DNA of 41,737 bases, from assembly GCA_031266175.1 (NCBI GenBank), contig JAISBN010000129.1:1-41737 (forward strand). Direction: 5' to 3'. The notes beneath the pieces are model-generated. The model searched no databases, was not told the origin of the DNA, and was given only the letters and a program-made list of their open reading frames with translations. Of this stretch, positions 1-41,737 are shown piece by piece (the first letter of the stretch is position 1; the number at the start of each line of letters is the position of its first letter). The position numbers and the translations under genes are program-made. This DNA is from Treponema sp. Lineage in GTDB: Bacteria > Spirochaetota > Spirochaetia > Treponematales > Breznakiellaceae.

Positions 1-2
1 AC

Positions 3-455
3 ATTACGGCTACCCGCAGCAGACCGTACCATAAAAACGACAACTGTTATGCGGAGCAAAAGAACTTTGACGCCGTGCGGAAGACGGTCGGATACTTCCG
101 GTTCGATACCGCGGAAGAGTGCGCCGCTCTGGCCGAAGTGTACCGCCGGCTTTGCCCTTTGTATAATTACCGGATGCCGTCGTTCCGTCTGATTGCCAAA
201 GAAAAGCAGGGGGACGGGCGCTGCCGGAAGGTTTACGAGAAAGAGCCGGGGACGCCGTATGAACGGCTGATAGGATCGCCGGATATTTCAGAAGAGAGCA
301 AAGCCGAGCTGCGGCGCGGAAAAACGGAGCAAAACCCGGTTGAAATGAACCGCCGTTTGAATGAGGCGGTGGGACTGCTGTTGAAAACAAACCGGGAAAA
401 ACGGTATGGTGAAAAAACCTCCTGTCAGGAGGATGGTCAGGCTCCCGCGGCCTGA
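3..455 (+). pseudogene. 3' part of integrase-type (DDE) transposase, cut by window edge
   Basis: The reading frame is open from base 3 to a TGA at 453-455 and has no start because the window begins inside it. The first residues include TRSRPYHKNDNC and AEQKNFDAVRKTVGYFRFDT, which match the end of the integrase catalytic core of IS481/integrase-like transposases, where the last acidic residue sits in the E-Q-K-N segment. The rest is the usual basic C-terminal tail, with segments such as TPYERLIGSPDISEESKAEL. It would cut and join DNA ends for its own element. Only the last ~150 residues are here, so whether the gene is intact cannot be judged. Direct repeats typical of an element end follow at 473-517. 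Family assignment is from remembered motif patterns. Confidence 0.75.
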
Positions 456-472
456 TTTCGGCTAGGTTTTTG

Positions 473-517
473 TTATTAGGCAACCGGCTCTTTTCGACTA
501 GATTAATTATTAGGCAA
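473..517 (+). repeat. Direct repeats at probable right end of the insertion sequence
   Basis: The 11-mer TTATTAGGCAA occurs at 473-483 and again at 507-517, 34 bp apart, just after the transposase stop codon. Short repeated motifs of this kind often mark transposase-binding sites at an element end. The exact outer boundary cannot be fixed without a second copy. Confidence 0.4.
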
Positions 518-612
518 TGCGTCACCTTGCCAAGGCCGGTAAAAGCAAAGTATACTTTCCGGAGATCGGGAATACCGACCCTGGATATGAGTTTTGGTTA
601 GATCGCAGATAA
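517..612 (+). CDS. Short 31-codon ORF, possible remnant upstream of the methyltransferase
   Basis: An ATG at 517, whose first base lies in the second insertion-sequence repeat, opens a 31-residue frame ending in TAA at 610-612, overlapping the methyltransferase start by 19 bp. Its C-terminal part reads VYFPEIGNTDPGYEFWLDRR. I do not recognise it. It could be the surviving C-terminus of a gene truncated by the neighbouring element, perhaps a lost partner of the methyltransferase. It could also be chance. No Shine-Dalgarno sequence is visible. Confidence 0.2.
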   Translation: MRHLAKAGKSKVYFPEIGNTDPGYEFWLDRR

Positions 613-1436
613 AGCCCTATTTAAAATGGGCGGGGGGAAAGCGGCAGTTATTGCCGGAAATCAAAAAACAGCTCCCCGGTGATGTACAGAGCTGTACCTA
701 TTACGAGCCCTTTGTCGGAGCGGGGGCGCTTTTCTTTGACCTACAGCCGGCGGAGGCGGTCATCAACGACCGTAACAGCCAGCTGATGGCAGCCTATGCC
801 GCCATACGGGAAAATGTTGAAGACCTTATCGCCCTGCTTAAAACGTACGAAAATACCAAAGAGCGGTACTATACGATCCGCAGCAGGGACAGGGATGCGG
901 ACTTTAACCGTTTAACGGATACCGAAAAAGCTGCCCGGATAATTTTCTTGAACAAAACCTGTTATAACGGCCTCTACCGGGTGAATTCCCGGGGCTTCTT
1001 TAACGTTCCCTACGGGAAACATAAAAACCCCGCCATCTGTGAAGAAACGTCCCTGCGGCAGATCAGCGCTTACCTTAAGGCCAACAGGATAACCATCATG
1101 ACCGGCGATTTTGAAGCGGCGGTTTCCCGGGCGGACAAGCGTTCCTTTGTGTATTTTGATCCCCCCTACGACAGCCGGGGACGGGGCTTTACCGGATACC
1201 AGGCGGATGGCTTTGGCGAAGGGGATCAGAAGCGCCTGCGGGATGTTTTTGCGGAAATGACCCGCCGGGGTACAAAGTGCCTGTTAAGCAGTTCGGATAC
1301 GGAATTTATCCGGGATTTATACAACGACGAACAATGGGAGATCATTACCGTCAAGGCAAAACGATTCATCAATTCCGATTCATCGGGCCGCGGCGCGGTT
1401 CATGAAGTATTGATAAAGAACTGGAAAACCCCCTAA
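594..1436 (+). CDS. D12-class N6-adenine DNA methyltransferase (Dam-like)
   Basis: A 280-residue S-adenosylmethionine-dependent adenine-N6 methyltransferase of the Dam/DpnM (D12) family. Visible motifs are WAGGKRQLL (12-20), the SAM-binding FVGAGALFF (40-48), and catalytic DPPY (189-192) followed by an aromatic/glycine-rich segment. Length is normal for the family. The family typically methylates GATC, but target specificity cannot be read from these motifs alone. The longest frame starts with TTG at 594, and no ATG or clear Shine-Dalgarno sequence lies close by, so the start is uncertain. No restriction endonuclease is adjacent, so it looks like an orphan enzyme. It sits directly behind the transposase remnant, which fits arrival or rearrangement by mobile DNA. 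The window also holds a remarkable GATC-rich array at 9849-10205. Confidence 0.88.
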   Translation: MVRSQIKPYLKWAGGKRQLLPEIKKQLPGDVQSCTYYEPFVGAGALFFDLQPAEAVINDRNSQLMAAYAAIRENVEDLIALLKTYENTKERYYTIRSRDRDADFNRLTDTEKAARIIFLNKTCYNGLYRVNSRGFFNVPYGKHKNPAICEETSLRQISAYLKANRITIMTGDFEAAVSRADKRSFVYFDPPYDSRGRGFTGYQADGFGEGDQKRLRDVFAEMTRRGTKCLLSSSDTEFIRDLYNDEQWEIITVKAKRFINSDSSGRGAVHEVLIKNWKTP

Positions 1437-1513
1437 ACCCCGCCCGACGGGCCGGCAGGCCGGCAAGGCCGTGTCACGCCAGGGTAAGATTTAACGTGAG
1501 GCATTGCGTTTGC

Positions 1514-1542
1514 TGGACAAAGCAGGGCAAATATCATACCAT
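1514..1542 (+). promoter_or_regulatory. Candidate sigma70 promoter for the LuxR/MalT-like regulator
   Basis: TGGACA (1514-1519), a 17-bp spacer, then TACCAT (1537-1542). An overlapping alternative -10 is TATCAT at 1532-1537. The ATG of the regulator follows only 11 nt after TACCAT and has no Shine-Dalgarno sequence, so the mRNA may have almost no leader. Confidence 0.4.
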
Positions 1543-1553
1543 TACTGTATACC

Positions 1554-4178
1554 ATGCCAGCAGATTCGGCGGATCACCGTTTTCTGGAGCGGCCCCGGGT
1601 GGACCGGATCCTGGAAAAAGCCCTGCAAAGCTATGTAGTCACTGTAGTGGCGGGAGAGGGCAGCGGCAAAACCCACGCGATAAACTCCTTCCTCAGGAAG
1701 AACAAGCGGAACGTCACCTGGATACAGTTGTCGGAACAGGACAACCTGGGCTGGCATTTGTGGGAAAACTATATCGGCGAGGTGGCCCGGGTCGGCCCGG
1801 AGACGGCGAAGCTCTTTTACGATGTAGGCTTTCCCGAATCGGACCAGCAGCTTGACCGGTACCTGAGCCTGCTTAAAGACAAGACCATGGGCCTGGCGAA
1901 CCCCTATGTGACGGTCTTTGACGACTTTCACTTAATCACCAACCCCGAGGTTCTGCTGCACCTGGATCGGGCTCTGGCCGCTCTGGTTTCAAACAACCCC
2001 TTCGTCTTTATTTCCCGGACGGAACCGACGATATACACCGTCAGCTTTCTGGCCAAGGGGATCCTCTCCGAGATTACCGTTGAGGACCTCCGGTTTACCC
2101 GGGAGGAAACGGCGGACTATTTTAGCCTTAACCAGGTCTCCCTTACGGAAGCGGAACTCTCCCGGATCTTTGAAAAAACAGAAGGCTGGCCCCTGGCCCT
2201 CGGCCTTATCCTGCAGGAAATAAAGGCGGGAGAAGCCGGCGGGCACAGCCGGGACCGGGTAATGCGGCCCATACGAAACATGGAGGAGCACATTTTTTCC
2301 TCCATGGGAGCGGAACTCCGGCGTTTTCTGGTCAAACTTTCCCTTATTGAACACTGGTCCCGGAATCTTTTGGAGCGGCTTGATCCCGAAGGTACAAACA
2401 TCGCCGCCATGAAAAAATTCAGTTCCATCATCCGCTTTGACGCGTATATTCAGGAGTTCAGGATACATTCTCATTTTCTGGATTTCCTCCGGGAACAGCA
2501 AAGCTCCCTCCCGCCGGAAGAAATCCGGGAGGTGTACCTCCAGGACGCCCGGTGGTGTATTGAGCACAACCTCCCTGCCAACGCCGCCGCGGATTATGAG
2601 CGGGCCGGGGACTGCGGGGGATTTGTCCGGCTTATCGAATCCCTTCCCCGTATGCTGCCCCGGTCTCTGGCGTCTTTTTTTCTGGAAATCGCGGAGCGGC
2701 TCATCGCCTCCCATACGGAGGATCCGCTTCTTCGGGGGGAGGAAGACTGGGACTTCCTTTTTTTGAGCTTTATTGTCCGCGCCCGGTTTCTGGCGCTGCT
2801 GGACCGTTTTAAGGAATCCGCCGGGGAATTCCGGGCGGGCATTGCCCGCTGCGAGGCCATGCCCCCAGGTCCCCGGCGTTCCCGGTTTCTTGCCGCCGCT
2901 TACAACAGGCTGGGGATACTGCGCTTTCTTGCTTCTCGGTTTACCAAAGAATATGACGCTTTCCGGTACTTTGAGCGGGGCTGTTATTATTATCTGGAAA
3001 ATCCGGAGCCGGCCGAAGGGCAGGCGAACCAGACCAACATCAACGCCTATATGATTCAGGTTGGATTCCCCGCGGAAAGCGAAGAAATCGACGCCTGTAT
3101 AGACGCCTGCGCCGCCGCCGTCCCGTACACCTCCGTTTCCATGGCCGGTTACCTCTACGGCGCCGATGTCCTGTCCCGGGCGGAGCTGGCCTATTACCGG
3201 GGAGATCTAAACAGGGCCGAACAGTTTGCCCGCCAGGCGATGTACCGGGGCCGGGAAAAAAACCAGTACGAGATAGAAAACTGCGCGCTGTTTTACCTTA
3301 TGCGGATCGGCGTTCACCGGGGCGACGCCGCGGGCGTCCGTGAACTGGAACAGCAGATGAAGACCCTGCTTGAAAACAGTGAATACCTTAACCGGTACGT
3401 TATCTACGACATTATTACAGGGCGCTTTTTTGTCTGGCTCGGCCTGACGGAGAAAATCGCTCCCTGGCTCAGGCGGGAACGCGAAGAAGAAACCAACGCC
3501 CAGTTCCGCGGCTTTGACACGCTTATCGAAGTCCGCTGTCTCTTTGCCGAAAAAGAATACCCGGCGGCCCTGCGGGCCCTGGAAACAGCGCAGGTAAAAA
3601 ACGAGGTAAGAACTTTTCTTTTGGGGTTCCTGGAAATGGCCGCCCTGGAAGCGGTTATCCGCCACCGGCTTGGCGACAGGGAAGGCGCCTTGGCAGCTCT
3701 GAAAAAAGCCTACGCCGCGGCCAGGCCCAACGCCTTTGACACACCCTTTATCGAACTGGGGGAGCACATGCACAGCCTGGCCGGCGCCCTGCTCAAGGCT
3801 CCGCCGGATGATCCCCACAGCGCCGAACGCGCCGGAATCCCCCGGGAATGGCTGCAAAGTATCCGGAGAAGCGCTTCGGCCAACGCAAAAAAACGCGCCC
3901 TGGTAACGGCCCAATACACAAGCCGGGAAACGCTGACCGCCGCGGACTTTTCGCAGCACGAGCTGGCGATATTAAACAATCTTTCCCTGGGCCGTACCAG
4001 CGAGGAAATTGCCGCCGCCATGCATATCTCCGTAAAAATGGTAAAGAGCGCCGTGCGGAGCCTCTATGTCAGGCTTGGGGCGGCAAACAGGGCCGGCGCC
4101 ATACGCGCCGCCACCGAGCGGGGGCTTTTAGCGAAGATCCCGGGCAAATCGGGCAAGCAGGCCGGGGACGCGCAATAA
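1554..4178 (+). CDS. MalT-like LuxR-family transcriptional regulator (STAND ATPase)
   Basis: An 874-residue signal-transduction ATPase with DNA-binding output. Near the N-terminus is a Walker A motif, GEGSGKT (34-40), followed by a Walker B-like segment, VTVFDDFHLI (119-128). The middle ~550 residues are helical and tetratricopeptide-like, rich in A, L, E and R. The last ~70 residues form a LuxR/GerE helix-turn-helix containing LSLGRTSEEIAAAMHIS and VKSAVRSLYVRLGAANRAGA. The architecture matches MalT: NTPase, winged helix, TPR sensor, LuxR HTH. The ligand is unknown. The 3' end faces the pyrimidine operon with an 11-bp gap, so it is convergent and not obviously its regulator. ATG 1554 is the only reasonable start; it lacks a Shine-Dalgarno sequence. 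Confidence 0.9.
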   Translation: MPADSADHRFLERPRVDRILEKALQSYVVTVVAGEGSGKTHAINSFLRKNKRNVTWIQLSEQDNLGWHLWENYIGEVARVGPETAKLFYDVGFPESDQQLDRYLSLLKDKTMGLANPYVTVFDDFHLITNPEVLLHLDRALAALVSNNPFVFISRTEPTIYTVSFLAKGILSEITVEDLRFTREETADYFSLNQVSLTEAELSRIFEKTEGWPLALGLILQEIKAGEAGGHSRDRVMRPIRNMEEHIFSSMGAELRRFLVKLSLIEHWSRNLLERLDPEGTNIAAMKKFSSIIRFDAYIQEFRIHSHFLDFLREQQSSLPPEEIREVYLQDARWCIEHNLPANAAADYERAGDCGGFVRLIESLPRMLPRSLASFFLEIAERLIASHTEDPLLRGEEDWDFLFLSFIVRARFLALLDRFKESAGEFRAGIARCEAMPPGPRRSRFLAAAYNRLGILRFLASRFTKEYDAFRYFERGCYYYLENPEPAEGQANQTNINAYMIQVGFPAESEEIDACIDACAAAVPYTSVSMAGYLYGADVLSRAELAYYRGDLNRAEQFARQAMYRGREKNQYEIENCALFYLMRIGVHRGDAAGVRELEQQMKTLLENSEYLNRYVIYDIITGRFFVWLGLTEKIAPWLRREREEETNAQFRGFDTLIEVRCLFAEKEYPAALRALETAQVKNEVRTFLLGFLEMAALEAVIRHRLGDREGALAALKKAYAAARPNAFDTPFIELGEHMHSLAGALLKAPPDDPHSAERAGIPREWLQSIRRSASANAKKRALVTAQYTSRETLTAADFSQHELAILNNLSLGRTSEEIAAAMHISVKMVKSAVRSLYVRLGAANRAGAIRAATERGLLAKIPGKSGKQAGDAQ

Positions 4179-4189
4179 CGGGGGAACAG

Positions 4190-5143
4190 TTACGCAAGGT
4201 TCTGTTCCGCCGCGGCCTTCCGTATCGCGTCCCGCATGGCCCCGGCCGCTTCCCGGGCGGCCTCCGCCGCGAAGGCGTTGTCCACGGTTTCCGCGTCCGC
4301 CGGGAAACCGTTTCCCGCGGCCTTCCCGGTCCATGCTTTCAGTATGGACCGGGAAGCGTTGACCACCCCGCCGTTGCCTTCCCGCAATAACAGGGCCGCG
4401 TCTTCCGCGGCTCCGCCCTGGGCGCCGTAGCCGGGGATAAGGAAAAAAAGGTTTCCGTACCGGGAACGGATGGCCGCGGCTTCGTCCCGTTCGGTACAGC
4501 CCAGCACCGCGCCGAACGCGCCGTACCCGTACCTGCCCTCCAGGGACCCGGCCAGTTCCGCCAGCCTGCCGCCCACCGCGTGGTAAAGCCGTCTGGCCCC
4601 GCCTTTATCCGCCGGGTCCCTGTGACCGCCGGCCGCGGGATCCGCCAGTTCCAGGTATTCAAAATCCCGCATCCCCCTGTTGCTGGTCCGCACCAGGACA
4701 AAAGCGCCCTTGCCTTTGTCGGCATAGGCCAGCCAGGGTTCCAGGGAGTCCATTCCCATATAGGGTGAAAGGGTTACAAAGTCCGCTTCAAAGTCCCCCT
4801 CAAAGTGGGCTTTGGCGTACTGCCCCGCGGTGTCGGCGATGTCCCCCCGCTTAATGTCGGCAATCACCAGGCTTCCCCGGCCGCGGATATAGCCCAGGGT
4901 CCGGGCATATGCCCGAAGCCCCGGAATGCCCATGGCCTCGTAGTAGGCGATCTGTACTTTAAAGCACGCCGCCATGTCCGCCGTCGCGTCCACCAGGGCC
5001 CGGTTAAAGGCCAGAACCGCTTCCGCGTCCGACCCCGCCCGGCGGCGTTCCCCGGGGGGAACATAGCCGGGGGCGGTATCCAGACCCACGCAGACGGGCC
5101 CCCGCTCCGCAGCCGCCTCATAAAGCCTGTCCATGTTATACAT
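4190..5143 (-). CDS. pyrF: Orotidine 5'-phosphate decarboxylase
   Basis: Decarboxylates OMP to UMP, the last step of de novo UMP synthesis. The 317-residue length and features fit the longer 'type 2' OMP decarboxylase family: VCVGLDTAP near the N-terminus, the catalytic D-x-K-R-x-x-D signature in VIADIKRGDIADTAGQY, and FFLIPGYGAQGG near the phosphate-binding loop. I place the start at ATG 5143, which overlaps the pyrC stop by 8 bp (ATGTATAA) and is preceded by GGAGGG. A second ATG at 5134 is possible. It is the last gene of the pyrB-pyrI-pyrC-pyrF run, so translation is probably coupled to pyrC. The gene is convergent with the LuxR regulator, with only 11 bp between stops. Confidence 0.9.
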   Translation of the reverse strand: MYNMDRLYEAAAERGPVCVGLDTAPGYVPPGERRRAGSDAEAVLAFNRALVDATADMAACFKVQIAYYEAMGIPGLRAYARTLGYIRGRGSLVIADIKRGDIADTAGQYAKAHFEGDFEADFVTLSPYMGMDSLEPWLAYADKGKGAFVLVRTSNRGMRDFEYLELADPAAGGHRDPADKGGARRLYHAVGGRLAELAGSLEGRYGYGAFGAVLGCTERDEAAAIRSRYGNLFFLIPGYGAQGGAAEDAALLLREGNGGVVNASRSILKAWTGKAAGNGFPADAETVDNAFAAEAAREAAGAMRDAIRKAAAEQNLA

Positions 5144-6476
5144 TGTCCCTCCCGTCAAACACGATCCGCCCACCGTGGATTGTCATCAGTACCGCGCCCC
5201 GCAGTTCCCGGCCCGCGAAGGGGGAATTTTTCCCCCGGGACTTAAGGGCCGCCGGATCCACGGTCCAGGTCCCGCGGGTATCGGCGATACAAAAATCCGC
5301 CCGCAGTCCCGGGGCTATCCTTCCCCGCCCTTCACCGCCGCCGGCCAGCCCCAGGATACGGGCCGGGGCCGCGCTCATCAGCGAGGAAAGTTTTGAAAGC
5401 CCCAGGCCGGAGGCCCCCAGGATCGAATAGCACACGGCAAAGGCCGTTTCCAGTCCCGTAAAGCCCGGAGCCCCGGCTTCCTTGTCTTTTTCCGTATGGG
5501 GGGCGTGATCCGTGGCAATGGCGTCCACCGTGCCGTCCGCCGCGGCGGCGATCAGGACGCGGCGGTCCTCTTTGTCCCGAAGGGGCGGATTAACCCGGCC
5601 CCGGGATTCCCCGCCCAGGGCGTCCGCGTCTTTCCGTACCAGGGCAAGATGGTGGGGCGTAACTTCGCAGCTTATGGTCAGGGCCCCGATGGGGCGGCTC
5701 TTTGCCTCCCGGATCATGGCCGCCGCCTCTTTGGTGGAAACATGGGCAATGTGGATATGGCAGCGCGACGAGGCGGCCATGGCGATAGCCCGGCGGGTGG
5801 CAGCGTTTTCCCCGCCCAGGTCGCAGTGGCAGGAGACGGGAACCCCGGCCCGGCGGGCTTCGGCGCAGGCGGCGAGGAACAAGCCGTCGTCGGCCAGGTC
5901 TTTCCCGTCCTCCGAAAGGAGCCGCGCGCGAAACCCGCCGTCCTCCGGGCCCTCCGGCGCTGAACCGGGAAGGCGGGTTATCTCCGAAAGCTCCTTCCCC
6001 TCCATGTTCTTTGTCAGGGACAGCGCCGGATACAGATCGATAAGTCCCAGCCCGGCGGCCCGGCGGCGCAGTTCCGCGGCCCGCGCGACGGTATCGGTTA
6101 CCGGGTTTGTGTTGGCCATGCACACCGCCGTACCGTACCCCCCGGCGGCCGCGGCAAGGCAGGCGGATTCCAGGGTTTCCTTTTCGGGAAACCCCGGATC
6201 CCTGAAATGGGCGTGCAGATCCACAAAGGCGGGCATCAGTACGGGAAGCTCCCCGGGGTCCCGGATGCCCCGGGGGAGAAAGGCCAGACCGTCCAGCACC
6301 AGACCGGCCCCGGCGCAAAACCGGTCCAGCCGTTTTTCCCCTTCAATGTTTTCGGGAAAGGTATCCGGGGCGGGAATAATTTCCGCAATCCGGCCGTCCT
6401 CAACGATGACCGATCCCCGCAGGTCCGTGGTTTCGTCGATGACGCGGAAATTTTTCAGCGCCGCCAGATGGGACAT
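5136..6476 (-). CDS. pyrC: Dihydroorotase
   Basis: Cyclises carbamoyl-aspartate to dihydroorotate, step three of UMP synthesis. The 446-residue amidohydrolase has the metal-binding signature VDLHAHFRDPG with H88 and H90, a histidine in HIHIAHVST, and the catalytic segment DAIATDHAPHTEKDKE. Length and motifs fit class I (long) dihydroorotase. A proline-rich insertion of ~30 residues lies between the N-terminal beta domain and the barrel (residues 45-78), which is mildly unusual. The start ATG 6476 lies 9 bp after the pyrI stop with GGGGAAAAG just upstream. The gene overlaps pyrF by 8 bp. Confidence 0.93.
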   Translation of the reverse strand: MSHLAALKNFRVIDETTDLRGSVIVEDGRIAEIIPAPDTFPENIEGEKRLDRFCAGAGLVLDGLAFLPRGIRDPGELPVLMPAFVDLHAHFRDPGFPEKETLESACLAAAAGGYGTAVCMANTNPVTDTVARAAELRRRAAGLGLIDLYPALSLTKNMEGKELSEITRLPGSAPEGPEDGGFRARLLSEDGKDLADDGLFLAACAEARRAGVPVSCHCDLGGENAATRRAIAMAASSRCHIHIAHVSTKEAAAMIREAKSRPIGALTISCEVTPHHLALVRKDADALGGESRGRVNPPLRDKEDRRVLIAAAADGTVDAIATDHAPHTEKDKEAGAPGFTGLETAFAVCYSILGASGLGLSKLSSLMSAAPARILGLAGGGEGRGRIAPGLRADFCIADTRGTWTVDPAALKSRGKNSPFAGRELRGAVLMTIHGGRIVFDGRDNV

Positions 6477-6485
6477 GCTTTTCCC

Positions 6486-6917
6486 CTAACGGAAGTCCGC
6501 GGCGCTGCGGACCTCGTCGCAGTATTCGCAGCGGTAGGTTTCCCGCCCGCGGTCGTAGAGGTGAAAGATGTGGGGAATCTTTTCCGTGGAGGTAATGCAC
6601 CGGGGATTCTTGCAGACCAGAATATCTTCTACCCGTTCGGGGAGCTGGAGTTTTATCTTTTCGGTGATCCCTTCGTTTTCGATAATGTTCACCGTGATGT
6701 TGGGATCGATAAGCCCCAGAATATCAAAGTTGATTTCGATCTCGTTGTCGATCTTGATGATGTCCTTGCGGCCCATACGGCCGGAACTGGCGTTGACCAC
6801 GAAGGCTACGTTATACGGCGCCCTGCCGAGCCCCAGCCAGTTAAAGATCCTGATCCCCTGTCCCGCCTTGATGTGATCGATGACAATGCCGTTTCTTATC
6901 TGATCCACATTCAGCAT
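6486..6917 (-). CDS. pyrI: Aspartate carbamoyltransferase regulatory subunit
   Basis: The 143-residue allosteric chain of class B aspartate transcarbamoylase, which binds nucleotide effectors and holds catalytic trimers together through a zinc domain. The four zinc ligands are clear: C102 and C107 (CKNPRC) plus C130 and C133 (CEYC). The N-terminal domain starts with LNVDQIRNGIVIDHIKAGQG as in other PyrI proteins. The start ATG 6917 has a strong AGGAGGGG upstream and lies 9 bp after the pyrB stop. Its presence implies feedback control of the first committed step by CTP/ATP, by analogy with E. coli. Confidence 0.95.
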   Translation of the reverse strand: MLNVDQIRNGIVIDHIKAGQGIRIFNWLGLGRAPYNVAFVVNASSGRMGRKDIIKIDNEIEINFDILGLIDPNITVNIIENEGITEKIKLQLPERVEDILVCKNPRCITSTEKIPHIFHLYDRGRETYRCEYCDEVRSAADFR

Positions 6918-6926
6918 GGTCCCCTC

Positions 6927-7850
6927 CTATACAGCGCCCAGAATTGAAGCGAGCAGGGCCATCCGGACATACATGCCGTATTTGGCCTGCTTAAAGTACA
7001 CCGCCCGGCTGTCGCCGTCCACTTCGGGGGCTATCTCGTTGACCCTGGGAAGGGGATGGAGGACCAGCATGTCCTTCTTGGCGGCCTTCATTTTTTCCGC
7101 GGTCAGGATATAAAAGTCCTTGAGGCGGATATAGTCTTCCTCGTTAAAAAACCGGTCCCGCTGGACCCGGGTCATGTACAGAACGTCCAGGTCGCCGATT
7201 ACTTCCTCAAGCCGTTCCGCTTCCCCGTGGGGGACCATTTTCTTTTCCAGGATGCCCCTGGTAATGTACTCGGGAACGGTCAGCTCCGGGGGCGATATAA
7301 AGATCATCCTGACCCCGGGATATCCGGCCAGGGCCTTTGCCAGGGAATGGACGGTCCTGCCGAATTTAAGATCCCCGCAGAAGCCGATGGTACAATTTCC
7401 CAGCCCCCCCCGCAGCCGCCGCAGGGTTAACAGGTCGGTCAGGGTCTGGGTGGGATGATGATGCCCCCCGTCGCCGGCGTTTATGACCGGCGCCGCGGAA
7501 AACCGGGAGGCCAGCAGGGCCGACCCTTCCTTGGGGTTGCGCATAACAATGACATCGGCATAGCAGGAAACGGTCCGGATGGTGTCCGCCAGTCTTTCGC
7601 CCTTCGCGGCGGAGCTGGAACCCGGCTCGGCAAAGCCCAGGCAGCTCCCCCCCAGCCGGAGCATGGCCGCCTCGAAGGAAAGCCGGGTTCTGGTGCTGGG
7701 CTCGAAAAACAGGGCGGCCAGAACTTTTCCCGCGCAGGAACAGCGAAGATAATCCTGGTTATCCTCTATCTTTTCCGCCAGGGAAAAAAGAAGCTCCAGC
7801 TCTTCCAGGCTGAAATCTCCGGGCTCAATAAGCGACCGGCCTTTAAGCAT
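6927..7850 (-). CDS. pyrB: Aspartate carbamoyltransferase catalytic subunit
   Basis: Transfers the carbamoyl group to aspartate, the committed step of pyrimidine synthesis. At 307 residues it has normal length. The carbamoyl-phosphate loop [11 protein letters not shown] contains S52, T53, R54, T55 and R56, and the C-terminal HPLPRVNEI is the conserved aspartate-domain motif. It is first in the minus-strand operon pyrB-pyrI-pyrC-pyrF. The start ATG 7850 has GGAAGGGAGGG about 9 nt upstream. The leader (7851-7989) contains a terminator hairpin before this gene, so expression is probably set by attenuation. Confidence 0.96.
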
Positions 7851-7914
7851 CGGATTACCCTCCCTTCCGGAAAACCTCTTTCCGGGCCGTCACCGCCGCC
7901 CTCCGCCGTTCAGC

Positions 7915-7943
7915 AAAAAAAAACCGCCCCCCGGACGGTTTTT
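7915..7943 (-). terminator. Attenuator-like Rho-independent terminator in the pyr leader
   Basis: Read on the minus strand, AAAAACCG pairs with CGGTTTTT across a GC-rich tip and is followed by an uninterrupted run of nine T (7923-7915). The hairpin lies between the candidate pyr promoter and the pyrB start codon, about 65 nt upstream of ATG 7850. It would stop transcription before the operon unless read through. Leader terminators controlling pyr genes are well known in other bacteria (PyrR-type and UTP-sensing types). Which type applies here is not evident. Confidence 0.7.
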
Positions 7944-7977
7944 ACGGCAACAGTATATGGCAGACAGCGGCTTTCAC
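7942..7977 (-). CDS. Possible 11-codon leader peptide ORF of the pyr operon
   Basis: GTG at 7977 opens a frame encoding VKAAVCHILLP and ends with TAA at 7942-7944, whose last base abuts or overlaps the 5' edge of the attenuator hairpin. The GTG coincides with the expected transcription start of the candidate promoter, so translation would be leaderless. In enterobacterial pyrBI, leader translation close to the terminator couples UTP level to read-through; this layout would allow the same. No codon bias or ribosome-binding site supports translation, so confidence is low. Confidence 0.2.
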   Translation of the reverse strand: MKAAVCHILLP

Positions 7978-7983
7978 GGTTCA

Positions 7984-8012
7984 ACCCTAGCACAGGCGGC
8001 GGAAAAAGGCAA
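7984..8012 (-). promoter_or_regulatory. Candidate promoter of the pyrBICF operon
   Basis: On the minus strand, TTGCCT (8012-8007), a 17-bp spacer, and TAGGGT (7989-7984) with an extended -10 TGC immediately before it. The predicted start is near 7977. It lies upstream of the attenuator and between two hairpin-rich stretches. Confidence 0.4.
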
Positions 8013-8015
8013 GGG

Positions 8016-8134
8016 TGTCAAAATCCGGCGTCCTGCCTGATTTTGACATGGGAGTTTACCGGCGGTAAACTCCACCCGGCCGCCGTGGCGGCCGGCAATG
8101 GTTACAGCGCCCTCCATGGCGCACCCTACGGGCG
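8016..8134. repeat. Cluster of five consecutive hairpins downstream of the LRR lipoprotein gene
   Basis: Five inverted repeats follow one another: 8016-8048 (TGTCAAAATC arms), 8051-8073 (GGAGTTTACC arms, 3-nt loop), 8076-8095 (CCGGCCGCC arms, 2-nt loop, perfect), 8107-8122 (GCGCC arms, loop CTCCAT) and 8121-8134 (CCC-TAC-GGG core). None has a long T run, so they are not canonical terminators. They occupy the space between the lipoprotein stop codon and the pyr promoter, and the last two resemble hairpins in the cluster at 10447-10622. Confidence 0.75.
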
Positions 8135-8153
8135 CCGGTGGTTACCCGGAGCG

Positions 8154-9233
8154 TCAGAGGTCCGTAATCTCTATCTGCTTGTGGCTGAGGCCATAGACGC
8201 CCTGATTTCCGCTGGGTACTGTACTGGCGCTGACACTCCAGGCACCCATATAATTGCCCACCGCGCCCGCGGGCACATGGATGGTTAGCGTACCGGTACC
8301 GGTATCCCTAAATACACTTGTCCCTAGTACGGGCGCGGTGGCTTTGCCGAGGTTCAGCGTTGTCAGTGCGGCACAATCACGGAAGCTGTTAGTACCGATG
8401 TTTTCTACTTTCGGGAGATTCAGCGATTCTAACAAAGTACAGCCATAAAAAGAACCGTTAATAAGCGTTGCCTCCGGGAGGTCCATTGATGTCAGTGAGG
8501 CACAATTACGGAAGGCAGAAGCGGCGATGGTTTCTGCCTTAAGGAGACTTACCTCCGCCAGGTTGTTACAGTCGTGGAAGACGCTCAGGCCGATCTCTTC
8601 GGCTGCGGGGAAGTCCGCCGATGTCAAGAAGGTCAAGCCGAAGAAAGCGTAGTCGCGGATTTCTTGTACGTTTTCGCCTTTAATGCTGGTAAAGGCGAAG
8701 TGCTTAAAGGTGGGGTTAGCGTAAGCGCCCGCCGGTATTATTTCCGCCGTGGCGGGCAGGACCAGGGAGGTGATTAGACCCTTGGCCGCGATACGGCCAG
8801 AGTCCGAGTCGGACGAGTCGGGGTCAAAGATTACGTCACCGCCGCTGGTGTACAGGCACCCCGATGAGCCGGAGGGAGTACAGGCGGAAAGATCCAGCTG
8901 TACGGTTTTGCCCGCGCCGTTTATCGCGCCCAAAAGGTCCAGCCACTCGCTGCCCGAAAGGTTTAACGCCACCGCCAGGGGGACGGGGATCACGGTGGCG
9001 GCGGCAAGGTATGCCGTAACCTCCCCGATGCTGTGCAGGGTAGGAACCGGGACGCCGCTTCCGCCGCCGCTGTTGTTTTCGCCGCCATCCTTGTTCTTGT
9101 ACAGGGGGGCCACCGCCTCTTTCATCCAGGGGTTCTCGCAGCCCCCAAAGCCCGCGGCCAGAACCGCCAGAATCCCAAGGGAGAAACCCACAGGCACACC
9201 CTTTAGGGTTTGCCCCTTCGTCCATACCTTCAT
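8154..9233 (-). CDS. BspA-type leucine-rich-repeat (LRR_5) lipoprotein
   Basis: A 359-residue secreted protein. The start ATG 9233 has GAGGAGGAACGG in front; longer frames upstream lack one. The N-terminus has a basic region, then the hydrophobic stretch GFSLGILAVLAAGFGGC, ending in a relaxed spirochaete-type lipobox with C31. The region around residue 55 is low-complexity (GGENNSGGGSG). The second half holds BspA/LRR_5 repeats with the pattern F-x-x-C-x-x-L-x-x-(L/I)-x-L-P-x-(A/V)-E, for example FHDCNNLAEVSLLKAETI and FRNCASLTSMDLPEATLI. Such proteins are usually surface-exposed and mediate adhesion or host contact; that role is inferred. Residues 5-12 (TKGQTLKG) are encoded by a 23-bp dyad repeat shared with the next gene upstream. 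Confidence 0.8.
   Translation of the reverse strand: MKVWTKGQTLKGVPVGFSLGILAVLAAGFGGCENPWMKEAVAPLYKNKDGGENNSGGGSGVPVPTLHSIGEVTAYLAAATVIPVPLAVALNLSGSEWLDLLGAINGAGKTVQLDLSACTPSGSSGCLYTSGGDVIFDPDSSDSDSGRIAAKGLITSLVLPATAEIIPAGAYANPTFKHFAFTSIKGENVQEIRDYAFFGLTFLTSADFPAAEEIGLSVFHDCNNLAEVSLLKAETIAASAFRNCASLTSMDLPEATLINGSFYGCTLLESLNLPKVENIGTNSFRDCAALTTLNLGKATAPVLGTSVFRDTGTGTLTIHVPAGAVGNYMGAWSVSASTVPSGNQGVYGLSHKQIEITDL
9193..9215. repeat. 23-bp dyad repeat, copy 1 (inside 5' end of LRR lipoprotein gene)
   Basis: Starts GGCACACCCT and ends GGGTTTGCCC around a TTA centre, forming a near-perfect palindrome. An identical 23-bp copy lies at 9791-9813. On the minus strand both copies read in the same frame and encode GQTLKGVP near the N-terminus of two otherwise unrelated exported proteins. 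Confidence 0.8.
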
Positions 9234-9273
9234 CCGTTCCTCCTCACAGTCATTTACAGTAGAGAACCGCGAA

Positions 9274-9831
9274 CTATAACCGGAAACCCGCGGAGACTCC
9301 CCCGCCGGCAATATAGGGATACCCCGCCCGCAGGAAGGGTTCGACATACCAGCGTTCCCCCAGGGGAAAACGCCAACCCGCGGCCAGCCCCACGGAAAAC
9401 CTCCCCGTTTCCGCGGGAACGGTAAAGTCCCCGTTCAGGGCAAAAAGCCCCGCGCCGGCTTCGGCCTGGACAAAGAACCCCTCGTTTTCCCGGAATGGAT
9501 ATACCCGCAGGAACAGGCCCAGTTCCACCGTGGTAATTCCGCCCCCGGTAAAGCAGAAGGCCCGGAACCCCAGGGCCCCGTCACCGTAGCCGTACCCCAG
9601 GCAGAGCCCTCCGCCAAAGGCCGCGCCCCGCTCGTTAAACAGGGCCGTCTCCACCCCGGCGCCGGTAAAGAATTCGCCGCCATCAGCGCCGGCAATACCG
9701 CCGCCGTTATCGGCGCCGCCGGGATCCCGGGCCGCCGCGGGCAGGGCCGCCAGGACCAACAACGCCAGCGCCGCCATCCGCCCGGTGAACGGCACACCCT
9801 TTAGGGTTTGCCCAGGCCCCGCCCGTGTCAC
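9274..9831 (-). CDS. Exported outer-membrane beta-barrel-like protein, hypothetical
   Basis: A 185-residue protein I do not recognise by name. GTG 9831 is preceded by GGGGAG and is the likely start. The N-terminus has TRAGPGQTLKGVP, encoded by the 23-bp dyad repeat, then the hydrophobic signal MAALALLVLAALPAAA with a likely signal-peptidase site after ARD or AAA. The mature part alternates aromatic and glycine residues (GLCLGYGYGDGALGFRAF, VGLAAGWRFPLGERWYVEPF) and ends SAGFRL, consistent with a small outer-membrane barrel. It lies 40 bp upstream of the LRR lipoprotein gene on the same strand, so the two are probably co-transcribed. Upstream, the 21-bp array begins only 17 bp before the start codon, so any promoter must lie in or beyond the array. 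Confidence 0.65.
   Translation of the reverse strand: MTRAGPGQTLKGVPFTGRMAALALLVLAALPAAARDPGGADNGGGIAGADGGEFFTGAGVETALFNERGAAFGGGLCLGYGYGDGALGFRAFCFTGGGITTVELGLFLRVYPFRENEGFFVQAEAGAGLFALNGDFTVPAETGRFSVGLAAGWRFPLGERWYVEPFLRAGYPYIAGGGVSAGFRL
9791..9813. repeat. 23-bp dyad repeat, copy 2 (inside 5' end of barrel-like gene)
   Basis: Identical in all 23 positions to 9193-9215 and read in the same frame (GQTLKGVP). The flanking coding sequence differs between the two genes, so the match is a distinct inserted or conserved element rather than general gene duplication. Confidence 0.8.
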
Positions 9832-9848
9832 TGAACTCCCCGCAGAGG

Positions 9849-10205
9849 TCCAAAGATCATTTATCTGTCTCCAAAGATCATTTATCTGTCTCCGAAGATC
9901 ATTTTCCTGTCTCCGAAGATCATTTTCCTGTCTCCGAAGATCATTTTCCTGTCTCCGAAGATCATTTTCCTGTCTCCGAAAATCATTTTCCTGTCTCCGA
10001 AAATCATTTTCCTGTCTCCGAAAATCATTTTCCTGTCTCCGAAAATCATTTTCAGAGCTCCAAAGATCTTTTTCGGAAGTCCGAAGATCTTCTTTGGAGC
10101 TCCAAAGATCTTTTTCGGAGGTCCAAAGATCTTCTCTGGAGGTCCGAAAATCATCTTTGGAGGTCCAAAGATCTTCCCCGGAGGTCCGAAGATCTTCCCC
10201 GGCCG
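9849..10205. repeat. 17-unit, 21-bp tandem array rich in GATC
   Basis: Seventeen uninterrupted units of exactly 21 bp start with TCC. Units 3-6 are identical (TCCGAAGATCATTTTCCTGT plus C); units 7-10 differ by G to A (AAATCA); units 11-17 switch to a second type with AGATCTT and a GGAGG-like end. Twelve units carry GATC (9855, 9876, 9897, 9918, 9939, 9960, 10065, 10086, 10107, 10128, 10170, 10191); units 7-10 and 15 carry AATC. Because 21 is a multiple of three, both strands have stop-free frames through the array, encoding heptads such as FPVSEDH (plus) or KMIFGDR (minus). There is no evidence that either is translated. It ends in the palindrome at 10202-10217. Confidence 0.95.
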
Positions 10206-10217
10206 TCCGCGGACGGC
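10202..10217. repeat. Perfect 16-bp palindrome ending the 21-bp array
   Basis: GCCGTCCGCGGACGGC is its own reverse complement and lies at the junction of the last array unit with unique sequence. Confidence 0.7.
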
Positions 10218-10276
10218 ATACTTACACAAATCCCCGAAAAAGGCGTTTTTTGGGCAAATTTTTTTAAGATGACGAT

Positions 10277-10332
<56 letters not shown>

Positions 10333-10446
10333 AAGAACCGTGCCAAGTGCGGGCAAAATCAGAGGTATTTTTCATTAATTCGGTAGTTTCTTTGCCTATT
10401 CTCAGCATGGATTTACGATACCACAGAGCGAAAACGGTTGTCAACT

Positions 10447-10622
10447 GCCCAAAATCCAGCATCCATGCTGGATTTTGGGCTTACGGTTTTGCTTTGCAAA
10501 ACCGTAAGCCCTATCCGCCCCAAGGGCGGATAGGCAGGCTCACAGCGCCATCCTTGGCGCCGCCCTTCGGGCGCAACCGCCATCCATGGCGGATTTTTGG
10601 CACCCTGCCCGCCTTTGGCGGG
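10447..10622. repeat. Cluster of seven consecutive hairpins upstream of fliG
   Basis: In order: 10447-10480 (two perfect 16-nt arms, 2-nt loop), 10479-10509 (14-nt arms, loop TTT), 10510-10534 (CCTATCCGCC arms), 10545-10560 (GCGCCA/TGGCGC), 10561-10573 (CGCCC/GGGCG), 10577-10592 (CCGCCAT/ATGGCGG, 2-nt loop), 10608-10622 (CCCGCC/GGCGGG, loop TTT). They fill the sequence just before the fliG promoter. The segment 10541-10575 resembles 8103-8135 in motif order (ACAGCGCC, TGGCGC, then CCCT-CGGGCGC). Confidence 0.85.
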
Positions 10623-10623
10623 A

Positions 10624-10652
10624 TTGGAAAAACCGGCGTAACACCGTATGAT
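10624..10652 (+). promoter_or_regulatory. Candidate promoter of fliG
   Basis: TTGGAA (10624-10629), 17-bp spacer, TATGAT (10647-10652). The fliG ATG follows after only 6 nt (10659) and there is no Shine-Dalgarno sequence, predicting a leaderless message. Confidence 0.5.
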
Positions 10653-10658
10653 AGGCCC

Positions 10659-11723
10659 ATGGGAGAGGAACCTAACAGCGCCCCGGGATTTCTAAAAACC
10701 GGGCCGGAACCTGCGCCGGAATCAAAGTTCCGCAGGGTTGCCAAATTTCTTATCCTTATCGGGAGCGGCGAGGCGGCGAACATCCTGTCCCGGCTGCCCC
10801 CGGATCAGGTGGAGGCGGTTTCCAGGGAAATCGCCCAGGTCCGGCACGTCGGGGCGGAAGAAGGCCGGGCGGTGCTGGAGGAATTCGGCCCCCTGCTGTC
10901 CCCCGGCGGCGGTCCGGGGCGCCCCGCGGGGGGCATAGAGGCCGCCCGGCGGCTCCTCTATGCCGCCTTTGGCCCGGACAAGGGGGAGCAGCTCCTGGTC
11001 AGGGCCGTTCCCCGGGCAAAGCCGAACCCCTTTGACTTTCTGGAGGATTTTTCCGGGCCGGAGCTGGCCCTGCTTTTTAAGGAAGAATCCCCCCAGGCGG
11101 CGGCGCTGGTCTTTTCCCGGCTTCCCCCAAAACTGTCCGCCGCGGCGCTGGCTTCCGTCGGCGGCGAAAAAAGGCTGGACATCATCCGGCGTATCGCCAA
11201 ACAGTCGCCGGTTTCCCCGGAAGTGCTGAACCAGGCTGCCGGGGCGCTCCGGGAAAAGGCCCGGCATATCGGCGGAACCGCGGAGCTGAACTTTGACGGC
11301 ATGGAAGCCCTGGCGGCGATCCTTAAATCTTCCGGTGGAAGCTTTGGTGACAGGATCCTGGCAGAACTGGAAACCGGCGATCCCGAACTGGGCAAGGCCC
11401 TTAAAGACAGGGTCTATACCCTTTCGGATCTGCTGGAAGCGGAGGATCGTCCCCTGCAAAAAAAGCTGGCCGTGATGAAAGACAGGGACATCATCCTGCT
11501 GCTCAAGGCCCGGACGGGGAGCGAAGAAACCGCCGCGTTCCGGGAAAAGATCCTGGCCAACCTGTCCCGGGCCCGGCGGGAAGAAATCCTGGAAGAAGAA
11601 AGCATTGTGGGGGCGGTTCCCCGGAAAGATGTGGAAGCGGCGGCGGCGGAATTCCTTGCCTGGTTCAGGCAAAGCCGGGAAACGGGGAGCATCACCATGA
11701 TGGACGACGACGTGATCGTTTAG
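10659..11723 (+). CDS. fliG: Flagellar motor switch protein FliG family (FliG1-like)
   Basis: A 354-residue rotor protein that couples stator torque to rotation of the periplasmic flagella. The N-terminal domain begins at FRRVAKFLILIGSGEAANIL (about residues 25-44). The middle domain has FSGPELALLFKEESPQAAAL, a variant of the FliG EHPQTIA region. The C-terminal domain contains AVMKDRDIILLLKARTGSEE, then EKILANLSRARREEILEEE, and the typical acidic end MMDDDVIV. Spirochaetes carry two FliG paralogues; this divergent copy resembles FliG1, by inference. The frame is open upstream to 9825 through the repeat array and GT tract, but ATG 10659 fits both the FliG start and the promoter spacing. No other flagellar genes flank it. 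Confidence 0.85.
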   Translation: MGEEPNSAPGFLKTGPEPAPESKFRRVAKFLILIGSGEAANILSRLPPDQVEAVSREIAQVRHVGAEEGRAVLEEFGPLLSPGGGPGRPAGGIEAARRLLYAAFGPDKGEQLLVRAVPRAKPNPFDFLEDFSGPELALLFKEESPQAAALVFSRLPPKLSAAALASVGGEKRLDIIRRIAKQSPVSPEVLNQAAGALREKARHIGGTAELNFDGMEALAAILKSSGGSFGDRILAELETGDPELGKALKDRVYTLSDLLEAEDRPLQKKLAVMKDRDIILLLKARTGSEETAAFREKILANLSRARREEILEEESIVGAVPRKDVEAAAAEFLAWFRQSRETGSITMMDDDVIV

Positions 11724-11776
11724 TACCGGGTACCAGGCTTCCCCTGTCGGTACGCGGAGTAACGGAGTAGGAGTAT

Positions 11777-14700
11777 ATGATGAAAAAAGGCGACAGCATC
11801 CACGGGTTCGAGGTTCTTGAGACGCCGGAACTGGACGAGCTTAAGGCCCGGGGCATTTGGGCGCGCCACCGTTCGGGGGCGGAGCTTTTCCATGTCCTTA
11901 ACGATGATCCGGAAAACCTTTTCAGCTTTGCCTTTGCCACCGCGCCGGAAGATTCCTCCGGCGCCGCCCATATCCTGGAACACTCGGTGCTCTGCGGATC
12001 GGAACGGTATCCCTTAAAGGACGCTTTTCTGGTCCTGGCCCAGGGGAGCCTGCAGACCTTCCTGAACGCCTGGACCTTTCCCGACAAAACCGTGTATCCC
12101 GCAAGTTCGGTAAACGAAAAGGACTACTTTAACCTGATGGCGGTCTATGCCGACGCGGTATTCCGGCCCCTGCTTTCGGAGTGGACCTTTATGCAGGAGG
12201 GGTGGCGGCTGGTACCCGGCAAAACCGGCCTTGAATATACCGGGGTGGTGTACAACGAAATGAAGGGCGCCTATTCGTCCATGGACACCTACGCCGGCCT
12301 CTGGTCGGTTAAGGGGATTATGCCCGGCACTCCCTATGCCTTCGAGTCCGGGGGCGATCCCGACTGTATTCCCGGGCTCAGCTGGGAGGCGCTCAGGGAA
12401 TTTCACCGTACCCGGTATGCCCCGGGGAACTGTAAAATTTTTCTGGCGGGAAACATCGGCACGGAAAAACAGTTTGAATTCCTGGACGGCTGTCTGGCGG
12501 GCCTGCCGCCGGGCCGGGCCGCGCCGCCGATACCCACAACGGAACGGTGGCAGACCCCCAAAACGTTCCGTATCCCCTGCCCCGGCAGCGGTCAGGAAGA
12601 AAACAAGAACCAGGCGCTGCTTTCCTGGCTTTGTTCCGGCAGCACCGATCCCGGGGAAACTACCGCCCTGGCGTGTCTGGCGGAAATACTCCTGGGCCAT
12701 GACGGCTCCCCCCTTACCCGGGCCCTTATCGAATCGGGAATCGGGGAGGATCTGTCCCCGGTTACCGGGTTTGAGGGCGAACTGCGGGAAACGGTGTTTT
12801 CCGCGGGATTGCGGGGCATACAAAATAACGGTGATCCGGAAGCGGCCTACCGCCGGATGGAAGACCTGATCCTGGGGGAGCTGCGGCGGCTGGTCACAGA
12901 GGGCATACCAAAGGAAGAGATCGACGCGGCCCTTTTGTCCATCGAATTTTCCCACCGGGAGATCAAGCGTTCCCAGGGCCCCTATTCGCTGGTGTGGATG
13001 CGCCGGGCCCTGCGGGGCTGGCTGTACGGACAACGGCCCTGGGAATCCCTGCTCTTTGTACCGGAATTTGCCAAACTCAAGGAACGGCTTAAGTCCGGGG
13101 AGGGCGTCTATACCCGCTGTTTTGAGTCCCTTATTGAAAAGTACCTGCTCCACAATCCCCACCACGCCCTGATTGCCGTTGAGGGGGAGGCGGACTATCT
13201 TCCCCAAAAGGAAGCGGAGCTCTCCCGCCGGCTTGCGGAAAAGGCCCGTTCCCTGGACAAAACGGAAAAAAAGCTGCTGGCGGAAAAGGCGGCGCGGCTT
13301 GAAAAGATCCAGGGTGAGGGTGAAAGTAAGGCCGCGCTGGAAACCATCCCCCATCTTTCCCGGAGCGATCTGGTCCCGGAGGTGGAACAGGTTCCCTCGG
13401 AACGGATCTCCCTTTCCCCGGCGGACATTCCCTGTCTGGTTCATCCCCTGTTTACCAACGGTATCACTTACGCGGATCTGGCCTTTCCCGTGGATGTGCT
13501 GCCCCCGGAGGATTACCCCTGGCTGCCTTTCTTTGCCAGGGCGGTGGTGTCCGTGGGACTTCCCGGCATGGATTACGGAGAGGTGTCGAGTTTGCTTGCC
13601 CGGACCGCGGGGGGCTTTTATGCCCTGCTGGAAACCGGTTCCGGGGCGCCGGAGACTGCCGCGGACCTTCCGGTTCCGCCGGATCCGGCGGAGCTGCCGG
13701 CTTCACTGAAAGCCCGGGACTGGATCATCTACCGGATCAAGGCCCTGGATGAAAAGTTCGGCGATTCCCTGGATTTGGCCAAACGGCTTATCGCCGAAGC
13801 GGATTTTTCCGATCTCCGGCGGCTCCGGGATCTGGCGGTGGAAATGAAAAACGACGGCGACTCCAGCCTGGCGGCATCCGGCCACAGTTACGCCTCGGGG
13901 CGGTCGGGCAAATTCTTTTCCCGTTCCAGGGCGATAGACGAACTGTGGAACGGCCTGGATCAGATTCCCTTTGCCCATACCCTGGCCTCCATGGATATGG
14001 GGGAACTTCGGGACCGGATGCTGTCCATCCGGAACGCCCTGCTCAACGCCGGCCTGACGGTCAATATCACCGCTTCCCCGGAAGCCCTGGCCGGGGCCCG
14101 GCGGGGGGCGGAAATCTTCGGCGGCCTGGGCGCTCCCCGGCCGCCCCATCCCCTGGGCCGCGGAAAGGAGCGGTTCTTTTCCCTGCTGTCGCAAAACCCG
14201 GATCCGGTTCCGGAGGTGTACGCTTCGCCGTCTCTGCAAATCGGCTTTGCCGCCATGTCCCTGCCGGCCGTTCCCTACGGCTCCCCGGAACAGGCCGCGG
14301 AACTGGCCCTTTCCCACGAGCTGTCTACCGGCGCCCTCTGGGAATCGATCAGGATGATGGGAGGAGCCTACGGAGCCTTTGCCCACCCCGACAACCTGGA
14401 GGGGGTTTTTTCCCTGGCTACCTACAGAGACCCGGATCCCCTCCGTTCTCTGGGGGCGTTTCCGCCGATCCTGAAAAAGCGGGGCTCCGAAACCATTGAC
14501 GAAGACAGCCTGGAAAAGATCATCATCGGCGCCTTTGCCAGGGAAACCCGGCCCCGGGCTCCGGCGGACAAGGGGTTCTCCGAATTCCTCCGCCGCCTGT
14601 ACGGCATCAGGCAGAGCCACCGCCTGTCCCGGCTTAAGGCCCTGGTAGGCCTTAGGGCGGAGGAAACCGGAGCGGCGGCCCGGCGTCTTGCCGGGGCGGC

Positions 14701-14803
14701 GGAGCAGGCCGCCGCATCGGGGGTAGTGGTAATTACCGGGCCCGGGCAGGCGGAAAGGGCGGCGAAAAAGCTGGGAACGGCGGTAAAAACTCTGCCGGTT
14801 TAA
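11777..14803 (+). CDS. M16C-family zinc metallopeptidase (PreP/Cym1-like)
   Basis: A 1008-residue peptidasome that encloses and cleaves short peptides. The inverted zinc motif HILEH gives H65, E68 and H69, and a downstream glutamate in VVYNEMKGAYSS is the likely third ligand. Length and single-chain architecture (two M16 halves joined by a helical linker rich in K/E around residues 480-530) fit M16C presequence-protease relatives rather than the ~450-residue M16B proteins. There is no signal peptide, so it is probably cytoplasmic. Start ATG 11777 follows GGAGTAGGAG; the next codon is also ATG. It begins 53 bp after fliG on the same strand and may be co-transcribed. A GC-rich hairpin (CCGGGG/CCCCGG, 14818-14839) lies after the stop. 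Confidence 0.92.
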   Translation: MMKKGDSIHGFEVLETPELDELKARGIWARHRSGAELFHVLNDDPENLFSFAFATAPEDSSGAAHILEHSVLCGSERYPLKDAFLVLAQGSLQTFLNAWTFPDKTVYPASSVNEKDYFNLMAVYADAVFRPLLSEWTFMQEGWRLVPGKTGLEYTGVVYNEMKGAYSSMDTYAGLWSVKGIMPGTPYAFESGGDPDCIPGLSWEALREFHRTRYAPGNCKIFLAGNIGTEKQFEFLDGCLAGLPPGRAAPPIPTTERWQTPKTFRIPCPGSGQEENKNQALLSWLCSGSTDPGETTALACLAEILLGHDGSPLTRALIESGIGEDLSPVTGFEGELRETVFSAGLRGIQNNGDPEAAYRRMEDLILGELRRLVTEGIPKEEIDAALLSIEFSHREIKRSQGPYSLVWMRRALRGWLYGQRPWESLLFVPEFAKLKERLKSGEGVYTRCFESLIEKYLLHNPHHALIAVEGEADYLPQKEAELSRRLAEKARSLDKTEKKLLAEKAARLEKIQGEGESKAALETIPHLSRSDLVPEVEQVPSERISLSPADIPCLVHPLFTNGITYADLAFPVDVLPPEDYPWLPFFARAVVSVGLPGMDYGEVSSLLARTAGGFYALLETGSGAPETAADLPVPPDPAELPASLKARDWIIYRIKALDEKFGDSLDLAKRLIAEADFSDLRRLRDLAVEMKNDGDSSLAASGHSYASGRSGKFFSRSRAIDELWNGLDQIPFAHTLASMDMGELRDRMLSIRNALLNAGLTVNITASPEALAGARRGAEIFGGLGAPRPPHPLGRGKERFFSLLSQNPDPVPEVYASPSLQIGFAAMSLPAVPYGSPEQAAELALSHELSTGALWESIRMMGGAYGAFAHPDNLEGVFSLATYRDPDPLRSLGAFPPILKKRGSETIDEDSLEKIIIGAFARETRPRAPADKGFSEFLRRLYGIRQSHRLSRLKALVGLRAEETGAAARRLAGAAEQAAASGVVVITGPGQAERAAKKLGTAVKTLPV

Positions 14804-14882
14804 CGCCGTATAGCGTACCGGGGATGCTTCAAACCCCGGGAATTTGGAAGGGCCGATTTTACAAAAAAGCTCTTTTACAAAC

Positions 14883-14911
14883 TTGACCGGGGTCCGGAAA
14901 TGTTATATATT
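14883..14911 (+). promoter_or_regulatory. Strong sigma70-like promoter in front of a non-coding transcript
   Basis: TTGACC (14883-14888), exactly 17 bp, TATATT (14906-14911). No start codon with a ribosome-binding site follows before the terminator at 14964-15008, which points to a small-RNA gene. Confidence 0.65.
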
Positions 14912-14917
14912 TTAAGT

Positions 14918-15008
14918 ATCTGATAGGCGATTTAGCGTATGGCTCTTCGGAGCGCTATCAGCGGCCTCCCAGGTTTCTTCACCTCCTTTTCCTGGGGGGC
15001 TTTTTTTT
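14918..15008 (+). ncRNA. Probable small RNA with anti-Shine-Dalgarno loop
   Basis: A ~91-nt transcript is predicted between the promoter (start near 14918) and the terminator T run. Stem 1 is CTGATAG (14920-14926) with CTATCAG (14955-14961), enclosing GCTC-TTCG-GAGC (14942-14953), a UUCG-tetraloop hairpin. Stem 2 is the terminator, whose 17-nt loop contains TTCACCTCCTTTT (14978-14990). That repeats the conserved 3' tail of 16S rRNA (UCACCUCCUU), so the loop could pair with Shine-Dalgarno sequences of mRNAs. No family I know (6S, SRP, tmRNA, RNase P) fits its size and motifs. It lies alone between the M16C peptidase and a convergent aminopeptidase gene. Confidence 0.6.
14964..15008 (+). terminator. 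Rho-independent terminator of the small RNA
   Basis: GCCTCCCAGG (14964-14973) pairs with CCTGGGGGGC (14991-15000), with one G-T pair, followed by eight T (15001-15008). The 17-nt loop is pyrimidine-rich. It could also terminate read-through from the M16C gene. Confidence 0.85.
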
Positions 15009-15062
15009 GCCGGAACACGGCGGCGCTGCTCCGTTCACGCCGCCCAAGCCGGCAGTCCCATT

Positions 15063-16172
15063 CTACACTGCCAGTTTTCCCTTCCGTTCTATGACGAGTA
15101 CCGAGCCGTTCGCCATATATGCGGTGATGGTGGGTTCCTTTACCAGCCCGTCCAGGTGGATGAGCGACGGCGCGTCGCTGTCGTAATTGTGGCCCACCGC
15201 GAAATGGCAGGTCTCGAAGGCTTTTTCATCCTCCAGCATCCCCCCGGTAATCCGGGCCCTGGGGTTAAGGCCGATGCCAAGCTCGCCTATGTTCCGGGCG
15301 TTCCGCCGGTACACTTCCCCCTGGCCTTCGGGGAGCCGCCCGGCTTTTTCGTAGTCCACGGCGTCCTTTTCCGCCAGGGTCACCGTTTCCAGCAGCGCCC
15401 CGGCTTCCCCGCCGCCGGAAATATCCGTCACATAGCCGTCTTTGACCCGGCAGCGGATCGGCTCCCTGATGATGATGTCCCCCCGGTGAAGGCTGATGGA
15501 ACCGTCAAAGACGATTGCGCCCTCGGCGGTACCGTTTTCCGGGCTGATAAAGCTTTCCCCCGCCGGCAGGTTTCCGCCCCTCCCCGGCAGGGAAAAATCG
15601 CCGTCGTCGGCTTTGGCTTCCCGGCCCTTCAGGCCCAGGGTCAGGTCCGTTCCCCCCGGAGCGGCGACATGGACCGATTCCGCCGCGCTCAGGACGGCGT
15701 TGACCGCGGCGCAGCGCCGGCCCAGCTCTGCGTAGTCGATGGGCACGGTACGGCCAAAGGATTCCAGGGTCGTGCCGGGAGACCAGAAGGAACGGCAGCT
15801 TTTTTCCCCGTACAGCTGCAGGTGAAAGATGTGATCGTATTCGGTCCCTTCGTAGCGGTAGGGCGCGGCAATGCCCCGTCTGTCTTTGCCGAGTTTTTCC
15901 GCGCTGACCGAAATCACCACCTGGGGCTTTGCCTGGAAAGCGGCAATCACCGCGGGTTCGGCAAAATCAAACTGGGTTTTAACCGGCTGGAACACCAGCG
16001 CCGGCGCGGCTCCCCGGTCCAGGGCGGCGTTGTACAATGCCCGGGAAATGGTTTCCACATCCTGCCGGAGATTGGTGATGATCAGAACCTGTTCGTCCTG
16101 GTGTACTTTTAACACATCGTCAATGGCAATACGGGCCGCTTCTTTGACTGCATCCATACCTATGCTTATCAC
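15063..16172 (-). CDS. M29-family aminopeptidase
   Basis: A 369-residue metal-dependent exopeptidase that removes N-terminal residues from peptides (family M29, AmpS/aminopeptidase T/PepS). The C-terminal metal-binding residues can be seen: the glutamate in NLPAGESFISP, that in IGELGIGLNPRA, and the histidine, tyrosine and aspartate cluster in CHFAVGHNYDSD and LIHLDGL. Probably cytoplasmic; no signal peptide. The frame begins with GTG 16172 (ISIGMDAVKEAAR); ATG 16157 is a fair alternative because neither has a clear ribosome-binding site. It is divergent from rsmE (60 bp between the starts) and convergent with the small-RNA gene. Confidence 0.88.
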   Translation of the reverse strand: MISIGMDAVKEAARIAIDDVLKVHQDEQVLIITNLRQDVETISRALYNAALDRGAAPALVFQPVKTQFDFAEPAVIAAFQAKPQVVISVSAEKLGKDRRGIAAPYRYEGTEYDHIFHLQLYGEKSCRSFWSPGTTLESFGRTVPIDYAELGRRCAAVNAVLSAAESVHVAAPGGTDLTLGLKGREAKADDGDFSLPGRGGNLPAGESFISPENGTAEGAIVFDGSISLHRGDIIIREPIRCRVKDGYVTDISGGGEAGALLETVTLAEKDAVDYEKAGRLPEGQGEVYRRNARNIGELGIGLNPRARITGGMLEDEKAFETCHFAVGHNYDSDAPSLIHLDGLVKEPTITAYMANGSVLVIERKGKLAV

Positions 16173-16195
16173 AAAACGGGGACTAGCAAAAGGTC

Positions 16196-16224
16196 TTGCC
16201 CGGGGCTTTCGGGCTGTCCATAAT
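16196..16224 (+). promoter_or_regulatory. Candidate promoter of rsmE
   Basis: TTGCCC (16196-16201), 17-bp spacer, CATAAT (16219-16224). ATG 16232 follows after 7 nt, so the transcript would start at or beside the start codon. Confidence 0.5.
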
Positions 16225-16231
16225 GGAAACC

Positions 16232-16972
16232 ATGAACCTAATCCTTTTTGAGGAAGCCGAAGCGTCCCGGCCGCTGTCCCCGGGGGACGAACGGACGGTC
16301 CATCTGATCAAGGTACTGCGCAAACAGCCGGGGGACCGCTTTTGCGCGGGGATCCTGGGCGGCAGGCTGGGGACCGGGGATATTACCCGCATAGGTCCCG
16401 GTGGGATAGAATTTACCCTTTCCCTGACGGAGGCCCCGCCCCCCCGGACGCCCCTGCGCCTGGTGGTGGGCTTTCCCCGGCCCATCCAGCTGCGGCGGCT
16501 GCTCCGGGACTGCGCCAGCCTGGGGCTTGCCGCGGTGGACCTGGCGGGAACCGATCTGGGTGAAAAAAGTTACTGCCGGACGAAGCTGCTGGATGACGGC
16601 GGCGCCCGGGCGGCCCTGATCGAGGGGGCCGTCCAGGCCCGGGACACCCAGCTCCCGGAACTTGCCGTGTACCCCGATATAGCTGCCTGGCTTGAAGCGC
16701 GACCCTGGACCGCGGAGCAGTCCGAATCCGGGCCCCTTCTCGCGGCTGCGGACAATGTCCGGCCCGGCGGAACTTTTACCGGCCTTGGGCCGGTAACGGG
16801 GCCGGCGGTACTGGCGGTGGGGCCGGAACGGGGCTGGAGCGGCCGGGAGCGGGCCATGCTGGAAGCGGCGGGGTTCGCGCGGCTTTCCATGGGCCGCCGG
16901 GCCCTCCGGACCGAGACGGCCTGTACCGCCGGGGCGGTTCTTTTGATGGGGAAAATGGGCCTTCTGGACTGA
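16232..16972 (+). CDS. rsmE: 16S rRNA (uracil-1498-N3)-methyltransferase
   Basis: A SPOUT-class methyltransferase that modifies U1498 of 16S rRNA in the assembled 30S subunit. The C-terminal knot signatures are present: AVGPERGWSGRERAML (the GPEGG(F/W)S motif with R for G) and LSMGRRALRTETACTAG (the LGxRILRxETA motif). The N-terminal PUA-like part begins NLILFEEAEASR and HLIKVLRKQPGD. I choose ATG 16232 (246 residues) because the protein family starts just before this strand and the promoter places the RNA start there; ATG 16223 and an upstream TTG 16196 are alternatives. Confidence 0.92.
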   Translation: MNLILFEEAEASRPLSPGDERTVHLIKVLRKQPGDRFCAGILGGRLGTGDITRIGPGGIEFTLSLTEAPPPRTPLRLVVGFPRPIQLRRLLRDCASLGLAAVDLAGTDLGEKSYCRTKLLDDGGARAALIEGAVQARDTQLPELAVYPDIAAWLEARPWTAEQSESGPLLAAADNVRPGGTFTGLGPVTGPAVLAVGPERGWSGRERAMLEAAGFARLSMGRRALRTETACTAGAVLLMGKMGLLD

Positions 16973-17075
16973 TGATGCCCCGGCGGCCCAACAAAATAAC
17001 CAATATTCGCCTTGCGTCGTTTGATCTTGATAAAGAACATTATTCATGCCAAAAGTGCGGTATCTCAGCGCCGGC

Positions 17076-17105
17076 TAGCCATACCTTCGTTACCTTTGGT
17101 ATACT
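17076..17105 (+). promoter_or_regulatory. Candidate promoter of the YugP-type peptidase gene
   Basis: TATACT at 17100-17105 is a good -10; TAGCCA at 17076-17081 (18-bp spacer) is a weak -35. ATG 17112 follows after 6 nt. Confidence 0.35.
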
Positions 17106-17111
17106 CGGGAC

Positions 17112-17795
17112 ATGTACGGTTTTGACATCTATTATGCGGCGCTGGTGGTCCCTGCCGTCCTGTTGTCCCTCTGGGCCCAATTTAAGGTAAAATCCACCTT
17201 TTCCAGGTATTCCCGGGTCCAGTGCGGCCGGGGAATTACCGGAGCCCAGGCGGCCAGGCTTTTAATGGACGCCAACAATATTACCAATGTGGCGATTGAA
17301 CCGGTGGCGGGTTCCCTGACGGACCACTACGATCCGGGCCGCCATGTACTGCGCCTTTCCCAGCCGGTGTACGGCGCGGCCTCCATTGCCGCGGTGGGTG
17401 TGGCGGCCCATGAAACGGGCCACGCGGTCCAGCATGCCCGGGGCTACGGGCCGCTCTGGCTGCGGAGCGCCCTGGTGCCGGTGGCAAATATCGGCAGTTC
17501 CATCGGCCCCTGGCTGGCGGTGGCGGGGCTGGCCATGGCGTTCCCGCCGCTTCTGACCATCGGCATTATCCTTTTTGCCGGGGCGGTGGCTTTTTACCTT
17601 ATCACCCTGCCGGTGGAGTTTAACGCCTCCGCCCGGGCGCTGGCGATCCTTAAACAAAATCAGGTGCTCAGCGGGGAAGAGCTGGCGGGGGTACGGAAGG
17701 TGCTTTCCGCCGCGGCCATGACCTATGTGGCCTCCGCCCTGACGGCCCTGATGAATCTGCTCAGGCTGGTGCTCCTTTCCCGAAGGCGGCGGTAA
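17112..17795 (+). CDS. Membrane zinc metallopeptidase, YugP/Zn_peptidase_2 family
   Basis: A 227-residue integral-membrane protein of the neutral zinc metallopeptidase family related to YugP (PF04298). The zinc motif HETGH is in AVGVAAHETGHAVQHARGYG. Membrane segments are visible at residues ~7-22 (YYAALVVPAVLLSLWA), ~117-155 and ~205-222. A second acidic ligand is probably in LPVEFNASARAL. The substrate is unknown; the family is assumed to act on membrane or envelope proteins. It ends RRRR. It is followed 62 bp later by rnfC with its own candidate promoter. There is no Shine-Dalgarno sequence. Confidence 0.88.
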   Translation: MYGFDIYYAALVVPAVLLSLWAQFKVKSTFSRYSRVQCGRGITGAQAARLLMDANNITNVAIEPVAGSLTDHYDPGRHVLRLSQPVYGAASIAAVGVAAHETGHAVQHARGYGPLWLRSALVPVANIGSSIGPWLAVAGLAMAFPPLLTIGIILFAGAVAFYLITLPVEFNASARALAILKQNQVLSGEELAGVRKVLSAAAMTYVASALTALMNLLRLVLLSRRRR

Positions 17796-17817
17796 GGCAA
17801 AATTGGTCTGACCGTCC

Positions 17818-17846
17818 TTGACCTTGCTTTGTTATTCTGTTACGTT
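17818..17846 (+). promoter_or_regulatory. Candidate promoter of the rnf operon
   Basis: TTGACC (17818-17823), 17-bp spacer, TACGTT (17841-17846). The rnfC ATG is 11 nt after the -10 box and no clear Shine-Dalgarno sequence intervenes. Confidence 0.5.
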
Positions 17847-17857
17847 ATGGAAATCCT

Positions 17858-19240
17858 ATGGCTGTAAGTACCTTTAAGCGGGGCCTCAAACTGGCTGCCC
17901 GGAAACAGGCGACGGAGGGCAAATCCGTTGAGCTGGTTCCCGTCCCCCCCCAGGTGGTGATCCCCGTTAACCAGCATTTTGGCGCGCCCAATAAGCCCCT
18001 GGTCGGTGTGGGGGATCATGTGACCCGGGGCCAGAAAATTGCCGACGCGGCAGGCCCCGGCCCTCTGACGGCGCCGGTTCACGCCTCCGTTTCCGGGACG
18101 GTTAAAAAGATCGAACCCCGGCTTCAGCAGAACAATACCGGGGGAATCTGTATCATCATCGAGACGGATCCGGCGGAGGCCGCGGGCCAGGCGTTTATGC
18201 CGCCCCTGGATCCCTGGACCTGTACCAGGGAAGAAGCGCTGGAGCGGATCCGGGATGCGGGGATTATCGGCATGGGGGGAGCGGGTTTTCCCGTTCACGT
18301 TAAGCTGAACCCGCCTCCGGGAAAACCCATCGACCTGATCATTGCCGACGGCGCCGAATGTGAGCCCTACCTGACAACCGATGAAGCGGTGATGACCGAA
18401 AAGCCCCATCTCCTGATAACGGGCCTTGCCATGGTGATGAGGATCACCGGCGTCCGGCGGGCAATCATCGGCATGGAAGACAACAAGGCCTCCCTAGCGC
18501 CCATGATTGAACGGGAAATCAGGCTGAACGAACGGGTAAGCGGGCTGGATATAAGCATCGGCCTCTGCCGGACCCGCTATCCCCAGGGGGGCGAAAAGAT
18601 GCTGATCAAGGCCCTGGCAGGCCGGGAAGTTCCCTCCGGCGGGCTTCCCATGGACGTCCGCTGTATCGTCCAGAATGTGGGAACCCTGGTAGCTATTGCC
18701 GAAGCCTTTACCCTGGGAAAGCCCCTGATTGACCGGGACCTGACGGTTTCCGGCGGGGCCTGCAAAACCCCCAAAAACATCCGCGCCCCCATCGGCGCCA
18801 TGATCACCGGCTTTCCCCCTGAATTTATGGACATCGACGAAAGGAGCCTAAAAAAGATTATCTTTGGCGGGCCCATGATGGGAAACGCCGTGCCCACCAC
18901 GGACATCCCCATTCAAAAAAATACCTCGGGCATTATTCTGATGACTAAAGCGGAAACCCTGGCGGACGCCGAGGGAACCTGCATACGCTGCGGCCGCTGT
19001 ATCCGTAACTGTTCCTGCCGCCTTTCTCCGGTGATCATGAACATCGCCCTGGAATCGGGGGATATGGACGAAGCGGTCCGGGCGGGGCTGGCGGACTGCG
19101 TAGAATGCGGCAGCTGTTCCTACGTCTGTCCCGCCCGGATTAAACTGGTTCAGCGTTTCCGGGTGGGTAAGCAGCGGCTCCAGGCCGCGAAGGCCCGGAC
19201 GGACAGGAAGCGGGAAACCGCTGCTCCGGGAAAGGTGTAA
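17858..19240 (+). CDS. rnfC: Rnf complex subunit RnfC
   Basis: The peripheral NADH-binding subunit of the ferredoxin:NAD+ oxidoreductase (460 residues). GMGGAGFPVHVKL is the conserved nucleotide/flavin-site glycine-rich loop, followed by IADGAECEPYLTTDE, both hallmarks of RnfC/Nqo1-like proteins. Two 4Fe-4S motifs occupy the C-terminal part: CIRCGRCIRNC starting at C375 and CVECGSCSYVCP. It heads the six-gene operon rnfCDGEAB, whose order is that of Rnf clusters in clostridia and other anaerobes. The stop codon is followed by rnfD after one base. Confidence 0.95.
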   Translation: MAVSTFKRGLKLAARKQATEGKSVELVPVPPQVVIPVNQHFGAPNKPLVGVGDHVTRGQKIADAAGPGPLTAPVHASVSGTVKKIEPRLQQNNTGGICIIIETDPAEAAGQAFMPPLDPWTCTREEALERIRDAGIIGMGGAGFPVHVKLNPPPGKPIDLIIADGAECEPYLTTDEAVMTEKPHLLITGLAMVMRITGVRRAIIGMEDNKASLAPMIEREIRLNERVSGLDISIGLCRTRYPQGGEKMLIKALAGREVPSGGLPMDVRCIVQNVGTLVAIAEAFTLGKPLIDRDLTVSGGACKTPKNIRAPIGAMITGFPPEFMDIDERSLKKIIFGGPMMGNAVPTTDIPIQKNTSGIILMTKAETLADAEGTCIRCGRCIRNCSCRLSPVIMNIALESGDMDEAVRAGLADCVECGSCSYVCPARIKLVQRFRVGKQRLQAAKARTDRKRETAAPGKV

Positions 19241-19241
19241 T

Positions 19242-20303
19242 ATGCCGGAACTTTATCTGGGATCCAGTCCCCATATCGGAACGTCCGCCCGGACTCAGAC
19301 CATCATGGCCCAGGTGCTTATTGCCCTTGCTCCGGCAGCGATCTTCGGGGTCGTACTGTATGGTTTACCGGCATTGGGGGTCATTGTTGTTTCGGCCGTT
19401 TCCGCCGCGGCGGGGGAGGCCCTGTTCAGGCGTATCCTCCGCCTGCCCAACCGTTCCGCGGACCTTTCCGCGGCGGTGACGGGACTGCTGCTTGCCCTGA
19501 TACTGCCGCCGTCGACCCCGCTGTGGATGGCCGCCCTGGGGGCGGTGTTTGCCGTGGTGGTGGCGAAGGAATTTTTCGGCGGCCTGGGGGCGAACGTGTT
19601 TAACCCCGCCCTTATCGGCCGGGCCTTTTTGCTGATGAGTTTTCCCGTAGCCATTACCCAATGGACCATCCCGGGGCCGGGGATCAGCGAAGCCGCGTTG
19701 TCCGGAGCGGACGCGGTGTCCGCCGCGTCGGGCCTGTCCCTGGATACGATCAGCGGAGCCACTCCTCTGGGGATCATTAAACTGGGGGGAACTCCCCTTG
19801 ACGTGGCCCGCCACTTTACCGCCGTGGGGCTCTCCACGGAAGCGACCTTTCCCGAACTGGTCACGACCCTTTTTCTGGGAAGTCACGGGGGGTCCATCGG
19901 CGAATCCTCCATATTGCTGATTCTGGCAGCCTGTCTCTACCTGCTTGCGATGAAAGTACTTGACTGGCGCGTTCCCGCCGCCATGATCCTTTCGGTCTTT
20001 GCCTTTTCCTTTATCCTGGGCTTGAATCCGGTTTTTGCGGTCCTTGCCGGAGGGCTGGTGTTCGGCGCTGTCTTTATGGCCTCCGACTATACCACCGCCC
20101 CCCTGACCGCCGGGGGCAAACTTATCTTTGGCGCGGGGGCGGGGATCATTACCGTGCTGATCCGGAAGTGGGGGAATTATCCCGAAGGGGTCACCTTCGG
20201 GATCCTGATTATGAATGCCGTTACCCCCTTCCTCAACCGGCTACTTCAAAAAAAGTACGGTTATGTAAAGAAACCCCGTAAACCTCCGGAGGCTGGCGTA
20301 TGA
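19242..20303 (+). CDS. rnfD: Rnf complex subunit RnfD
   Basis: A 353-residue polytopic membrane subunit (about nine hydrophobic stretches) with a covalently bound FMN. The flavinylation motif is in DTISGATPLG, with T174 as the expected attachment residue. The N-terminus LYLGSSPHIGTSARTQTIM is typical. Overlaps rnfG by 4 bp (ATGA). An FMN transferase (ApbE) is required for maturation but is not in this window. Confidence 0.95.
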   Translation: MPELYLGSSPHIGTSARTQTIMAQVLIALAPAAIFGVVLYGLPALGVIVVSAVSAAAGEALFRRILRLPNRSADLSAAVTGLLLALILPPSTPLWMAALGAVFAVVVAKEFFGGLGANVFNPALIGRAFLLMSFPVAITQWTIPGPGISEAALSGADAVSAASGLSLDTISGATPLGIIKLGGTPLDVARHFTAVGLSTEATFPELVTTLFLGSHGGSIGESSILLILAACLYLLAMKVLDWRVPAAMILSVFAFSFILGLNPVFAVLAGGLVFGAVFMASDYTTAPLTAGGKLIFGAGAGIITVLIRKWGNYPEGVTFGILIMNAVTPFLNRLLQKKYGYVKKPRKPPEAGV

Positions 20304-20908
20304 AATTATGGAACATCGCCCGGCTGGGCCTGGTACTGATGCTCTACGCCGCGGCGGCCTGCGTGGGGCTTTCCTTTGTGTATACCGGAACCCTTTCTAC
20401 CATTGAAGAACGGTCCCGGGCGGACCTGGAAGCGTCCCTGAAGGAGCTTTTTCCCTCCGCCGATGATTTTGACGACATTACCGGGACCATTACCAGCCCC
20501 GATTCGGGGATAAGCTTTAGCAGCGCCTTTGCCGCCCGGGAAGGGGGGGGGCTTGCCGGCGTGATCCTTGAAGCTTCCGGCGGCAGTTACGGCGGGCCCG
20601 TTACGGTGCTGGTGGGAGCCGGCGTTGGCGGAGTCATCAGCAGGATCAAGGTGATGGAGCACTCCGATACGCCGGGGCTGGGGGCCAATGCCGCTTCTCC
20701 GTCGTACTATGTGGACAAGGCCGCGGGGATCACCTTTTACGGCCAGTTTTCCGGCCGGGCGCTTACCGATCCCCTGGAGCCGAAAAACGACCTTATCGCC
20801 ATCACCGCCGCGACCATCACCAGCCGGGCCGTCGCCCGGGTGGTCCGGGCTTCGGGCGCCGCGGCCGCGGAATGGCTTGCGGCTAACGGAGGAAAAACCG
20901 ATGGATAA
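20300..20908 (+). CDS. rnfG: Rnf complex subunit RnfG
   Basis: A 202-residue electron-transfer subunit with one N-terminal membrane anchor (residues ~9-30) and an FMN-binding domain on the outer face. The conserved HSDTPGLGAN is present. The flavinylation motif, usually S/T-G-A-T-x-T/S, reads T-A-A-T-I-T here (residues 169-174), so the glycine is alanine while the modified threonine T172 is kept. Start ATG 20300 overlaps the rnfD stop; rnfE starts within the last 8 bp. Confidence 0.93.
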   Translation: MKLWNIARLGLVLMLYAAAACVGLSFVYTGTLSTIEERSRADLEASLKELFPSADDFDDITGTITSPDSGISFSSAFAAREGGGLAGVILEASGGSYGGPVTVLVGAGVGGVISRIKVMEHSDTPGLGANAASPSYYVDKAAGITFYGQFSGRALTDPLEPKNDLIAITAATITSRAVARVVRASGAAAAEWLAANGGKTDG

Positions 20909-21662
20909 ACTGATGAATGTCCTGCGTATTTTTGCCAACGGTATTGTGAAGGAAAATCCCCTTCTGATATTGATGATAGGCCTCTGTTCGTCGCTGGCGG
21001 TTACCACCTCGGTAGCCAACGGGATCGGCATGGGCTTGTCCATGACCTTCGTCCTGCTCATGTCGGAACTGGTGATCAGCATTTTCAGAAAACTGATCCC
21101 CAACTCTATCCGGATACCGGTATTTATCATTGTGATCGCCTCATTTACCACGGTGATTGATTATGTCCTTAAGGCGTACTTTCCCGACTTGTCAAAGGCC
21201 ATGGGGGTGTTTATCCCCCTTATCGTGGTGAACTGCATCATCATGGGGCGGGTGGAATCCTTTGCCTCCAGGCAGCCCCCGGGATATGTGATCCCCGACG
21301 CCCTGGGTATGGGCCTGGGGTATACCTGGGTGCTTACGGGCATTGCGGCCCTCCGGGAACTGCTGGGAAGCGGCGCCCTGCTGGGGCGGCAGATACTGCC
21401 GGACAGTTTTCAGCCCATTCTGTTTTTTGTCCTGCCGCCGGGGGGATTCTTTGTGTTTGCCTTCTTTATCGCCCTTAACATGGCCTTTAAGTCCGTCAAG
21501 TTTGGATCGGTCCCGCCGGACTGCGCTTCCTGTTCCGCGTCGGGCTGCCGGGGCTGCAGTATCGGTGAACGAAAGGCCCCTCCCGGTAACGTGGAACAGC
21601 CGCTCCGGGCCGGTGCGCCGGCGGGGCATTGCGGTTCCGCTTCCGGGGGAGGAGAGGCATGA
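20901..21662 (+). CDS. rnfE: Rnf complex subunit RnfE, with cysteine-rich C-terminal tail
   Basis: A 253-residue integral membrane subunit with about six helices, related to RnfA. Start ATG 20901 has GGAGG at 7-8 nt and overlaps the rnfG stop. Conserved segments are RIFANGIVKENPLLILMIGL and GYVIPDALGMGLGYTW. After the last helix the tail has five cysteines, four within CASCSASGCRGC (spacing C-x2-C-x4-C-x2-C), then a proline/glycine-rich end GAPAGHCGSASGGGEA. The tail is longer and richer in cysteine than I expect for RnfE and could bind a metal, which is speculative. Overlaps rnfA by 4 bp. Confidence 0.93.
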   Translation: MDKLMNVLRIFANGIVKENPLLILMIGLCSSLAVTTSVANGIGMGLSMTFVLLMSELVISIFRKLIPNSIRIPVFIIVIASFTTVIDYVLKAYFPDLSKAMGVFIPLIVVNCIIMGRVESFASRQPPGYVIPDALGMGLGYTWVLTGIAALRELLGSGALLGRQILPDSFQPILFFVLPPGGFFVFAFFIALNMAFKSVKFGSVPPDCASCSASGCRGCSIGERKAPPGNVEQPLRAGAPAGHCGSASGGGEA

Positions 21663-22276
21663 CCCTCTTTAAGATTTTTATTTCCGCCTTCCTTATAGAC
21701 AATGTGGTGCTGATGCGCTTTATCGCCCTCTGTCCCTTTATCGGGATGAGTACCGACGAGGACAAATCCATCGGCATGGGGATTGCGGTTACCTTTGTAA
21801 CGGTGCTGGCCACCGCGGTTACCTGGCCCATCTACCGGTTCATCCTTTCCAGGGAGGGAATTTTCGGTACCTTTAAGCTGCCCGGAGGATCCGAGGGAAG
21901 CCTTGAGTTTTTGCAGATCCTGGTGTTCATCCTGGTTATTGCCGCGCTGGTTCAGCTGGTGGAATTCTACCTGAAAAAAATGTCTCCGGGTCTTTACAGC
22001 GCCATGGGAATTTACCTGACCCTGATCACCACCAACTGCGCTATCCTGGCGGTAACCTTCGATGTATGGACCAAGGGCTACAATTTTCTTGAAGCCCTGG
22101 TCTATGCCGTAGGGGTGGCTCTGGGCTTTCTGCTTTCCCTGCTGCTTCTGGCGGGGATCCGGCGGCGGATTAAGACCAGCCCCGTACCGGCGTTTTTAAA
22201 GGGAACGCCGATACTTTTTGTCACAGCTTCGCTCCTGTCCATGGCCTTTATGGGCTTTGGGGGTTTGGTAAAATGA
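21659..22276 (+). CDS. rnfA: Rnf complex subunit RnfA
   Basis: A 205-residue six-helix subunit paired with RnfE in the membrane core. The first residues MTLFKIFISAFLIDNVVLMRF and LCPFIGMSTDEDKSIGMG are typical, including the conserved cysteine after ALCP and the later ITTNCAIL, which supply cysteines for the iron-sulfur site between RnfA and RnfE. The start ATG 21659 has GGGGGAGGAGAGGC in front, better than the in-frame ATG 30 bp earlier. Confidence 0.95.
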   Translation: MTLFKIFISAFLIDNVVLMRFIALCPFIGMSTDEDKSIGMGIAVTFVTVLATAVTWPIYRFILSREGIFGTFKLPGGSEGSLEFLQILVFILVIAALVQLVEFYLKKMSPGLYSAMGIYLTLITTNCAILAVTFDVWTKGYNFLEALVYAVGVALGFLLSLLLLAGIRRRIKTSPVPAFLKGTPILFVTASLLSMAFMGFGGLVK

Positions 22277-23061
22277 TCATTCTGATTACCGCGGTTTTTG
22301 CCGCGATTCTGGCGCTGGTTCTGGGGCTGGCCCTGGGGGTTTTTCAGGAAATTTTTAAGGTTCCCGAGGATCCCCTGACGGGACAGCTCCGCGAAGCCCT
22401 GCCGGGGGCGAACTGCGGGGGCTGCGGCTTTCCCGGCTGTGACGGGTATGCCGCTGCCGTGGCCGCCGGCGGTGAAGTTAACAAATGTACCGTCGGCGGA
22501 AACGCCGTCGCGGAAAAATTGGCGGAACTTATGGGAGTCGGCGCGTCAGCGCTTGTCCCCATGGTACCGGTCTGCTGCTGTCTTGGGGGCGCCGATATTG
22601 CCGTGAAGCGGGGCCTCTATACGGGGCTGAAAACCTGCCGGGGCGCCAAGCTTGCGGGCGGGACCAAGCTCTGCGCCTGGGGCTGTATCGGCTTCGGGGA
22701 CTGCGCCGCGGTCTGCAAATTCGGCGCCCTTTCCATGGGGAAAGACGGCCTGCCCGTGGTCAACTGGAGCAAATGTACGGGCTGTAAGGCCTGCGTTACC
22801 GAGTGCCCCCAGGCCATACTGCGGCTTATCCCCAAGGACAGGGAAACCACCCTGGCCCTCTGCTCCAACCGCAGCCCCGTTCGGGCGGCGATACGCAAAA
22901 CCTGCCGGGCAGGCTGCATTAAGTGCGGCATCTGTGTAAAAAACTGCCCGGAACAGTGTATCGTGATCGACAACGGTATTCCCGTGGTGGATTACGGCAA
23001 ATGTACCGCCTGCGGAACCTGCGAGCAAAAATGTCCCACCAGGGTCATGCGGGTTTTGTAG
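22273..23061 (+). CDS. rnfB: Rnf complex subunit RnfB (polyferredoxin)
   Basis: The ferredoxin-accepting subunit (262 residues). It has an N-terminal membrane helix (residues 2-22), then the 4Fe-4S domain with C48, C51 and C56 in CGGCGFPGCDGYA plus a cysteine near 73 (NKCTVGG). It continues with ferredoxin motifs CTGCKACVTECP, CIKCGICVKNCPEQC and CTACGTCEQKCP. It overlaps rnfA by 4 bp and ends the operon. A 12-bp palindrome CTCCCCGGGGAG (23062-23073) directly follows the stop but lacks a T run, so it is a doubtful terminator. Confidence 0.95.
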   Translation: MIILITAVFAAILALVLGLALGVFQEIFKVPEDPLTGQLREALPGANCGGCGFPGCDGYAAAVAAGGEVNKCTVGGNAVAEKLAELMGVGASALVPMVPVCCCLGGADIAVKRGLYTGLKTCRGAKLAGGTKLCAWGCIGFGDCAAVCKFGALSMGKDGLPVVNWSKCTGCKACVTECPQAILRLIPKDRETTLALCSNRSPVRAAIRKTCRAGCIKCGICVKNCPEQCIVIDNGIPVVDYGKCTACGTCEQKCPTRVMRVL

Positions 23062-23152
23062 CTCCCCGGGGAGACCTCTAGGATACGGTAATCCCGGTCC
23101 CGGTTGTGATTCCGCGCTTTCGCCGTCCGGTCTTCTGCATTAGACTTAAATC

Positions 23153-24058
23153 ATGAAACGCCCGGTAAACGCCGCAAAACCGGTAAACGCCGCCATGCCG
23201 GTGAATACCGTAAAGCGCCTTGCCTTTATTACCGCGGGTTCGGCGCTGATGGCCCTTAACATTAATACCTTTGTCCATGCCGGAGGGCTCATTCCCGGCG
23301 GTTTTACGGGTCTTGCCCTGCTGGTTCAGGAATGCGCCCGGCGTTTTGGGGGGATTGTCATTCCCTTTAGTCCCATCCTGTTTGTACTGAACGCCGTCCC
23401 CGCTTTTATCAGTTTTAAGTACATCGGCAAGTGGTTCAGCATCTATTCGTGCTTTGCCATTGTACTCATCGGGCTTCTGTCGGATTTTATGCCACCCCTG
23501 TTTATCCAAGCGCTTCAGGTTCACGATACCCTTTTGTCCGCGGTATTCGGCGGACTTCTGAACGCCCTGTCGGTCAGTCTCTGCCTTCACGCCCAGGCAA
23601 CGTCGGGGGGAACGGATTTTATCGCCATCTTTATTGCCGAAAAATACCACCGGGACGCGTGGAATTATATCTTTGCCGGCAACTGCGTGATTCTGGCTCT
23701 GGCGGGCTGGCTTTTTGATCTTTCCATAGCCCTTTATTCAATTATCTTTCAGTTTATTGTCATCATGGAGCTCAGGATCTTCTACCGGGGCTACCAGCAG
23801 ATGACCCTGTTCATCATTAGCTCCAAACCCGGCAGGGTGTATAAACTGATTAAGGATGAAACCAACCATGCCGCTACTTCCTTTACCGGAAAGGGAAACT
23901 ATGCGAATTCCGACCGGGTCATGGTCTATTCGGTAGTATCCGCCCCGGAGGTAAACAGCCTGGTCGCGGGGATTAAGCAGATCGATCCCGAAGCCTTTAT
24001 CAACGTGGTTAAAACGGAACAGCTGGGGGGCCGCTTTTACCGCCCCCCCAGGGATTAG
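23153..24058 (+). CDS. YitT-family membrane protein (DUF161/DUF2179)
   Basis: A 301-residue membrane protein with about five helices in residues 22-205 and a cytosolic DUF2179 domain from about residue 213 (MTLFIISSKPGRVYKLIK to the end). The family is widespread; its function is unknown or linked to transport. The signature GGLIPGGFTGLALLVQ and SGGTDFIAIFIAEKY fit YitT. Residues 4-21 hold three copies of a six-residue repeat (PVNAAK, PVNAAM, PVNTVK) from an 18-bp tandem duplication, so the real start may be ATG 23195. A TAGACT -10 box (23141-23146) ends 6 nt before ATG 23153. The 3' end faces uvrB with a 7-bp gap. Confidence 0.88.
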   Translation: MKRPVNAAKPVNAAMPVNTVKRLAFITAGSALMALNINTFVHAGGLIPGGFTGLALLVQECARRFGGIVIPFSPILFVLNAVPAFISFKYIGKWFSIYSCFAIVLIGLLSDFMPPLFIQALQVHDTLLSAVFGGLLNALSVSLCLHAQATSGGTDFIAIFIAEKYHRDAWNYIFAGNCVILALAGWLFDLSIALYSIIFQFIVIMELRIFYRGYQQMTLFIISSKPGRVYKLIKDETNHAATSFTGKGNYANSDRVMVYSVVSAPEVNSLVAGIKQIDPEAFINVVKTEQLGGRFYRPPRD

Positions 24059-24065
24059 CGCGCAA

Positions 24066-26093
24066 TCAGTCCCTTTGTTCCGGCTGTTTTTTCCCCAACT
24101 CATTGACGCGCTGGATCTCGTCCCGGATAGCCGCGGCCTCTTCAAATTCCAGGTTCTTTGCGTGTTCCAGCATTTCGTTTTCCAGGCTTTTGACGAGCTG
24201 CCTGCGCTGGGCGGGGATCAGTATGTTGTAGGCCTTCTTGAGCACTTCGATGGACGCGGCGGCGGCTCCGGCGGCCTCTTCCGCATGCCGTTCCAGGATA
24301 TTGGCCACCGCCTTTTTAACCGTCGCCGGCGTGATGGAGTGCTGTTTGTTATAGGCCGCCTGAATCTCCCGGCGGCGTTTGGTCTCCGCAATTGCCGCTT
24401 CCATGGCGTCACTCATCCTGTCGGCGTACATGATCACCGTACCCGCGGCGTTTCTGGCCGCCCGGCCGATGATCTGGACCAGACTGGTTAACGAACGTAA
24501 AAAGCCGATTTTGTCGGCGTCGAGGATGGCGATAAACGAAACCTCCGGCAGATCGATGCCTTCCCGCAAAAGGTTGATGCCCACCAGAACGTCAAAATCA
24601 CCGGCCCGGAGGGCGGTCAGGATTTCTACCCGCTCAATGGTTTCCACTTCGCTGTGGATATACCGGATCCGCAGGCCCAGGCCGCCCAGGTAATCCGTCA
24701 GGTCCTCGGCCATTTTTTTGGTCAGCGTCAGGATCAGGGACCGTTCCCCCGCCTTAATCCGCTTCTGGATTTCGGCGTAAATATCCTCCATCTGGCCTTC
24801 ACTGGGCCGCACTTCGATTTCCGGATCCAGGAGCCCCGTGGGCCGGATCATCTGTTCCACCACCCGGGCGGATTTGTCCGTTTCAGTTTTGCCCGGCGTC
24901 GCGGAGACGAACACCACCGATCCCAGCCGTTTTTCAAATTCGTCGTACCGCAGGGGCCTGTTGTCCAGGGCGCAGGGAAGCCGGAAGCCGTAATCCACCA
25001 GGTTCTGCTTCCGGGACCGGTCGCCGGCATACATGGCGCCGATTTGGGATACCGTGACGTGGCTTTCGTCAATAAAGGTAAGGTGTCCCGGCGATCCGCC
25101 GGGATTTTTGGGAAGGTAGTCGATCAGGGTATCCGGGGGCTGTCCCGGCCTGCGCCCCGCCAGGGGAGCGGAATAGTTTTCTATCCCCGGGCAGTAGCCC
25201 ATTTCGTTGAGCATTTCCAGATCATACTCTACCCTGGTTTTTAGCCGTTCCGCCTCCAGATTTTTCCCCGTGTTCTTAAGGTATTCGTACCGTTCTTCCA
25301 GTTCGGTTTTAATGGAACCCAGGGCGCTGCGGACCATGTTTTCGGGCACGACAAACTGTTTGGCGGGATAGATCACCGCCCGGTCCAGTTCTTCCAGCAC
25401 CTTCCCGGATACGGGATCGAAACGGCGGATCCGCTCCACCCTGTCCCAGTCCATGTCCACCCGGTAGGCTTCTTCCAGGTACGCCGGGTAAATTTCAATG
25501 GTATCCCCCCGGCGGCGGAAACGGCTCCGTTCCAGGACGGCGTCATTCCGCTCGTACTGGAGCTCCACAAAGCGGCGCATCAGGACGTCAGGGTCCACCG
25601 TATCCCCCACGCCGAACTGGGCGGTCATCTTTTTGTATACCTCCGGGGTTGCCAGGCCGTATATACAGGAAACGGTGGCGACGATGATTACGTCTTCCCG
25701 TTCCATCAGGCTCCTGGTGGCGCTGAGTCTGAGCCGCTCAATCTCCTCGTTTATGGAAGCGTCTTTTTCTATGTACAGGTCCCGGCTGGCTACATAAGCC
25801 TCCGGCTGGTAATAATCGTAGTAGGAAACAAAGTATTCCACCGCGTTATGGGAGAAAAATTCCTTAAATTCCCGGAAAAGCTGGGCCGCCAGGGTCTTGT
25901 TGTGGCTGATCACCAGGGCGGGCTTTTGTACGGCCTCGATGATCTTCGCCATGGTAAAGGTTTTCCCCGACCCGGTAACCCCCTTCAGGGTCTGAAACCG
26001 GTCCCCGGCCCTGATTCCCGCGGCCAGGGCGCTGATCGCTTCCGACTGATCCCCCGCGGGGCTAAAGGGGGCGGTAACTTCAAAAGGGCGCAC
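24066..26093 (-). CDS. uvrB: UvrABC excision nuclease subunit B
   Basis: The damage-verifying helicase of nucleotide excision repair. GTG 26093 is the likely start: AAGGAGG lies 5 nt upstream and the product then begins RPFEVTAPFSPAGDQ as in other UvrB. That gives 675 residues. Walker A is GVTGSGKT (38-45); the beta-hairpin region has YYDYYQPEAYV; helicase motifs include TFIDESHVT and QIIGRAARN. The C-terminal UVR domain (ENEMLEHAKNLEFEEAAAI) for UvrC contact is intact. uvrA and uvrC are not in the window. The promoter is at 26112-26140. GTAC repeats flank the -10, but I see no recognised LexA box. Confidence 0.96.
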   Translation of the reverse strand: MRPFEVTAPFSPAGDQSEAISALAAGIRAGDRFQTLKGVTGSGKTFTMAKIIEAVQKPALVISHNKTLAAQLFREFKEFFSHNAVEYFVSYYDYYQPEAYVASRDLYIEKDASINEEIERLRLSATRSLMEREDVIIVATVSCIYGLATPEVYKKMTAQFGVGDTVDPDVLMRRFVELQYERNDAVLERSRFRRRGDTIEIYPAYLEEAYRVDMDWDRVERIRRFDPVSGKVLEELDRAVIYPAKQFVVPENMVRSALGSIKTELEERYEYLKNTGKNLEAERLKTRVEYDLEMLNEMGYCPGIENYSAPLAGRRPGQPPDTLIDYLPKNPGGSPGHLTFIDESHVTVSQIGAMYAGDRSRKQNLVDYGFRLPCALDNRPLRYDEFEKRLGSVVFVSATPGKTETDKSARVVEQMIRPTGLLDPEIEVRPSEGQMEDIYAEIQKRIKAGERSLILTLTKKMAEDLTDYLGGLGLRIRYIHSEVETIERVEILTALRAGDFDVLVGINLLREGIDLPEVSFIAILDADKIGFLRSLTSLVQIIGRAARNAAGTVIMYADRMSDAMEAAIAETKRRREIQAAYNKQHSITPATVKKAVANILERHAEEAAGAAAASIEVLKKAYNILIPAQRRQLVKSLENEMLEHAKNLEFEEAAAIRDEIQRVNELGKKQPEQRD

Positions 26094-26111
26094 AGGAGCC
26101 TCCTTACGTAC

Positions 26112-26140
26112 ACAGTACAGGTCCTTTTTCAAAATGTCAA
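26112..26140 (-). promoter_or_regulatory. Promoter of uvrB
   Basis: Minus strand: TTGACA (26140-26135), 17-bp spacer, TACTGT (26117-26112). It leads into AAGGAGG and the GTG start. Its -35 is separated by a single base from the -35 of the divergent lipoprotein-operon promoter. The -10 region is flanked by two GTAC words (GTAC-TGT-GTAC), a possible small operator. Confidence 0.65.
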
Positions 26141-26141
26141 A

Positions 26142-26171
26142 TTGACGTCTCCCCCCTTTATGGGGTATACT
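26142..26171 (+). promoter_or_regulatory. Promoter of the lipoprotein/AAA/coiled-coil operon
   Basis: TTGACG (26142-26147), 18-bp spacer, TATACT (26166-26171), then a ~27-nt leader with AGAGGAG before ATG 26205. No other convincing promoter appears before 35239, and most junctions are short or overlapping. Confidence 0.7.
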
Positions 26172-26204
26172 TGTTTAACTATCTCAATAGAAGAGGAGAA
26201 TGTT

Positions 26205-26780
26205 ATGAAAAAATGGTTACTTATACTGCTGGCGCTTGCGGCGCTGGCTGTGGGATGTAAATCGGCTCCGGAAGAAAAACCGGAAGATCCCCGGTCAAAG
26301 ATCATCGGGGCCGAAGGGGTTTCCCGGCCGGACTGGATGAACAAGACCCCCAAGTCCGACGATATTTACTATGTGATCGGGGACGGCCGGCCGGGGATGA
26401 GCAGTACCGCCCAGCAGGGAACGGCCCGGAGCGACGCCCAGGCCAAGGTTGCCCAGTGGAAGGCCGCGGTGGTGGCGGATACCGTTAAAAATTACATGGA
26501 AGAAAGCGGAACCCCGGGCAGTACCCAGATTCTGATGAATTTCCAGCAGGCTACCATCACCAGGTCCACCGCGAATGTGGCGGGATTTGACGAAGTCGAA
26601 CACTGGATAGATCAGGAAGGGGTATATCACGGGCTCTTTATGTATCCCAAGGCGAGTCTGGAAAACGACTTCAAAAACAGCGTTTCCGAATTCCAGCGGA
26701 ATCAGGCTGCGGCTTTTGCCGAGTTTAAGGCCCAGGAAGCGTATAAATACCTGGAAGCCCAGCTGGATACCCACGAATAA
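26205..26780 (+). CDS. LPP20-like lipoprotein
   Basis: A 191-residue lipoprotein: MKKWLLILLALAALAVGC with lipidated C18, preceded by AGAGGAG. After a short charged linker it has RPDWMNKTPKSDDIYYVIGDG, resembling the 'P-x-W-V...YIAAVG' opening of LPP20/DUF4136-like envelope lipoproteins, and a helical segment with ARSDAQAKVAQWKAAV. It ends in a helix with FAEFKAQEAYKYLEAQ. The exact role is unknown. First gene of the eight-gene run to 35577. An 81-bp gap with a strong hairpin (26791-26815) separates it from the LpoB-like gene. Confidence 0.7.
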   Translation: MKKWLLILLALAALAVGCKSAPEEKPEDPRSKIIGAEGVSRPDWMNKTPKSDDIYYVIGDGRPGMSSTAQQGTARSDAQAKVAQWKAAVVADTVKNYMEESGTPGSTQILMNFQQATITRSTANVAGFDEVEHWIDQEGVYHGLFMYPKASLENDFKNSVSEFQRNQAAAFAEFKAQEAYKYLEAQLDTHE

Positions 26781-26790
26781 AACAGCCGCG

Positions 26791-26815
26791 CCGCCGCCGT
26801 CCTTCACGGCGGCGG
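26791..26815. repeat. Strong hairpin between the first and second lipoprotein genes
   Basis: CCGCCGCCGT, loop CCTTC, ACGGCGGCGG: perfect 10-bp arms, no T run. In an operon this suggests mRNA processing or stabilisation of the upstream lipoprotein message rather than full termination. Confidence 0.6.
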
Positions 26816-26861
26816 TACCCGCGGCAACGGCACGCGCCGATGGCGCTTAAGAGGAGTTTTC

Positions 26862-27464
26862 ATGAAAAAAGGAATAGTACTGTTTTGCTGCGCCCTGGCG
26901 GCCTTCCTGGTTTCCTGCGGGCATTCTGTTAACCGGGTGGACGCGGATACCCAGATTGATTTAAGCGGTTACTGGAACGATACGGATCTGCGGCTGGCCA
27001 GCGATTCCCTGATAAAGGCCTGCCTGGAAACCCCCAGGATTAGCCAGTTTGATACGACCAGGGGAAAGCTGCCGGTAATTATTGTAGGTACCTTTAAGAA
27101 TGCCAGCGATGAGCATATTGATACCTCGATCCTGTCCCAGCGGTTGGAAGCGTCCATTCTGAACAGTGGCAAGGCCGAATTTGTCGCCTCCGGGGATCTC
27201 CGCAGGGAAATCCGGTCGGAACGGGAAGATCAGCAGCAGGGGTATACCGACGACGCCACCGTAGCCGCCCTGGGCAGGGAAACGGGGGCCGATTTTATCA
27301 TGACCGGTTCGGTAAAAACCATTGTGGACCGCTACGATAAAACGGCTACCAGAAGTTACTTTATCACCGCGGAATTAACCGATATAACCACCAACCGCAG
27401 GGTCTGGATAGGCGAGTATAACGAGATAAAAAAAGTTATCAGAAATCCTTCGGTTAAGCCCTAA
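26862..27464 (+). CDS. LpoB-like penicillin-binding-protein activator lipoprotein
   Basis: A 200-residue lipoprotein: MKKGIVLFCCALAAFLVSC with C19 at the lipobox; AAGAGGAG is upstream of ATG 26862. The core matches the LpoB family (PF13036): LPVIIVGTFKNASDEHIDTS, RLEASILNSGKAEFVASGDL, ETGADFIMTGSVKTIVDRYD and TNRRVWIGEY. In enterobacteria LpoB activates PBP1b; in spirochaetes the partner is not known, so the peptidoglycan role is inferred. It lies between an LPP20-like and a COG3014-like gene. Confidence 0.82.
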   Translation: MKKGIVLFCCALAAFLVSCGHSVNRVDADTQIDLSGYWNDTDLRLASDSLIKACLETPRISQFDTTRGKLPVIIVGTFKNASDEHIDTSILSQRLEASILNSGKAEFVASGDLRREIRSEREDQQQGYTDDATVAALGRETGADFIMTGSVKTIVDRYDKTATRSYFITAELTDITTNRRVWIGEYNEIKKVIRNPSVKP

Positions 27465-27477
27465 AGGTCCCTGTTTC

Positions 27478-28824
27478 ATGAAGTTCCCCCGGCATGCCTG
27501 GCCGGGCGCCGCCCGCCGAACGAAGGTTCTCCGGGCGCTGTCCGCGGCGCTGACGCTTCAGGCGCTTATTTCCTGCGCCACCACGGATCCCTATATTCCG
27601 GTGGATCAGCTGGTGGAGCAGGAACATTTTCCCCAAAGCGCCGATACCCTTGAAGACCACCGTAAGACGATCTACCGGAGCAGGGATCAGGTTTTGTACT
27701 ACCTGGACAAGGGGATGCTGACCCACTATGCGGGAAAGTACGAGGATTCTTCGGCGCTGCTGGAAGACGGGGAAAAGGCCATCGAGGCGAATTTTGCCGT
27801 CAGCATCAGCCAGGAAATCGGGACCGTGCTGCTGAACGACCGGACCAGGGAATATGACGGAGAGGATTACGAAGACATCTACCTGAATGCCTTTAACGCC
27901 CTTAATTATTACCACCGGAACAACATGGACGAAGCCCTGGTGGAAATAAGGCGGATGAACAACAAGCTGAGGGATCTTTCGGTTAAATACGGCGTCCTTA
28001 TGACCAATATGCAGAAGCTTGCCCTGGACAACAATACGGAAATTCCCCCCAACCCCGAGGCGCCGGTGCGGTTCAGTGATTCCGCTCTGGGCCGGTACTT
28101 GGGGATGCTCTTTTACCGGGGGGCGGGCCTCTGGGACGACGCCCGGATCGATCAGCGCCAGCTCCAGGTTGCCATGGCCGACGCTCCGGCGGTCTATACA
28201 AACCCCGCGCCCCCTTCCGTACAGGATGAGCTGGCCATACCAAACGGTATGGCCCGGCTGAATGTTATCGGATTTGCCGGGCGTTCTCCGGTAAAAACCG
28301 AAGAGGTTATCCGTATACCCCTGGGATATAACTGGATTAAAATTGCCCTGCCGGTGATGACTCCCCGCCGGTCCCAGGTTGCGTCTATTGAAGTTGTCAT
28401 GGATTCCGGGGAACGGTTTAGCCTGGAGCTCCTTGAAGATCTAAGCGCGGTGGTGCGCGCCACCTTTGTCCAGAAAAAAAATCTTATCTATACCAAGTCG
28501 GTTATCAGGGCCTCGGTTAAAGGGGTAACCGCCGCCGCGTTTAGCGCCGCGGCGGAATCGTCGTCGGAAAACGCGGGCCTTTTTTCGCTGCTCAGCCTGG
28601 GAACCCAGGTGTTTGCCGAAGCAAGCGAACAGGCGGATCTGCGGGTTGCCAGATATTTCCCGGGAAAAGCCTATGTGGGGGGGATCAATCTGGATCCGGG
28701 GATCTATTCTTTTTCGGTTAACTATTACGGGGAAGGCGGAAGAATGCTTGCCTCCCGGCGGCATGAAAATATGCAGATCAGGGTAAATGCCCTGAATTTG
28801 ACGGAGGATATATGTTTAAAATGA
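27478..28824 (+). CDS. COG3014-like lipoprotein, TPR-type
   Basis: A 448-residue lipoprotein. The N-terminus is unusually long and basic before the hydrophobic stretch, with the lipobox ALISC (C33). Residues 55-190 look TPR-like (YLDKGMLTHYAGKYEDSSAL, YLNAFNALNYYHRNNMDEAL), as in the COG3014 family of uncharacterised envelope proteins. The second half is beta-rich, including SVKGVTAAAFSAAAESSS. The start ATG 27478 is 13 bp after the LpoB-like gene. Its 3' end overlaps the next gene by 13 bp, so the two are translationally coupled. Function unknown; the neighbours suggest envelope assembly. Confidence 0.75.
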   Translation: MKFPRHAWPGAARRTKVLRALSAALTLQALISCATTDPYIPVDQLVEQEHFPQSADTLEDHRKTIYRSRDQVLYYLDKGMLTHYAGKYEDSSALLEDGEKAIEANFAVSISQEIGTVLLNDRTREYDGEDYEDIYLNAFNALNYYHRNNMDEALVEIRRMNNKLRDLSVKYGVLMTNMQKLALDNNTEIPPNPEAPVRFSDSALGRYLGMLFYRGAGLWDDARIDQRQLQVAMADAPAVYTNPAPPSVQDELAIPNGMARLNVIGFAGRSPVKTEEVIRIPLGYNWIKIALPVMTPRRSQVASIEVVMDSGERFSLELLEDLSAVVRATFVQKKNLIYTKSVIRASVKGVTAAAFSAAAESSSENAGLFSLLSLGTQVFAEASEQADLRVARYFPGKAYVGGINLDPGIYSFSVNYYGEGGRMLASRRHENMQIRVNALNLTEDICLK

Positions 28825-29867
28825 AAAGCGCCGCCGTTAACGGCGCCGCGGCGGTATTGGCGGCGGTCTTTCTTTCCTGTACGGGCGCTCCCGCTCCAAG
28901 GGAACGGCCAGAAGCGGCTCCCCCCTGGGTGGCGGATCCCTATGCCGTGTATAACAGGGCCGTATATATCGCCGCGGTGGGTTACGGGACTGCCCGGGAT
29001 ACGGCGGAAAAGACCGCGCTGACCAATTTAACATCGATCTTTGGGCAGTCCATTACCAGCGAATCCCAGGCTACCTACAGCTATTCCCAGGCGGTGGAAG
29101 CAAGCAGTTCCGCCTGGGCGGAAAAATCCGATATTGCCCAGGCGGTTAAGACCTCCGTGGCCATGGATACCCTTATCGGCGCGGAAATAAAGGACACATG
29201 GAAAGGCCCGGACGGTACCTATTATGCCGCGGCGGTTATGGACAAGGCAAAGACAAACCTGATTTACGGCGAATTGATGCAGCAAAACCTGGGAACCATC
29301 GGCAGGCTTACCGCGTTAAGCGAAGCGGAAAAACAAAGCTTCGATGGGTTTATCAATTACTATCAGGCGGCAGGTCTGGCGGACGCCAACCAGGTTTTTG
29401 CCAATGTCAGAAACGTTATCAGTCCCGGTTCCACGGTGGGAGAAAACCTGAAAACGGGAAATGACTACCGGGTAGAAGCCGCCCAGATAGCGAAAAACAT
29501 CCCCGTGGCGGTAACCGTGGATGATGACCGGCAGAACAGGATTAGGGGCGCCTTTTCCTCGGTCCTTACCGGCGCGGGGTTCCGTACCGGCGGCAACAAT
29601 TCACGGTATGCCCTTAAAGCGATCCTGACCCTGGAAGAAGTGACCTTCCTTAATAATCCCTACCGGTGGATTCGGTATGTGGTAGACGCGAATCTTGTTG
29701 ATACTTCGACGGGGGTTGTGCTGTTTCCCTACAACGTCAATGACCGGGAAGGACATCCCACCCTTTCCGAGGCGGAAAACAGGGCGCTCCGGGCGGCGGA
29801 AACCAGGATAAAAAACAATTACATGAATGCCCTGGGAGCTTTTTTGACGGAAGGGCCAAAAAAGTAA
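28812..29867 (+). CDS. LPP20-family lipoprotein
   Basis: A 351-residue lipoprotein with GGAGG 4 nt before ATG 28812. The signal ends VLAAVFLSC with C23. The LPP20 domain is clear: PPWVADPYAVYNRAVYIAAV, then GYGTARDTAEKTALTNLTSIFGQSI. The second half includes TVDDDRQNRIRGAFSSVLTG and ALKAILTLEEVTFLNNPYRW, as in FlgO-like or LPP20-type long proteins. Probably outer-membrane-anchored on the periplasmic side. The stop is 3 bp before the AAA+ ATPase start. Confidence 0.8.
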   Translation: MFKMKSAAVNGAAAVLAAVFLSCTGAPAPRERPEAAPPWVADPYAVYNRAVYIAAVGYGTARDTAEKTALTNLTSIFGQSITSESQATYSYSQAVEASSSAWAEKSDIAQAVKTSVAMDTLIGAEIKDTWKGPDGTYYAAAVMDKAKTNLIYGELMQQNLGTIGRLTALSEAEKQSFDGFINYYQAAGLADANQVFANVRNVISPGSTVGENLKTGNDYRVEAAQIAKNIPVAVTVDDDRQNRIRGAFSSVLTGAGFRTGGNNSRYALKAILTLEEVTFLNNPYRWIRYVVDANLVDTSTGVVLFPYNVNDREGHPTLSEAENRALRAAETRIKNNYMNALGAFLTEGPKK

Positions 29868-29870
29868 AAC

Positions 29871-31634
29871 ATGCCGGGGTATTACCGCGAAAACCAGGAA
29901 TATATAGATACCCTGCCCTCCTGGGCCCAGGAATTTGCCTACAAGTACGGATCGAAAACGGCGAACCTCTACATACTGCACGGCAATATCCGGGATTTTC
30001 TTCCCCACCAGGGCAATGCGGGAGAATTTACCTTTACCCGGATTCAGGATTACATAGCGGAGTATATCTTTGGAAACCGGAACATCATTGTCTTTTATGA
30101 CCGCTCCAGCGGGGTTGTGTTCCTGAACGAGGAAATGGCCCTGGACTACCAGAAGTGCATGGCCGGGAAGTATCCCGACATTGAAGACATGTCGGAGTTT
30201 ATGTCTACCAATCCCGAAGAAAGCTTCTTTTACCTGGAAAAGTATTTTCTGGCGCGGATCCCCAAGGACCGGCGGGAACACTGCCGTATGGTGATGATTA
30301 TCGACTATGCGGAAACGGTTGTGCCCCCCGGCGACCTGGGCCGCTATAACGAAGAAGACCGTTTTTGCCTGGTAACGCTGAACCGCTGGGCGATGAATCC
30401 CCTGTTTATCCAGGGCGATATTTCAATTATCCTTTTAACGGAAAATCTTGCCGATATTTCACCGCGTCTTGCGGGGTCTCCCGCGGCGGTTAAGGTAAAC
30501 GTTCCCTTCCCCGACGGGGCGGTGCGGAAAAGTTTTTTGGACTCAAAACTCAAAGAGGGCAGACTGATCCTTGACCGGGGACTGGGTACCGCCCAGGTAG
30601 CGTCGGTAACCAGCGGCCTTAATTTAATGAACCTGAACCGCCTTGTGCTGGAAAATTTTGAAACCACCGAGGTACTTACCCTTAACTACCTGCGCCGGAA
30701 AAAAAAGGAAATTATCGAGACCGAAGCCCTGGGGCTTCTGGAATTTCTTGAAACCAACTACGCCCTTTCCCATGTTTCGGGTCACAGCTTTGTCAAAAAG
30801 CGTTTTAAGAACGCCGCCAGGGCGATTAAAAAAGGCCGCTTCGACGTACTCCCCATGGGCTATCTTATCGCGGGTCCGGTGGGGACGGGAAAAAGTTTTA
30901 TGGTCGGCGCCTTTGCCGGAGAAATCGGCATACCCATGGTCAAATTCCGGAATTTCCGTTCCAAATGGCAGGGGGATACCGAATCTAACCTGGAACGGAT
31001 CCTCAACATCCTTGCTTCCATGGCTCCCGTGGCGGTGATGATCGATGAAGCCGACGCTTTTCTGGGGGATCGGGATCAGGAAGGGGATTCGGGAACCAGT
31101 AACCGGGTCTTTGCCCAGATTGCCAGCTTTATGGGCAACACCGAATACCGGGGAAAGATCATCTGGTTTCTGATTACCTGCCGTCCCGATCTGGTTCCCA
31201 TTGACCTGAAACGCCAGGGCCGGGCGGAGGAACATCTGGCCCTGTTTTATCCCGAAACCGACAGCGAGCGGGAAGACCTGTTTCAAACCCTGGTTAAAAA
31301 GCTTGACCTGGATATACGGAATTTCCCGGTTCCGGAACTTTTTAAAAAGTTCAAGCACGAATACTCCGGCGCCGATCTGGAGGCCCTCCTTATCCGGGCC
31401 AATCTGCTTGCCGCCATGGATGACCGGGTCTTTATAAAAAGAGAGGACATGGAAGAAGCCATGTCCGATTTTGTCCCCGCCGCGTATCCCCACGAAATAG
31501 AACTGCAGAACCTGGTAGCCACCGTGGAATGTACTTCCAAGGAAATGCTCCCGGACCGGCTGCGGAAAAAGGCCCGGCCGGAACTGATAAAAGAAATCCA
31601 GGAGCTTAAGATGCTGCTGGGAGAGCGGGGATGA
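29871..31634 (+). CDS. AAA+ family ATPase with N-terminal ATPase-like region
   Basis: A 587-residue cytoplasmic AAA+ protein. The N-terminal ~290 residues resemble a degenerate ATPase half (TANLYILHGNIRDFLP, MVMIIDYAETVVPP) without a P-loop. The C-terminal AAA domain has Walker A GPVGTGKS near residue 340, the pore-loop-like FRNFRSKWQGDTESNLERIL, Walker B VAVMIDEADAFLGDRD, and a sensor-2 region YSGADLEALLIRA. The general type is that of FtsH/Cdc48-like remodelling ATPases without a protease domain. The start is 3 bp after the LPP20 gene, and the stop overlaps the HAD gene by 4 bp, so it belongs with the envelope operon. The substrate is unknown. Confidence 0.85.
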   Translation: MPGYYRENQEYIDTLPSWAQEFAYKYGSKTANLYILHGNIRDFLPHQGNAGEFTFTRIQDYIAEYIFGNRNIIVFYDRSSGVVFLNEEMALDYQKCMAGKYPDIEDMSEFMSTNPEESFFYLEKYFLARIPKDRREHCRMVMIIDYAETVVPPGDLGRYNEEDRFCLVTLNRWAMNPLFIQGDISIILLTENLADISPRLAGSPAAVKVNVPFPDGAVRKSFLDSKLKEGRLILDRGLGTAQVASVTSGLNLMNLNRLVLENFETTEVLTLNYLRRKKKEIIETEALGLLEFLETNYALSHVSGHSFVKKRFKNAARAIKKGRFDVLPMGYLIAGPVGTGKSFMVGAFAGEIGIPMVKFRNFRSKWQGDTESNLERILNILASMAPVAVMIDEADAFLGDRDQEGDSGTSNRVFAQIASFMGNTEYRGKIIWFLITCRPDLVPIDLKRQGRAEEHLALFYPETDSEREDLFQTLVKKLDLDIRNFPVPELFKKFKHEYSGADLEALLIRANLLAAMDDRVFIKREDMEEAMSDFVPAAYPHEIELQNLVATVECTSKEMLPDRLRKKARPELIKEIQELKMLLGERG

Positions 31635-32362
31635 AGGGTAATCTGCCGGGATTAAAGGCCGTGGCCTTTGATTTGGACGGAACCCTCTACCCGAATTACC
31701 GCCTCTATTGCCGGCTGCTCCTTTCGTTCCTTGTTCATCCCCGGTTTTTTTATGCCTTTGCCCGGGTCCGGCATAGGCTGCACCGCCGGGAAGATCCCCC
31801 GTCCGGCGGCCCCGTTTCCGGCGCTTCCTTTTACGACGTCCAGGCCGCCATGATGGGAGCTGCCCTGGGGCAGGATCCCCGGCAGGTAAAGGAACAGGCG
31901 GAGCGGTTGATTTACCGCTGCTGGGAAGCGCGGTTTTCCCGGATCAGGCTTTTTCCCCATGTCCGGGAAACCCTGTCTTTGTTCCGCGGGGCGGGGCTTA
32001 AGCTGGGCCTGCTTTCGGATTTTCCCCCGGCCCGTAAAGTGTCGCTCCTTGGACTGGACGGCTTTTTCGATGTTCTCCTTTCCACGGAAGATACCGGGGC
32101 ACTGAAACCTTCTCCCGTTCCCTTTGCAGCCCTGACGGCGGCGTTGTCCTGCGGGCCGGGGGAGATTCTCTATGTGGGGAACAGTCTCCGGTTTGACGCC
32201 GCGGGGGCCGGGGCCGCGGGGATGAAAACGGCCCTGATCAGGCGGAGCATCCTGAGCACCGGCTGTTGTCCGGCATGTTCCCGGGGGCCGGGAGGGTTTC
32301 GGGTCCGGGCGGATTTTGTTTTCCGGGACTATCGTCAATTGCGGGAATATGTGTTAGGGTAA
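31631..32362 (+). CDS. HAD-superfamily hydrolase
   Basis: A 243-residue haloacid-dehalogenase-type phosphatase. Motif I is FDLDGTLYP with D14 and D16, motif II is the serine in GLLSDFPPA, motif III is the lysine in GALKPSP, and motif IV is VGNSLRFDAAGA, where N replaces the more usual D. A small helical cap follows motif I. The substrate cannot be told from sequence. It overlaps the AAA+ gene stop (ATGA) and its TAA shares bases with the next ATG, so coupling in the operon is tight. Confidence 0.85.
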   Translation: MKGNLPGLKAVAFDLDGTLYPNYRLYCRLLLSFLVHPRFFYAFARVRHRLHRREDPPSGGPVSGASFYDVQAAMMGAALGQDPRQVKEQAERLIYRCWEARFSRIRLFPHVRETLSLFRGAGLKLGLLSDFPPARKVSLLGLDGFFDVLLSTEDTGALKPSPVPFAALTAALSCGPGEILYVGNSLRFDAAGAGAAGMKTALIRRSILSTGCCPACSRGPGGFRVRADFVFRDYRQLREYVLG

Positions 32363-35235
32363 TGGCAATGGGCATGGTAACAGTGGGAAATCTGATAGTC
32401 CTGGGTCTTTGCCTGGCGGCCATTTTCGCTGTGCGCTACATGGACAGGCACAACCGTTCGGTGGATTTGGCCCGGGAATACGGCCGGCGGCTTAAGGATG
32501 ATCTGGCTTCTTTTGCGGAAGAAAAGGCAGCGCTGGTTAAGGATAACGGCCTGCTGCTGGATGTCCAGATGAGTTCCACCAAAGAAGCGCTCAGCCGTCT
32601 GACCCAGGCCAACGCGGAATTACAGGAAAAAGCGGAAACGGCGGCGGGACGGATCGACGACGTGGCCCGGATAGGGGACAGGATCAGCGCTTACGACAGT
32701 TCCATGGAAGAGCTTGTCAGGATGGCCGCCAGGGTCGAGGAAAACATGAACCGGCTCCGGGAAAAAACGGCGCTGGTGGAACAGACGGCAAAAAAAACCG
32801 GCGAAATAGAAGACCGGTTCGGGAAGCTGGAAAAGAATCTGGACGGCCTGGAAAACCGGTTTGAGCGGGAAAACGCCGCTTCCCTGGAAAGAACGGCGGA
32901 GGCCCTTGTTTCCCGGGTCCGTTCCGGCGTGGAGGATCTCCAGGCCGCCGCGGAGACCGTGGAACGGCAGGTGGAACAGCACCGGGAAGCGGTGGACCGG
33001 ATTGAAGCGGACCGGAAAGCCCTGCTTGAACGGGATGTGGACATCATCAATAAAACCCTGGCCGAAGCCCTGGAACGGGCCGGCAGCCGGGCCGATAAGC
33101 TTGAAGAAGCGGCCCTGGTTAAACTGCGGGAAGAAGCCATGGCCAGGGTCCGCCGGTTCCAGGATGCGGTGGAAGAAAAATTCAGGGGATACCACGAAAA
33201 CGCCAAAGCCGGAATTGCCGAAATCCAGTTAACGATAAAAGACTATCAGGAAAGCTGGAAAAAAGATCACGAAGGGCTGGAACTTAAACAGCAGGAATAC
33301 CGGGCGGCCTGGCAGCGGGATCTGGAAGCCCTGGATGCCCTGGCCCTTTCCCAGCGTACCCGGTGGGAAGCCGCTGTAACGGACACGGAAGAGCGCATCG
33401 CCCGGCTGGGAGACACGCTGGAAGCCGGAACCGCGGAGGCGGAGGAAAAACTGCTCCGGGAGCTGGACCGGCGGCTTGAGGAATACCGGGAAAACCAGAA
33501 GCGGCAGTGGGAACGCTTTGAAACCATGGCCGACGACGCCCAGAAACTTGACGGCCAGCTGCGGCTGATCATGGAAGAGGCGGAGGTCCGGGTCCGCGGG
33601 GATTTTGCGGCTTTTGAAGAGGAGCAGGCCCGGAACCGGGAACGCTTAAGCGCCGCCTTCGGCGAATCGCTGGAAACCTTTAAGGGGGAAATGGCCGCAC
33701 TGGAATCGGAGCTGACCGACCTAAAGAACCAGGCATCCGGCAGGGTTTCCGAAAAACTGCAGGTCTTCGAGGCCGATTTTTTTGCCGGCATTTCCCGGCG
33801 CAGTACGGAAATTGACGACCGCCTGAACGAATGGCAGTCAGCCATGGAACAAAAACTTGCCGCCCTGGGGGAAGAAGCGGAGACGGCGCGGCACGATCTG
33901 GAATTGTCCTTTAGGGATGAACTCAACGCCCGGATAAACGAACAAAGCAGACAGCTTCTTTCCGGTCTTGAGCGGCTAAGGATAGACGCCGCGGCCCTTC
34001 AGGAGAAAATACAGAACGGCCTGGACGAAACCGAAAGCCGGGTTTCCCGGCGCAGTACGGAAATTGACGGCCGCTTTAACGAATGGCAGTCGGCGCTGGA
34101 ACAAAGGCTTGCCGCCCTGGGGGAAGAGGCGGAGGCGGAACGGCGTGGCCTGGAACTGTCCTTTAAGGACGAGCTCAACGCCCGGGTAGGGGAGCAGAGC
34201 GAGCGGATCCTTTCCGATCTTGGACGCCTGCGGATAGACGCCGCGGCTTTTGAAGAAAAAATACAGAACGGCCTGGACGAAACCGAAAGCCGGGTTTCCA
34301 GGCTTTCCGCCAATCTGGAAGAAATACGGCGGGAGCTTAAGGAATTCAATTCCCAAACCAGGCTTTTTGAAAAAACCGATGAACTTAAAACATCCCTGGA
34401 ACGGAGCATGGAAGCCCTTAAGGGCGATATGGCGGGTATTGAGGAACGGCGGGCGGAAGCGTCCCAGCTGGAAACGGAGTTTATCAAAATCAGGCGGCTT
34501 GAGGACGAGGTTAACAGCAAAATGACCCGGTTCTTAAGCGAAAAGAACCATCTGGATATTATGGAAAAGGACTTTGAACGGCTGATTCAGACATCCCAGC
34601 GGGTGGAAGAACGGCTTAAGGAAGTTACCGGCGCGGACGATACGCTGCAGGGGATCCAGGTTGCCCTGCGGAAACTGGAAGACGCCATTGTTGTCGCGGA
34701 CGAAAAATACCAGCGCGTTGAAAAGAAAAACCATATTCTGGAAGAAACCAACAGCAGCATTGAACGGAATTTCCAGATCATGGAAGAAACAGAAGCGGCC
34801 CTGCGAAAATGCAGGGAAAACATTGATAAGGCCGGCGCGGAAATTGATTCCTTCCGGCCGGCCATTGAAGAGCTGGCGGAGGCAAGCGAAAAAGCCCGGA
34901 ATACCACCGAGCAGCTGGGCATCCTTGATACCGGCCTTAAAATCATAGAAGAACGGATCGAAAAAGTGCAGGCCGCCCGGGAATGGCTTGCCAGGGCGGA
35001 GACCCGGTTTGAGGAACTCCACCGGGACATTCAGGGAGAGTTAAAACTGATTGAATCGGTGCTGAAGGACGAATCGAAAAAATCAAAAACCGCCAAGGGA
35101 GCGCCCGCTATCGCCGACCGGGAAAATGTAAAACGCCTTCGCCGTCAGGGATGGGAAGCGGAGGAAATAGCCAGAGCTCTTAAAATCTCCGTAGGAGAGG
35201 TGGAACTGATCCTGGATATGGGGATAAAGGACTAA
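32362..35235 (+). CDS. SpiroCoCo-type giant coiled-coil membrane protein
   Basis: A 957-residue protein with one N-terminal membrane helix (VGNLIVLGLCLAAIFAVRYM, residues ~8-27) and then ~850 residues of charged heptad sequence. It closes with a small helix-turn-helix-like end: RLRRQGWEAEEIARALKISV. This architecture is that of the spirochaete-specific SpiroCoCo family; a cytoskeletal or envelope-scaffold role is inferred. Residues ~477-644 consist of two near-identical 84-residue units (12 heptads) from a 252-bp duplication, each containing STEID, NEWQSA and EKIQNGLDETESRV. The start is uncertain among ATGs at 32362, 32368 and 32374; 32362 overlaps the HAD stop as TAATG. Confidence 0.8.
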   Translation: MAMGMVTVGNLIVLGLCLAAIFAVRYMDRHNRSVDLAREYGRRLKDDLASFAEEKAALVKDNGLLLDVQMSSTKEALSRLTQANAELQEKAETAAGRIDDVARIGDRISAYDSSMEELVRMAARVEENMNRLREKTALVEQTAKKTGEIEDRFGKLEKNLDGLENRFERENAASLERTAEALVSRVRSGVEDLQAAAETVERQVEQHREAVDRIEADRKALLERDVDIINKTLAEALERAGSRADKLEEAALVKLREEAMARVRRFQDAVEEKFRGYHENAKAGIAEIQLTIKDYQESWKKDHEGLELKQQEYRAAWQRDLEALDALALSQRTRWEAAVTDTEERIARLGDTLEAGTAEAEEKLLRELDRRLEEYRENQKRQWERFETMADDAQKLDGQLRLIMEEAEVRVRGDFAAFEEEQARNRERLSAAFGESLETFKGEMAALESELTDLKNQASGRVSEKLQVFEADFFAGISRRSTEIDDRLNEWQSAMEQKLAALGEEAETARHDLELSFRDELNARINEQSRQLLSGLERLRIDAAALQEKIQNGLDETESRVSRRSTEIDGRFNEWQSALEQRLAALGEEAEAERRGLELSFKDELNARVGEQSERILSDLGRLRIDAAAFEEKIQNGLDETESRVSRLSANLEEIRRELKEFNSQTRLFEKTDELKTSLERSMEALKGDMAGIEERRAEASQLETEFIKIRRLEDEVNSKMTRFLSEKNHLDIMEKDFERLIQTSQRVEERLKEVTGADDTLQGIQVALRKLEDAIVVADEKYQRVEKKNHILEETNSSIERNFQIMEETEAALRKCRENIDKAGAEIDSFRPAIEELAEASEKARNTTEQLGILDTGLKIIEERIEKVQAAREWLARAETRFEELHRDIQGELKLIESVLKDESKKSKTAKGAPAIADRENVKRLRRQGWEAEEIARALKISVGEVELILDMGIKD
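33791..34294 (+). repeat. Two tandem 252-bp units inside the coiled-coil gene
   Basis: Unit 1 at 33791-34042 and unit 2 at 34043-34294 begin with TTTCCCGGCGCAGTACGG and share long identical stretches. The 252-bp period is 84 codons, exactly 12 heptads, so the coiled-coil register is kept. Confidence 0.85.
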
Positions 35236-35238
35236 AGC

Positions 35239-35577
35239 GTGAAAATTAACCGTAAATGGCTTCTTGCCATGACCGCAGGTCTTGGGATACTGCTTATTGT
35301 GTACAGTCTGGTACGGCATTTTTTTGGCATAGGCTTAAGTGACGGGGCGGAAAAGTACATGATGGACGGCATTATCATTGCCGCCCTGGGCCTGTTTATG
35401 TATAACCGGAAGCTTGCCAGGGACGAGAAGCGGGCAAAAGAGGCGGCGGAAGCCGCTGAAGCGGCAAGGCTGGCGGAGCCGGAACAGGATCTTTCCGAAG
35501 AAGATGAAACCCTGCCCCACTGGGAGCGGTATCAAAAAACCGCCGCGGAGAACGGCGGTTCCGGGGAAGAGGATTAG
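35239..35577 (+). CDS. Small membrane protein, hypothetical
   Basis: A 112-residue protein starting with GTG 35239, 3 bp after the SpiroCoCo stop. Two membrane helices (WLLAMTAGLGILLIVYSLV, residues ~7-25, and MMDGIIIAALGLFMY, ~41-55) are followed by a charged alanine/glutamate-rich cytosolic tail (KEAAEAAEAARLAEPEQD). I do not recognise it. Its position makes it the last gene of the operon and a possible partner of the coiled-coil protein. It is convergent with the following gene, 6 bp apart, with no terminator seen. Confidence 0.7.
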   Translation: MKINRKWLLAMTAGLGILLIVYSLVRHFFGIGLSDGAEKYMMDGIIIAALGLFMYNRKLARDEKRAKEAAEAAEAARLAEPEQDLSEEDETLPHWERYQKTAAENGGSGEED

Positions 35578-35583
35578 GAACCC

Positions 35584-36285
35584 TTAATAAAGCTGCAGGC
35601 CCTTGTCGATGCTGCTGATGATTGCCTGTCTGGCTTTGGTATTTTCGGGCCAGTAATCGATCAGCAGGTTAAGAAAGTATCCTTCTTTGATTTTGCAGCT
35701 GAGGGTTAAAATATGGTAATCGTCCTGGTCCCTGTCCACCAGATAATCCCTTAGCTCAAATACCGTATCGTTGATCGTAAGCTGCTGTGAATCGATCATC
35801 CTGTACGATGTTTCATCCCCCGGTTCCAGCATATAGGCTTCAAAGTATTTCATATACGCCGCCATATCCGGCGCTCCCTCAATGGACCGCACGTCAAGAT
35901 CAAAACCCAGATGGTTATCCTGCCTGTCGTCCTCCAGGTTGCCGAAGGAAATCAGCCACAGGTTGGCGTAACTGTATATGTCATATTCCCCGTACATAAT
36001 GTCCATGGAAATATCGTCGGTGATGTCGCCCTTTGTTTCGCTAAAGTTTTCTTCGTTTACTTCGTAGAGCCACCAGTTATTGGGGATCGTATAGGAAACG
36101 CCAAAAAAATCATTGTAATACCGGGTTTCCCTGGCCAGCTTAACCGCTTTTTCCGTCCGTCCGGAATCATCTTCCCCGCCGCCAACACCCAAAATGCTCA
36201 AAGCTTCGTTAAGCGCCTTTTTACAGCCCGAAAGGCCTGAAAGAACAAAAGCGCATACCAAAAGAGACAGAACAAGTTTCTTCAT
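35584..36285 (-). CDS. Hypothetical lipoprotein
   Basis: A 233-residue lipoprotein: MKKLVLSLLVCAFVLSGLSGC with C21; start ATG 36285 with AGGAG at 9 nt (an in-frame TTG lies one codon earlier). The mature part is acidic and rich in aromatics (YYNDFFGVSYTIPNNWWLY, YEVNEENFSETKGDI), a pattern seen in lipoproteins of the PsbP/DUF1795-like type, but I cannot assign it. A hairpin GCTCC-ATTTAA-GGAGC with TAATTTTT lies in its leader (36306-36331), and TTGAAA-N17-TAAGGT overlapping the nth stop could be its promoter. Confidence 0.7.
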   Translation of the reverse strand: MKKLVLSLLVCAFVLSGLSGCKKALNEALSILGVGGGEDDSGRTEKAVKLARETRYYNDFFGVSYTIPNNWWLYEVNEENFSETKGDITDDISMDIMYGEYDIYSYANLWLISFGNLEDDRQDNHLGFDLDVRSIEGAPDMAAYMKYFEAYMLEPGDETSYRMIDSQQLTINDTVFELRDYLVDRDQDDYHILTLSCKIKEGYFLNLLIDYWPENTKARQAIISSIDKGLQLY

Positions 36286-36305
36286 CAATACAAACTCCTG
36301 AAAAA

Positions 36306-36331
36306 TTAGCTCCTTAAATGGAGCGTTGATC
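36306..36331 (-). terminator. Weak hairpin terminator between nth and the lipoprotein gene
   Basis: Minus strand GCTCC-ATTTAA-GGAGC followed by TAATTTTT. It could end nth transcripts or act in the lipoprotein leader. The stem is only 5 bp. Confidence 0.4.
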
Positions 36332-36345
36332 TTACCTTACCGGAA

Positions 36346-37035
36346 TTATCTGGATTTTTCAACACCGCGCCGGTGGCAGTGTTCTTTGATGATACACCGG
36401 GAACAGAACGGGCTGACGGGGCGGCAAAGGTTCTGTCCGTAGAGGACCAGGAGGGAATTGATCGTTTTCCAGAATTTCCGGGGCAGTATCCGGCGGAGTA
36501 TCATTTCCGTTTCTTCCGGAGTACGGGAAACAAGCCAGCCGGTCCTGTTGGATATCCGGTGGACATGAACGTCCACGCAGATGCCGTCTTTATTGTAGGC
36601 CTCGGTAATTACCAGATTTGCCGTTTTTCTTCCCACCCCGGGAAGCTCCAGCAGGGTATCCAGATCATCGGGTACTTTGCCGCCGTAGGTGTCCTTAAGG
36701 ATCCGGGCGATTTTGTGAAGGTTCGCCGCCTTGGTCCGGTAAAAGCCCGCGGGATAGATAAGCTTTTCCGTTTTTTCGGCGGAAAGCTTAAGCAGGGCCT
36801 GGGGCGACGGGGCCTGGGCCAGCAGGGCCCTGGAAGCGCTCAGCGTTACCTCGTCTTTGGTACGCAGGGAAATGATCGTGGAAACCAGTACGGCCCAGGG
36901 ATCCTTTTTGTATCGTTCCGCCACGGTGGTGACCGAGGGATCTTCCGCGCCCTGTTTTTGCAGATCCTTCCGCCACTTTTTAAGGACCCCCAGGATTGAT
37001 TCCCATTCGGGACTTTTTGCAGTTTCCTCTTCCAT
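36346..37035 (-). CDS. nth: Endonuclease III (DNA glycosylase/AP lyase)
   Basis: Removes oxidised pyrimidines from DNA and cleaves the abasic site. The 229-residue protein has the helix-hairpin-helix LPGVGRKTANLV with catalytic K137, the catalytic aspartate D155 in CVDVHVHRISNRTGW, and the C-terminal 4Fe-4S loop C-x6-C-x2-C-x5-C in CRPVSPFCSRCIIKEHC. The start ATG 37035 is 15 bp after the DeoR-type regulator stop. A GGAGGAG is embedded in the end of that gene, 18 nt upstream, far for a ribosome-binding site. Likely co-transcribed with the regulator. Confidence 0.95.
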   Translation of the reverse strand: MEEETAKSPEWESILGVLKKWRKDLQKQGAEDPSVTTVAERYKKDPWAVLVSTIISLRTKDEVTLSASRALLAQAPSPQALLKLSAEKTEKLIYPAGFYRTKAANLHKIARILKDTYGGKVPDDLDTLLELPGVGRKTANLVITEAYNKDGICVDVHVHRISNRTGWLVSRTPEETEMILRRILPRKFWKTINSLLVLYGQNLCRPVSPFCSRCIIKEHCHRRGVEKSR

Positions 37036-37050
37036 GATTTGGGTATGTAC

Positions 37051-37818
37051 TTACTCCTCCGCGTAAACGATTTCCACCCCGCTCTGCTGGAGCAGGGCTT
37101 CCCACTGGGCGTTGAGCTTCTGGTCGGTGATAAGGATATGGATCTGGGGAAAGGGGCATATTTTGTAGAACGCCGGCCGGTCAAATTTGGTATGGTCGCA
37201 GAGGAGTATTACTTCCCGGGAAACGGACATCATCTTTTTACGGATCTCCGCTTCGTCGTCTGAATAATCCATCGCGCCGTGGCTTATCCACATGCCGGTA
37301 CAGGAAAAAAACAGCTTGGCCCCCCAGTAGTTGGTTACGTTGGTTTCCGCCAGGTTTCCCACCATGGACAGGGACGGCTTGCGGAGCCTTCCTGAAATAC
37401 CGTACACTTTCACGTTGTCCAACAGGGCCAGGTCCGTCATGGCCCGAATACCGTTGGTGATCACCGTCATATTTTTTTTGTCCGAAAGGAAGTTGGTCAA
37501 CTCCTTGGTGGTGGAGGACGAATCCATAAAAATTGTATCCTGATCGGCAATAAACCGGGCGGCGGCTTTGGCAATCTTTTGCTTGGCCTCTTTTTGCTCA
37601 ATTTCCCGGACCATCAGGGGTATTTCTTCCGTAACCCCCTCAATAAGCACCGCGCCCCCATAGGTACGCTTGACCAGCCCCTGCTGTTCCAGTTTTTCCA
37701 GGTCCCGCCGTATACTGGCGGTACTGGTATCAAACCTGCCCGAGAGGACGGCAATGCTGACTGCCTTTTCCCTGTGCAGGATGTCCCGGATAGCGTTTTG
37801 CCGTTCCAGCGTTAGCAT
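37051..37818 (-). CDS. DeoR-family transcriptional regulator
   Basis: A 255-residue sugar-responsive repressor type. The N-terminal winged helix (residues ~5-57) contains VSIAVLSGRFDTSTASIRRD and KLEQQGLVKRTYGGAV, the family signature. The C-terminal DeoRC phosphosugar-sensing domain (residues ~75-230) has FMDSSSTTKELTNFL, ITNGIRAM, and the conserved CDHTKFDRPAFY. The effector is unknown and no sugar catabolic genes lie nearby; it may regulate genes elsewhere or itself. Start ATG 37818 has AGGAG at 7 nt and a good promoter upstream. Confidence 0.92.
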   Translation of the reverse strand: MLTLERQNAIRDILHREKAVSIAVLSGRFDTSTASIRRDLEKLEQQGLVKRTYGGAVLIEGVTEEIPLMVREIEQKEAKQKIAKAAARFIADQDTIFMDSSSTTKELTNFLSDKKNMTVITNGIRAMTDLALLDNVKVYGISGRLRKPSLSMVGNLAETNVTNYWGAKLFFSCTGMWISHGAMDYSDDEAEIRKKMMSVSREVILLCDHTKFDRPAFYKICPFPQIHILITDQKLNAQWEALLQQSGVEIVYAEE

Positions 37819-37838
37819 TGGGTTTCTCCTGATATACC

Positions 37839-37867
37839 AGTGTAATGCAAGGTTTTGTTAAATTCAA
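37839..37867 (-). promoter_or_regulatory. Promoter of the DeoR-type regulator (and nth)
   Basis: Minus strand TTGAAT (37867-37862), 17-bp spacer, TACACT (37844-37839), then AGGAG and ATG 37818. The -10 box is identical to that of the tRNA-Gln promoter. Confidence 0.65.
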
Positions 37868-37941
37868 GCAGTTGCTGTTCGGTTTAATCATAAAACCTTT
37901 TTAAAAGAAGCCTGGGATGAAGCGATTTTAGGCGTGGGATC

Positions 37942-38157
37942 CTATATTTTGAGCAGTTTCATTATTTTCATCAGCAGGGGAGGAAGGAAGAAAGACAGGG
38001 GCAGGGAAGCAATGAACCCGACCGCCGTGCCCGCAAGCCATTCGGCGGTAAAACGACCGCCGAATCCGGCGTTGACGGCGGTTATCGCAAAGGCCGCGCA
38101 CAGGGACATGATCAGGGCTATCCAGAAACCGTTGAACAGGATTTGTCTAAGGGTCAT
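37942..38157 (-). CDS. DUF2798-family small membrane protein
   Basis: A 71-residue protein with two membrane helices (WIALIMSLCAAFAITAVNAG and AGTAVGFIASLPLSFFLPPL). The spacing and the F-x-A-E-W-L-A-G linker between helices match DUF2798 proteins. Function unknown. ATG 38157 has GAGG at 9 nt; the promoter is at 38177-38205. Apparently monocistronic. Confidence 0.78.
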   Translation of the reverse strand: MTLRQILFNGFWIALIMSLCAAFAITAVNAGFGGRFTAEWLAGTAVGFIASLPLSFFLPPLLMKIMKLLKI

Positions 38158-38176
38158 AAAGTTACCTCATACCCTG

Positions 38177-38205
38177 ATCATAGTAGCCCCCCGCCGGGGA
38201 TTCAA
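38177..38205 (-). promoter_or_regulatory. Promoter of the DUF2798 gene
   Basis: Minus strand TTGAAT (38205-38200), 17-bp spacer, TATGAT (38182-38177). The predicted start leaves a short leader with GAGG before ATG 38157. Confidence 0.55.
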
Positions 38206-38242
38206 ATGCGTGGTGCGGTTCCGTTCCTGTTTGACGGGCTCC

Positions 38243-39463
38243 TTAAGGGTTTTCCCGGCAGTATTCGCTTATAACCCGGCCCATGCCCGAAAGGGTCTCT
38301 TCACGGTTGATTTTATTCCGTATATGCTCCGCCCAGGTAAAATTATCGCAGTAGCAGCGGAAAAAACGCCGGGCCCGGCTCAGGTGGAATTCCGGGGGCT
38401 GATGCCTGGAAAGCAGGCTGAGGAAATCCAGCGCCGTTTCTTCCAGGAAGCTTGCTTCCAAGAAGCTTGCTTCCGGGAAGTTACCGGGAGCCCCACCGGG
38501 GTTTCCGTTCCCGGCAGGGACCCGGGCGAATATCCAGGGTTCCCGTACCGCGAGCCGGCCAATCATTACCGGCCCGCCGGCCTCCCCCCGCCGGACAAGT
38601 TCATCCGCGGAGGCTATGTCCCCGTTGCCCGCCACGGGTATGGAAAGCCCGTTCCGCAGGGCTTCCACATAGTCCCAGCGGGCCCGGCGCTTGAACTTTT
38701 CATCCGAAAACCGGGGATGGAGGATGATAAGTTCCGCTCCCTCCCCTTCAAGGCGGCGGCAGAACGCCAGCAGGTACTCAAAACCGGGAAGTCCGGCGGG
38801 ATCGGAACCAAAAACAGCCGGGATTTTTGGTTCCGGCGTTTTTGGGGATTCCCCGGCCGGTGAAGGGCGGGGTCCCAGCCGCAGTTTGGCGCTGAGCCGC
38901 TTTTTGGTCCTTTTGCGTACGGCGGCAACGATCCGGCCGGCCCTGTCCATATCTTCCATCAGTTTTACCCCGGCGCCGGTTCTGGTGATGGCCGGGGCCG
39001 CGCAGCCCATGTTGATGTCTATCCCCAGGCAGTCCCTGCTGTCCAGCAGGGCCGCGGCGGCGGCAAGTTTATCCGGATCGGCGCCGAGGAGCTGGTATAC
39101 CAGCCGTTCCGGACAGGGGCCCCCGTCCAGGTACCATTTTTCAAAGGGGCCGCCCGAAAGAAGTCCGGCGGCGCTTATCATTTCGGTGAAATATTCGGGG
39201 CGTTGCGGGGTGTCCCCGCAGAGGGGGGGGGGCGGGAGCATTTTTTCCCGCGCCGCGGCGCGAAAAAAACGCGGAGCCGGGGGGGAGACTTCCCCCTGGT
39301 TAAAAAAGCTTTCTATCAGTTCCCGCAGGACCCGGTGGCTCAGTTCCGCCATGGGGGCCAGCATGTACCGTTCCCGGGCATCCATGGATGGTATTGTTAC
39401 CGGTTTGGATAAAAAAGGGAACCCGGGGATTACTGTTTCGGCGCTTCTATTGGTTGTTGACAT
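38243..39463 (-). CDS. tRNA-dihydrouridine synthase family protein
   Basis: An FMN-dependent enzyme of the Dus family that reduces uridines in tRNA. Flavin-site and catalytic segments are visible: YMLAPMAELSHRVLRELI near residue 34, DINMGCAAPAITRTGAGVKL with the likely catalytic cysteine, SAKLRLG, and IPVAGNGDIASADELV then GGPVMIGRLAVREPWIF. At 406 residues it is longer than usual (~320-350). Extra sequence is a proline-rich insertion after KLRLG and a low-complexity segment EASFLEASFLEET, encoded by 15-bp repeats (38441-38485). No clear ribosome-binding site precedes ATG 39463; ATG 39385 (MDARERYMLAP) is an alternative. Confidence 0.88.
   Translation of the reverse strand: MSTTNRSAETVIPGFPFLSKPVTIPSMDARERYMLAPMAELSHRVLRELIESFFNQGEVSPPAPRFFRAAAREKMLPPPPLCGDTPQRPEYFTEMISAAGLLSGGPFEKWYLDGGPCPERLVYQLLGADPDKLAAAAALLDSRDCLGIDINMGCAAPAITRTGAGVKLMEDMDRAGRIVAAVRKRTKKRLSAKLRLGPRPSPAGESPKTPEPKIPAVFGSDPAGLPGFEYLLAFCRRLEGEGAELIILHPRFSDEKFKRRARWDYVEALRNGLSIPVAGNGDIASADELVRRGEAGGPVMIGRLAVREPWIFARVPAGNGNPGGAPGNFPEASFLEASFLEETALDFLSLLSRHQPPEFHLSRARRFFRCYCDNFTWAEHIRNKINREETLSGMGRVISEYCRENP
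38441..38485. repeat. Three 15-bp tandem units in the dus gene
   Basis: TTCCAGGAAGCTTGC, TTCCAAGAAGCTTGC and TTCCGGGAAGTTACC follow one another. They keep the frame and add repeated (L/P)EASF residues to a surface linker. Confidence 0.8.
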
Positions 39464-39475
39464 TTATTGGGCACT

Positions 39476-39508
39476 TGACTTGTTGTTTTGATTGACATAC
39501 GCTATGTT
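39476..39508 (+). promoter_or_regulatory. Candidate promoter(s) of the receiver-domain gene
   Basis: Two overlapping options: TTGACT (39476-39481)-N17-TACGCT (39499-39504) or TTGTTG (39481-39486)-N17-TATGTT (39503-39508 region). Either gives a ~15-20-nt leader with AGAGGAG before ATG 39528. Confidence 0.45.
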
Positions 39509-39527
39509 AGTTAGAGGAGCGTACCGC

Positions 39528-39965
39528 ATGATTGCAAAGAGTGATATGCCCAGCATCAACGAAAAGCCGCCAGAGGGGATAAGACCGGAAGGGGGATCAT
39601 ACCGGGTTCTTGTGGTAGACGATTCCATGTTTATCGCTAAACAGCTTGGTCAGATCTTTACGTCTGAAGGTTTTGATGTGGTGGGGACCGCCGGGGACGG
39701 CGCCCAAGGCGTGGAAAAGTACAAAGAGTTGTACCCGAATATAGATTTGGTCACCATGGATATTACCATGCCGGTGATGGATGGTGTTTCGGCGCTGGAA
39801 AAGATACTGGAATTCGATAAAGAAGCCAATGTTATCATGGTAAGCGCCCTGGGTAAGGAAGACGTGGTTAAAAAATCACTTTTACTGGGGGCAAAAAGTT
39901 ATATTGTTAAGCCCCTGGATCGTAAAAAAGTGCTGGAACGGGTTGTTTCCGTCCTTAAACGGTAA
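39528..39965 (+). CDS. CheY-like single-domain response regulator
   Basis: A 145-residue receiver domain with a ~24-residue N-terminal extension. Acidic pocket D31 and D32 (VLVVDDSM), phospho-acceptor D78 in VTMDITMPVMDG, the serine in IMVSALG, and the lysine K128 in SYIVKPLD are all in place, so phosphorylation is expected. There is no output domain, so it acts by protein contact, perhaps in chemotaxis or stress signalling. Start ATG 39528 has AGAGGAG at 9 nt. It is 33 bp upstream of the flavodiiron gene and may be co-transcribed. No histidine kinase is in the window. Confidence 0.92.
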   Translation: MIAKSDMPSINEKPPEGIRPEGGSYRVLVVDDSMFIAKQLGQIFTSEGFDVVGTAGDGAQGVEKYKELYPNIDLVTMDITMPVMDGVSALEKILEFDKEANVIMVSALGKEDVVKKSLLLGAKSYIVKPLDRKKVLERVVSVLKR

Positions 39966-39998
39966 TTTCAGTACTTGTCAGGAATAGCGTAAACCCCT

Positions 39999-41216
39999 AT
40001 GAAGGCTCAAAAAATCTCGGAGTCGGTCTTTTGTTTGTATGCCGATGTTCAAACTGCCGATCTTTTTGAAGGAATTTGGCCCATTCCCCGGGGGGTTTCC
40101 CTGAATTCCTACCTGGTCCGGGGCAAAAAAACCGCCCTGATCGACCTTGTCAGGGATTGGTCCGGGGCTCCAAAACAGCTGGAAGAAGCCCTGGCGTCGG
40201 CGGGGGCAGGTTTTAACGGGATCGATTACCTGATCCTTAACCACCTGGAACCGGATCATACCGGCTGGCTTGGGGAATTCCGTAAAATCAACCCAAAAGC
40301 CGGGATTATCTCCACCGCCAGGGGGATCAACCTGGTTAAAACTTTCTATAAGGAAGAGACGGGTCTTCGGGCGGTAAAAGACGGGGATACCCTGGACTTG
40401 GGCGGGGTGGAGCTTGCGTTTTTTGAAACCCCCAATATCCACTGGCCCGAAACCATGATGACCTGGGAGCCTGAATCGGGGACCCTCTTTTCCTGCGACG
40501 CCTTCGGTTCCTTTGGGGCCCTGGGGGGCAGGATCTTTGACGATGAATTCAGCGTGGAAGAGCATGGTTTTTATGAAAAAGAGGGCCTCCGGTACTATGC
40601 CAATATTGTTTCCTCCTTCTCTGCCTTTGTGGAACGGGGTATACAAAAACTGGCCGGCCTGAACATTGCCTGCGTCGCTCCCGGTCACGGCATGGTCTGG
40701 CGAAAAAACCCCCGGACAATCATCGACCGGTACCTTAAGTACGCCTCATATTCCAGGGCCGGGGATGCTTCGGGGGAACCGGAAATAGCCGTTATCTGGG
40801 GTTCCATGTACGGCAATACCAAAACCGGCCTGGATGCGGTGATCCGGGGCATTGAAGCCGAGGGGGTACCCTACAGCATCCACCGGGTTCCCAACGAGGA
40901 TGTCTCCTATGTTCTGGCGGACGCCTTTAAGTCCCGGGCCCTGGTCCTGGCTATGCCTACCTACGAGTACGCCATGTTCCCCCCCATGGCCTATGTGCTG
41001 GATATTTTTGCCCGGAAGCATATTTTTGGCAAAACCGTGCTCCGTATCGGTTCATGGGGATGGGTCGGGGGCGCCAAAAAGGAATATGAGGCCGCCATTG
41101 AAGCCCTTAAGTGGGAAAGCGTACCGTCCATGGAATGGGCCGGCGCCCCCACGGAGCAGGAGCTGGCGGTGCTTGAGGAACGCGGCCGGGAGCTTGCCCG
41201 GGTGGTAAAGGCATAA
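39999..41216 (+). CDS. A-type flavodiiron protein (O2/NO reductase)
   Basis: A 405-residue soluble oxygen- or nitric-oxide-reducing enzyme. The N-terminal metallo-beta-lactamase-like half carries the diiron ligands H82, E84, D86 and H87 in NHLEPDHTG, a histidine in PNIHWPETM, D in FSCDAFGSFG, and H in APGHGMVW. The C-terminal flavodoxin half starts near residue 265 with VIWGSMYGNTKTGLDAV, the FMN phosphate loop. There is no extra rubredoxin or flavin reductase domain, so it is the simple class A form. It would detoxify O2 or NO in an anaerobe with electrons from rubredoxin or ferredoxin. Symbol fprA/fdpA would be usual. Confidence 0.93.
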   Translation: MKAQKISESVFCLYADVQTADLFEGIWPIPRGVSLNSYLVRGKKTALIDLVRDWSGAPKQLEEALASAGAGFNGIDYLILNHLEPDHTGWLGEFRKINPKAGIISTARGINLVKTFYKEETGLRAVKDGDTLDLGGVELAFFETPNIHWPETMMTWEPESGTLFSCDAFGSFGALGGRIFDDEFSVEEHGFYEKEGLRYYANIVSSFSAFVERGIQKLAGLNIACVAPGHGMVWRKNPRTIIDRYLKYASYSRAGDASGEPEIAVIWGSMYGNTKTGLDAVIRGIEAEGVPYSIHRVPNEDVSYVLADAFKSRALVLAMPTYEYAMFPPMAYVLDIFARKHIFGKTVLRIGSWGWVGGAKKEYEAAIEALKWESVPSMEWAGAPTEQELAVLEERGRELARVVKA

Positions 41217-41330
41217 GCCGGGGCTACGCCTCGCTACAGGTGTGGGATAAACTTCTCGATCCGGGCGCCTGCAGTTACGTCCTTCGCCCTAGCGCGCCGG
41301 ATGCCGTCTCTGTAGCCGATTTGGTTCTTG

Positions 41331-41366
41331 GAGCTTGGTTTTGAAAAACACCAAAAGGAAGCTTTT
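41331..41366 (+). terminator. Possible terminator after the flavodiiron gene
   Basis: AGC-TTGGT with ACCAA and a distal GCTTTTTT: an imperfect stem with a bulge, followed by six T. It lies 115 bp after the stop codon; the intervening sequence 41217-41330 shows no gene I recognise. Confidence 0.35.
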
Positions 41367-41400
41367 TTGATAATTCCTTGTATTATAAGGACTTAGCAAT

Positions 41401-41471
41401 TTCCCCAGGGAGGATTCGAACCCCCACAAGCAGATCCAGAGTCTGCCGTGCTACCATTACACAACCGGGGA
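41401..41471 (-). tRNA. tRNA-Gln (anticodon CUG)
   Basis: Minus strand: acceptor TCCCCGG pairs with CTGGGGA (one G-T pair); anticodon stem GCAGA/TCTGC encloses loop CTCTGGA, giving anticodon CTG; the T arm has GGGGTTCGAATCCTC. The 3' CCA is not encoded. A sigma70 promoter lies upstream at 41517-41545. Confidence 0.95.
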
Positions 41472-41516
41472 TAGCGCTTCAATCACCAAAGAAGATTGAC
41501 GTATATCCAGGTTCAA

Positions 41517-41545
41517 AGTGTACAAATACCTTCATTTTTTGTCAA
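41517..41545 (-). promoter_or_regulatory. Promoter of tRNA-Gln
   Basis: Minus strand TTGACA (41545-41540), 17-bp spacer, TACACT (41522-41517); a perfect -35 and a good -10, leaving a ~40-nt 5' leader to be removed from the precursor. Confidence 0.75.
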
Positions 41546-41601
41546 CACGCCGCAATGCCTCACGAAAAATGTTACCCAAATTTATAATGGGGGGGACGCT
41601 T

Positions 41602-41684
41602 GAAGGAGGGCATACAGGCGAAACGTCTGTGAGAAAAGTCAAGCGGAAAGTTGGGTGTTTTTCGATAACGGTATGCCCTCCTTC
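41602..41684. repeat. 14-bp perfect inverted repeat with 55-bp spacer near the right edge
   Basis: GAAGGAGGGCATAC (41602-41615) is the exact reverse complement of GTATGCCCTCCTTC (41671-41684); with a 2-nt bulge the arms extend to 17 bp. No gene is evident in 41546-41737. It may belong to a small mobile element or a structured RNA cut by the window edge. Confidence 0.6.
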
Positions 41685-41737
41685 TCAAGAAACTTTCGGT
41701 ATTCACTCATCTTCTTCTCATGGAGCCGCACATTACG

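Follow-up and report, generated by a model that had tools for sequence, protein, structure and literature searches.

The DNA analysed here, a window of 41,737 nucleotides from a Treponema sp. contig, contains a short stretch that raises the question of whether a transcription terminator can also act on translation. The preliminary description of this DNA read the stretch as a small RNA (sRNA) whose terminator loop repeats the anti-Shine-Dalgarno (anti-SD) tail of 16S rRNA. Its promoter (TTGACC/TATATT, 17-bp spacing) lies where that description had placed it, agrees with the consensus at 10 of 12 positions and is joint best (one of two) within the 10-20 kb region. Downstream of this sigma70-type promoter come a structured 5′ domain and then a strong terminator hairpin whose loop has 17 nt, UUUCUUCACCUCCUUUU. 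Counted from an expected start near 14918 through the last T of the run, at 15008, the transcript has a predicted length of ~91 nt. The two stems and the strong terminator were recovered in a predicted fold of -35.2 kcal/mol (z = -3.2), which none of 200 shuffles equalled. An absence of open reading frames had also been claimed; strictly, a mechanical ATG frame of 51 aa (14939-15094) spans the terminator, but it bears no sign of translation.

Table. Coordinates of the sRNA features in the window and of a second candidate RNA in Gracilinema-like genomes
Feature	Position	Strand	Basis
-35 box TTGACC	14883..14888	+	sequence; TTGAC-N16-18-TAnnnT common to related loci
-10 box TATATT, spacer 17 nt	14906..14911	+	sequence
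Type-B 5′ domain ATCTGATAGGCGATTTAGCGTATGGCTCTTCGGAGCGCTATCAGC: outer helix CTGATAG/CTATCAG, inner hairpin with UUCG loop	14918..14962	+	predicted fold; R1 matches
Terminator stem, 5′ arm GCCTCCCAGG	14964..14973	+	fold; covariation
Unpaired 17-nt loop TTTCTTCACCTCCTTTT, core ACCTCCTTTT	14974..14990	+	fold; comparison across loci
Terminator stem, 3′ arm CCTGGGGGGC	14991..15000	+	fold; covariation
T run, transcript 3′ end	15001..15008	+	sequence
Second C/U-rich candidate, L208	G015:C1:1910259-1910298		
Second C/U-rich candidate, L209	G018:C160:3741-3780		
Second C/U-rich candidate, L210	G014:C140:10887-10927		

The locus lies between convergent genes: an M16 (PreP-type) peptidase gene that stops at 14803 and, on the minus strand, an M29 aminopeptidase gene whose end is at 15063; beyond the latter comes an RNA methyltransferase gene (Pfam PF04452), which we take to be of the RsmE type. 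The motif CACCTCCTT occurs once in the window. Since 0.18 occurrences are expected by chance, the count alone is weak evidence and the case rests on conservation. Rfam 15 gave no match above the gathering threshold for the window RNA and 12 related loci, and a permissive threshold yielded sub-threshold chance matches only. An opposite-strand reading, in which AAAAGGAGGTGA is the SD of a reverse gene, was rejected as the hairpin sequence has no start codon at SD distance. Elsewhere in the window, positions 10443-10530 on the minus strand match the Rfam TD-2 RNA (51.1 bits, cut-off 48.7), a covariance model that found no match at the sRNA locus. That region forms three tandem long-stem hairpins (fold z -8.9), after which comes a (CA)n microsatellite at ~10281-10340; it may just as well be a repeat element as an RNA.

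The hairpin is found well beyond the window. A DNA search located a second, diverged copy on another contig of the same genome (L004, G000:C125:7332-7375), its stem altered by paired changes and its loop core kept. A pattern consisting of the loop core and a T run matched 122 of 200 Breznakiellaceae genomes, and its reversed form matched almost never. The same pattern matched 6 of 221 genomes from the order's four other families, which is the level of the reversed control; from these sequence searches we take the hairpin to be confined, within its order, to Breznakiellaceae. Scanning the GTDB genome collection with GGTTTNNTCACCTCCTTTTCC returned at least 118 stretches, and among the matches listed, 79 of the 80 with titles were Treponema, Spirochaetaceae, Spirochaetia, Breznakiella or Gracilinema. 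The match labelled Verrucomicrobia (L079) is without the stem, reads like coding sequence and was set aside as chance.

A covariance search for homologues with a hairpin model (R3) extended the set to 144 of 200 genomes and 50 of 57 genera of Breznakiellaceae, a count that includes a few weak matches (E 1e-4 to 1e-3). The complete genome G015, overlooked by the pattern search, has an 18-nt form. Most genomes carry a single copy. With a second copy in its own genome and a family-wide set of relatives, the locus is not the orphan it had been taken for. Nor is the hairpin universal in the family, because genera g6 and g11 (12 genomes in g11) had no hairpin with R3 at the thresholds used. Several genomes in these two genera are >90% complete, and lineage-specific loss or divergence there provides a natural experiment on function.

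Because the first searches required the loop, covariance models were also built from 5′ domains only, with the loop excluded. R1, made from the type-B 5′ domain, found loci in 15 genomes of 8 genera, and all 15 have both the loop and the T run. R2, made from the type-A 5′ domain, found loci in 34 genomes; the loop is present in 30 of 30 fetched, including genomes that the pattern had overlooked owing to a shorter T run. According to the preliminary description, only a terminator would be left if related genomes had lost the loop and their stems had changed at random. Instead, every one of the 45 inspected loci recovered by the loop-blind models keeps the loop.

The stem that carries the loop changes in a regular manner. 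Across 30 distinct hairpins, 98.3% of terminator stem cells pair and 7 of 10 pairs have changed on both sides, one of them occurring as GC, AU, CG and UA. Compensatory cells number 37 in these 30 hairpins, compared with 4.4 in shuffles and at most 6 with the partner slid. In the same 30 hairpins the loop is invariant at 15 of 17 positions. Pairwise identity averages 0.96 for the loop and 0.85 for the stem arms, but 0.26-0.30 for the flanks and the sampled variable 5′ region. A coding reading of the loop (LPGF-TSFS) was rejected, as the stem covaries and the loop is without variation at wobble positions.

The simplest alternative is a mere terminator of the upstream M16 peptidase gene whose likeness to the anti-SD arose by chance. 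The hairpin does lie where such a terminator is expected, 160 nt past the M16 stop codon and between convergent genes, and pyrimidine-rich loops are common. However, a chance loop does not account for positions held fixed while stems exchange pairs, for retention in every loop-blind match or for upstream genes that differ in other genomes. The sRNA also has a promoter of its own: a strict TTGAC-N16-18-TAnnnT stands upstream of 96 of 118 loci, while the opposite strand has one at 2 of 118 and dinucleotide shuffles yield one at a rate of 1.1%. The terminator reading is largely refuted and highly improbable. The locus is almost certainly a genuine conserved sRNA gene, predicted to be an independent transcription unit with its own promoter, a non-coding body, an intrinsic terminator and conservation as a unit. 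It has the conserved unpaired CCUCC-type motif that marks the anti-SD-loop class, and the earlier proposal of a real small RNA with a functional anti-SD loop is strongly supported by the retained loop, stem covariation and promoters.

Nearly every examined locus has the same layout, in which the promoter is followed by a 5′ domain of ~40-160 nt and then by the terminator. The 5′ domain itself comes in three types. Type A, the commonest, reads CTGATGATACGG...CCGTATTATCAG and belongs to RNAs of ~95-200 nt. Type B, that of the window, reads ATCTGATAGGC-ATTTAGCGTATGGCTC-GAGC-CTATCAG, and type C is short, with the loop TTTCATCACC. These domains are conserved, but their helices show too little variation, or too little of it in concert, for pairing to be proven. 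In L004, the second copy of the window's genome, the 5′ domain is long and G+C-rich, which sets it apart from most of type A, and an AMP-binding (acyl-CoA synthetase) gene follows.

Gracilinema-like genomes encode a second, different C/U-rich terminator RNA candidate with several anti-SD-like stretches per transcript. Here, TTCCTCATCTCATTCCTCCTTTC stands upstream of GCTCCCCGGG-TTTTTCTCCTTTT-CCCGGGGAGC, and the loop of L210 reads TTTCGACTCCTTTT.

Gene neighbourhoods bear on whether the sRNA acts in cis or in trans. Type B is mostly found near an M29 peptidase gene and/or an RNA methyltransferase gene. About 20 type-A loci, L004 included, lie just before a co-directional acyl-CoA synthetase gene (AMP-binding), which begins roughly 13-214 nt past the terminator. 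This arrangement would suit a cis-acting leader or attenuator of the downstream gene, in which a ligand, or pairing with an SD, governs termination. Against such a leader, the next gene in the window, that of the M29 peptidase, is convergent, many type-A loci (clusters 2 and 6) are without a co-directional downstream gene, and the inspected folds contain no alternative antiterminator helix. Other loci stand between unrelated divergent or convergent genes, for instance adjoining that of an AI-2E family transporter. A cis role is possible in the acyl-CoA synthetase setting, but it leaves the window copy and the relocated copies unaccounted for, and as an account of the family it is quite unlikely. 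Varied neighbours, and convergent or divergent settings with no co-directional downstream gene, are instead as expected for a trans-acting RNA.

What such an RNA might recognise is suggested by the loop itself. The 16S tail reads GGAUCACCUCCUUUC in four complete relatives, and the loop had been described as identical to this 3′ end. The identity holds for 11 nt, UCACCUCCUUU, and does not extend to the first and last U of the 13-mer then quoted. The core ACCTCCTTTT is invariant in the inspected terminators of the family. Less typical terminators vary before ACC (CCCACC, AACACC, UUACC, UUCACC) and leave ACCUCCUUUU unchanged. Era has specificity for GAUCA, reading GAUC before ACC. The loop could be regarded as imitating the 16S 3′ end so as to bind a protein instead of mRNA (e.g. 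Era, recognising the GAUCACCUCC tail, or ribosomal protein S1), tuning ribosome assembly or titrating the factor. The 11-nt identity with the 16S tail and type C loops reading AUCACCUCC are both in keeping with such a mimic. Yet the bases before ACC are variable (CCUC, UUC, CCC, AAC, CUU), while the SD complement ACCUCCUUUU is invariant. SD pairing fits better than imitation of the Era site because the fixed part of the loop is the complement of AAAAGGAGGU and the changes precede ACC; a protein-binding mimic is distinctly improbable.

The modest use of SDs in the host clade tells against SD pairing. GGAG is found before 16-37% of the starts of long ORFs in carriers, a minority, versus ~2-7% at internal ATGs, and reaches 30% in a sister-group sample. 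The predicted duplex of the loop with AAGGAGGU has an energy of -11.6 kcal/mol. The full 11-nt complement AAAGGAGGTGA was not found at gene starts in four genomes, the window's and three complete ones (G015, G141, G143). As a target finder this complement was abandoned, since it occurs near an ATG twice in the four genomes, both times inside coding regions. With no start bearing the full complement, pairing would use 6-9 nt, common to many SDs. Counts of AGGAGGT-ATG gave no clean separation of carriers from non-carriers. GAGGTG is rare at starts in both and nearly absent upstream of starts in carrier samples; this scarcity of the loop's complement possibly reflects avoidance. The preliminary description had gone further and proposed a global switch that spares leaderless mRNAs, a claim left unsupported by GGAG at 16-37% of starts and by the lack of any start with the 11-nt complement.

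A more selective role can also be imagined, in which the RNA is a sponge or dual RNA and its loop binds SD-like stretches in other small RNAs, or in a single main mRNA, instead of a broad set of SDs. The absence of full-length mRNA complements at starts and the single copy in most genomes are consistent with a sponge. However, no partner RNA was identified and the core corresponds to the SD in general and to no private sequence; a sponge is very unlikely. Whichever RNA is bound, Hfq may not be needed: a search for PF17209 found it absent from 6 genomes, including complete ones, with positive controls, and the sRNA is best read as Hfq-independent.

Blocking of SD sites is the most economical function to infer for the sRNA. 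The family is probably an undescribed one of trans-acting sRNAs that block SD sites through pairing of the terminator loop; pairing, repression and transcription in vivo are deduced from the sequence comparisons. The transcription unit would produce a non-coding, trans-acting RNA of ~91 nt. Its Rho-independent terminator would double as the pairing module, the covarying G+C-rich stem displaying a nearly invariant single-stranded loop, UUUYYUCACCUCCUUUU, that could pair with the purine-rich SD region (AAAAGGAGGU and parts of it) of mRNAs and block 30S binding. The 5′ domain, which differs by lineage (A, B, C), presumably sets stability, expression or target choice. A bolder extension is a clade-wide governor of translation: with its terminator serving as a portable copy of the 16S anti-SD tail, a single RNA would vie with the ribosome for SD sites across the genome. 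The level of the RNA would then shift translation between strong-SD genes and those with a weak SD or none, the 5′ domain being swapped and the mimic kept. This extension is unlikely.

The result is an uncatalogued sRNA family in about three quarters of the sampled Breznakiellaceae genomes, from termite guts and digesters. Hfq was not found in the six genomes searched for it, and no paper was found on the small RNAs of these bacteria. Searches of the spirochaete and Treponema literature returned nothing on this family among the papers listed, nor any paper joining Treponema, small RNA and anti-Shine-Dalgarno. With a near-invariant ribosomal docking sequence in a terminator loop, cultured relatives allow a direct test of whether regulation by one RNA through the general SD is feasible and where its specificity would come from.

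Short C-rich loops aimed at SD regions occur in the streptococcal csRNAs and in staphylococcal UCCC-loop RNAs (RsaE and others), which differ from the spirochaete sRNA in sequence and structure. The alpha-r14 or cuckoo RNAs (NfeR1 in Sinorhizobium) have hypervariable stems and conserved unpaired anti-SD motifs in their loops. Present in multiple copies, each with its own sigma70 promoter with conserved elements, they repress mRNAs at the translation initiation region (PMC7143759). The spirochaete sRNA is similar in its variable stem, conserved unpaired anti-SD loop, own sigma70-type promoter and more than one copy in the window's genome. However, alpha-r14 is alphaproteobacterial and has three hairpins with an anti-SD in each loop, whereas the window RNA has two stems and one anti-SD loop; its anti-SD always lies in the terminator loop, of 17 nt, and it falls outside the cuckoo family. 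In Neisseria, the sibling sRNAs NmsRA and NmsRB, also two copies, block translation of metabolic mRNAs with anti-SD motifs (PMC5362039). The window's genome likewise has two copies and an anti-SD motif, but the NmsRs carry two such segments per RNA and are unlike the spirochaete sRNA in structure and phylum. RepG of Helicobacter pylori targets a homopolymeric G-repeat in a single leader by base pairing (PMC8295292), whereas the spirochaete loop corresponds to the SD consensus and to the tail of 16S rRNA. By analogy, the spirochaete sRNA is best read as sharing the mode of action of alpha-r14, the NmsRs and RepG, while its sequence, structure and host range make it, as far as tested, a separate family.
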